Shown: piece by piece, positions 1 through 38,949 of the stretch | Position numbering within the stretch: the stretch's first letter is position 1 | Layout: every line of letters starts with the position of its first letter | Source: Clostridia bacterium | GTDB taxonomy: Bacteria; Bacillota; Clostridia; Oscillospirales; Acutalibacteraceae | DNA: 38,949 bases | Assembly: GCA_024404115.1 (NCBI GenBank) | Contig: JAKSQM010000014.1 | Coordinates: 1 to 38,949 of the forward strand | Direction of reading: 5' to 3' | Made by a program: the position numbers and the translations under genes | Notes under the pieces: generated by a model | Databases searched by the model: none | Told to the model about the DNA's origin: nothing | What the model saw: only the letters and a program-made list of their open reading frames with translations

Positions 1-7
1 CACCTAA

Positions 8-178
8 AACGCACAATAAAACGGCTCCCTTGTGTAAAGGGAGCTGGATTTGGCGGAGCCAAAGACTGAGGGATTGTCTGTCGAAATTCAAATATTTGCT
101 TAATTTTAAACAAACAATCCTCCCGACTCACTTCGTTCGCCACCCTCCTTTACACAAGGAGGGCAGATTTTGCCGTCA
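8..178. repeat. MITE-like nested palindromic repeat, copy 1
   Basis: A roughly 170-bp element that recurs at 25066-25240. The outer arms are CCCTTGTGTAAAGGGAG near 27-43 and its near reverse complement at 146-163. A second inner pair surrounds GAGGGATTGTCTG near 68-80 and CAAACAATCCTCCCGACTC near 111-129. The whole unit could fold into a long imperfect hairpin. It has no credible coding capacity; a 63-codon frame across it is only the translated repeat. A REP-like hairpin lies just to its right. Confidence 0.75.
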
Positions 179-187
179 GATTTACAC

Positions 188-214
188 CGTAGTGGATGCC
201 GTCCCCGACATCCA
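188..214 (+). repeat. REP-like hairpin (GTAG foot), divergent copy
   Basis: CGTAG is followed by a GGATG...CATCC hairpin. It matches the layout of the GTAGGGG hairpins around 5.0-7.7 kb, but has GTAGTGG instead of GTAGGGG. It sits 10 bp beyond MITE-like copy 1. Together they fill most of the gap before the response-regulator gene; I see no gene in 1-330. Confidence 0.55.
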
Positions 215-291
215 GTGCTGAATGTTATCACAAATTCAAATTTGAACGAAAATATTAGCGAGCGTAGCGTATAATCCACTTTATCAATAAC

Positions 292-329
292 AAAACCGCT
301 GATTGAACCTTGATTCTCTCAGCGGTTTT
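292..329 (-). terminator. Intrinsic terminator of the kinase/regulator operon
   Basis: AAAACCGCTGA (292-302) pairs with TCAGCGGTTTT (319-329). Read leftward, the hairpin runs into a T-rich tail directly after the response-regulator stop codon. Confidence 0.75.
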
Positions 330-330
330 T

Positions 331-1086
331 TCATTCTTTATTTACAGGTGAATACTCTGCAAAGCTGTATTGTGTCATATACTCTGACGGCTTTGCGGAG
401 ATTTTGCCGTCCAAAAAATCAAAATAATCACATTCCACCTCATCACGGTTGATTGAAATGCCACCGTGCTTAACAATAATGCACTGTGAAAGTCCAAGCT
501 CGTCAAATGTGTTGATGAGATCTCTTCGCAGCTTTTGATAATAATCTCTGTTGTTGAAATCCTCAAACAAAACAGAAACAATCTCTGCCGAGGAGCAAAG
601 TGCGCCGTTGCGGTCAACAAGATATGCCAACAGCTCTTTTGTGCGTGAAAGTTTAAATTTTATTGGCTGGTAATCACAGAAAACTTCAAAATTTCCAAAG
701 CATTTTATTATGAGCCTTTTTGAATGTTCAACTGAATAGCGAAGATTTTTCATCACTTCACAAACATCCTCGATGCACACAGGCTTCAGCAAATATCCGC
801 TGGCATAAAGCTTCATGGCATCAAGTGCGTATTCCTCATAGCCTGTTGAAAAAATAATATTCACCTTCGGATAAATTGCTTTTAATTTTTTTGCCATTTC
901 AATTCCCGAAATGAACTGCATATTTATGTCAAGAAAAGCAATATGTATAGGTCTTTTCTCTGCAAATGCAAGTGCTTCACGGGGCTTTGTAAATGCGTTT
1001 ATTTCAGCGTCAGGAACAGCTTCGGACACTGCATTTTTCAGCATTTTTAAAGCAAGCGGCTCATCATCAACCAAAATGATGTTCAT
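331..1086 (-). CDS. Response regulator with SARP-type C-terminal winged helix
   Basis: 251-residue cytoplasmic two-component response regulator. The receiver domain (about residues 1-115) shows the acidic pair D7/D8, the phospho-acceptor Asp near 53 (FLDINM), the conserved Thr near 81 and the Lys near 101 (YLLKPV). From about 123, the sequence IKCFGNFEVF...SRTKELLAYLVDRNG is the winged-helix fold of OmpR/SARP-type regulators rather than the LytTR domain normally paired with LytS-type kinases. Its start overlaps the kinase stop by one base (TAATG), so the two are translationally coupled and almost certainly one phosphorelay. Likely a transcription factor; its targets are unknown. The divergent secreted protein at 2695 is a plausible target, but that is inference from position. 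Confidence 0.88.
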   Translation of the reverse strand: MNIILVDDEPLALKMLKNAVSEAVPDAEINAFTKPREALAFAEKRPIHIAFLDINMQFISGIEMAKKLKAIYPKVNIIFSTGYEEYALDAMKLYASGYLLKPVCIEDVCEVMKNLRYSVEHSKRLIIKCFGNFEVFCDYQPIKFKLSRTKELLAYLVDRNGALCSSAEIVSVLFEDFNNRDYYQKLRRDLINTFDELGLSQCIIVKHGGISINRDEVECDYFDFLDGKISAKPSEYMTQYSFAEYSPVNKE

Positions 1087-2477
1087 TATTTTTCCTCCAA
1101 AATAATTGTTACGGTGGTGCCTTCGTCTGCGGAGCTTTCAATCAGCAGCTGACCACCGCACATTGATTCTATACGCTGTTTTGTGTTTTTAAGTCCAATA
1201 TGATTTTCGCTGTCATTGTCAATAACGGACGGGTCAAAACCTCTGCCGTCATCATGCACAACAACATAAATTCTGTCATCCTCTCTGCGGGTGTGAATCC
1301 TCACCGTGCCACCGTCCTCACATCCTCGAACACCGTATTTAACCGCATTCTCAACAATCGGCTGCAGCGTCAGTGGCGGCAGCATAAATGACTCATATTG
1401 AATATCGTATTCCACCGTGAGCAAATCCTCAAAGCGGAGCTTTTCTATTGAAAGATAAATTTTTGTATGTTCAAGCTCTTTTTCAAACATAACACAGCCT
1501 TGTGAATTAAGGCTGCTCATATTCTGACGCAGATAGGATGAAAAATCCTTGATAGTTTTCTGCGCAAGCTTTGGGTTATCACCGCACAAAACATATATGG
1601 CAGAGAGCGTATTATAAAGAAAATGTGGCTGAATCTGCGAAATCATAATCTGCGTCTGCTTTTCACGAAGCTCCGAACTCTTTTTGCTAAGCTCAATTTT
1701 ATCCTGAACATAAATCTGCAAAAAGATTACATAAATGGTGAAAAGCGCACCAAGGGCAATACCGCTGTCAATGCGGATGTCATTGTTATCAAATGGCAGT
1801 GAGTCAATAATGATAAACAGCATAGCAAAGAAGCAGTAGCTTAACAGCACAAGCTTTGTTTTGCGGTCATTATCCGAGCGAATTGTTTCATATAAATGAA
1901 ACACAAAAAATAAAATAGGGCAGATGTTTGCAATTAAATATGTTTTGGGATAAATCACATTGCCATCGGGTGCGTAATAAAAAACTAAGTGGGTTTTGAT
2001 GTTTGTTAGCACAACCAACACAAAGATTGTATATATTATCACCATTGCGAGTCGCATTTTCTTTTTAGCTTTTGTGTTTGCTTTGTAATAGTCGATAAAA
2101 TAACTGCAAAACGCCATACCCAAAAGTAAACCTAAAACATACATCACTGTGCGTGCAATAAGCTGGGCGGTGATGTATTCTTTTTTTGTCGGGAAAGAAA
2201 AGCTGACAGTAATTGAAAAAGCATATAAAAATAACATAATCAATATGTTATAAAACCGAAAATTCAGCATTGTTGAGCCAGACAGCGTAATTAGATAATA
2301 ATTGGTAAGAACAGCCACCATGCAAAGCACAACAAACGTAACTACATAGTTCACCAGCGGTTCTGGCTTAGATACAATATCAAGCGCACGGAACATAATG
2401 GCTTGAATCGTTATAATAACGTACATAAACACAAGGGTTACTGTTTTCAGTTTTTTTATATTAATTTTTTGTTGCAT
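1086..2477 (-). CDS. LytS-like membrane sensor histidine kinase
   Basis: Sensor kinase partner of the downstream regulator, 463 residues from the chosen ATG. That start follows a weak GGACGG and begins MQQKINIKKL; an upstream in-frame ATG at 2549 would add 24 residues but has no clear ribosome site. The N-terminal 270 residues are strongly hydrophobic with about eight membrane segments and no large extracellular domain. A short coiled region (KKSSELREKQTQ) leads to the His_kinase motif QIQPHFLYN with the phospho-His near 285. The ATPase domain follows, with the N-box (ENAVKYG, near 377) and G-box (DDGRGF, near 410). This is the HPK7/LytS-type architecture. The signal is unknown; membrane-embedded or peptide ligands are typical of this class. 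Confidence 0.87.
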   Translation of the reverse strand: MQQKINIKKLKTVTLVFMYVIITIQAIMFRALDIVSKPEPLVNYVVTFVVLCMVAVLTNYYLITLSGSTMLNFRFYNILIMLFLYAFSITVSFSFPTKKEYITAQLIARTVMYVLGLLLGMAFCSYFIDYYKANTKAKKKMRLAMVIIYTIFVLVVLTNIKTHLVFYYAPDGNVIYPKTYLIANICPILFFVFHLYETIRSDNDRKTKLVLLSYCFFAMLFIIIDSLPFDNNDIRIDSGIALGALFTIYVIFLQIYVQDKIELSKKSSELREKQTQIMISQIQPHFLYNTLSAIYVLCGDNPKLAQKTIKDFSSYLRQNMSSLNSQGCVMFEKELEHTKIYLSIEKLRFEDLLTVEYDIQYESFMLPPLTLQPIVENAVKYGVRGCEDGGTVRIHTRREDDRIYVVVHDDGRGFDPSVIDNDSENHIGLKNTKQRIESMCGGQLLIESSADEGTTVTIILEEK

Positions 2478-2640
2478 AGCTTTACCGTCCAGTTTTTTAT
2501 ATATTATAACATAAAAAAATTTTTTTTCAAACAATAAGTAGCAACACAAAAAAATTTACTAAATATTTACAGTTTGTTTATAGTTTGTTAATCACTTTCC
2601 AAAAAAAAGCCATTTTTATTCCAATTTCTTTCCACTTTCG

Positions 2641-2651
2641 TATGCTATAAT
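2641..2651 (+). promoter_or_regulatory. Extended -10 promoter for the secreted protein
   Basis: TATGCTATAAT is a TGn-extended -10 hexamer (TATAAT 2646-2651) about 45 bp before the chosen start. The -35 region is weak, as is common with extended -10 promoters. The same 11-mer recurs upstream of the gene at 36427. Confidence 0.6.
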
Positions 2652-2694
2652 TAAGATACTAAAAAAATATTTTAAATGAAAGGACTTGATTTTT

Positions 2695-4722
2695 TTGAAA
2701 ACAAGTAAAAAAATTTTGTCGGTTTTATTGTCAGTTCTGATGATTTTATCGACAGTGTCATGTCTGGGCATGTCAGCATTTGCTGCACCAGCGGAGCAGT
2801 ATATCGAAATAAGAACTGCTGAGGAATTCATGTCATACTGTGGCAAAGATAGCGGAACTTATGCATTGAAGCTTATGAATGACATTGACATTTGCAGTAC
2901 CAGTACCAGTACCTATGTTTATTTTTACACCGATACAGTGCTTGATCTTAACGGTCATACCCTCAACTGTACACAGTCAATAAAGTATATTAATTATTAT
3001 GCTATCGAAGTCAGAGCTAATAGTTTAACAATTAACGACTCTTCTGCTGCAAAAACAGGCAAAATCACAAGTGTAGTTAAAGACAGCACAGCAGAAAATC
3101 CATTTGCCTTCGCTATCAAAGTTGGCGATTTAACCAACAAATCAGGCAGCACATTAATTATGAATGGCGGTACAATCACCAAATTCCCTGGTAGATCATC
3201 ATCAATTGTTGGTACAGTTACTGTTGGTGATTATGCTACGTTTATAATGAATAGCGGCAAGATAGTTGATAACATTGTTTATAGCAATAAAGCAAGACAG
3301 TATAACGGCGGCGTTTGCTTGCTGCATAATAAACCTGATAGTACAGGCAAAATCATATTAGGCGGCGACGCTGTTGTTTACAATAATGGATTCCATGATG
3401 GTGCACAGAGCAATATTTATATTCAGCATAGTGATAATGGTCATGGTAAAATTTATGTATCAGAGGAAAATCCCCTTACTGATGACGCACTGTTTGGTCT
3501 TTCTTTCTATCCTAGTGTTTTCCCAAATGGAAAACTCGAAAAAGGCACTGATATCAGCCGTTATTTAGATAGTTCATGTCAGGACTATACAGATAAATTT
3601 TATATAAAGACTTATAATGCTGATAACAGCGATACATTTGGAATAGAATACAAAGACGGTCAATTCCTTGCTATAGATCATACACACAAATTGAATGGCA
3701 ACACATGCACTATTTGTGGATTTGACCTTGACCGCTACAAGGAGAATATCCGTAATCAGCTTGCTAATTTTGCAATGAATAATGTCAGAGAAGAGGCAAT
3801 GGAGCTTGAAGGTCTTTTGAAATTAGTAGAAGATAGCTCAAATGCCTTTGACGAAGCAACAACCAAGGAAGAGGTTGACAAAATCTACGCTGACACTCTC
3901 AAAGCACTTGACGAGTTTGTTCTTGAAACACATATGGTTGCTGCTGTTAATGCAACAGTAACAAAAGCCTATAAGCCCGAAAAATCAGCAAAATATGAGA
4001 TCGCAACAGTTAAAATCCCCGAAGCTGATGGCATTAAGAATGGCAAATGGTTTGTATATTGGGTAGATCAGGATAAAAATATTGTAAGCTCATATTCAAC
4101 ATATAGCTTCTATGTTGTTGAGGATAGAACTCTTACACCCGTTTATGTTGCACCCTCAGTTTATGAAGCTGAAAGAGCAAAGGCAATTCTTGTAACAGAC
4201 ATCGTAAGAGCTGACGATAACGGCGACGGCACAGCAACACTTTTCGCAGAACATTCAGCAAGTAAGGCAGCTGTTGGCGATGCAATTCTCCAGCACGGTG
4301 TTATCTACACAACAGACGCTGCACAGAAAGACAACCTCACAGTTGATAACGATAATGTCAACAAGACAGTAGCCGCAAAGACAAACACATCACTTTCTGG
4401 ACTTCTCAAAGCAGTAATTGATGTAGAAGAAAATGACACTGTTTATGCAAAGTCATATATGACCGACGCAAACGGCAACACAGTTTACGGCAGTGCTCAG
4501 ACACTTAGCATTGGTAAGTTTACAACATCAGCTGATTCTGATTTTGAAGTACTCGACTTTGACAACGCTCTTGAGCAGGCAGAGGAGATTATCGTAACAG
4601 CTGACGAAGCTCCTGTTGTAACCGAAACTGAAACAGAAACAGCACCCTCATTCATGAGCGTACTTATGAGCATTCTCAACGCAGTAATGGCTCTTGTTCA
4701 GGCAATTATCGCATTATTCTAA
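2695..4722 (+). CDS. Secreted beta-helix-like surface protein
   Basis: 675-residue exported protein of unknown function. A TTG at 2695 is chosen because AAAGGA (2679-2684) lies ten bases upstream and the product then begins MKTSKKILSVLL, a typical Firmicute signal peptide ending near SAFA. The in-frame TTG at 2686 is only one base from that ribosome site. Residues about 35-280 carry repeated NGHTL, NDSSA, NGGTI and NSGKI turns, typical of right-handed parallel beta-helix proteins. A short Cys pair (CTICG) is followed by a helical segment (about 340-410) and a C-terminal beta-rich region. The last 25 residues are hydrophobic and amphipathic, without an LPXTG signal. A peptide gene follows 14 bp downstream. 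No catalytic motif is recognised; adhesion or matrix binding is only a guess. Confidence 0.8.
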   Translation: MKTSKKILSVLLSVLMILSTVSCLGMSAFAAPAEQYIEIRTAEEFMSYCGKDSGTYALKLMNDIDICSTSTSTYVYFYTDTVLDLNGHTLNCTQSIKYINYYAIEVRANSLTINDSSAAKTGKITSVVKDSTAENPFAFAIKVGDLTNKSGSTLIMNGGTITKFPGRSSSIVGTVTVGDYATFIMNSGKIVDNIVYSNKARQYNGGVCLLHNKPDSTGKIILGGDAVVYNNGFHDGAQSNIYIQHSDNGHGKIYVSEENPLTDDALFGLSFYPSVFPNGKLEKGTDISRYLDSSCQDYTDKFYIKTYNADNSDTFGIEYKDGQFLAIDHTHKLNGNTCTICGFDLDRYKENIRNQLANFAMNNVREEAMELEGLLKLVEDSSNAFDEATTKEEVDKIYADTLKALDEFVLETHMVAAVNATVTKAYKPEKSAKYEIATVKIPEADGIKNGKWFVYWVDQDKNIVSSYSTYSFYVVEDRTLTPVYVAPSVYEAERAKAILVTDIVRADDNGDGTATLFAEHSASKAAVGDAILQHGVIYTTDAAQKDNLTVDNDNVNKTVAAKTNTSLSGLLKAVIDVEENDTVYAKSYMTDANGNTVYGSAQTLSIGKFTTSADSDFEVLDFDNALEQAEEIIVTADEAPVVTETETETAPSFMSVLMSILNAVMALVQAIIALF

Positions 4723-4736
4723 GGGAGGTAGCTAAG

Positions 4737-4913
4737 ATGAAATACGAAAAACCCGAAGTAAATGTTGAAAAATTCACATTCGAGCCAATCCTCGCAGAGG
4801 TAACAAGTTCAATCGATCCCGACCCCACACCCAAAGGTCCCGTAATTGAAGAAAACGATCCCACCTTTGAGCTTGCAAGCGCATTCGATAGCGTGTTCAA
4901 TTTCAATAAATAA
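4737..4913 (+). CDS. Small acidic protein of 58 residues
   Basis: A short gene with a strong ribosome site (GGGAGG 4723-4728, eight bases before the ATG), placed directly after the stop codon of the secreted protein and closed by a terminator at 4930. The product starts MKYEKPEVNVEKFTFEPILA, is rich in Glu, Asp and Pro, and has no Cys, signal peptide or membrane segment. From memory, small proteins with a similar MxYxKPxxEV start are frequent in ruminococcal genomes next to surface proteins, but I cannot verify this here. Spacing and ribosome site argue that it is real and co-transcribed with the secreted protein. It could be a regulator, a chaperone-like partner or a precursor peptide. Confidence 0.72.
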   Translation: MKYEKPEVNVEKFTFEPILAEVTSSIDPDPTPKGPVIEENDPTFELASAFDSVFNFNK

Positions 4914-4929
4914 TAAAATCCTTTCTTTT

Positions 4930-4960
4930 CCCCACTGTGCTTCGGTGCAGTGGGGATTTT
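4930..4960 (+). terminator. Intrinsic terminator after the small protein
   Basis: CCCCACTG (4930-4937) pairs with CAGTGGGG (4948-4955) around a TTCG-type tetraloop, followed by ATTTTTATTT. It closes the transcript from 2641. Confidence 0.88.
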
Positions 4961-4973
4961 TATTTGAATGAAT

Positions 4974-4994
4974 ATTGAATATTGAATATTGAAT
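4974..4994. repeat. Three tandem ATTGAAT units
   Basis: Three perfect 7-bp copies of ATTGAAT with degenerate copies on both sides (about 4966-5004). They lie in the AT-rich approach to the first REP-like hairpin of this gap. Similar low-complexity AT-rich sequence precedes the REP-like copy at 25006. Confidence 0.7.
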
Positions 4995-5016
4995 AATGAA
5001 TAATTGGACGGCACAT

Positions 5017-5039
5017 CGTAGGGGCGAACTGTGTTCGCC
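5017..5039 (+). repeat. REP-like hairpin (GTAG foot), type CGAAC
   Basis: CGTAGG leads into GGCGAAC (5023-5029), loop TGT, GTTCGCC (5033-5039), a perfect 7-bp stem. The same unit recurs at 5161. The GTAG at the foot of the hairpin is the signature tetranucleotide of REP elements mobilised by RAYT proteins. The 4914-5391 gap has no gene and is built largely of such elements. Confidence 0.8.
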
Positions 5040-5083
5040 AGCTTTGCATAACAATTAAATGATTGACGGCTTGATACCACACA

Positions 5084-5110
5084 CCGTAGGGGAGGGGCTT
5101 GCTCCTCCCG
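5084..5110 (+). repeat. REP-like hairpin (GTAG foot), type GGAGG
   Basis: CCGTAG followed by GGGAGG (5090-5095), an inner GGC/GCT extension, and CCTCCC (5104-5109). It is identical in core sequence to the two copies inside the transposase coding region at 7251 and 7413. Confidence 0.82.
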
Positions 5111-5160
5111 AATTGAATCTAAAAATATCGTATAAATCTGCATAAAAGGTACGATAACAT

Positions 5161-5184
5161 CGTAGGGGCGAACTGTGTTCGCCC
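5161..5184 (+). repeat. REP-like hairpin (GTAG foot), type CGAAC
   Basis: CGTAG, then GGGCGAAC (5166-5173), loop TGT, GTTCGCCC (5177-5184). Same core as the 5017 copy with one more base pair. A short flanking string, ATGTCAGCACAAA, follows it and also occurs just after the transposase stop codon near 7664. Confidence 0.82.
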
Positions 5185-5205
5185 GTTCCGAATGTCAGCA
5201 CAAAA

Positions 5206-5255
5206 CAAAATAGCTTCCCTTGGGGGAAGTGGCAAAATCTTTGATTTTGACGATG
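5206..5255. repeat. Degenerate hairpin repeat fragment
   Basis: AGCTTCCC/GGGGAAG and CAAAATC-TTT-GATTTTG form two small hairpins in a row. They resemble eroded MITE-like repeat material but no second copy was found in the window. Confidence 0.4.
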
Positions 5256-5303
5256 GGGGTAACTTGAAGTAATAAGTTGTAGTGAATAGTGAAAAAGTAG
5301 CAT

Positions 5304-5330
5304 TGTAGGGGATGGCGTCCTCGACATCAC
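5304..5330 (+). repeat. REP-like hairpin (GTAG foot), type GATG
   Basis: TGTAGGGGATGGCGTC, loop, GACATC. The GTAGGGG foot is conserved while the stem differs from its neighbours and is closest to the 188-214 copy. Confidence 0.7.
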
Positions 5331-5354
5331 GCTAACTGATTCCGCACAAATCCC

Positions 5355-5384
5355 AAAAATAAAAGACCGCCGAAATCGACAGCC
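5355..5384 (-). terminator. Intrinsic terminator of the ArsC-like gene
   Basis: GACCGCCG (5365-5372) pairs, with wobbles, with CGACAGCC (5377-5384). Reading leftward it is followed by a T-rich run (complement of 5356-5364). Confidence 0.65.
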
Positions 5385-5391
5385 TTTAAAT

Positions 5392-5733
5392 TTATTCCCA
5401 TGTTTTCCAAATATCGGGGCAATACCCAACTGTTGCCTGCTTGCCGTTGCGGACAATCGGCGTTTTAAAAATCGTCTGATTCTCAAGGAGCTTTTCTTCC
5501 TTTGCCTCCTGCGAAGCAAGGTACTCAATAAAGCTCTGCTCATATGCCTTTGAGCTTTTGTCAAGCAGTGCATCAAAACTGCCAACCGCACGCAGAATGT
5601 TTTTGTATTCGCCATTGCTCATGCCAAACTTTGCAAGGTCAATGAACTGATACTTAATTCGTCTTTCTTTAAAATATCTTTCTGCTTTTTTTGTGTCAAA
5701 GCATTTTGCTTTGCCGTAAATTTGTATATTCAT
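5392..5733 (-). CDS. ArsC/Spx-fold thioredoxin-like protein
   Basis: 113 residues from the ATG at 5733, which follows AAGGTG at 5740-5745; the longer in-frame extension is rejected because it lacks a ribosome site and would run through the divergent promoter region. The N-terminus MNIQIYGKAKCFDTKKAERYF is the ArsC-family beta-alpha start with a single Cys at 11, instead of the CxxC of Spx or thioredoxins. The C-terminal TPIVRNGKQATVGYCPDIW matches the family's cis-Pro strand. True arsenate reduction is uncertain; many such short proteins are redox or RNA-polymerase-binding regulators. It is divergent from the CCA enzyme, and their promoters overlap face to face. Confidence 0.82.
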   Translation of the reverse strand: MNIQIYGKAKCFDTKKAERYFKERRIKYQFIDLAKFGMSNGEYKNILRAVGSFDALLDKSSKAYEQSFIEYLASQEAKEEKLLENQTIFKTPIVRNGKQATVGYCPDIWKTWE

Positions 5734-5743
5734 AATTATCACC

Positions 5744-5772
5744 TTGATAATTATAACCGAAAGTGGTAAAAT
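5744..5772 (+). promoter_or_regulatory. Promoter of the CCA enzyme gene
   Basis: TTGATA (5744-5749), 17-bp spacer, TAAAAT (5767-5772) with an upstream TGG extension. The predicted start near 5779 gives a short leader containing the GGAGG at 5789-5793. Confidence 0.6.
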
Positions 5773-5778
5773 TGTAAA
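5750..5778 (-). promoter_or_regulatory. Promoter of the ArsC-like gene, overlapping the cca promoter
   Basis: On the minus strand TTTACA (5773-5778), 17-bp spacer, TATAAT (5750-5755). It occupies nearly the same bases as the rightward promoter. The predicted transcript would begin very close to the ribosome site, which lowers confidence. Confidence 0.45.
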
Positions 5779-5800
5779 GTAATTTTTCGGAGGTGATTTT

Positions 5801-7663
5801 TTGACTATAAATATGCCCTCATTTGTTTGCACCGCTCTTGACCGCCTTAACTCTCTCGGCTACGAAGCCTATATTGTTGGCGGTTGCGTCCGTGATGCTT
5901 TTCTCAATAAAACTCCCTATGATTGGGATATTACCACCTCCGCCAAGCCGAGCGAAATATCAGACGCTTTTTCTGATTATAAAACAATCGACACTGGCAT
6001 AAAGCATGGCACAGTTGCGGTTATAATCGAGGGTGAAATTCTTGAAATCACCACCATGCGTGTTGACGGCGAATACTCCGATAACCGCCACCCCGACAGC
6101 GTTTCTTTCACAGAAAATATCAATCTTGACCTTGCCCGCCGTGATTTCACGGTCAATGCTATGGCATATTCACCTCTGACAGGCGTTGTTGACCCGTTTG
6201 GCGGTCAAAACGATTTAAACGATAAAATCATCCGCTGTGTGGGCGAGCCTCACAAACGCTTCACAGAGGACGCACTGCGTATCTTGCGTGGGCTTCGCTT
6301 TTCCTCCACCTTGCAGTTTGAGATTGAAAGCGAAACTGCCGCCGCTATGAATGAACTGCGTGAGCTTCTTGACAATGTAGCCGCCGAGCGAAAAAGGGTT
6401 GAGCTTTTGAAGCTCCTTTGTGGTGCGGATGTCAAAAGAATTTTGCTCACCTTTCCGCAGGTGATTTTTCAGATTATCCCTCAGCTTGAGCCTATGTATA
6501 ATTTCCAGCAGAACACCGCATATCATATTTATGATGTGTGGGGGCATACGGTGGCTGCGGTTGATAATGTGCCGCCACAGCCAATCTACAGGGCTGTAAT
6601 GCTTTTTCACGATATGGGCAAACCACGGGCATATTATTGCGATGATGACGGCACAGCCCATTTTAAAGGGCATCAGAGCATAAGCTATGAAATGTGCCTT
6701 GAAGTGCTTCGCAATCTCCGCTTTTCAAAGGCAGAAATTGATGAAATCAGCAAGATGGTTCTCCACCACGATATAAGACCTAAGGGGAGAGAGGACACCC
6801 TCTTGAAAGCCGCCAGAATCGGTGCGGATTTGATGAAAAAACTCTATCCTGTTTTTGTGGCAGATGCCGAAGCGCATAACCCTGCAATTGTCCCCGAAAT
6901 GCTTAACAGAATAGGGGAGAGCAAAAAATTCCTTGATGAAGCTATGAAAAATAACGAATGTTTGAGCATAAAACAGCTTGCCGTCAATGGCAAGGATGTT
7001 GCCGCCCTCGGCTTCAAAGGCAAGCAAATCGGCGAAATTTTAAATTCCCTCGTCAACGAAGTTATCAAAGGCAATGTGGAAAATACGAAAGAGAAGCTTG
7101 TGGGGTATATAAATAATTCGGGATTTGTTTTGGATAATCATTCATCAAAAAGAAAACCCAATAGATTAAAAAATTACGATTACAGCCAAAACGGAGCATA
7201 TTTTATTACAATTTGTGTTCAAGACAGAAAGCCGATTTTGTCCCGAATTTCCGTAGGGGAGGGGCTTGCTCCTCCCGAAATAGTCTTGTTACCATTTGGA
7301 AAAATAGCACAAACACAATTGTTTGATTTGCAAAACCGCTACCGTAATTTATCCATTGACAATTATGTGATTATGCCAAACCATATTCATATTCTGATGC
7401 GATTTGAAACCACGGGAGGAGCAAGCCCCTCTCCTACGACAGTATCGGATATTGTTTGTGCCTTCAAATCATTGACAACAAGAGAATGTAAGAAGATTTC
7501 GCCTGTAGAGAAGCTGTTTCAACGCTCTTTTTACGACCACATAATCAGAGATGAATATGATTATCAAATCAAGTGGCAGTATATTGACGAAAATCCAGCA
7601 AAATGGTGTGAGGATTCATTATATACAGAGAATATAGACACCGCCCTCGACAACCCGCTCTGA
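5801..7663 (+). CDS. cca: CCA-adding enzyme fused in frame to a RAYT transposase
   Basis: 620 residues; a TTG start is chosen because GGAGG (5789-5793) lies seven bases upstream, although an ATG at 5813 is possible. Residues 1-440 are a class II CCA tRNA nucleotidyltransferase: GG motif (VGGCVRDAFL, near 26), metal-binding D41/D43 (DWDI), the LRILRGLRF helix and an HD domain (HDMGK, H270/D271). This part repairs or adds tRNA 3' CCA ends and has normal family length. Without a stop codon, the frame continues from about residue 444 into a complete REP-associated tyrosine transposase: RKPNRLKNYDYSQNGAYF, HUH motif MPNHIHIL (H528/H530) and Tyr near 594 in YIDENPAKW. Two REP-like hairpins lie inside this part. 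A TTG at 7130 could also start the transposase alone (177 residues). Whether the fusion protein is made intact is unknown. Confidence 0.9.
   Translation: MTINMPSFVCTALDRLNSLGYEAYIVGGCVRDAFLNKTPYDWDITTSAKPSEISDAFSDYKTIDTGIKHGTVAVIIEGEILEITTMRVDGEYSDNRHPDSVSFTENINLDLARRDFTVNAMAYSPLTGVVDPFGGQNDLNDKIIRCVGEPHKRFTEDALRILRGLRFSSTLQFEIESETAAAMNELRELLDNVAAERKRVELLKLLCGADVKRILLTFPQVIFQIIPQLEPMYNFQQNTAYHIYDVWGHTVAAVDNVPPQPIYRAVMLFHDMGKPRAYYCDDDGTAHFKGHQSISYEMCLEVLRNLRFSKAEIDEISKMVLHHDIRPKGREDTLLKAARIGADLMKKLYPVFVADAEAHNPAIVPEMLNRIGESKKFLDEAMKNNECLSIKQLAVNGKDVAALGFKGKQIGEILNSLVNEVIKGNVENTKEKLVGYINNSGFVLDNHSSKRKPNRLKNYDYSQNGAYFITICVQDRKPILSRISVGEGLAPPEIVLLPFGKIAQTQLFDLQNRYRNLSIDNYVIMPNHIHILMRFETTGGASPSPTTVSDIVCAFKSLTTRECKKISPVEKLFQRSFYDHIIRDEYDYQIKWQYIDENPAKWCEDSLYTENIDTALDNPL
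7251..7277 (+). repeat. REP-like hairpin inside the transposase coding region
   Basis: CCGTAG then GGGAGG...CCTCCC, the same core as the copy at 5084. It is translated in frame as VGEGLAPPE within the RAYT domain, upstream of the HUH motif. Confidence 0.85.
7413..7438 (-). repeat. Inverted REP-like hairpin inside the transposase coding region
   Basis: Reverse complement of the GTAG hairpin (CGGGAGGAGC...CTCCTACG on the plus strand), translated as GGASPSPT just after the HUH motif. With the direct copy at 7251 it forms a convergent pair about 135 bp apart around the catalytic histidine codons. Confidence 0.83.
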
Positions 7664-7711
7664 TGTCAGCACAAATTCATCTAATATGTAGCATTAAACG
7701 GCATAATCATA

Positions 7712-7738
7712 CCGTAGGGGAAGGGCTTGCTCTTCCTC
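7712..7738 (+). repeat. REP-like hairpin downstream of the transposase
   Basis: CCGTAG followed by GGGAAGGGCTTGCTCTTCC. It is the GGAAG variant also seen at 25006 and lies 50 bp past the fusion-gene stop. The 7664-7818 interval holds no gene. Confidence 0.8.
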
Positions 7739-7813
7739 AAAAAATGAAACACAAAGCAAAAATATTGTCTTCCAACAAATGTTTAATAATGTCTGATATC
7801 ATATGAGCCAACT

Positions 7814-7844
7814 AAAAACCCGCCAAAGAAATTTCCTTGGCGGG
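7814..7844 (-). terminator. Terminator of the phosphoesterase operon
   Basis: CCCGCCAA (7819-7826) pairs with TTGGCGGG (7837-7844), with a T run leftward (complement of 7814-7818). The arms match those of the hairpin at 31402. It may also stop rightward transcription from the fusion gene. Confidence 0.8.
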
Positions 7845-7867
7845 CTTTCTATTTAATATTCTTTTAT

Positions 7868-8833
7868 TTACACCAGTGGAATTGAAAAATCGCAATCCTT
7901 AACAAATTCGCCCTTATTGAAGTTTCTTGCTCTGAAAAGAACCTCGTTGTCATAAACCTCAACAAAGAAACCAATGCCGTTTTCGTTATAAACGCCGTCC
8001 TTATTATTGATTGTGGCAGAGGGGAGATTTACAGAGTGAATGTTGCCAAGCTTCTCATAAGTGTACTGACCAAAGCCTGTGTGAAGATGACCTGTGAGAA
8101 GAATAACATTCTGATACTTGTTCATCACATAATAAAGTGCGTTTGACTGGTCGCCAACAGAGCCTGCCCAATCAAAGGGGCTGTTCCATGTGTCGGGAAG
8201 TCCGTGAACATCCTTGAAAGTCTGATGAATTACAACAAATACAGGCTTGCCTGCTTCGCTGAATTTTGCAAGTGAATCGTCAAGCCACTGGAGCTGTGCT
8301 TCGCTGAGATAAGACTCCTCAAACTCTGTGCGGTCAGTGCCGAGAACGATAAAATTGTAGCCGTTAATGTTGTATGTATAGTTGAGCTTGTCTATTTTAA
8401 GCTGACTGCCTGCGTTTTCGTTAAGTCCGTTTACAAATGAAGTGAAAGTCTTAACTGTCTTTTTATAAAGTCGAAGCCTTACATCATGGTTGCCAACAGA
8501 AATAATATAATTCTTAACGCCTGTGTCTTTAAGAAGCTCTGTAACTCTGTCATATTCGCATTTAAGTCCGTTTTCGGCAATATCGCCTGCAAAGAGAAGC
8601 GCATCAATATCGCACTGTGCATTGCCGATATCCTCGCCCATAGCTTTCAAAAACTGATCTCTTTTGAGCATATAGTTAGAAATCTGCGGGTCAGCGGCGG
8701 CAACAAAAGTCAGCTTTGCATTGTCAGGGTCGCTTACAACAATAGGGTCGGTGAGGGCAGGTGCTACATAAGGGGTAAAAAAGTAGGTGATTGTAAGCAG
8801 TAAAGCATAAATCTTTGTCAAAATAAAATTCAT
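7868..8833 (-). CDS. Membrane-anchored or secreted calcineurin-like phosphoesterase
   Basis: 321-residue metallophosphoesterase. The hydrophobic N-terminus (about residues 5-25) is a signal peptide or anchor, so the enzyme probably works at the outer face of the membrane. The metal motifs run in family order: D48 in AAADPQ (DxQ rather than the usual DxH), GDIAENG, GNHDVRL, a His in VVIHQTF and GHLHTG. These ligate two metal ions and support hydrolysis of phosphomonoesters or diesters; the substrate cannot be read from sequence. The ATG follows GAGGAGAG. It lies 15 bp after the glycerophosphotransferase-like gene, so a cell-envelope polymer or nucleotide substrate is plausible. Confidence 0.87.
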   Translation of the reverse strand: MNFILTKIYALLLTITYFFTPYVAPALTDPIVVSDPDNAKLTFVAAADPQISNYMLKRDQFLKAMGEDIGNAQCDIDALLFAGDIAENGLKCEYDRVTELLKDTGVKNYIISVGNHDVRLRLYKKTVKTFTSFVNGLNENAGSQLKIDKLNYTYNINGYNFIVLGTDRTEFEESYLSEAQLQWLDDSLAKFSEAGKPVFVVIHQTFKDVHGLPDTWNSPFDWAGSVGDQSNALYYVMNKYQNVILLTGHLHTGFGQYTYEKLGNIHSVNLPSATINNKDGVYNENGIGFFVEVYDNEVLFRARNFNKGEFVKDCDFSIPLV

Positions 8834-8848
8834 AATTAACTCTCCTCG

Positions 8849-10042
8849 TTAGTTTTCACTAATTATATCATCATCTGCTTTGTTTTTCAATGTATTTTTT
8901 ATGTAATCCGCAATTCGCTTTGTGCTTTTTCCATCACAGGCAGACATAAATTTCTTTCTGAAATCCTTAATTTTGCCCATGTAAACACCTTTGAGAATCA
9001 CATCAATAAGCTCGTCATCATTTTTTACAATAGGACCTGGCACAAAATCAGCATAATCATAATAATAGCTTCGTGCCTTGTCATATTCCTCAAGGTCATA
9101 CGCAAAGAAAACCATTGCACGGTTAAGAAGCGAATACTCAAAAACAAGCGAAGAATAGTCAGAAATCACCATATCCGCCGCACAAAGTGCGCTGTTGATG
9201 CTCACATTTTCGGGGCAGAGATAAACAAAATTGCCAAACTTTTCTTTCTGCTCATCGCTCCAGTTTTCTTTTTTCAAAGTGAACGGATGATACTTCAAAA
9301 GAATCACGCATTTTTCAGAAAGAACACGGAATTTTTCAAAATCAATCACATCATCATTGTGCGCTTCGTCTGGGTTGTTCCCTCTGAATGTTGGTGCGTA
9401 AAGAATGATTTTTCGCTCACCGATTTCGGGCAGAGCTTCAAGAATTTCCTTTCGTCCGTTCTCAACAAAACTTTCGTCAAAAAATACATCTGTCCTCGGT
9501 GTGCCAAGAGCTTTTATAATATCTTCACTGCAATTGAAAGCCTCGGCATAGTGGGGGATAACCTCCTCTGACGAAACAAAAACATCTGTGTAGGTGTTGT
9601 GCCTTGGGAACAGCTTCCATTCCATCTTGTTGCCGCCCCACTGGCTGTCAGCGGTGGAATATCCAAACTTTTTAAACGCACCGCAGCCATGCCACAGCTG
9701 AACAACCCTTGTGCCTTTCCTCGGCTTGTGAGCGCACACAGGGTCAAAGTTATCGTTAAGAAAAACCGCACCGCATCTTGCATAAAGAAGCTGAAATTTA
9801 ATATCGCTAATAAATCTCTTTTTAGCCGAAGCAGGGGAGCCGTACTCCACGCAGTTGAATCCCTCTTTTTCAAGCTCATTTTTTAAAAATAAAAGATTGT
9901 CGGGGATTTTGCTGTAATTCTTGCTGTATGCAAAAATTAGAAGCTTCGGGTCTTTCTTTTTAAGGCATCCCAGCAAAAATGCGCCACGCCAAAGGATGTA
10001 ATATGTAATAAGTCTTCTCAAAAGAGAAATGTACTTTTTCAT
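8849..10042 (-). CDS. CDP-glycerol glycerophosphotransferase family protein (TagB/TagF-like)
   Basis: 397 residues of the Glyphos_transf family, which transfers glycerol-phosphate or ribitol-phosphate from a CDP donor onto wall teichoic acid or a related polymer at the inner membrane face. Diagnostic stretches in order: QLWHGCGAFKKFGYS, GTPRTDVFF, LYAPTFRGNN, LKYHPF and MVISDYSSLVFEYSLLNR. The N-terminal amphipathic helix (LLRRLITYYILWRGAFLL) suits membrane association. The ATG follows AGAGGTGA. The length matches single-domain TagB-like members rather than long TagF polymerases. The phosphoesterase gene follows in the same direction. No tagA or tagO neighbour is present, so the exact polymer is unknown. 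Confidence 0.87.
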   Translation of the reverse strand: MKKYISLLRRLITYYILWRGAFLLGCLKKKDPKLLIFAYSKNYSKIPDNLLFLKNELEKEGFNCVEYGSPASAKKRFISDIKFQLLYARCGAVFLNDNFDPVCAHKPRKGTRVVQLWHGCGAFKKFGYSTADSQWGGNKMEWKLFPRHNTYTDVFVSSEEVIPHYAEAFNCSEDIIKALGTPRTDVFFDESFVENGRKEILEALPEIGERKIILYAPTFRGNNPDEAHNDDVIDFEKFRVLSEKCVILLKYHPFTLKKENWSDEQKEKFGNFVYLCPENVSINSALCAADMVISDYSSLVFEYSLLNRAMVFFAYDLEEYDKARSYYYDYADFVPGPIVKNDDELIDVILKGVYMGKIKDFRKKFMSACDGKSTKRIADYIKNTLKNKADDDIISEN

Positions 10043-10053
10043 TAAATCACCTC

Positions 10054-10087
10054 TAAAAAGACAAAGAGACTGCCCGATTGGACAGCC
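10054..10087 (-). terminator. Intrinsic terminator of rpmB
   Basis: GACTGCCC (10068-10075) and GGACAGCC (10080-10087) form a stem with two wobbles; leftward it is followed by TCTTTGTCTTTTT. Confidence 0.75.
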
Positions 10088-10107
10088 TCACATATCTGAT
10101 TGGTAAA

Positions 10108-10296
10108 TCAAACGGCACGTGTAACCTTGCCGGAACGTAAGCATCTTGTGCAAGCATATACTCTGCGGGGTGAGCCGTCAACGATCGCTTTTACGCGCTT
10201 AACGTTGGGTTTCCATGTTCTGTTAGAACGTCTGTGTGAGTGTGATACTTTAATACCGAATGTTACGGATTTATCACAGAATTCGCATTTTGCCAT
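10108..10296 (-). CDS. rpmB: 50S ribosomal protein L28
   Basis: 62-residue L28 of the large ribosomal subunit. It starts MAKCEFCDKSVTFG and retains two CxxC pairs (C4/C7 and CTRC near the C-terminus), so it is the zinc-binding form. RRSNRTWKPNVKRV is the family signature. The ATG at 10296 is preceded by AGGAGG with eight bases spacing; an ORF start three codons earlier lacks support. It is monocistronic between its own promoter and terminator and divergent from recA. Confidence 0.95.
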   Translation of the reverse strand: MAKCEFCDKSVTFGIKVSHSHRRSNRTWKPNVKRVKAIVDGSPRRVYACTRCLRSGKVTRAV

Positions 10297-10344
10297 TTGA
10301 GGCACCTCCTTTTTATAGTTAACGAATGCTAAACAACAGGCATT

Positions 10345-10373
10345 ATTGTAACAGATAATTCCAATAAAATCAA
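10345..10373 (-). promoter_or_regulatory. rpmB promoter
   Basis: Minus-strand TTGATT (10368-10373), 17-bp spacer, TACAAT (10345-10350) preceded by TGT, an extended -10. Confidence 0.65.
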
Positions 10374-10426
10374 GGGTTTTATGAAATATTTTTTAATATT
10401 TTTTTAAAAATTTTTTGATTTTTCTA

Positions 10427-10455
10427 TTGCATTTCCATTAAACCTATAGTATAAT
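10427..10455 (+). promoter_or_regulatory. recA operon promoter
   Basis: TTGCAT (10427-10432), 17-bp spacer, consensus TATAAT (10450-10455). The predicted start near 10462 lies just before the LexA-like box. Confidence 0.85.
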
Positions 10456-10464
10456 ACTTTCAGA

Positions 10465-10478
10465 CGAACAAATGTACG
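10465..10478 (+). promoter_or_regulatory. LexA-like operator of recA
   Basis: CGAAC-AAAT-GTACG differs by one base from the Gram-positive LexA consensus CGAAC-N4-GTTCG. It sits immediately after the predicted transcription start, a position where LexA blocks promoter escape. The GAACAAATGT core recurs upstream of the small gene at 28822. Confidence 0.7.
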
Positions 10479-10498
10479 GCAAAACGGAGGTTTTAATT

Positions 10499-11626
10499 AT
10501 GGCAAAAGCTACTAAAGAAAAGGCAACAGTTGCTCCCGATAATAAAACAGAGGCTCTTTCAACCGCTATCAAACAGCTTGAAAAGCAGTTCGGCAAAGGT
10601 GCAGTTATGCGCCTTGGTGAGAATCAGGCTCTTAATGTTGAGGCTATTTCAACAGGCTCACTTTCACTTGATATTGCCACTGGTATCGGCGGACTTCCCA
10701 AGGGAAGAATCGTTGAGATTTACGGACCTGAATCATCTGGTAAAACAACTCTTGCACTTCACTGTATCGCAGAAGCACAGAAAAAGGGAGGCGAGGCTGC
10801 ATTCATTGATGCTGAGCACGCACTTGACCCCGTTTATGCGGCAAATTTAGGCGTTGATGTTGATTCACTTCTTGTTTCTCAGCCAGATAACGGCGAGCAG
10901 GCTCTTGAAATTGCAGAGGCTCTTGTTCGCTCAGGTGCTATTTCAATTATGGTTGTTGACTCAGTTGCGGCTCTTGTTCCCCGTTCAGAAATTGAGGGTG
11001 AAATGGGCGATTCCCATGTTGGCGCACACGCAAGACTTATGTCTCAGGCTTTAAGAAAGCTTGCTGGTGCCTGCGCAAAGACCAACACAATTATCATTTT
11101 CATCAACCAGTTGAGAGAAAAAATCGGTGTTATGTACGGTAACCCCGAAACCACCACAGGCGGTCGTGCCCTTAAATTCTATTCCTCAATCCGTATTGAT
11201 GTCCGCAGAGTTGAAGCTCTCAAGGCAACAGGCGGCGAGGTTATCGGTAACAGAACAAGAACAAAGATTGTTAAAAATAAAGTTGCACCTCCTTTCAAAG
11301 AGGCTGAGTTTGACATTATGTATGGCAGAGGAATTTCAAAATCTGGCGAAATCCTTGACCTTGCAGTTAAAACAGAGGTTGTTCAGAAGAGCGGTGCATG
11401 GTTCTCATATAATGGCGAAAGACTTGGACAGGGCAGAGATAATGTTAAAAAGCTTATCGAAGAGAATGAAGAGCTTGCCGCCGACATCGAAAAGAAAGTT
11501 CTTGAAAATATTGAGAGCCTTACAAAAGCACCTGTCAGAGCTCCAAAGGCAGAGAAAAGTGCAAAAATCCCCGTTGCACCTGCATCAGGCGTTAAGCTTG
11601 ATATAAGTGTGGATGATGACGACTAA
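10499..11626 (+). CDS. recA: Recombinase RecA
   Basis: 375-residue DNA recombinase that forms filaments on single-stranded DNA, promotes strand exchange and triggers LexA self-cleavage. It shows Walker [10 protein letters not shown] (near 76-84), the [21 protein letters not shown] segment, the [22 protein letters not shown] loops and an acidic C-terminus ending SVDDDD. Length is normal. The ATG at 10499 is chosen because GGAGG (10486-10490) lies eight bases before it; an upstream in-frame ATG at 10472 lies within or next to the LexA-like box and has no ribosome site. It is the first gene of a five-gene operon with recX starting on its stop codon. Confidence 0.98.
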
Positions 11627-12258
11627 TGAAAATCACCGCCAAAGAGGGACGATATAACAAAGTCCACATTCATATTGATGACGAATACCTGCTGACCGTT
11701 GATGCCGCTTACTGGCTTTCATGCGGTTATGTTTCAGGCGATGAATTAAATGAAAGAGAGCTTGCTGCGTTTAAGGATGCGGCAGGCTCTCGGCGTGCTT
11801 TTAACGCAGGTGCACAGCTGCTTTCACGCCGTGAACACAGCTCTAAAGAGCTTTATAATAAGCTTTTGAAAAATTATGAACCCGAATTTGCCGCCGAAGC
11901 AGTTGCAAGGCTTGTTGAAATCGGTATGCTCAATGATGAACGCTTTGCCCGTATGTACGCATCAGAATTATACGAAAAAAAGGGATATGGCAAAAAAAGA
12001 ATCCTCTATGAGCTTAGTCAGAAGGGTGTGGAGCGTACCCTTGCCGAAGAAGCCACAGAAGAATTGTTTCAGGATGAAGATAATATTGAAAGAATAGTTG
12101 ATATTATCAGAAAAAAATATTATAATGTTCAGTGTGATGAAAAACAGCGTCGCCGTGCCACTGCATATCTTATGCGTGCAGGCTATTCGCCAAGCGAAAT
12201 CCGCCGTGCGATGGAATGTTTTTCAGTTGATTCTTACGAAGAAGAAGGTTGGTATTAA
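11626..12258 (+). CDS. recX: RecA regulator RecX
   Basis: 210-residue RecX/OraA family protein that modulates RecA filament growth. The tandem three-helix repeats are visible in AQLLSRREHSSKELYNKLL, RLVEIGMLNDERFARMYASE and KGYGKKRILYELSQKGV, the canonical RecX pattern. Its ATG overlaps the recA stop by one base (TAATG), giving translational coupling and fixed stoichiometry. The next gene begins on the base following its stop codon. Confidence 0.94.
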   Translation: MKITAKEGRYNKVHIHIDDEYLLTVDAAYWLSCGYVSGDELNERELAAFKDAAGSRRAFNAGAQLLSRREHSSKELYNKLLKNYEPEFAAEAVARLVEIGMLNDERFARMYASELYEKKGYGKKRILYELSQKGVERTLAEEATEELFQDEDNIERIVDIIRKKYYNVQCDEKQRRRATAYLMRAGYSPSEIRRAMECFSVDSYEEEGWY

Positions 12259-13587
12259 ATGGCTAATACAGTTGGTTTAATTTCATTAGGTTGCCCCAAA
12301 AATCAGGTGGATGCCGAGCATATGCTTGCCGCCCTTGATGAAGCAGGCTTTGAAATAGTAGATTATGTTGACGGCTGCGATGTTGTTATTGTCAACACCT
12401 GCGGTTTTATTGATGATGCAAAAAAAGAGGCAATCGAGAATATACTTGATATGGTAGAGCTTAAAAACGAGGGCGTTATCGGCTCAATTATCGTTTCTGG
12501 TTGCCTTGCTCAGAGATATAAAGAAGAAATTCTTTCAGAAATCCCCGAAGTTGATGCAGTTATCGGCATTGGTGCAAACGGAGATATTGTAAATATCGTT
12601 AAAAACACCATTGAGGGCAATGGAGAAATGCGTTTCCCGCCTCAGTGCGAGCTTCCGCTTGATGCTCAGCGTATCCTCACAACTCCCTCATACTGGGCAT
12701 ACCTCAAAATTGCCGAGGGTTGCTCAAATTGCTGCACTTACTGCACAATTCCCTCAATCCGTGGCAAAATGAGAAGCCGTGAAATGGAGCCGATTATCGA
12801 AGAAGCCCGTCAGCTTGCAGAAATCGGTGTAAAAGAGCTGGTTGTCATTGCGCAGGACACCACCGCTTACGGTATCGACATCTACGGTGAGTATAAACTT
12901 CCAGAGCTTCTTTCAGAGCTTTGCAAAATTGACGGCATCGAGTGGATTCGTATTCTCTATTGCTACCCCGATAAAATCACAGATGAACTTATTGACACAA
13001 TGGCAAAAGAGAAGAAAATCCTCAATTATATCGACCTGCCTCTCCAGCATTGCAACAATGGCATCCTTAAAGCCATGAACAGAAAAGGCACAAAAGAAGA
13101 AATCGTTGAGGTTGTCAACAAGCTTCGTGCAAAAATGCCCGATGTTGTTATCAGAACAACATTTATCACTGGCTTCCCTGGTGAGGGCGAGGACGAATTT
13201 GAAGAGCTTGCCGTTTTCGTAAATGAAATGGAGTTTGACCGTGTTGGTTGCTTCGCTTTCTCTGTACAAGAGGGTACACCTGCCTATAATATGGAAAATC
13301 AGGTGGAAGAGGATGTCAAAGTCCGCCGTGGTGAAATCATTATGGATGACCAGTACCTCATCATGAGCGAAAAGAATAACGAAAAAATCGGCAACATTTA
13401 TGATGTTCTTGTGGAGGGTTACGACCCCTACACCGATACATATTTTGGCAGAACATATATGGATGCTCCCGATATCGACTCTCAGGTTCATTTCACAGGG
13501 GACGATGATTACGAAGAGGGCGAATTTGTTGAGGTTGAGATTCTCGGCGTCAACGAATATGACCTTGTAGGTAAGGCGGTACAGTGA
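12259..13587 (+). CDS. rimO: Ribosomal protein S12 methylthiotransferase RimO
   Basis: 442-residue radical-SAM methylthiotransferase that modifies an Asp of ribosomal protein S12. The N-terminal UPF0004 domain (GLISLGCPKNQVDAE, later NTCGFID and SGCLAQRY) supplies three Cys for one iron-sulfur cluster. The radical-SAM triad is C155-x3-C159-x2-C162 (CSNCCTYC). A C-terminal TRAM domain follows. The SLGCPKN signature distinguishes RimO from MiaB. It follows recX without a gap and its stop overlaps the pgsA start; the rimO-pgsA neighbourhood is common in clostridia. Confidence 0.95.
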   Translation: MANTVGLISLGCPKNQVDAEHMLAALDEAGFEIVDYVDGCDVVIVNTCGFIDDAKKEAIENILDMVELKNEGVIGSIIVSGCLAQRYKEEILSEIPEVDAVIGIGANGDIVNIVKNTIEGNGEMRFPPQCELPLDAQRILTTPSYWAYLKIAEGCSNCCTYCTIPSIRGKMRSREMEPIIEEARQLAEIGVKELVVIAQDTTAYGIDIYGEYKLPELLSELCKIDGIEWIRILYCYPDKITDELIDTMAKEKKILNYIDLPLQHCNNGILKAMNRKGTKEEIVEVVNKLRAKMPDVVIRTTFITGFPGEGEDEFEELAVFVNEMEFDRVGCFAFSVQEGTPAYNMENQVEEDVKVRRGEIIMDDQYLIMSEKNNEKIGNIYDVLVEGYDPYTDTYFGRTYMDAPDIDSQVHFTGDDDYEEGEFVEVEILGVNEYDLVGKAVQ

Positions 13588-14144
13588 TGAATACCCCAAA
13601 TAAAATTACAGTTTTACGAATTTTTCTTGTGCCTGTGTTCCTGCTGGCATTTATGCTGAATATTCCGTTCAGATTTTTCATTTCCGTGGCGATTTTTGCT
13701 GTCGCCTGCATAACTGATGCTATCGACGGCAAGCTTGCACGCAAAAACAACCTTGTAACAGTTTTCGGTCAGTTCCTTGACCCAATTGCCGATAAAATGC
13801 TTGTTACTGCCGCACTTTTAGGCTTCCTCAGCGAAAAAATGTGCAATATCTGGATTGTTCTTGTGATTCTCGCCCGTGAATTTATAATTTCTTCGCTCAG
13901 ACTTATTGCATCTGCGCAGGGCAAAGTAATACCTGCAAACATTTTCGGCAAAATAAAAACAGTTATGCAGATGGTGTCCTTTATTGTTGTGATGCTCCTT
14001 TATGGTCTGAACGAAATTGTTCCGCTTCCATTCAACCTTGCAATCGTTTCCAACATTCTTCTTGGTGCAAGTGCGGTTATGGGCATTGTTTCTGCGGTGA
14101 TTTATTATATGGAAAGCCGCAATGTTATTGATTTTACAAAGTAA
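13587..14144 (+). CDS. pgsA: CDP-diacylglycerol-glycerol-3-phosphate 3-phosphatidyltransferase
   Basis: 185-residue integral membrane enzyme that makes phosphatidylglycerophosphate, the committed step toward phosphatidylglycerol and cardiolipin. The CDP-alcohol phosphotransferase signature DG-x2-AR-x8-G-x3-D-x3-D is seen as DAIDGKLARKNNLVTVFGQFLDPIADK. Four to five membrane segments are visible. The ATG at 13587 overlaps the rimO stop (TGATG); a GTG three bases earlier is the less likely start. Confidence 0.95.
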   Translation: MNTPNKITVLRIFLVPVFLLAFMLNIPFRFFISVAIFAVACITDAIDGKLARKNNLVTVFGQFLDPIADKMLVTAALLGFLSEKMCNIWIVLVILAREFIISSLRLIASAQGKVIPANIFGKIKTVMQMVSFIVVMLLYGLNEIVPLPFNLAIVSNILLGASAVMGIVSAVIYYMESRNVIDFTK

Positions 14145-14154
14145 CGGTGAAAAT

Positions 14155-16284
14155 ATGAAATTTCTTCGTTTTATTTTAAAGCTTCTTTGTGTCATCCTCG
14201 TTGCGGGGTTGATTACAACAGCGGTATTTTTCAGAAAAAACGGTGTCAACACAATCTCAGTTGAAAAAAATAATATCCGTGCTGAGGCTGTTTCTGCCGA
14301 TATTTCTGATAAAAAATATAAAAAAATAGCCGAATCTGGCTATCTCCAGCTTTACTTTGATGAAAAAACAACTGCAATTATGGTTAAAGAAACCTCTGGC
14401 AACAAAAAATGGTATGCTATGCCAAAAGGCACCGAATCTGCCATTGCAGAAATGGTAGTGAAGAGCGAAAATGGCACTCACTACCTCAATTCTCAAAGCA
14501 ATAGTGTGAATTTTGACAGCTTCACCTCTGAAATTTACGATGACGGGGTGAAAATCCGCTATGTTTTAGCGGACGATGAAGCCACCGCCAAGAAAGAAAA
14601 ATTTTCAGAAAATGATGTTGCTTTCGCTGTTTCAGTGGATTTCAAGCTGAAAGACGGCAACTTTTTAGTCGATGCTTCATACGAAAATCTCACCAAAAAC
14701 AAAAATTGCGCAGTAACATCTTTTGCTGTCCTCCCGTATTTCGGCTCTTTCAAAGAAGCGGAAAAAGGCGATTTTCTCCTCATTCCCGATGGCTGCGGTG
14801 CTGCCGTTCATCCTTTTTATGAGGAGGGCGAGAACACTTACCAGTGCGCAGTTTACGGTGATGACATTTCAATCCACGGCAACAAGTCTGCCCGTGCTAT
14901 GATGGGTGCATTTGGAATGAAAAAGGGCGAAAATGCCTATGCCGCTATCATAAATTCGTCTGCCGAGTTTGCAAAAATCAAGGCTGTTTCTTCAAAAGAC
15001 GGCTACAGCCGTGTTTATGCCGACTTCGCCTTTGACTATACAAACGAAAAAGACGGCAAACTGAGCATTTATAACAACAAAAATACTTCATTTTCAATTT
15101 GTTATAAGTTCCTTTCAAGGGGCAGTGCCACTTATTCAGATATTGCCTCCGCTTGCCGTGAGCAGTATATCCGCAACGGCACATTGAGCGTTTCTTCAAT
15201 CGTAAGTGCTGAGGATGTGCCCATGACCCTTGAGCTGACAGGTGCGTATAAAGAAAAACGTTGGAGCGTGAAATCTGACGAGTTTACCACTTTTTCACAG
15301 GCTGAGGACATTATCAAGCGTGTGAAAGCCAAGGGTATCAACAATCTTTCTGTCAGATACACTGGCATTTTTCTCAATAATTCAACAGAAATTAACCCTC
15401 TTTTGGGCGGCAAAAAAGGCTTCAAGAGCCTTGCGGATTATGCCGATTCGCAGAATGTCAAGCTCTATGCAGGTGTTGATGTTCTCACCTTCAACAGTGC
15501 TTTTTCAAAATATGATTTTCTCACTGCCCGTGGAATGAACAAATTCCCCTTTATGGTTGGCATTGAAAACTCACTTTTCTTGCAGAATAATGCTAATTTC
15601 AGAACTTTAAAAAAGGCTAACCGATTTATTGATTCTGTGATTAAATCAGCAGATAAATATAAAATTAACGGCTTCGCTGTTAATGATGCAGGTCGTCTTT
15701 TGTCATCTGATTTTTCTCATTCAGGTGCAAAGCGAGCTGAGTATAAAGATGGCATTGTTTCTCAGCTTTCAGCTCTTGCCCGTTCGGGAAATATAATGGT
15801 TGACGCTGGTAACATTTACACAGTTATGGGGTCATCAGCAATTTCAAATGTTCCAATGAAAATATCTTATAAAGAAACAGATGCTTATGTTAAAGTACCT
15901 TTCGTGCAGGAAGTTCTTCATGGAATGACAATTTTGTCGTCAAATCCGTTGAATACTGCCGAAAATAGCCTTGAAGCAGAGCTTCAGTGCATCGAATACG
16001 GCTTGTGTCCTACATTTTCGGTGGTTTACACTAAGCCAGACGGCAGTCAGCTTGATGTTGAGTTTGATTCCGTGGCAAACGATATTGTTTCAAAATACAA
16101 CGCAATTTCGCAGGCACTTAACTCTCTTGAAAGTGAGCGAATTACCAATCATCAAAAAATTAAGGACGGAGTTTACTGCACAACTTACAGCAATTCTGCT
16201 CGTGTTTATATCAATTACAACGATTCAGAGGTAACTGTAAACGGTGTAACAATTCCTAAAAAAGGCTACATCAGAATTGGATAA
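14155..16284 (+). CDS. DUF5696-like membrane-anchored exported protein
   Basis: 709 residues from the ATG at 14155, which follows CGGTGA and begins MKFLRFILKLL; the ORF extension into pgsA is rejected. One membrane segment (about 5-27) anchors a large extracellular part. I recognise similarity to DUF5696 proteins, found in clostridial and Paenibacillus genomes, by the segment around VKVPFVQEVLHGM and the beta-sandwich followed by a TIM-barrel-like region (NNLSVRYTGIF, KLYAGVDVLTF, GFAVNDAGRLLSSD). That layout hints at a glycoside-hydrolase-like fold, but no catalytic pair is assignable. It is last in the recA operon, which need not imply a role in DNA repair. Confidence 0.7.
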   Translation: MKFLRFILKLLCVILVAGLITTAVFFRKNGVNTISVEKNNIRAEAVSADISDKKYKKIAESGYLQLYFDEKTTAIMVKETSGNKKWYAMPKGTESAIAEMVVKSENGTHYLNSQSNSVNFDSFTSEIYDDGVKIRYVLADDEATAKKEKFSENDVAFAVSVDFKLKDGNFLVDASYENLTKNKNCAVTSFAVLPYFGSFKEAEKGDFLLIPDGCGAAVHPFYEEGENTYQCAVYGDDISIHGNKSARAMMGAFGMKKGENAYAAIINSSAEFAKIKAVSSKDGYSRVYADFAFDYTNEKDGKLSIYNNKNTSFSICYKFLSRGSATYSDIASACREQYIRNGTLSVSSIVSAEDVPMTLELTGAYKEKRWSVKSDEFTTFSQAEDIIKRVKAKGINNLSVRYTGIFLNNSTEINPLLGGKKGFKSLADYADSQNVKLYAGVDVLTFNSAFSKYDFLTARGMNKFPFMVGIENSLFLQNNANFRTLKKANRFIDSVIKSADKYKINGFAVNDAGRLLSSDFSHSGAKRAEYKDGIVSQLSALARSGNIMVDAGNIYTVMGSSAISNVPMKISYKETDAYVKVPFVQEVLHGMTILSSNPLNTAENSLEAELQCIEYGLCPTFSVVYTKPDGSQLDVEFDSVANDIVSKYNAISQALNSLESERITNHQKIKDGVYCTTYSNSARVYINYNDSEVTVNGVTIPKKGYIRIG

Positions 16285-16289
16285 AACTA

Positions 16290-16331
16290 AAGGATTTTGA
16301 AAATCTTCGTGATTCTCAAAATCCTTTTTTA
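16290..16331. terminator. Bidirectional terminator between convergent operons
   Basis: A 16-bp stem with one mismatch (16290-16305 with 16311-16326) followed rightward by TTTTTT and leftward by a T-rich run. It separates the recA operon from the converging ileS-rqcH operon. Confidence 0.85.
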
Positions 16332-16334
16332 TGT

Positions 16335-18089
16335 TTATTTGCTTTTAAGTTTTGCTTCGATTTTTGATTTTTCGGGCGAAACATTAACAGAATAATACAC
16401 ATGGTAAATTACCTTACCTGGAGGCGCGCCCTGCGGCTTTTTGATGTTTTTCACTGGTGTGTAGTCAACAGGCACAAGCTTCGCCTCGCTGGCTTTGCTG
16501 TGAAAAGCCGCAATTTCAGCCGCCTCAACAATTGCATCATCAGAAATTTCACGGTTTTCGCTAAGAATAATTACATGCGAGCCGTGAATTTTTTGCGTAT
16601 GAAGCCACATATCGTTTTTGTGCGCTGTCTTGAATGTCAGTTTGTCATTTTGCAGGTTATTTCTGCCAACAAGAACGGTGAATCCGTCGCTGGTTTCGTA
16701 TCTGAATGGCTCAGATGCACGAAGCGATTTCTTTTTTGTGCCGCCTTTTGCTTTCATAAATCCGCTAAGCACAAGCTCCGCTTTGATTTCGTCAATCTCT
16801 GCCTGAGTTGTTGACCTGTCAAGTGCGTCAGCAACAGATTCAAGATATTGCAAATCGTCCTCGCCTTTGATAATCAGCTCCGTCAACATCTGCTCCGCAG
16901 TTTTCGCCTTGCGATAAAGCTTAAAATATCGCTGTGCGTTGGCGGCAGGGGAAAGCGCAGGGTCAGCCTTAACACGCAAAATGTTGTTGTTGTCATAGTA
17001 ATTCGCCAAATCGTAATAAAGTGAACCCTTTTGAAGCTGATACAAATTTGCATTTATCAATTCCGCAGAGATTCTCAATTGCTCCCTGTCAGCACATTTT
17101 TCAATCTCAGCACGCTGTAAATTGAGCTTTTTCGCTGTTCTTTCAATGGCATTGTGCAGGAATTTCACCAAATCTCTGCCTTTTTGCCTTGTGCGCTCAA
17201 CAGTGTCTTTCTCAGAATAGAACTCGTCAAGAAGCTTTGAAAAACTCTCTTTCTGCTGGCAGGTGCGCATATTGCCGTATTGGCTGATTTCCATAAACGC
17301 AAAGTCGCATGGCTTGCCCGTTTCATCTTTAATGCAACAGGGGATACCGCTGCCGTTTGCGATAATTGATTTTATTTTTTCGATTTCTTCCGTAAGTGCA
17401 TTTGTAAATTTTGTGTTCATATCACAAACATAAATGTCGCCGCCGCAGTTGAACGCAATTTCACGGCAAATCAGCGGCGAAATACCTTGGCAGGAGTTAA
17501 GAATGGCAGAAGAAACCGATTTATTTTGGAATGATTCAATTTTTTCAATAATACCCGCTGTTTCTGCGGTGATAAGGTCAAGCTTATCTTGCGCAGGTGG
17601 CGGAGTGTAAGGGAATCCTGGGAGAATCTGACGCACTTCGGAGCGGCTGAAATCAATGCGCTTGATCGCATCAACAATTCTGCCGTTTTCATCTGTCAGC
17701 ATAATATTGCTGTGCTTCGCCATAATTTCAATTGAAAGTGTCAGAAGCACTTTATCGCCAATGTCATTGACTGCCTCAAAATCAAAATACAGAACTCGTT
17801 CAAGGCTCGGCTGACGGATGGCAACAAGCAGTGAATTTGTCAGCTTTTTTCTCATAAGCATACAAAACATCGGGGGTGTTGCAGGGTTTTCGGGTGCTTT
17901 TTCTGTCAGATGCACTCTTGGACTGTTGACCCTGACCGACAAAAACAGCTTGTATGCACCTTGCCTTGAACGCAGATGAAGCACCAGCTCTTCACGGGAG
18001 GGCTGGTGTATTTTTTCAACTCTTGCGCCGATAATCAGCGGAGAAATTTCATCCTTTATGCTTTTGAGAAAAATGCCGTCAAGTGCCAT
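16335..18089 (-). CDS. rqcH: Rqc2/RqcH ribosome quality-control protein (NFACT family)
   Basis: 584 residues with the full NFACT layout: NFACT-N (MALDGIFLKSIKDEISP..., with HQPSREELVLHLR and RVHLTEKAPENPATPPMFCMLMRKKL), a helix-hairpin and coiled-coil middle (about 290-430), and NFACT-R (YETSDGFTVLVGRNNLQND, MWLHTQKIHGSHVII). RqcH binds stalled 50S-peptidyl-tRNA and recruits tRNA-Ala to add C-terminal Ala tails that mark the nascent chain for degradation. Older annotations call the family fibronectin-binding FbpA. It is the last gene of the operon with trmK, nif3-like and ileS, consistent with a translation-linked role. Confidence 0.93.
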   Translation of the reverse strand: MALDGIFLKSIKDEISPLIIGARVEKIHQPSREELVLHLRSRQGAYKLFLSVRVNSPRVHLTEKAPENPATPPMFCMLMRKKLTNSLLVAIRQPSLERVLYFDFEAVNDIGDKVLLTLSIEIMAKHSNIMLTDENGRIVDAIKRIDFSRSEVRQILPGFPYTPPPAQDKLDLITAETAGIIEKIESFQNKSVSSAILNSCQGISPLICREIAFNCGGDIYVCDMNTKFTNALTEEIEKIKSIIANGSGIPCCIKDETGKPCDFAFMEISQYGNMRTCQQKESFSKLLDEFYSEKDTVERTRQKGRDLVKFLHNAIERTAKKLNLQRAEIEKCADREQLRISAELINANLYQLQKGSLYYDLANYYDNNNILRVKADPALSPAANAQRYFKLYRKAKTAEQMLTELIIKGEDDLQYLESVADALDRSTTQAEIDEIKAELVLSGFMKAKGGTKKKSLRASEPFRYETSDGFTVLVGRNNLQNDKLTFKTAHKNDMWLHTQKIHGSHVIILSENREISDDAIVEAAEIAAFHSKASEAKLVPVDYTPVKNIKKPQGAPPGKVIYHVYYSVNVSPEKSKIEAKLKSK

Positions 18090-18098
18090 AAAAACTCC

Positions 18099-18857
18099 TT
18101 ATAAATTGCAGATAGGTGATTGTTGCGGAATAACCATAATGTCGGTGTCGGGGAACTGCTCCCTGAGCCTTTTTGCAAGTGAAGAAATAACAGGGTTTTC
18201 TGTTTCGTAATGACCTGCAGCAAAAAGTGCAAGCCCCGCTTCCTTGCAATCAAGAAAATCGTGATGCCCTGCGTCGCCTGTGATAAACGCATCAATGCCA
18301 GCTTTAATAATGTCATCCTTAAAGCTGCCGCCAGAGCCACCGCAAACTGCAACAGAATCAATGACTTTGCCTGTGTCGCAAAATCTGACAGTGCCGCCAA
18401 GCACCGATTTAATGTAAGATGCAAGCATATTGCAGGTCATTTTTTCGGGAAGAATACCAACTCGCAGGATGTTTTCGCTCTCTTCACAAGGGAAAATCTC
18501 AACATTTTGCAGGTCAAGCATGGTGCAAAGTACATCATTGACGCCACCCTCTGCACAATCAAGGCAGGTGTGTGCGCAAATGGCACTCATTCCTCTTGAA
18601 GCAAGCTCATACGCAATGTTGCCCTTAACAAAAGCTTTCTGCGGTTTAAAAATAACAGGATGATGGCTGATAATCAGCTCTGCACCAATGTTGGAGGCAT
18701 ATTCAACAGCTTCCATTGTAATATCAAGCACCAGTGCAACACGGTTGACCTCGGTGTTTTCATTGCCAATGAGCATACCGCTGTTGTCCCACTTCTCCTG
18801 CATTGCAAAAGGGGAGATTGAATCCATATACGAAAAAAAGTCTTTTACTCTTACCAT
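18099..18857 (-). CDS. Nif3-like dinuclear metal centre protein
   Basis: 252-residue NIF3/YqfO family protein. Metal-binding features are WDNSGMLIG, the ISHHPVIF motif, the ICAHTCLD motif and a C-terminal AGHYETENPV. These usually form a two-metal site inside a toroidal hexamer; GTP cyclohydrolase I type 2 annotations are common but poorly supported. This short form lacks the inserted PII-like domain of longer homologues. Its start overlaps the trmK stop, and trmK-nif3 adjacency is widely conserved in Firmicutes. Biochemical role uncertain. Confidence 0.9.
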   Translation of the reverse strand: MVRVKDFFSYMDSISPFAMQEKWDNSGMLIGNENTEVNRVALVLDITMEAVEYASNIGAELIISHHPVIFKPQKAFVKGNIAYELASRGMSAICAHTCLDCAEGGVNDVLCTMLDLQNVEIFPCEESENILRVGILPEKMTCNMLASYIKSVLGGTVRFCDTGKVIDSVAVCGGSGGSFKDDIIKAGIDAFITGDAGHHDFLDCKEAGLALFAAGHYETENPVISSLAKRLREQFPDTDIMVIPQQSPICNL

Positions 18858-19531
18858 GGCTGAACCTCTGCAAATTCTTTTAAAATTCCTTTTAAATAGT
18901 AGTATTCGTCAGTGAAAATGTTGTTTTGCTCCAGTGCTTCGCAACGGGTTTTGATGTGCTTTAACTGCTTTTGAGCAAAACGGAACGAGGCATCATTGCC
19001 CTCAATGGGGTGCGTGCCTAAATAATAATAAAGTGGTGTTTTATCGTTCTCTTTGCCTGTGTATTGAGCACAAAATGCTATGTAATCACGCCTGTCATCA
19101 ACGCAGGCATTCTCTTCTATGATTTCAAATCCGTTTTCGCAAAGGTATTTTCTCACATCCTCGCTGTGTGAGTTTGGCTGTGCAATAATTCTCTTCGATT
19201 TGTCTTTTAAACCAACAGCTCTTTCCAGAATTTCTGCAATCAAAGTGCCGCCCATACCTGCAAAAACAACATCATCATATTCACTGCATAAAACAGAATC
19301 AAGCCCATCCGAAAGACGCAGGCTGATTTTATCCTCCACACCATAGATGCGCAGGGTTTCAGCGGCGTTTTCAAGTGGGCTTTTTCTAAGGTCGGCTGCA
19401 ACGCCGCCTGTGCATTTTCCGCTCTTCACAAGCCACGCGGGCAGGTAGCCGTGGTCAGTGCCGATGTCGGCAATTCGTGAACCACAGCGTACCATATCCG
19501 CTACCATTTTAAGTCTTGGTCTTAAACTCAT
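18851..19531 (-). CDS. trmK: tRNA (adenine22-N1)-methyltransferase TrmK
   Basis: 226-residue SAM-dependent methyltransferase that makes m1A22 in the D-loop of several tRNAs. Motif I is RIADIGTDHGYLPAWL; the FAGMGGTLI and IAQPNSHSEDVRKYL segments are diagnostic of the TrmK/YqfN family. Normal length. Its ATG overlaps the DUF1858 gene stop by four bases and its stop overlaps the nif3-like start, indicating tight translational coupling. Confidence 0.93.
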   Translation of the reverse strand: MSLRPRLKMVADMVRCGSRIADIGTDHGYLPAWLVKSGKCTGGVAADLRKSPLENAAETLRIYGVEDKISLRLSDGLDSVLCSEYDDVVFAGMGGTLIAEILERAVGLKDKSKRIIAQPNSHSEDVRKYLCENGFEIIEENACVDDRRDYIAFCAQYTGKENDKTPLYYYLGTHPIEGNDASFRFAQKQLKHIKTRCEALEQNNIFTDEYYYLKGILKEFAEVQPW

Positions 19532-19731
19532 GCCTTTGAAGCAAGGAATGTGTTGATTTCTTCAACCATATCGTCAGCATCTACGCCGTGAACAGCGCAA
19601 GCCATTTCAAGGCTTTCACCTCTTGCTGAGGGGCAGCCGAGGCAGTGCATTCCCATATTGAGGAAGAACTGTGCAGTATCTCTGTCTGCATCAAGAATAT
19701 CACCGATAAGCATATCTTTTGTAATTTCCAT
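19528..19731 (-). CDS. DUF1858 small protein
   Basis: 67 residues of the DUF1858/ScdA-N-like family: MEITKDMLIGDILDADRDTAQFFLNMGMHCLGCPSARGESLEMAC. The HCLGCP turn, one Cys pair on a helical hairpin, is the hallmark and probably binds a metal or responds to redox state. Its function is not established. It lies between ileS and trmK in one operon. Confidence 0.9.
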   Translation of the reverse strand: MEITKDMLIGDILDADRDTAQFFLNMGMHCLGCPSARGESLEMACAVHGVDADDMVEEINTFLASKA

Positions 19732-19761
19732 AGTAGTAGCTCCTTTACTTTTTATATTAGT

Positions 19762-22700
19762 TTAAGCCTTTTTAACAGCAATAACAATCATTTCGCCGTT
19801 GATTTCAATTTCTTTTTCAGCGTCAGCGTTAACAATTGAGCCAAATACAACATCATCTGCAAGAAGCTCTGTTGCAATGTGGTCTTTCTTCTCAACAAGT
19901 GCTGCTGAAACGAACTGATTTCTGCTCTTGAGTGAAGCAACGATTCTCTGCTCAACATTGAATCCTGCCTCTTTTCTGAGAAGCTGGCACTGACGGATAA
20001 CGTCTCTTACAATGCCCTCTTTCTTGAGGTCTTCTGTGATAACAACATCAAGAGCAACAGAAATATCCTTTGTGCATTCAGCAGAAACAACGCCAGCCTT
20101 TGTCTTTGAATTCATAACAAAGAGTGAGGGTGCGAACTTTTCATCCCAACCGGGAACTTCAACATCTTCGCCAGCCTTAACAGCTGCAACCATCTTTGCC
20201 ATATCTTCATCAGAAACAGCTTCAAGAGCCTGCTTGAATTTGTTTACATTCTGCTTCAGAACAGCACCAGCAGCTCTGAAGTTAACTGTGAGGTAGCTGT
20301 CTTCAAGGATTGACTTGTCGCTGACATACTGAACAGCCTTAATGTTAAGCTCGTCAAGAATATTCTTCTCAAATGTCTTAATCTTTTCAACATCCATATC
20401 GCTTGCGCAAACAAAGAGTTTTGCAAGAGGCTGACGAACTTTAATCTGATTTTCATTTCTAAGGCGCATTGCAACAGCGATAACATCTCTTGCCATAGCT
20501 GTCTTTTCAATGATGCCGTCATCCTCAAAGCCTTCCATAACCTCAGGCCAGCCTGAAAGGTGAACTGAAAGTGCGCTTGAGGGCATAACCTTTCTTGTAA
20601 GCTCCTGCCAGATGTGCTCTGTCATGAAAGGAATAATGGGAGCCATTACCTTAACGCAGGTGTTAAGAGCATAGAAAAGTGTGTAGTAAGCAACCATCTT
20701 GTCGTTTTCGTCCTCTGTTTTCCAGAAACGGCGGCGGTTAGTACGGATGTACCAGTTAGAAATATCGTCAACGAATACTTCAAAATCCTTAACAAGAAGG
20801 TATGTCTTGTAATCGTTCATATATTCAGTGGCTTTCTTAATGAACTGATTTGTGCGGATAATAAGCCACTTGTCTGTAGGTGTAAGTGCAGCCTTGTCAA
20901 GCTTGTAATTTTCAAAATTGGGCTTGTCAATCTGTGCATATGTGTTAAAGAATGTGAAGATGTTCCAGAATGAAAGGAGCTTTCTTCTTGCTTCATCACC
21001 AAGGTTGTAGCCGAAACGAACATCGTTAGCAACAGGTGCGCCTGCATAGAGGTAACGAACTGTGTCTGCGCCAATCTTTTCAGCTGCATCGTTGAAGTTA
21101 ATCATGAAGCCAGTCTTTGAAAATTTAGAGCCGTCCTCTGCAACAACTGCATTGTAGCTGAGAACACGCTGATAAGGAGCTTTATCCTGAAGAACAACGC
21201 TCATGAACAGCATTGAATAGAACCAAAGACGAACCTGCTCACGCATTTCTGTAACCCACTCTGCGGGGTAGCTCTTTTCCCAAACATCCTTATGACCGTC
21301 AAAATAGCCAGTTGTTGAGAAAGGAACGATACCAGCGTCAAGCCAAACGTCGCCGATTTCGTTAACACGCTTAACAGCCTTGCCGCACTTGGGGCACTTG
21401 ATTTCAACTTCGTCAATCCAAGGTCTGTGAAGCTCAGGAAGAGCATCAACCATTGCAGGGTCAACAGCCTTTTCACGAAGCTCTGCCTTTGAACCGATAA
21501 CAGTAATCTCACCGCAATCATCGCATACATAGAAGGGGAGAGGCATACCGTAGTAACGTTTTCTTGAAATGTTCCAGTCGCCCATGTTGTTAAGCCAGTC
21601 AGCCATACGCTTACCGTTTGAAGCAGGCTCCCAAAGAACGCTTTCAGCAGCCTTGAGAAGTCTGGGCTTCAGCTCGCTTGTAACAATATACCAAGCGGGA
21701 ACAAGACGGAAGATAACCTCGCTCTTACATCTCCAGCATACAGGGTAGCTGTGCTCGTGAGGCTCAACCTTATAAAGCTTGTTTCTCTTTTCAAGCTCAG
21801 CAAATACTTCTTCTTTGATTGTGTGGCTGTCTTTGCCTGTCATGAAGCCGAATTTGGGGAGGAAGATACCCATATCGTCAACGGGCATAACCTTAGCAAG
21901 GCCAAGTCTTTCGCCAAGCTCAAAGTCCTCAGCACCGCAGCCGGGAGCAATGTGAACAACGCCAACGCCTTCTTCTGCGTCAACATCTTCCCAAGGAACA
22001 ATTTTGTGGTCGATACCGCTCTGAGCCTCAAGCTCAGGGAAGCATGTTTCATAATGAAGACCAACAAGCTCGTCGCCCTTAAATGCACGAAGAACCTCTA
22101 ACTTGTCTTCACCAAGATATTTAATAGCATTTTTTGCAAGGATAAGAACTGCATCATCGCTCTTAACCTTAACCTCAACATAGTCGATTTCGGGGTTAAC
22201 AGCAAGTGCAACGTTAGATGAAAGAGTCCATGGAGTTGTAGTCCATACAAGAATCTTTCTGCCGTCCTCAACGATGGGGAGCTTGAAGAAAACAGAATCA
22301 TGAGTCATGAGCTTGTAAGAGCCAGTCATTTCATGCTCTGAAAGTGAAGTTCCGCATCTGGGGCACCAGGGCATAGGCTTGTATTCTTTCTTAATCCAGC
22401 CGTTTTCATCGCATTTTTTAAGGAAATGCCAGATGCCCTGAATGTTAGTGTCTGTGTTTGTGTAATATGAGTTTTCCCAGTCCATCCACTGACCAAGACG
22501 CTTTGACTGCTCAGTGATAATGCCAGAGAAGTGCTTAACTCTCTCAACACACTTACGGGTGAATTTATCCATACCGTAGTTTTCAATATCTTTTTTTGTT
22601 TTGAAGCCAAGTTCTTTTTCAACCTCAACCTCAACCCAAAGACCCTGAGAGTCAAAACCATTCTGATAGCGGCAGTCATAGCCCTGCATGCCTTTATAAC

Positions 22701-22902
22701 GGATAAAAATATCTTTAAGGCTTCTGCCCCATGCGTGGTGGATGCCCATGGGGTTGTTGGCTGTAATCGGACCGTCAATAAAACGGAACATTTCGTGTCC
22801 CTTATTCTGAGCGCGTAATTTGCCGAAGCAGTCGTTATCTTCCCAGAATTTGAGCACATCATGCTCCATTCCGATGAAGAAATTCTTTTCGTTATCTGCC
22901 AT
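19762..22902 (-). CDS. ileS: Isoleucyl-tRNA synthetase-like class I synthetase
   Basis: 1046-residue class I aminoacyl-tRNA synthetase. The HIGH motif is represented by GIHHAWGRS (near 53-61) and the KMSKS motif by SKFSKTG (near 592), both variant forms. The CP1 editing domain lies between about 190 and 400 (MTHDSVFFKL, VWTTTPWTLSSNVAL, GVVHIAPGCGAEDFE). An anticodon-binding domain and a DUF5915-like C-terminal region (ITEDLKKEGIVRDVIRQCQLLRKEAG) follow, matching the IleRS type 2 architecture. Two Cys4-like sites (WCPRCG, VCDDCG...IKCPKCG) suggest bound zinc. The ATG follows GGAGG. Ile specificity is inferred from overall likeness. It heads the operon with DUF1858, trmK, nif3-like and rqcH, and no T-box is seen upstream. 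Confidence 0.88.
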   Translation of the reverse strand: MADNEKNFFIGMEHDVLKFWEDNDCFGKLRAQNKGHEMFRFIDGPITANNPMGIHHAWGRSLKDIFIRYKGMQGYDCRYQNGFDSQGLWVEVEVEKELGFKTKKDIENYGMDKFTRKCVERVKHFSGIITEQSKRLGQWMDWENSYYTNTDTNIQGIWHFLKKCDENGWIKKEYKPMPWCPRCGTSLSEHEMTGSYKLMTHDSVFFKLPIVEDGRKILVWTTTPWTLSSNVALAVNPEIDYVEVKVKSDDAVLILAKNAIKYLGEDKLEVLRAFKGDELVGLHYETCFPELEAQSGIDHKIVPWEDVDAEEGVGVVHIAPGCGAEDFELGERLGLAKVMPVDDMGIFLPKFGFMTGKDSHTIKEEVFAELEKRNKLYKVEPHEHSYPVCWRCKSEVIFRLVPAWYIVTSELKPRLLKAAESVLWEPASNGKRMADWLNNMGDWNISRKRYYGMPLPFYVCDDCGEITVIGSKAELREKAVDPAMVDALPELHRPWIDEVEIKCPKCGKAVKRVNEIGDVWLDAGIVPFSTTGYFDGHKDVWEKSYPAEWVTEMREQVRLWFYSMLFMSVVLQDKAPYQRVLSYNAVVAEDGSKFSKTGFMINFNDAAEKIGADTVRYLYAGAPVANDVRFGYNLGDEARRKLLSFWNIFTFFNTYAQIDKPNFENYKLDKAALTPTDKWLIIRTNQFIKKATEYMNDYKTYLLVKDFEVFVDDISNWYIRTNRRRFWKTEDENDKMVAYYTLFYALNTCVKVMAPIIPFMTEHIWQELTRKVMPSSALSVHLSGWPEVMEGFEDDGIIEKTAMARDVIAVAMRLRNENQIKVRQPLAKLFVCASDMDVEKIKTFEKNILDELNIKAVQYVSDKSILEDSYLTVNFRAAGAVLKQNVNKFKQALEAVSDEDMAKMVAAVKAGEDVEVPGWDEKFAPSLFVMNSKTKAGVVSAECTKDISVALDVVITEDLKKEGIVRDVIRQCQLLRKEAGFNVEQRIVASLKSRNQFVSAALVEKKDHIATELLADDVVFGSIVNADAEKEIEINGEMIVIAVKKA

Positions 22903-22941
22903 TCTTTATACCTCCTGATGGTACATAAATATACAGATACG

Positions 22942-22969
22942 ATTATACTACAAAAATGTATTTTTTCAA
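22942..22969 (-). promoter_or_regulatory. Promoter of the ileS operon
   Basis: Minus-strand TTGAAA (22964-22969), 16-bp spacer, TATAAT (22942-22947). The leader is only about 30 bases, which excludes a T-box. Confidence 0.75.
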
Positions 22970-22997
22970 GTAGTTTTTTACAATTAAACACTATATA

Positions 22998-23026
22998 TTG
23001 AAAAAATAAAAGTAAAAGTGTATTAT
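22998..23026 (+). promoter_or_regulatory. Promoter of the ECF sigma operon
   Basis: TTGAAA (22998-23003), 17-bp spacer, TATTAT (23021-23026). A CGTC at 23062-23065 could be part of an autoregulated ECF promoter, but no matching -35 was found. Confidence 0.5.
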
Positions 23027-23071
23027 TTTTAAATAGAAGTGAGAGTTTTGAGCATATTTTTCGTCTAATAG

Positions 23072-23089
23072 ATGAAAAGTACTTTTCAT
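23072..23089. promoter_or_regulatory. Perfect 18-bp palindrome before the ECF sigma gene
   Basis: ATGAAAAGTACTTTTCAT is a perfect, loop-less dyad 20 bp before the start codon. With no loop it reads better as a dimeric operator than as an RNA hairpin. No cognate regulator can be named. Confidence 0.55.
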
Positions 23090-23108
23090 AATAGAAAGGA
23101 GAGTTGAA

Positions 23109-23666
23109 ATGGAACGGGGAGCAGAGTGCTACTTTAAGTATCTTTCAGGTGATGACAGCGGTATGGTTGAGATAATCAGGGATTATAAAGACGGACTTAC
23201 CCTTTATATAAACGGTATTGTCCGCAACATCTTCACCGCTGAAGAAATTATGGAAGAAACATTTTTTACTCTTATGACAAAACAACCAAAGTTTAAGGGC
23301 AAAAGCTCATTTAAAACATGGCTTTACGCTCTTGGCAGGAACAAGGCAGTTGATTATCTGCGAAAGACTTCACGCATTGCAGATGAAAATTTTGAATCTT
23401 TCACCGCTTTGCAGGATGAAGAATCGGCAGTTGAAACAGCGTACCTTAAAGAAGAAAATAAAATAAGACTTCACAAGTGTATGAAGTCTTTGAGCGCTGA
23501 TTATGCGCAGGTGCTTTATCTTACATACTTTGAAAATTTTTCAAATGAGCAGACAGCGCAGGCAATGAACAAAAGCAAAAGGCAGATAGAAAATCTTGTT
23601 TCCCGTGCCAGAAAGGCTTTGAAATCGGAGCTTCAAAAGGAGGGCTTCCAGTATGAAGAATTATGA
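23109..23666 (+). CDS. ECF-family RNA polymerase sigma factor
   Basis: 185-residue alternative sigma factor. Sigma region 2 is visible as NGIVRNIFTAEEIMEETFFTLMTKQPKFKGKSSFKTWLYALGRNKAVDYLRK (about 35-90), and region 4 as SLSADYAQVLYLTYFENFSNEQTAQAMNKSKRQIENLVSRARKALK (about 125-175). Regions 1 and 3 are absent, as in ECF sigmas. It has a good ribosome site (AAAGGAG). The next gene begins 14 bases inside its end, so its product is probably the cognate anti-sigma factor. Confidence 0.92.
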   Translation: MERGAECYFKYLSGDDSGMVEIIRDYKDGLTLYINGIVRNIFTAEEIMEETFFTLMTKQPKFKGKSSFKTWLYALGRNKAVDYLRKTSRIADENFESFTALQDEESAVETAYLKEENKIRLHKCMKSLSADYAQVLYLTYFENFSNEQTAQAMNKSKRQIENLVSRARKALKSELQKEGFQYEEL

Positions 23667-24471
23667 TAAAATTGCAGACGAACTTTTTCAGCGCAGAGAT
23701 GAATATTTCACCGCAAAAAAGAAGAGAAATTCCATAATTAAAAAGGCAGTTGTCAGCACAGCCTGCGTTGCTGTTGTGGCAATCGGTGCATTTACAGTTT
23801 TTAAATCGGGAGTGTTCAATCAGAATCCACCGCAGGAAAAAATTCCCGAAACAACAACCACAACCACTACAGCTTCAGCTGAAAACGAGTATGCTGATGC
23901 TATCTATGAAAGCGGAAATCAAAATGACAGCTCAACCACATCTAAGGAAGCTGAATCAAAAAAAGATACCGTAACAACCGTTGCCGTTGAAGCAACAACA
24001 AAGAAAAATTATAAAAAGAATGATGTTATCACAAATTTTACAGAGGGTAGTTACTCAATGCCCTGCTATGTTGCACCAAAGAACGGCACATTCTTTTTCT
24101 CACTGCCTGTTCAGTATGCCGTTAATAAATACGGCAACAGCAAGAAATATCTTGTTCGTGTTGATATTTTCAAGGACGAATGGATTGTAAGTGCAAAAGA
24201 GCGTAATGCAGAATACAGCAGACTTATGAAAGCAGGCTGTGATATTAAAAAATACAATGTGTGGACATATGAGGGTGCTGATGCAAAGAAAGTTTATTAC
24301 ACACAGGTTGCAGGAATTTTTACCCTTGAGCAATTAGAAACATTGTTCACAGGCAGAGAATACGGCTATTTCTTTGAATTTCTTTCAAACGGCGATTCAA
24401 GCCCCGTTGAAACGGATGATGTAGTAGATGGTTCTGTATTTTACGGTAAGTCAGATGCAGTATATAATTGA
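23653..24471 (+). CDS. Single-pass membrane protein, candidate anti-sigma factor
   Basis: 272 residues. A short cytoplasmic N-terminus (MKNYDKIADELFQRRDEYF..., about 28 residues) precedes one membrane segment (about 29-49), a Thr/Ser-rich linker (about 60-115) and an extracellular domain (about 125-272) of no recognised family. No zinc-type HxxxCxxC anti-sigma motif is present. The assignment rests on context: the gene overlaps the sigma gene, and one-pass proteins with short cytoplasmic tails often bind ECF sigma factors. The linker suggests a wall-spanning sensor. Function unproven. Confidence 0.6.
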   Translation: MKNYDKIADELFQRRDEYFTAKKKRNSIIKKAVVSTACVAVVAIGAFTVFKSGVFNQNPPQEKIPETTTTTTTASAENEYADAIYESGNQNDSSTTSKEAESKKDTVTTVAVEATTKKNYKKNDVITNFTEGSYSMPCYVAPKNGTFFFSLPVQYAVNKYGNSKKYLVRVDIFKDEWIVSAKERNAEYSRLMKAGCDIKKYNVWTYEGADAKKVYYTQVAGIFTLEQLETLFTGREYGYFFEFLSNGDSSPVETDDVVDGSVFYGKSDAVYN

Positions 24472-24479
24472 GGTGCTAT

Positions 24480-24887
24480 ATGAAAAAGAGCTTGTGTATT
24501 TTAATCGTAATTGTTGTTATGCTGACCCTTTTTGCCTGTAAACAGCAAGAAAAAGTAGCTGTCGAAACACCTGTTTCTATAAGCGAAAAAAGCGAAGCCA
24601 AAACAACAGAAAATACCGCAACCGAGCCGACAATAACATACGCTGATTATTTTCAGGAAAAAGTATGCAAAATCAAAGAAATAAACGGCACAATTATTTC
24701 ACTTGTGGAGTATGACATTGAAACCCGCACCGAAACAAAGAACTTCCTCAGTGCAGATTGCAGTGAAAACGAAAATATTATTCCCAAAGCATTTCAAAGA
24801 GAAGATATTGTTTTGGTGAGATATAGAGTTATTGAGAATACTTACTCTACAAATATAAAGCTTGAAAGCATCCAATCAGTTGAATAA
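24480..24887 (+). CDS. Small lipoprotein, third gene of the sigma operon
   Basis: 135 residues from an ATG at 24480 (ribosome site GAGGTG); an in-frame TTG four codons earlier is less likely. The N-terminus MKKSLCILIVIVVMLTLFAC carries a lipobox (LFAC) with Cys20, so it should be lipidated and held on the outer membrane face. The mature part has a Thr/Glu-rich stretch (about 30-55), then a small domain with no recognised family. It lies eight bases after the previous stop, so all three genes form one unit. Confidence 0.78.
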   Translation: MKKSLCILIVIVVMLTLFACKQQEKVAVETPVSISEKSEAKTTENTATEPTITYADYFQEKVCKIKEINGTIISLVEYDIETRTETKNFLSADCSENENIIPKAFQREDIVLVRYRVIENTYSTNIKLESIQSVE

Positions 24888-24891
24888 TTAA

Positions 24892-24923
24892 AAAACAGCT
24901 CTCTGTAAAAGGGGAGCTGTTTT
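24892..24923 (+). terminator. Possible terminator of the sigma operon
   Basis: AAAACAGCTC (24892-24901) pairs with GAGCTGTTTT (24914-24923). The U-tract is short. A second hairpin, CCCCCT/AGGGGG (24928-24944), follows directly and looks like repeat-derived material. Confidence 0.5.
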
Positions 24924-25005
24924 GTTGCCCCCTGACAGAGGGGGAGAGATAGAAAGTAGATAATAGATAACACATAATAGATAATAATTGAAAAAGGCAG
25001 TACAT

Positions 25006-25031
25006 CGTAGGGGAAGGGCTTGCTCTTCCCG
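25006..25031 (+). repeat. REP-like hairpin (GTAG foot), type GGAAG
   Basis: CGTAG followed by GGGAAGGGCTTGCTCTTCCC. It is an outlying copy of the family clustered around the transposase. It lies 35 bp left of MITE-like copy 2. The whole 24888-25291 gap is repeats and terminators with no gene. Confidence 0.8.
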
Positions 25032-25065
25032 AAAAAAATAAGAAAATATCGCACAAATCCAACAG

Positions 25066-25240
25066 AAACGCACAATAAAAACGGCTCCCTTGTGTAAAGG
25101 AAGCTGGATTTTTGCCGTGCAAAAAGACTGAGGGATTGTCTGTTAAAATTCAAATATGAGCTAAATATAAAACGAACAATCCTCCCGACTCACTGTGTGA
25201 GCCACCCTCTTTTACACAAGGAGGGCAGATGTTGCCGTCA
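25066..25240. repeat. MITE-like nested palindromic repeat, copy 2
   Basis: Homologous along its full length to 8-178, including the flank AACGCACAATAAA, the outer arms CCCTTGTGTAAAGG / CTTTTACACAAGG and the right end TTGCCGTCA. It has several substitutions and small indels relative to copy 1, so it is not a recent identical duplicate. Confidence 0.78.
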
Positions 25241-25247
25241 TAATCAA

Positions 25248-25280
25248 AACAAAAAGCCTGCCGCTCAACTGCGACAGGCT
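25248..25280 (-). terminator. Intrinsic terminator of the DUF1015 gene
   Basis: AGCCTGCCGC (25255-25264) pairs with GCGACAGGCT (25271-25280) with one mismatch; leftward it is followed by TTTTTGTTTTG. Confidence 0.85.
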
Positions 25281-25291
25281 GATTTTTATTA

Positions 25292-26539
25292 TTATGAAAG
25301 CTTATGAATGAAAAGTCCGCTGAGGAGCTTTGGCTCAAACCATGTTGATTTTGGAGGCATAATCTGACCTGCGTCAGCAATATCCATAAGATCCTCAAGT
25401 GTTGTGGGATACATTGAAAATGCAATCTTCATGTCAGTGTTTACTCTGCGCTCAAGCTCGTTAAGACCTCTGATACCGCCGATAAAGTCGATTCTCTTAT
25501 CAGTTCTGGGGTCGTCAATGCCAAAAATTGGGGAGATTGCGTTATTCTGAAGAATTGAAACATCAAGTCTTTCAACAGGGTCTGTGTTGTCAAATGTTCC
25601 CTCTTTAGCTGTTACCTTGTACCACATACCGTCAAGAAGCATACCGAATGTGTGCTTTGCTTCGGGCTTGTAAGCGTCTTTGCCAGCTTCTTCAATGTCG
25701 AATTTCTCGCTCATCTTTGCCATGAATTCATCCTTTGAGTAGCCGTTAAGGTCTTTGATAACTCTGTTGTAATCCATGATTTCAAGCTCGTCCTCGGGGA
25801 AGAGAACTGCAAGGAAGAAGTTAAACTCCTCGTTACCTGTGTAGTCGGGGAACTGCTCACGGCGTTTAAGACCAACCTTAACAGCAGATGCTGCTCTGTG
25901 ATGACCGTCTGCAATATAAAGATAATCAACACCTGCAAATTTCTCTGTAATAAGAGCGATTGTTTCAGCGTCATCAATTACCCAAACTGTGTTTGCAATG
26001 CCGTCCTCTGTTACAAAATCATAAACAGGCTCGTGGCTCTCTTTCCATGCGTTTACAGTTGCGCTGATGCTGTCATTTTTCTTATATGTAAGGAAGATAG
26101 GACCTGTGTTAGCGTCGCAGTAGTCAACATGGTTGATTCTGTCTGCTTCTTTGTCTGCACGGGTAAGCTCATGCTTCTTGATGATGTTGTTAATGTAATC
26201 GTCAATAGCTGTGCAGCCAACAAGACCTGTCTGGCTTCTGCCGTTCATAATCTGACGGTAGATGTAAATGCAAGGTGTTTCGTCCTGCTTTGCAACGCCG
26301 TCTTTAACAAGCTTTTCAAGATTTTCCTTAGCCTTGAGGTAAATTGATTCTGTGTAGATATTCTCAGGGATTGGGTCAAAATCAATCTCAGCCTTATCAA
26401 CATGAAGGAATGAATAGGGCTTGCCCTTAACCATTTCCTTAGCCTCTTCGCTGTTCATTACGTCATAGGGAAGCGCCGCAATTTCAGATGCCATATCGGC
26501 AACAGGTCTGATTGCGTTGAACGCTTTAAAAATTGCCAT
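25292..26539 (-). CDS. DUF1015 family protein
   Basis: 415 residues of the DUF1015 family, cytoplasmic, common in anaerobes. Recognised by the N-terminal FKAFNAIRPVADMASEIAALPYDVMNSEEA, the YIYRQIMNGRSQTGLVGC segment, the IADGHHRAASAVKVG motif and a C-terminal MPPKSTWFEPKLLSGLFIH. The family is often found near serine or amino-acid metabolism genes, but its biochemical role is not established and no such neighbour is present here. It is monocistronic, with its own promoter and terminator. Confidence 0.9.
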   Translation of the reverse strand: MAIFKAFNAIRPVADMASEIAALPYDVMNSEEAKEMVKGKPYSFLHVDKAEIDFDPIPENIYTESIYLKAKENLEKLVKDGVAKQDETPCIYIYRQIMNGRSQTGLVGCTAIDDYINNIIKKHELTRADKEADRINHVDYCDANTGPIFLTYKKNDSISATVNAWKESHEPVYDFVTEDGIANTVWVIDDAETIALITEKFAGVDYLYIADGHHRAASAVKVGLKRREQFPDYTGNEEFNFFLAVLFPEDELEIMDYNRVIKDLNGYSKDEFMAKMSEKFDIEEAGKDAYKPEAKHTFGMLLDGMWYKVTAKEGTFDNTDPVERLDVSILQNNAISPIFGIDDPRTDKRIDFIGGIRGLNELERRVNTDMKIAFSMYPTTLEDLMDIADAGQIMPPKSTWFEPKLLSGLFIHKLS

Positions 26540-26584
26540 TGTATAAAACTCCTTTTATAAAAATTATAAAATATAACATTTCAC

Positions 26585-26613
26585 ATTTTACATTATGTTG
26601 TATTAAAAGTCAA
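26585..26613 (-). promoter_or_regulatory. Promoter of the DUF1015 gene
   Basis: Minus-strand TTGACT (26608-26613), 17-bp spacer, TAAAAT (26585-26590). The -35 hexamer abuts the terminator of the upstream XRE gene. Confidence 0.7.
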
Positions 26614-26642
26614 CAAAAAAGAGCTTAAAAAACTTTAAGCTC
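26614..26642 (-). terminator. Intrinsic terminator of the XRE regulator gene
   Basis: GAGCTTAAA (26621-26629) pairs with TTTAAGCTC (26634-26642), a perfect 9-bp stem, followed leftward by TTTTTTG. Confidence 0.85.
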
Positions 26643-26666
26643 CGCAAATTTGTTTTGTTTTTTGAA

Positions 26667-26921
26667 TTATGCCTTTTCCTCGATGCCAAGAAGCCAGTTA
26701 ACGGATACGCCTAAAACCTCAGCAAGTGCCTTCAGCTCGTAATCGGAAACGCCCCTTATCTGTCCCTCAAGTTTGGAAAGTCCCGATGCATTGAGGTCAA
26801 TTCCTCTGACCTGAAGCTGAGCAAGAAGATCCTTCTGCTTCATACCAATATTTTTTCTCTGCTGCTCAACCTTAGCACCAATGATGTTTTTTGATCCAAG
26901 TTTTTGCTCTCTTGTTCTCAT
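26667..26921 (-). CDS. XRE-family helix-turn-helix regulator
   Basis: 84-residue single-domain DNA-binding protein. The HTH_3 fold covers about residues 14-78: GAKVEQQRKNIGMKQKDLLAQLQVRGIDLNASGLSKLEGQIRGVSDYELKALAEVLGVSVNWLLG. The VRGIDLNASGLSKLEGQ stretch is the recognition helix region. No sensor domain, so it probably acts as a simple dimeric repressor or stabiliser. It is divergent from pncB, and dyad symmetry exists in the shared 303-bp gap. Confidence 0.87.
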   Translation of the reverse strand: MRTREQKLGSKNIIGAKVEQQRKNIGMKQKDLLAQLQVRGIDLNASGLSKLEGQIRGVSDYELKALAEVLGVSVNWLLGIEEKA

Positions 26922-26948
26922 GGTTACACCTACCTTCTATTTTTAGTG

Positions 26949-26964
26949 CTCAGCATCCGCTGAG
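26949..26964 (-). other. Small hairpin in the XRE gene leader
   Basis: CTCAGC (26949-26954), loop ATCC, GCTGAG (26959-26964). It lies between the predicted -10 (TATAAT on the minus strand at 26980-26985, extended by TGT) and the start codon, so it is in the 5' leader. It has no T-run. Confidence 0.45.
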
Positions 26965-27093
26965 TGAAAATCTGTTAAGATTATAACACACTTTTTTCCA
27001 AAAAAATAGTCATATTTGGAAAAAAAGACTAAATTTTTTAAAAAATCGTTAATTTTTATTACGGATTTTGTAAATTTGTCTGTTAAATCACAC

Positions 27094-27131
27094 TTTAGTG
27101 ATTTAGTATAATAAAAAAACAAATCACTAAA
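27094..27131. promoter_or_regulatory. Inverted repeat around a -10 element, XRE/pncB gap
   Basis: TTTAGTGATTT (27094-27104) and AAATCACTAAA (27121-27131) form an exact 11-bp inverted repeat with a 16-bp spacer containing TATAAT (27107-27112). Another half-site, AAATCAC, lies at 27085-27091. It could be an operator for the divergent XRE protein. The rest of the 26922-27224 gap is AT-rich with no gene. Confidence 0.5.
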
Positions 27132-27160
27132 AATGACTATTATATAATGTTCGCTGGATG

Positions 27161-27189
27161 TTGAAAAATTCGATTTCTTATGATATAAT
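27161..27189 (+). promoter_or_regulatory. pncB promoter
   Basis: TTGAAA (27161-27166), 17-bp spacer, TATAAT (27184-27189), 36 bp before the start codon. Confidence 0.82.
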
Positions 27190-27224
27190 ACACCTTAATT
27201 TATAAAACAAGGCGTGGTGTTATT

Positions 27225-28676
27225 ATGACAGACAATCTTAAAAACCGCAATCTTACAATGCTCACAGACTTCTACGAAATAACCATGGCAAACGGATATT
27301 TCAAAAACGGACTTGGCGATCGAATCACACAGTTTGATATGTTTTTCAGAGATGTTCCAGATAAGGGCGGCTTCGCAATTATGGCAGGCGTTGAACAGCT
27401 CGTGAAATATCTCGATGACCTCTATTTTGATGAAGAAGATATTGAATATCTCCGTGGCAGAGGCTTCTGTGAAGAATTTCTTGATTATCTCCGCAATTTT
27501 GAATTTAAGTGTGATGTGTGGTGCGTTCCAGAGGGCACGCCCATTTTCCCGTATGAGCCGATTGTAACTGTCAGAGGCCCAGCCATTCAGGCGCAGTTTA
27601 TTGAAACAATGGTGCTTATCACAATCAATCATCAGAGCCTTGTTGCAACCAAAGCCAACAGAATCGTCCGTGCCGCCAAGGGCAGGGGAGTTATGGAGTT
27701 TGGCTCCCGCCGTTCACAGGGTTATGACGGTGCAATCTATGGCGCAAGAGCTGCATATATCGGCGGTTGTATGGGCACAGCCTGCACAATTTCTGACAGA
27801 GAATTTGGCGTAAAAGCAGTTGGCACAATGGCACACAGCTGGGTTCAGCTTTTTGATAATGAGCTTGAAGCGTTCTGCGCATACGCAAGGGAATATCCTG
27901 ATAAATGCACACTTCTTGTTGACACATATAATGTTTTGAAGTCAGGCATTCCCAACGCAATTGAAGCGTTTAAAAGAGAAGTTCTTCCCCGTGGATTCAG
28001 ACCGCAGGGCATCAGAATTGACAGTGGCGATATAACATACCTTACTATAAAGGCAAGAAAAATGCTTGATGAAGCAGGCTTCCCCGATTGTGCAATTGTT
28101 GCATCAAATTCACTTGACGAGTATGTTATCAGAGATATGCTTCATCAGGGCGCACAGATTGATTCATTCGGCGTTGGTGAAAGACTTATAACCGCATCAA
28201 GCGCACCTGTTTTTGGCGGAGTTTATAAGCTCTGTGCCGTTGAGAATGAGCAGGGCGAAATGATGCCGAGAATTAAAATCAGTGAAAATGTAGCCAAGGT
28301 AACAATCCCGGGCTGCAAAAAGCTCTGGAGATTTTATGATAACGAAACAGGCAAGTGCTTCGCCGACCTTATCACTCTTGATGACGAGGTTGTTGACGAT
28401 TCACAGCCATATGAGCTTTTCGACCGTGATTTCACATGGAAGCGTAAGATTGTAGAGAATTACACCGCCCGTCCGCTTCTCATTCAGCTTTTTGATAAAG
28501 GCAAATGCGTTTATGACTTCCCCGCACTTGAGGATATTAAAAAGTATTGTAAAGAGCAGATTGACACCCTTTGGGACGAAGTTCTCCGCTTTGAGAATCC
28601 CCATAATTATTATGTTGACCTTTCACAGAAATTGTGGGATTTAAAAGATACCCTCCTCAAACAGCATAAAGCATAA
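27225..28676 (+). CDS. pncB: Nicotinate phosphoribosyltransferase
   Basis: 483-residue enzyme of NAD salvage that converts nicotinate and PRPP to nicotinate mononucleotide, usually with ATP hydrolysis. Signature segments in order: LTDFYEITMANGYF at the N-terminus, FGSRRSQGYDGAIYGARAAYIGG, VKAVGTMAHSWVQLF (with the His that is phosphorylated in the family), LVDTYNVLKSGIPNAI and GIRIDSGDITYL. Normal length for the longer clostridial type. It is monocistronic between a strong promoter and terminator. An XRE regulator is divergent; no other NAD genes are nearby. Confidence 0.95.
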   Translation: MTDNLKNRNLTMLTDFYEITMANGYFKNGLGDRITQFDMFFRDVPDKGGFAIMAGVEQLVKYLDDLYFDEEDIEYLRGRGFCEEFLDYLRNFEFKCDVWCVPEGTPIFPYEPIVTVRGPAIQAQFIETMVLITINHQSLVATKANRIVRAAKGRGVMEFGSRRSQGYDGAIYGARAAYIGGCMGTACTISDREFGVKAVGTMAHSWVQLFDNELEAFCAYAREYPDKCTLLVDTYNVLKSGIPNAIEAFKREVLPRGFRPQGIRIDSGDITYLTIKARKMLDEAGFPDCAIVASNSLDEYVIRDMLHQGAQIDSFGVGERLITASSAPVFGGVYKLCAVENEQGEMMPRIKISENVAKVTIPGCKKLWRFYDNETGKCFADLITLDDEVVDDSQPYELFDRDFTWKRKIVENYTARPLLIQLFDKGKCVYDFPALEDIKKYCKEQIDTLWDEVLRFENPHNYYVDLSQKLWDLKDTLLKQHKA

Positions 28677-28682
28677 TGTAAT

Positions 28683-28720
28683 AAAACGAACCGCAATCCA
28701 AAAGAGAGCGGTTCGTTTTT
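28683..28720 (+). terminator. pncB terminator
   Basis: AAAACGAACCGC (28683-28694) pairs with GCGGTTCGTTTT (28708-28719), followed by T residues. Confidence 0.88.
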
Positions 28721-28748
28721 ATTATTGACTTGCGTAAACATAATATAA

Positions 28749-28782
28749 ACAAAACACCTCGGGACGACAAACCCGAGGTGTT
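28749..28782 (-). terminator. Terminator of the small SOS-type gene
   Basis: AACACCTCGGG (28753-28763) pairs perfectly with CCCGAGGTGTT (28772-28782); leftward it is followed by TTTTGTTTATATT. It lies 40 bp past the stop codon. Confidence 0.82.
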
Positions 28783-28821
28783 CTGTGTTATGGGAAACCG
28801 ACTAAGTCGGCGGAGTGGGCA

Positions 28822-29064
28822 TTATGCAGATTTAATCAACCTGACACTTTTTTCTTTCTGCTGGGGAACTGCGTGCAGATGAGCCTTTTTTGCCGCTTTC
28901 TTTTTTATATAACGGCGGCGTCTGTATCTCTTGTATGCGTTGCCCAGAGCGAAAAGAACTTTGTCCTCAAAATCAATAACTTTATCTTCATTTATAAAAC
29001 CAAAAATAAGAACTGCTGCTGCGATAATATCAAAAATTGTGGCTGCTACCATTGCTCCTGTCAT
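28822..29064 (-). CDS. Small basic membrane protein, candidate SOS-induced
   Basis: 80 residues with no recognised family. Residues about 4-24 (AMVAATIFDIIAAAVLIFGFI) form one membrane segment. A short amphipathic stretch and a very basic tail follow (KRYRRRRYIKKKAAKKAH). The ATG at 29064 has GAGG nine bases upstream. Upstream lies a near-perfect sigmaA promoter flanked by two LexA-like boxes, and a terminator follows, so it is an isolated transcript expected to be repressed by LexA. Small one-pass SOS proteins in other bacteria include division inhibitors (YneA, SidA) and membrane toxins (TisB). This one lacks the LysM domain of YneA. Division inhibition is only a hypothesis. Confidence 0.72.
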   Translation of the reverse strand: MTGAMVAATIFDIIAAAVLIFGFINEDKVIDFEDKVLFALGNAYKRYRRRRYIKKKAAKKAHLHAVPQQKEKSVRLIKSA

Positions 29065-29100
29065 GTTAATCGTCCTCTTTCGTTAGCTGTATTTTTGTGT

Positions 29101-29113
29101 GGAACATTTGTTC
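29101..29113. promoter_or_regulatory. LexA-like operator, downstream box
   Basis: GGAAC-ATTT-GTTC; the inner GAAC-N4-GTTC is a perfect dyad (29102-29113). On the minus strand it reads GAACAAATGTTC and lies just after the predicted transcription start near 29119. It shares the GAACAAATGT core with the recA box. Confidence 0.72.
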
Positions 29114-29125
29114 TTTACAAGTCAT

Positions 29126-29153
29126 ATTATATCACTTTTTATGGATTTGTCAA
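29126..29153 (-). promoter_or_regulatory. Consensus sigmaA promoter of the small membrane protein
   Basis: Minus-strand TTGACA (29148-29153), 16-bp spacer, TATAAT (29126-29131): both hexamers match the consensus exactly. So strong a promoter would be costly unless repressed. Confidence 0.85.
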
Positions 29154-29165
29154 GACAAATGTTCG
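29154..29165. promoter_or_regulatory. LexA-like operator, upstream box
   Basis: GACAAATGTTCG; on the minus strand CGAAC-ATTT-GTC, immediately upstream of the -35 hexamer. One half-site is perfect, the other imperfect. With the box at 29101 it brackets the promoter. Confidence 0.58.
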
Positions 29166-29213
29166 ATAAAATACCGCTGTGCAGTCCTATTTATGGTACT
29201 CTACTACCGATTT

Positions 29214-30200
29214 TTAAGGATTTTTTATAAAAACTTCGTTTTCGAGCGTTCTTTTGTTCGAGTAGTCGCTGATGTTTTTCAAAGTAACCGCCGCAATTTT
29301 TTGCAAAGCCTCTTTGGTGAGAAATCCCTGATGGGATGTAACAATCACATTGGGCATTGAAATCAGCTGAACGAGGAGCCTGTCCTTGTTGGTGGTGTCA
29401 GAGAAATCCTCGTGAAAAATCTCCGTTTCCTCCTCGTAAACATCAAGGCACGCACCGCCGATTTTTTCGTTTGTGATGCCACGAAGCAGAGCCGACGAAT
29501 CAATCAGCGAGCCACGGGAAGTGTTCACAATGAAAACTCCGCTTTTCATTTTTGCAATGCTCAGGTCGTTGATAATGTGGTAAGTGTCTTTGGTAAGAGG
29601 GCAGTGGAGCGAAATCACATCGCACTCGCTGAAAATCCTGTCAAGGCTCACATACTGCGCCTTGGGGTTGCTCTCAAAAATATCGTAGGCAAAAACATTC
29701 ATGCCGAAGCCTTTGCAGATGTCAATGAAAGCTGAGCCGATGTTGCCCGTGCCGATAACGCCTGCATTTTTGCCGTGGAGGTCAAATCCCGTCAGACCGT
29801 TAAGGCTGAAATTGTAGTCCCTCGTGCGCAAAAAAGCCTTGTGAATCCGCCTGTTGAGGGTCAGCAGCATAGCCATAGCGTGCTCCGCCACAGCGTAAGG
29901 GGAGTAAACGGGCACTCTTGCCACCTTGATTTTGCCCTCCGCCGCCTTGAGGTCAACATTGTTGTAGCCTGCACAGCGCATGGCAATCAGCTCCACACCA
30001 AGCTCGTTGAGGGCATCAATCGCTTCTTTGTCGATGTCATCATTGACGAATGCCACCGCCGCCGTGCAGCCCTTTGAAAGAACGGCAGTTTTTTTAGAAA
30101 GTTTCGTTTCAAAATATCTTATTTCGTAGCCGTATTTTTCGTTCTCTTTGTCAAAGAAAATCCTGTCATACGGCTTCGTATCATAAAAACTGATTTTCAT
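29214..30200 (-). CDS. ldhA: D-2-hydroxyacid dehydrogenase, probably D-lactate dehydrogenase
   Basis: 328-residue NAD-dependent oxidoreductase that likely reduces pyruvate to D-lactate in fermentation. It begins MKISFYDTKPYDRIFF as fermentative LdhA enzymes do, then MRCAGYNNVDL, the Rossmann motif GVIGTGNIGSAFI (near 147), HCPLTKDTYHII, NTSRGSLID with the substrate-binding Arg, and TSHQGFLTKEAL with the catalytic His. Normal length. It is a single gene with a short gap to the divergent DUF3592-like gene; no lactate transporter is adjacent. 2-hydroxyisocaproate or other 2-oxoacid specificity cannot be excluded. Confidence 0.9.
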   Translation of the reverse strand: MKISFYDTKPYDRIFFDKENEKYGYEIRYFETKLSKKTAVLSKGCTAAVAFVNDDIDKEAIDALNELGVELIAMRCAGYNNVDLKAAEGKIKVARVPVYSPYAVAEHAMAMLLTLNRRIHKAFLRTRDYNFSLNGLTGFDLHGKNAGVIGTGNIGSAFIDICKGFGMNVFAYDIFESNPKAQYVSLDRIFSECDVISLHCPLTKDTYHIINDLSIAKMKSGVFIVNTSRGSLIDSSALLRGITNEKIGGACLDVYEEETEIFHEDFSDTTNKDRLLVQLISMPNVIVTSHQGFLTKEALQKIAAVTLKNISDYSNKRTLENEVFIKNP

Positions 30201-30347
30201 TTTATCACCGCTAAAAGTATGCCCGAAAATAAATAAAAAATGTATTTTTGTTGCAATCTGTTGAAATCTATGATATATTAACTTATATACAAATTTATCA
30301 TCTTTGTTACTATAATGACAAATATCATTGTTTTGCAGGAGGTCAAT

Positions 30348-31367
30348 ATGAAAATTTTTGATATGATTAAAAAATATGAAAAAGTTCGTTTTGCCGCATC
30401 AATTATTGTTGTGAGCCTGTTTATTTCTATAATTTCGGGCATCATTTTGTTTAAACCTGAAAAGGATATGCCCACTGTCAACGCTACAATCACTTCCATT
30501 GAGGAGAGAGGCACTGGCGATGATGTTGAACATATTGTTACTGTCAGCTACAGAGCAGGCGGCAAAAAGTACGAAACAGAGCTTGGCGCATATGAAACAG
30601 GCTGGAAAGTGGGCGACACAATCGAGTGCAAGTATGACCCCGAAGACCCGTCTGCTATCTCAACTAACTCTGGTAAGCTGATGCCACTTATCGTTTGCCT
30701 TGTTGGTGCTGCGGCTGTGGTTTACGGTGCTGTTAGTCTTAAAAAGAGCATCAAAGAAAAATCATCAGACCTTGCACAGTATGATAAAGTTTCAAACGAG
30801 CAGATTGACACCGCTGTTGCCCAAGAAATCAAAAACAGCAACGAGCCTTTTGAGGATTTTGTTTTCCATTTCACAGGCAAGCTTAATCAGGATTATGTAA
30901 TGAAAAATTCAAACGGTGAGCCTGTTTATGAAGCACTTTGCGCTGGAATCAAACTTGTGCAGGATACCACATTTGAATTTAAAAATCTCATCACTGGCGA
31001 AAGCTCAACAAAGATGATTGGTCATACAGTTACAAAAGGATATGGCGATAATTCTTTCAGTATGGCTGTCAGTTCCGCTTTTAATATCGATGGCAAAAAA
31101 TGCTGGGATGTTCTTGCTTCAATGGGTTACGGCTTCAAAATGACCCTTAACGGAGTGAAAGCGCACTTTGATGTTCACCATATGGGTGTGAATATTGGCT
31201 ACGCAGAGCTTGCAGGCACAGGCGTTATGAAAGAGAAATATAAAGATAATCCCCTTGGCAAAGTTCCCACAAACGGAATTTTCACAGTGAAATGTCCGAA
31301 GTCAGAGATTGAAGCAATGTTCCTTATCTGCTTCTGCCTTTCAAAGACTGAAATTACAGTTAGCTAA
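30348..31367 (+). CDS. DUF3592-like membrane protein
   Basis: 339 residues from the ATG at 30348, preceded by GGAGG (30338-30342); the upstream extension is rejected. Two membrane segments (about 16-38 and 117-137) flank a small extracellular domain (about 40-112) with the DUF3592 pattern (VTVSYRAGGKKYETELGAYETGWKVGDTIECKYDPEDP). After the second segment a cytoplasmic beta-rich domain (about 190-339) has repeated phenylalanine-rich strands and may be tubby/LURP-like, but that is uncertain. Its role is unknown. It is divergent from ldhA. Confidence 0.75.
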   Translation: MKIFDMIKKYEKVRFAASIIVVSLFISIISGIILFKPEKDMPTVNATITSIEERGTGDDVEHIVTVSYRAGGKKYETELGAYETGWKVGDTIECKYDPEDPSAISTNSGKLMPLIVCLVGAAAVVYGAVSLKKSIKEKSSDLAQYDKVSNEQIDTAVAQEIKNSNEPFEDFVFHFTGKLNQDYVMKNSNGEPVYEALCAGIKLVQDTTFEFKNLITGESSTKMIGHTVTKGYGDNSFSMAVSSAFNIDGKKCWDVLASMGYGFKMTLNGVKAHFDVHHMGVNIGYAELAGTGVMKEKYKDNPLGKVPTNGIFTVKCPKSEIEAMFLICFCLSKTEITVS

Positions 31368-31401
31368 AAACGCTGACGATAAAAAATACATAAAAAGAAA
31401 G

Positions 31402-31429
31402 CCCGCCAGAGAAGAAAATCTTTGGCGGG
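31402..31429. terminator. Bidirectional terminator between convergent genes
   Basis: CCCGCCAGAGA (31402-31412) and TCTTTGGCGGG (31419-31429) form an 11-bp stem with one mismatch; T-rich runs lie on both sides. The arms match the hairpin at 7819-7844. Confidence 0.8.
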
Positions 31430-31434
31430 TAATT

Positions 31435-32556
31435 TTATTTTTCCATTGCCTCATAAAGCAGATTTCTCATTTTTTCCTGTGTTTTTACATCCCAGCCGAA
31501 AGCGTGCTGGAAATATGTCAGCGAAATGTGGTTGGTGGTATCTACCATGGAGAAACCGCCTGCGGCACCGTCCCAGCCAAACTCACCAACGGGGCTTAAC
31601 GAGCCGCTTCTTTCGGGGTTCATGTGAGTTCTGACGCCAAGTCCGTAGCCGTAACCCTTGCGCATTTTGTCAAAATCCTCAAGCTGAGCAGGGGAAAGCT
31701 GATTTGTTTTCATCAAATCGACCGTCTCTTTTTTCAGAAGTCTGTAGCCGTTTGATGCCACACCGTCATTGGCAAGCGCATCAAGAAACAGCGAATAATC
31801 CTCCGTTGTGGAAATAAGTCCTGCACCGCCGCTTTCGTATTCGTCAGAGGGGATAAACTGATTCCACTGGGGTTCGTCCTCAAAATCCTTGTGCGGTTTA
31901 GCAAAATAAATCTGCGAAAGATTCTCCACATTTTCGTTGTGATTTTTGCAGAAAAATGTGTGATTCATTCCAAGCGGATCGCCAACATTTTCTTTAAAAT
32001 ATTCGCTGAATTTTTTGCCCGCCCACACCTCAATAAGTGCGCCTATAACATCGTGGCAAAGGCTGTATTGAAAGTGCGTTCCAGGCTCAAAATCAAGCGT
32101 AGTTTTTGAAAAAGACGAAACAATCGAATGGGTGTTGCTGTGCTTTTTCATTGACGCTCTTTTGATGTGCGTTTCGTTAAGGTTGTAATTAAAACCGCCC
32201 GCCATAGAGAAAAGATGACGAATTGTTATGTCATTCTCCGCTTTTTCCGCTTTTTTCTTGCCGTTTTTCACTTTCATTTCGGCAAATTCGGGCATATATT
32301 TTTTAAGCGGATCATCAAGCTGATACTTGCCCTTTTCAAGCAGCTGCAACGCACAAACGCAGGTAACCATTTTTGTCATTGAAAAGATTATGTATTGCTC
32401 GTTTCCGTTGACAGTTATGTTGTTTTTTATATCTCTGTAGCCTGCAAAATGGCGGTAAATCTGATTGTGATTCTGCGTAATAATGCAATCCACACTTGGT
32501 GCAATTTTATCGCTCACAAGCGAGTCAAGAAATTTTGTTAATTCACTGAAATCCAT
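31435..32556 (-). CDS. Serine hydrolase of the beta-lactamase/S12 family
   Basis: 373-residue serine hydrolase of the class C beta-lactamase, D-peptidase and esterase fold. The catalytic SxxK is S59-M-T-K62 in IIFSMTKMVTC. The second motif is YSL (HFQYSLCHDVIG) instead of YxN, and a Gly-rich region near the C-terminus (GWDGAAGGFSMVD) supplies the third. No signal peptide is seen, so it is probably cytoplasmic and acts as an esterase or peptidase rather than conferring drug resistance. It starts nine bases after the membrane-protein gene, so they share a transcript. Confidence 0.86.
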   Translation of the reverse strand: MDFSELTKFLDSLVSDKIAPSVDCIITQNHNQIYRHFAGYRDIKNNITVNGNEQYIIFSMTKMVTCVCALQLLEKGKYQLDDPLKKYMPEFAEMKVKNGKKKAEKAENDITIRHLFSMAGGFNYNLNETHIKRASMKKHSNTHSIVSSFSKTTLDFEPGTHFQYSLCHDVIGALIEVWAGKKFSEYFKENVGDPLGMNHTFFCKNHNENVENLSQIYFAKPHKDFEDEPQWNQFIPSDEYESGGAGLISTTEDYSLFLDALANDGVASNGYRLLKKETVDLMKTNQLSPAQLEDFDKMRKGYGYGLGVRTHMNPERSGSLSPVGEFGWDGAAGGFSMVDTTNHISLTYFQHAFGWDVKTQEKMRNLLYEAMEK

Positions 32557-32565
32557 ATTTTCACC

Positions 32566-34020
32566 TTATTTAGTCTTTTTAAGTCTGAGCCTTACGGGGA
32601 TGTAAATTACCGCAACAAGTGCAGATGTTATAAGCATCAAAGGCACAGTAATATCCTCTTTAATATTCAAAATATCCAGCTTGTTAAGGAAGAAATATGC
32701 CAAGAAGCAGTAGCAAAGATAAATTGGAAGCAATTTCTTTGTAAAATCCACAGGGAGCATATCAACTGCATTTCCGCCTTTTTTGAGGATGTTTTTATTG
32801 AGAATTTTAATTGCAAAAATGCCGAGAATTGTTGCAACAATTACAATCAGAATTGTGGCAAGAGGCTCATCGTCAGGAAGAATAATTTTATATTCAAGAA
32901 GCCTTGCAAAGCGGATGCCAACAATTCTTGCAGGTGTAATGCAAAGCACCCACAGGCAAAGAAGCAGATTAAAAACGAAGCTGAACTTTTTATCGTTGTA
33001 AACAGGAGTGTCATCATCGCCACTGCGTATTGCACGCTTATTTTCTGTGATGGCAATGAAAATCATAAGGAAAAGACCGAAGAAAAATCCTGTGCCAAAT
33101 TCCCAAACGCCCCAGTCAGAGATTTTAATAAACCAGTTGGGGAGAGTCTTTTCCATAAAAATTCCTGCGCCGTGTCTTGTTGCCATAAGGGGAGAAATTG
33201 CAGTTGTGCCAAGCGCTGTGAGCGCATCAATGACGAGTGCGCCAAAGGCAGTGTATTTATCTTTTTTAGCCACAAGAGCATAGATTGAAATGGTGATAAC
33301 TGCAAGGAAATCTGCAACATGCTCAATGCTCATGTAATAATTCTCAAAGAACGGAATATCCTGTGTCCAATCCCTGTTCATAAAGTGGCTCATGTAGCCA
33401 GCCATTGCACTGCTGTAATTGTATCCGCTGTCTTTCAATCCCATAAGCGCATACTGAACCTGCTCGGGGTTAATGAGCTTCAAAATAGGATGTGCAACAG
33501 TTGCTTTGTAAATGAGAGAGGAAACAAAGAAAATTACAAGAACAATTACATAATCTTTAATTTTGTATTCTTTATCAGAAAAAAGTGAAGTGATAAACAA
33601 CGCAAAAAGAGGAACAAGAGTGAATCCCATAATAAAGATAATCGCCGCACCGCTGATTGGATTAACAGGTGCGAGAATATCGCCTCTTTCACCGATAAAT
33701 TTCGGCATTTCGCCGCCAATAAGTGTGCCGCTATATGGCAGGTCGCTCCAAAGAATACCGCTTGATTCAATAATAACAGTGGCATATCCTGTTACACCAA
33801 GGCTCATAAACAGTGCGCCTATTGGTATCATCTCAAATTTCATACCTTTTCTGTTGCCGTAAAAATGGTAAATCAGAAGCATCATCACAAGACCGACACC
33901 GCAAAGACCCCATGAGGAACCCCAGCCGCCTTCGCCACGGCATCGCCACATAAATCCGCCTAAAAGTGCGCCAAGAATGACAGATGCAAACTTCATTCCA
34001 CCGCTTAATTTTTTAGTCAT
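32566..34020 (-). CDS. Polytopic membrane protein of unknown function
   Basis: 484 residues from the ATG at 34020, preceded by GGAGGG with six bases spacing; the 34-residue upstream extension lacks support. About eleven to twelve hydrophobic segments span the length, with few charged loops. Early landmarks are GGFMWRCRGEGGWGSSWGL and YSGTLIGGEMPKFIGERGD. No transporter motif is recognised. It is followed by the S12 hydrolase in the same operon. It could be a transporter or membrane enzyme; I cannot say which. Confidence 0.75.
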   Translation of the reverse strand: MTKKLSGGMKFASVILGALLGGFMWRCRGEGGWGSSWGLCGVGLVMMLLIYHFYGNRKGMKFEMIPIGALFMSLGVTGYATVIIESSGILWSDLPYSGTLIGGEMPKFIGERGDILAPVNPISGAAIIFIMGFTLVPLFALFITSLFSDKEYKIKDYVIVLVIFFVSSLIYKATVAHPILKLINPEQVQYALMGLKDSGYNYSSAMAGYMSHFMNRDWTQDIPFFENYYMSIEHVADFLAVITISIYALVAKKDKYTAFGALVIDALTALGTTAISPLMATRHGAGIFMEKTLPNWFIKISDWGVWEFGTGFFFGLFLMIFIAITENKRAIRSGDDDTPVYNDKKFSFVFNLLLCLWVLCITPARIVGIRFARLLEYKIILPDDEPLATILIVIVATILGIFAIKILNKNILKKGGNAVDMLPVDFTKKLLPIYLCYCFLAYFFLNKLDILNIKEDITVPLMLITSALVAVIYIPVRLRLKKTK

Positions 34021-34106
34021 AAGAACCCTCCTAAAACATTCTTTAATCATTATAAACTCTATTTCATAATTTGTATATAGCAAAATAAAAAATTTGTTTA
34101 AGTTGC

Positions 34107-34135
34107 TTGCTTTAATCCACACAAAGTTGTATTAT
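34107..34135 (+). promoter_or_regulatory. Promoter of the GH16 gene
   Basis: TTGCTT (34107-34112), 17-bp spacer, TATTAT (34130-34135), 30 bp before the start codon, which has AGGAGG upstream. Confidence 0.6.
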
Positions 34136-34165
34136 GTAATAAACTAATCTTTCAGGAGGATTCTT

Positions 34166-35059
34166 ATGGAAAAAAATTTTGCTTTTTTGGGATGGACCAA
34201 CGGTCAGATTTGCCGTTTCTGGCACTGGATTGATTTTGCAAAGAATTTCAGCTTCAAAAAGTTTTTTGCAGGCATTTTAGCTTTCTTTGAGCTTTTCAAT
34301 GCGGCGGCATTCAAAACACCTGTTCACCCTTATGGTCAGAAAATTGACCTCACCGATTACAAGCTTGTTTTCAGTGATGAATTTGATGGGGATGCACTTA
34401 ACACAGATGTGTGGTACACCCGTGGAAACGGTGCAAGAAGAAGCGGTTACAACGCAGCATCACAGATTAAGCAGGAAAACGGCAACCTTATCATCACAGG
34501 CGAATACCTTGAAGACGGCACATACGGCGCAGGCTGGTACGCAGGCGCAATTGCTCTCAAGCAGAAATATACAAGAGGCTATTTTGAAATCAAGTGCATC
34601 TGCAACGACAGCAAGGATTTCTGGAGTGCATTCTGGCTCCAGGGCAATCACCCTTATGACCATGTGCTTTCAGACGGCGGCAAGGGCAGTGCAGAAATTG
34701 ACATTTTTGAAGCATTCGGCAACGATAAGCTTCTCAAAAACAAGCGCAATATGTTTGACCACACAGTTTGGTGCAACGGCTTTGATGATGATGTAGAGCA
34801 TCTTGATAAATGTTCATTCAGCGGTATCGGTGATGATATTTTCCACAAATACAACACAATCGGACTTGAATGGACAGAGGATGAATACATTTTCTATGTC
34901 AACGGTGTTGAAACAGGCAGAACATCATTCGGCAAAGGCACTTCAACAGATGAAGAAGAGCTGATCGTTTCACTTGAAATTCCCGAAAGCGGAATCACAC
35001 TTGATAAGAGCGAAAAAACAGAATTTATCGTTGACTATGTAAAGGTTTGGCAGAAATAA
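34166..35059 (+). CDS. Glycoside hydrolase family 16 protein (beta-glucanase type)
   Basis: 297-residue GH16 enzyme. The domain starts near residue 65 (YKLVFSDEFDGDALNTDVW) and contains the catalytic signature ExDxxE as E177-I-D-I-F-E182, with E177 the nucleophile and E182 the acid/base. WSAFWLQGNH, EWTEDEYIFYVNGVE and VDYVKVW are further family strands. Members cleave beta-1,3(4)-glucans, laminarin or related glycans. The N-terminus is odd: a Trp/Phe-rich stretch (about 1-30) precedes a hydrophobic segment (about 32-50) that may be an uncleaved anchor. Surface location is likely but not certain. No adjacent sugar transporter. Confidence 0.92.
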   Translation: MEKNFAFLGWTNGQICRFWHWIDFAKNFSFKKFFAGILAFFELFNAAAFKTPVHPYGQKIDLTDYKLVFSDEFDGDALNTDVWYTRGNGARRSGYNAASQIKQENGNLIITGEYLEDGTYGAGWYAGAIALKQKYTRGYFEIKCICNDSKDFWSAFWLQGNHPYDHVLSDGGKGSAEIDIFEAFGNDKLLKNKRNMFDHTVWCNGFDDDVEHLDKCSFSGIGDDIFHKYNTIGLEWTEDEYIFYVNGVETGRTSFGKGTSTDEEELIVSLEIPESGITLDKSEKTEFIVDYVKVWQK

Positions 35060-35067
35060 AAAAAAAT

Positions 35068-35114
35068 AGGGATTTAAGGTTTATCCGTATTATCGGTTTG
35101 TTCCTTAAATCCCT
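35068..35114. terminator. Bidirectional terminator, GH16 and nuclease genes
   Basis: AGGGATTTAAGG (35068-35079) pairs perfectly with CCTTAAATCCCT (35103-35114). A T-rich run follows on the right and an A-run precedes it, so it can work in both directions between these convergent genes. Confidence 0.75.
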
Positions 35115-35198
35115 TTAATTTTTATAAGCTTTTCGGTCTGCGCTAAAATCGACAATCCTTTTGTCTTTTTATTTTACTACTATTATAATATTTACATC

Positions 35199-36287
35199 TT
35201 ATTTCTTCAATCCAATAAGGCTGAGGAATTCATCAAGATGGTCGCCAAAAACAAATTTAAGGTCTTTGCCAATCCACTTGAAAGTGCTGATAAGGTTTGC
35301 TAAAATACTTGGATGTGCCACTTTAAGCTCTCTTGTGTCCTCTGTGAAATCAGCGGTCTTTGTGAATGTAAACTTGCATGATGCGCCGTTGTGGTCAGAG
35401 AGGCGGTCGCCGTTTTCGTTTGCAGCTACAAAATACTCAAAGTCCTCGGCTGTGATTTCAATTCCGCCGCCGTTGCGATAATAGAATTTCTCAACTGAAT
35501 CCCAGTTTCCCCAATAATCGCCGTGTGAATACCACTCAGAGAAGTTTTCATAATCGCCGTTGTTGCAGTTTTCAATCCAAGCATCCTTGAAGCCGTACTG
35601 AGTTGTAATCTCATACATCATTCTTTCGTCTGCTGAGTTGTCGCCGCCACGGTTAAGGTGAATTGATGTGTTGAAATCGCCTGTGAGAATAACAGGGCGG
35701 TTAGCAGATTTTTCTGCAACAAGATTTAAAAGCTGAAGATACTGAGCAGCTCTTGAAAGTGCGTTTCCGCCGCCGTCAAAAGCGTCTGCATGGATGTCAT
35801 AAAAATCAACAGTGATGCCGTTGCCTAAATCAAGCACAGTGTAAATAATTCCCTTTGGTGTAAGACCGTCGCCCTCGGCAATTCCGCCGTAGCAGGAGTG
35901 CCATTCCTGACGCATAGCGTTGTAAATGGGGAAGCTCTTAGTGTAAACATTAAGACCGTCGCCACCGGGTACACCGCCTGAATGTTTTGTCTGATACTTG
36001 TAGTTTTTCATTGCGCCTGTGAGGCTCTTGTGATAGTTAAAGTCCTCCTGCACGGCAATAACATCAAAATCAGAGTTATTGAAGATAGTGCCAAGCTGTT
36101 TGGAGTTTGATTTAACATCTCTGCCCTCCATGCCGATAAGAGAACCGAAATCGGGCAGACCTGCAACGTTGCAGTTGAGGAATTTTGCTGTTACGCTGTC
36201 GGTGTTGTCATCTGCGGCAAAGGCTAATGTGCCAAAAGCAGAGAGAAGCACGCAAAGCGTAAGAATGATTGATAAAACTTTTTTCAT
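35199..36287 (-). CDS. Secreted endonuclease/exonuclease/phosphatase family protein
   Basis: 362 residues from the ATG at 36287 (AAGGA ten bases upstream); it starts MKKVLSIILTLCVLLSAFGTLAFA, a clear signal peptide. The EEP fold is shown by AVQEDFN (metal-binding Glu), YDIHADAF (catalytic His/Asp), LTGDFNTS and DRLSDHNGASCKF (terminal Asp-His pair). Family substrates include DNA, phosphoinositides and sphingomyelin. Export suggests scavenging of extracellular DNA or phospholipid, but the sequence alone does not decide. It is convergent with GH16 and divergent from the GH99-like gene. Confidence 0.88.
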   Translation of the reverse strand: MKKVLSIILTLCVLLSAFGTLAFAADDNTDSVTAKFLNCNVAGLPDFGSLIGMEGRDVKSNSKQLGTIFNNSDFDVIAVQEDFNYHKSLTGAMKNYKYQTKHSGGVPGGDGLNVYTKSFPIYNAMRQEWHSCYGGIAEGDGLTPKGIIYTVLDLGNGITVDFYDIHADAFDGGGNALSRAAQYLQLLNLVAEKSANRPVILTGDFNTSIHLNRGGDNSADERMMYEITTQYGFKDAWIENCNNGDYENFSEWYSHGDYWGNWDSVEKFYYRNGGGIEITAEDFEYFVAANENGDRLSDHNGASCKFTFTKTADFTEDTRELKVAHPSILANLISTFKWIGKDLKFVFGDHLDEFLSLIGLKK

Positions 36288-36372
36288 TTTCCACATATCC
36301 TTTCATATGATTTCAGAATTATACCACAAAAAGTGATAAATTTCAACGATTATTATTTTTAAATCATTTTGC

Positions 36373-36401
36373 TTGTAAAATAAAAATCTCTATGCTATAA
36401 T
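36373..36401 (+). promoter_or_regulatory. Promoter of the GH99-like gene
   Basis: TTGTAA (36373-36378), 17-bp spacer, TATAAT (36396-36401) inside TATGCTATAAT, an extended -10 identical to that at 2641. Confidence 0.75.
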
Positions 36402-36426
36402 TTTAAAAAAATAAGTGAGGGATTTT

Positions 36427-38253
36427 ATGAAAAGAATAATTGCTTCAATTATTGCGTGCATTATGTCCTTTCTTTCCGCTTATCCGTGGATTGTGGGCAA
36501 CAACAATAATTTTAATGAGCCTGTAGAAAGTCTTGTTAAACCCGAAACATGGGCGATGACGGACGGCTTGGGCAGAACATTGCCCCTCGAAAGCGAAGTG
36601 GGCGAAAAGGATAATTCAAAATTTGTCGGTATGTTTTACTGGACATGGCACACTAATTTCGGTCAGTCGCTGACCGCCAAAAATGCCACAGAAATTCTCA
36701 ATGAGCACCCCGAAATTCTCTACGATTTTGATTCACCAATATGGGAAAGTGAAAGCTATTATCCCAACGGCAGACCGTTCTTCTGGAATGAGCCGTTGTG
36801 GGGATATTACTCTGACCTTGACGAATATGTAATCAGAAAAAATGCGGAACTTCTTGCAGATGCAGGTGTTGATGTTATCTTTTTTGATTGCACAAATGAC
36901 ACCGCCACATGGGATAATGCCTGCTTCAAGCTTTTTGAAATCTTTGAAAAAGCAAAGGACGAGGGTGTCAATGTGCCAAAAATGGCATACATTCTGCCGT
37001 TCTGGGCAGGGGAGGACACTGTAACCTCTCTCAAAAATCTTTATAACAACATTTATTCAAAAGAAAAATACAAGGATTTGTGGTTTATGTGGGACGGCAA
37101 GCCTATGATTATGGCGCACCCCAAGAGCCTTAACAAACGAGATCCGCTGCAAAAAGAAATTCTTGATTTCTTCACATTCAGAAACAATGACCCCTCATAT
37201 TTCAGCAAAAACAAAGGCTTTAATAAAAAAACTTGGGGTTGGTGCAGTGATTATCCGCAGGCAAAATACGGCAAATCATTAAACGGCAGAGTTGAAGAAA
37301 TGTGCGTTTCAGTTTGTCAGAATGCAAGGGACGGCAAGCTTTGCGCTCAGAATGACCCCCTTGTTGCGCAGGGCAGAAGCTTCACCCACGGCGATTACAG
37401 CTATACATATAATTATGGCGGCAAGACAATCACCGCTGATAAAAATATCGAAAACTCAGATTTCTACGGTCTTAACTTCCAGCAGCAGTGGGATTATGCA
37501 ATTAAGTGCGACCCCGATTTTATCTTTGTTGACGGCTGGAATGAATGGATTGCAGGCAGATGGGATGAATGGGAGGGCACATACAATGCGTTCCCCGACC
37601 AGTTTAATGACGAGCACAGCCGTGATATTGAGCCAACAGCAGGCAGATTGAAAGATTATTATTACAGCCAGCTTGTGGCGAATATCCGTCGCTTTAAGGG
37701 TATCGGTCAAAAGACAGAGGAGCTTGACGGCACCAAAACATATTATCATTATGAAAACAGCACCTATAACCGTAACTGCAACGGCTGGGTTGGACTTCAC
37801 TACACCAACAACACAATGAGAAATGACTTTGTAAAAGCCGAGGTCAGCAATGATAACGAAAATGTTTATTTCAAGATTTATTGCAAAGACAGCATTTCGC
37901 CTTATACAGACAAAGCGTGGATGCGTATTCTCATTGATACCGACACAAGCGGAGTTGCCCCCAACTGGGAGGGCTTTGAATACATTATCAACAGAAATGA
38001 TGTAACCGAAAGCACCGTAAAAATTGAAAAGTCAACAGGCGGTTGGAACTTCACAGAAACAGGCAGCGGAGAATACTTTGTAAACGGCAACTGCATGAGC
38101 GTTATTGTTCCGCTTTCCGCCCTCGGTCTTAGCAGTGATAACCCACGCTTCAACTTCAAGCTTTCAGATAATATGCAGTCCGACGGCGATATTATGGATT
38201 TCTACCTTAACGGTGATGTTGCCCCAGGCTCAAGATTTACATTTGTATATTAA
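36427..38253 (+). CDS. Secreted GH99/GH71-like protein with CBM9-like C-terminus
   Basis: 608 residues from the ATG at 36427 (GAGGG just upstream; the ORF's GTG at 36415 overlaps that ribosome site). A short signal peptide (MKRIIASIIACIMSFLSAYP) precedes a TIM-barrel-like region of about 430 residues: FVGMFYWTWHTNFG, AGVDVIFFDCTNDTATWD, FMWDGKPMIMAHP and FVDGWNEWIAGRWDEWEG, a pattern seen in GH99- and GH71-like proteins acting on alpha-mannans or alpha-glucans. From about 470 a beta-sandwich (VYFKIYCKDS...AWMRILIDTDTSG) resembles a CBM9-type carbohydrate-binding domain. The family call is moderate; secreted glycan processing is likely. It closes with a strong terminator. Confidence 0.75.
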   Translation: MKRIIASIIACIMSFLSAYPWIVGNNNNFNEPVESLVKPETWAMTDGLGRTLPLESEVGEKDNSKFVGMFYWTWHTNFGQSLTAKNATEILNEHPEILYDFDSPIWESESYYPNGRPFFWNEPLWGYYSDLDEYVIRKNAELLADAGVDVIFFDCTNDTATWDNACFKLFEIFEKAKDEGVNVPKMAYILPFWAGEDTVTSLKNLYNNIYSKEKYKDLWFMWDGKPMIMAHPKSLNKRDPLQKEILDFFTFRNNDPSYFSKNKGFNKKTWGWCSDYPQAKYGKSLNGRVEEMCVSVCQNARDGKLCAQNDPLVAQGRSFTHGDYSYTYNYGGKTITADKNIENSDFYGLNFQQQWDYAIKCDPDFIFVDGWNEWIAGRWDEWEGTYNAFPDQFNDEHSRDIEPTAGRLKDYYYSQLVANIRRFKGIGQKTEELDGTKTYYHYENSTYNRNCNGWVGLHYTNNTMRNDFVKAEVSNDNENVYFKIYCKDSISPYTDKAWMRILIDTDTSGVAPNWEGFEYIINRNDVTESTVKIEKSTGGWNFTETGSGEYFVNGNCMSVIVPLSALGLSSDNPRFNFKLSDNMQSDGDIMDFYLNGDVAPGSRFTFVY

Positions 38254-38258
38254 ATAAT

Positions 38259-38296
38259 AAGATGGTCTTAAAAGCATTTGCCAATAAGACCATCTT
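38259..38296 (+). terminator. Terminator of the GH99-like gene
   Basis: AAGATGGTCTTA (38259-38270) pairs with TAAGACCATCTT (38285-38296), followed by TTTT. Confidence 0.9.
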
Positions 38297-38310
38297 TTTT
38301 ATAAAAATAA

Positions 38311-38336
38311 AAGCACCGCCAAAGCGATGCCTTTGG
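38311..38336 (-). terminator. Hairpin after the tRNA fragment
   Basis: CCAAAG (38319-38324) pairs with CTTTGG (38331-38336), extendable with GC pairs; leftward it leads into GCTTTTATTTTTATAAAA. It would have terminated the original tRNA transcript. Confidence 0.55.
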
Positions 38337-38392
38337 TGGAGACGATGAGACTCGAACTCACTACCTCTACAATGCGAATGTAGCGCTCTCCC
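38334..38392 (-). pseudogene. 3' fragment of tRNA-Ala (anticodon CGC)
   Basis: Read on the minus strand, the fragment runs from the D-loop to an encoded CCA. The D-stem 3' half GAGC is at 38388-38385. The anticodon arm CTACA-TTCGCAT-TGTAG is at 38383-38367 with anticodon CGC. The T-arm GTGAG-TTCGAGT-CTCAT is at 38361-38345, then acceptor strand CGTCTCC, discriminator A and CCA. The 5' acceptor strand, expected as GGAGACG, and the 5' half of the D-arm are absent upstream; unrelated sequence starts in the D-loop. It cannot form a full tRNA. Such 3' tRNA remnants are typical attachment-site scars of integrases that target tRNA genes. Confidence 0.8.
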
Positions 38393-38428
38393 GAAGGGAA
38401 CGGTTACACAACCTATAAATAATCCACA

Positions 38429-38851
38429 TTAATTATCTTGTTTGTTATTTGAATTATAGTCTTTCTTTATTTTGTTCATAAAATAATTGGTTCTTTTTCC
38501 TGCAAATAAAAAAATAAAAGCAAAAACTATAAAAATAATTCCCCAAATCCACTTTTTAACAAAAAAAGCTGTTATTGACGAAATTATATACATTAAAATA
38601 TGAGATCTTGTAACATGTAATTCGGTATTAAGACTTTTAAATTTTGCGTTTTCTGTCTCTAATTGAGATACTGATATACTATATTTTTCGTGGGGCCATA
38701 TTTTGCGTAAAGGTTTATTAAGTAACACTGCACTGGTTTTGTTTAATATGAATCCAATTTCATACATTGCAACTAATAGTATTACACTAATAATTGCCGT
38801 CCAGTTTTCCATTAGAGGCATTGCTTCTTTAATTCTCTCATAAGGTATCAA
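38429..38851 (-). CDS. Small membrane protein, start uncertain
   Basis: Up to 140 residues if the TTG at 38851 is used; the first ATG in frame is at 38821. Two hydrophobic regions are seen (about 18-38 and 88-118) with a charged middle that may be coiled (SVSQLETENAKFKSLNTELH). No family is recognised. Base composition is markedly more AT-rich than the neighbours to the left. The frame stays open upstream of the TTG and encodes a CKNCQDN zinc-ribbon-like stretch, but with no start codon, so a start may have been lost or frameshifted. It lies just beyond the tRNA fragment, in probable accessory DNA. Confidence 0.6.
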   Translation of the reverse strand: MIPYERIKEAMPLMENWTAIISVILLVAMYEIGFILNKTSAVLLNKPLRKIWPHEKYSISVSQLETENAKFKSLNTELHVTRSHILMYIISSITAFFVKKWIWGIIFIVFAFIFLFAGKRTNYFMNKIKKDYNSNNKQDN

Positions 38852-38949
38852 GTTGTCTTGGCAGTTTTTGCATTTTGTGCTACGATATCGTAATAAATGG
38901 ATGATTGAGCAATCCGATTATGTTGTAACCTGTGTTAGCCGTTCTTGGG

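Follow-up and report, generated by a model that had tools for sequence, protein, structure and literature searches.

The window, that is, the whole stretch of 38,949 nucleotides that was analysed, contains at positions 5801-7663 of its forward strand a single open frame of 620 amino acids, which starts with a TTG codon and has no internal stops (features collected in Table 1). The original prediction, namely, that a gene for a CCA-adding enzyme (cca) is joined in frame to a transposase gene of the RAYT type, was borne out, as the 620 stop-free codons encode a full-length CCA-adding enzyme followed by a full-length RAYT. The ribosome site ahead of the cca start, GGAGGTGAT, is very strong, with a pairing energy with the 16S tail of -17.1 kcal/mol, which lies beyond the 1% quantile (-11.7 kcal/mol) found for 500 background segments. 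In an AlphaFold2 model of the fusion, obtained from an input alignment of 39 proteins (mean pLDDT 90.9, pTM 0.70), both halves are folded with confidence, and pLDDT falls below 50 at the linker (residues 445-455), which is predicted to be disordered, at a loop (residues 540-543) that sits within the second REP arm, and in the final ten residues. The fused gene is confirmed to be truly present in the assembly, and it has been observed once so far.

Table 1. Features of the cca-RAYT locus, in positions of the window.
Feature	Position	Strand	Basis or remark
Second REP family, CGTAGGGGCGAACTGTGTTCGCCCG	5017-5041 and 5161-5185		
Same REP as the in-gene pair, upstream of the divergent ArsC/Spx-like gene	5085..5110	+	sequence match
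Divergent ArsC/Spx-like neighbour	5392..5733	-	start codon at 5733; adjoins cca in 14/14 relatives
Ribosome-binding site of the fusion gene, GGAGGTGAT	5789..5797	+	sequence and pairing with the 16S tail
Complete CCA-adding enzyme part lacking its stop, residues 1-443	5801..7129	+	Pfam, NCBIfam, orthologue length, alignment
Junction and linker, residues 444-455	7130..7165	+	orthologue alignment; pLDDT <50 for 445-455
RAYT part, residues 450-620 (start at about 450), plus stop	7148..7663	+	profile matches, alignment, conserved columns
REP first arm, in frame within the RAYT coding sequence	7252..7277	+	sequence match
HUH motif H528-I529-H530	7382..7390	+	HIH beginning at residue 528
REP second arm, inverted, 1 mismatch, within the RAYT coding sequence	7413..7438	-	sequence match
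Y594, presumed catalytic tyrosine	7580..7582	+	QYIDENP beginning at residue 593
Degenerate REP downstream of the fusion gene, 3 mismatches	7714..7737	+	sequence match

With regard to the first half of the protein, PolyA_pol (PF01743, 138 bits), PolyA_pol_RNAbd, tRNA_NucTran2_2 and HD all exceeded their Pfam cut-offs within residues 23-434, and the NCBIfam profile NF009814 (CCA tRNA nucleotidyltransferase) scored 293.9, its cut-off being 290. The GG-(x)-V-RD, DxD and RRDFT motifs occur in this half as GGCVRD (27), DWDI (41) and RRDFTVNAMA (113), and we presume their functional roles. The part that precedes the TTG of the junction comprises 443 residues, compared with 442 to 447 in 14 orthologues of the genus (in one of these, L015, reading began two codons late), so cca is complete, with its stop alone missing. 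This half deviates at six of the 117 columns that are invariant among the 14 relatives, each of which deviates at none to three of 111-114 columns in the same test; this may reflect either a slight relaxation or merely a longer branch. No second PolyA_pol gene was found in the 84% complete assembly of the source genome. We infer that the fusion protein still builds or repairs the CCA ends of tRNAs, while a flexible linker tethers the RAYT to it.

With regard to the second half, the HUH histidines anticipated at residues 528 and 530, and the tyrosine anticipated near residue 594, are in place, the former within HIH and the latter, which from our knowledge of the RAYT family we take to be catalytic, within QYIDENP. 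Taken alone, the RAYT half scores 23.6 with Pfam Y1_Tnp (cut-off 23), and inside the fusion slightly under it, at 20.7. The cut-off of 80 for REP_Tyr_transpos (NF047646) was missed both in the fusion (65.5) and by the RAYT half alone (70.8), and since four free-standing RAYT relatives score 66.6, 69.9, 75.1 and 81.3, three of them likewise under the cut-off, the low score is best seen as a property of the clade. None of 25 conserved columns is changed in the fused RAYT, and its end branch in the tree is 0.19. Thus, this half shows no sign of the decay that a useless tail would eventually suffer, which suggests that the fusion is either young or in use. The RAYT itself is a putative single-strand REP nuclease. 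The source genome carries two more RAYTs (L002 and L003), both free.

The junction itself can be read from both sides. On the side of cca, the stop of its nearest orthologue (L004 of genome G017, 55-56% identical) aligns with the TTG at 7130; on the side of the RAYT, the same TTG aligns without gaps with the ATG of four RAYTs from the genus (L018, L020, L021 and L022). The latter alignment could favour the existence of two products, compatible with the fusion, namely, the fusion protein itself and a free RAYT made from this TTG, or from a promoter remnant at the junction, and so could the similarity of the junction bases to the leaders of the closest free RAYTs, L150 and L188. However, the ribosome-site energy of the TTG, -4.5 kcal/mol, corresponds to the 25% quantile of the background, which makes the proposed internal initiation codon a poor start; the scan for consensus promoters listed none at the junction; and between 3 and 14% of AT-matched segments of the window match the leader equally well (3% for L150, 7% for L188, 11% for L184 and 14% for L185). 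A second, free product is therefore quite improbable, and the resemblance is only suggestive of a RAYT that may have been inserted together with its own leader. As no good start of its own is left to it, the RAYT is probably produced mainly or only as the tail of cca.

An error of assembly or base calling at this point was also considered, in which case two separate genes would abut, and a one-base error in the length of the T run at 7128-7131 would mimic a fusion. An out-of-frame TAA near the junction, at 7135-7137, would then end cca close to the length of its orthologues (442-447 residues), and the source assembly, 84% complete, consists of 44 contigs. However, the T run is just four bases long, and in AT-rich DNA an out-of-frame stop is common near any chosen point. 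Since neither a REP nor any other repeat was found across the junction, a mis-join there would have no obvious cause, and we consider an error of this kind unlikely.

The junction was then sought in other genomes. The search of the genus covered 18 genomes, the source genome among them, and three of these, with a completeness of 68-86%, gave no cca match; in all of the 14 other members where cca was found, the gene is unfused and has a stop at its natural end, and none of the stretches retrieved from these relatives has a RAYT behind cca. For larger groups, residues 401-620 were used as a query against 398 genomes of the family, and residues 301-620 against 394 genomes of the order and 391 of the class, these samples being overlapping. 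Among the matches listed from the genus, family, order and class samples, there is no second stop-free cca-RAYT, so the recurrence of the junction, raised at the outset, was not found there. A GTDB scan, which may omit the window's own genome, yielded 46 loci, one with cca and without a RAYT and 45 with a RAYT and without cca.

Several candidates for a second case were discarded. First, apparent matches to both cca and RAYT with internal stops, in G1027, G778, G812, G866 and G914, all turned out to be without cca; in the first four of these genomes, which belong to one other family, the RAYT lies behind one and the same gene, encoding a PNP-family phosphorylase. Second, the RAYT frame of G531 is free, with 171 amino acids, and opens shortly past a stop. 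Third, the matches of G237, G149 and G355 are RAYTs behind other genes. Long open frames around RAYTs, taken as possible fusions, were mostly GC-rich frames outside genes.

The surroundings of the gene and the affinities of its RAYT are compatible with an event in this lineage. A block of metallophosphoesterase, glycerophosphotransferase and recA genes lies downstream of the fusion; it is located elsewhere in the seven relatives examined, and was not found behind cca in the 14 relatives of the genus, where the stretch covered was as short as 0.2 kb (G013). The nearest relatives of the fused RAYT, L185 (74%) and L150 (71%), come from outside its genus, and in the tree it groups with them rather than with the RAYTs found in its genus, at 97/79, slightly less than the threshold for a well-supported node. 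This neighbourhood fits the arrival of a RAYT, or a rearrangement, behind cca in this lineage.

RAYTs also meet genes other than cca. An intact in-frame fusion of a RAYT with NIF3, stop-free over 441 amino acids, is encoded by L240 (2585-3910, genome G638), where the start of the RAYT overlaps the 3' end of a TrmK-like gene whose profile match covers only positions 1-137 out of 205; the RAYT thus sits with this shortened gene on one side and the NIF3 part on the other. In L149 (4200-4670, genome G007), the frame of a GNAT acetyltransferase runs on through the opening residues of a RAYT, which is broken by a TGA. In L248, L249, L250 and L251, from four genomes of one other family, the ATG of the RAYT directly follows the TAA of a phosphorylase (PNP_UDP_1, as checked for L249 alone among them), in frame and without any intervening nucleotide, the stop being kept in all four, and in L196 a RAYT lies in frame behind a GcpE gene. 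These fusion and contact partners are unrelated genes, and they vary.

When upstream frames of at least 120 amino acids on the same strand were considered, 51 of 102 RAYTs started between -15 and 60 nucleotides from the stop of such a frame, and 16 of these were in frame with it. A preference of RAYTs for sites behind stops, which this number might suggest when set against 7.6 expected at random positions, was discarded, since ordinary genes behave similarly: at the same loci, 46 of 98 RAYTs and 93 of 236 ordinary genes start near an upstream stop (p = 0.22). RAYTs thus often begin near an upstream stop, as ordinary genes do, so the loss of one stop suffices for a fusion.

In Escherichia coli, cca is dispensable, since the tRNA genes encode CCA. 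The source genome gave 33 tRNA matches, with loci obtained for 30, in which ARAGORN recognized 30 distinct tRNAs; 29 of these encode CCA, and the remaining one is cut by the end of a contig. A burdened cca should therefore be tolerable in this organism.

Taken together, these observations argue for an accidental fusion of genes in one lineage, tolerated by the cell, which we consider the probable explanation. A RAYT of a kind present in other genera would have come to lie flush behind cca; the stop of cca would have been lost at the junction, so that ribosomes starting at cca run on into the RAYT; and the cell may bear the fusion because its tRNA genes encode CCA. The accident is indicated by two intact, full-length halves with no loss at the joint, by the stop that is found in 14 of 14 cca genes of the genus, and by the varied partners of RAYTs. 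The undecayed RAYT half and the deviating columns of the cca half count against it. The original prediction had offered two readings, and the accidental one, in which a RAYT came to sit at the end of cca and the stop disappeared, agrees with the orthologues that stop at this very point and with similar RAYTs that meet other genes elsewhere. The other, a functional pairing, is not supported, with neither recurrence among the matches listed nor a preferred partner.

According to this second reading, the fusion would be selected, tying the supply of RAYT to a housekeeping gene or recruiting a single-strand nuclease to RNA or DNA with secondary structure. Both halves are intact in their motifs, conserved columns and predicted fold, and given that the TTG at 7130 is weak as a start for a free RAYT, RAYT output would follow that of cca. 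However, no other genome among the matches listed has the fusion, RAYTs meet many other genes, and this very genome has two further RAYTs that are free, all of which makes a selected pairing very unlikely. We regard as similarly unlikely a two-in-one protein, in which a CCA-adding enzyme with an active REP nuclease would either have the supply of the latter locked to cca or act as a tRNA-binding partner that guides the nuclease to hairpins of RNA or DNA. A functional pairing would come as a surprise, and the evidence favours an accident. If confirmed by reads, the accidental fusion would represent a natural case in which an RNA-processing enzyme has captured a transposase-type nuclease as its tail, and an example of how a chimera can arise through the loss of one stop codon.

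The REPs of this genome provide a second line of observations. The two in-gene arms of the fused RAYT flank the HUH motif, and in the predicted fold of the RNA of positions 7240-7450 of the window they pair with each other (z of -8.45 against shuffles). This GTAG-tagged REP has 38 sites within three mismatches in the genome, and the second family, CGTAGGGGCGAACTGTGTTCGCCCG, has 37 sites within two mismatches, the respective control patterns having none. L002, which is the genome's second RAYT, carries an exact inverted pair of the latter family (G000:C1:346998-347022 and 347157-347181), and no inverted REP pair was found in the gene of the third, L003. The RAYT of L150 has the same in-gene REP as the fused one, and the in-gene REP of G149 has seven sites within two mismatches, two of them inside the RAYT (control, none). 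Thus, in the two genomes and three RAYTs checked, the in-gene REP is also dispersed elsewhere in the genome.

L062 (over-long frame), L066 (a copy of L049) and L056 (truncated at the end of a contig) were set aside. Of the 52 RAYT frames that remained, 42 have an inverted pair that exceeds the 99% level of codon-shuffled controls. The arms lie at the same pair of loops, one ahead of the HUH motif and the other past it, and their sequences differ between genes. The mean score is 19.6 for arms of one gene, 9.7 for arms of different genes and 7.4 after shuffling. In no more than 20 of the 52 frames does the gene's own partner arm strictly outscore all others; many frames have one REP type in common. 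It is tempting to speculate that the RAYT gene itself may record its cognate REP, and for RAYT biology the in-gene inverted pairs may prove more useful than the fusion. As a separate observation, one RAYT frame (L068:2140-2766) has in its first loop a tandem array of some five REP-coded peptides, GDAHPGVPHTGI and its variants.

Among the papers listed from the open-licence literature, none describes a fusion between a tRNA nucleotidyltransferase and a transposase, in agreement with the earlier statement that no described protein pairs tRNA 3'-end synthesis with a single-strand DNA transposase. PMC6006769 mentions over-long proteins, discarded as fusions or annotation errors, and PMC3733652 describes REPtrons.

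When compared with known systems, residues 1-443 match the bacterial CCA-adding enzyme (NF009814; solved relatives 7otr, 6ibp and 1miv) in domains, length and motifs, whereas the fusion lacks the stop of cca and has about 177 extra residues of transposase. Its tail matches RAYT/TnpAREP proteins in the HUH and tyrosine motifs, in a cognate GTAG REP in the genome and in a confidently predicted fold, but it is here the tail of another enzyme, without a good start of its own, and its gene contains an inverted REP pair. With its in-frame REPs, the fused RAYT may also resemble TnpAREP subclass 2.4, which PMC6006769 describes as having in-frame REPs inserted in the transposase gene, generally between HuH and Y; compared with that description, the fused RAYT has an inverted pair with one arm on each side of the HUH motif. 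In-gene REPs are thus already published, and their paired layout around the HUH motif may be a refinement. Finally, in the RAYT-NIF3 protein of L240, as in cca-RAYT, a RAYT shares one open frame with a conserved gene, but there the RAYT is N-terminal, its partner is unrelated, and a partial TrmK-like gene precedes it.
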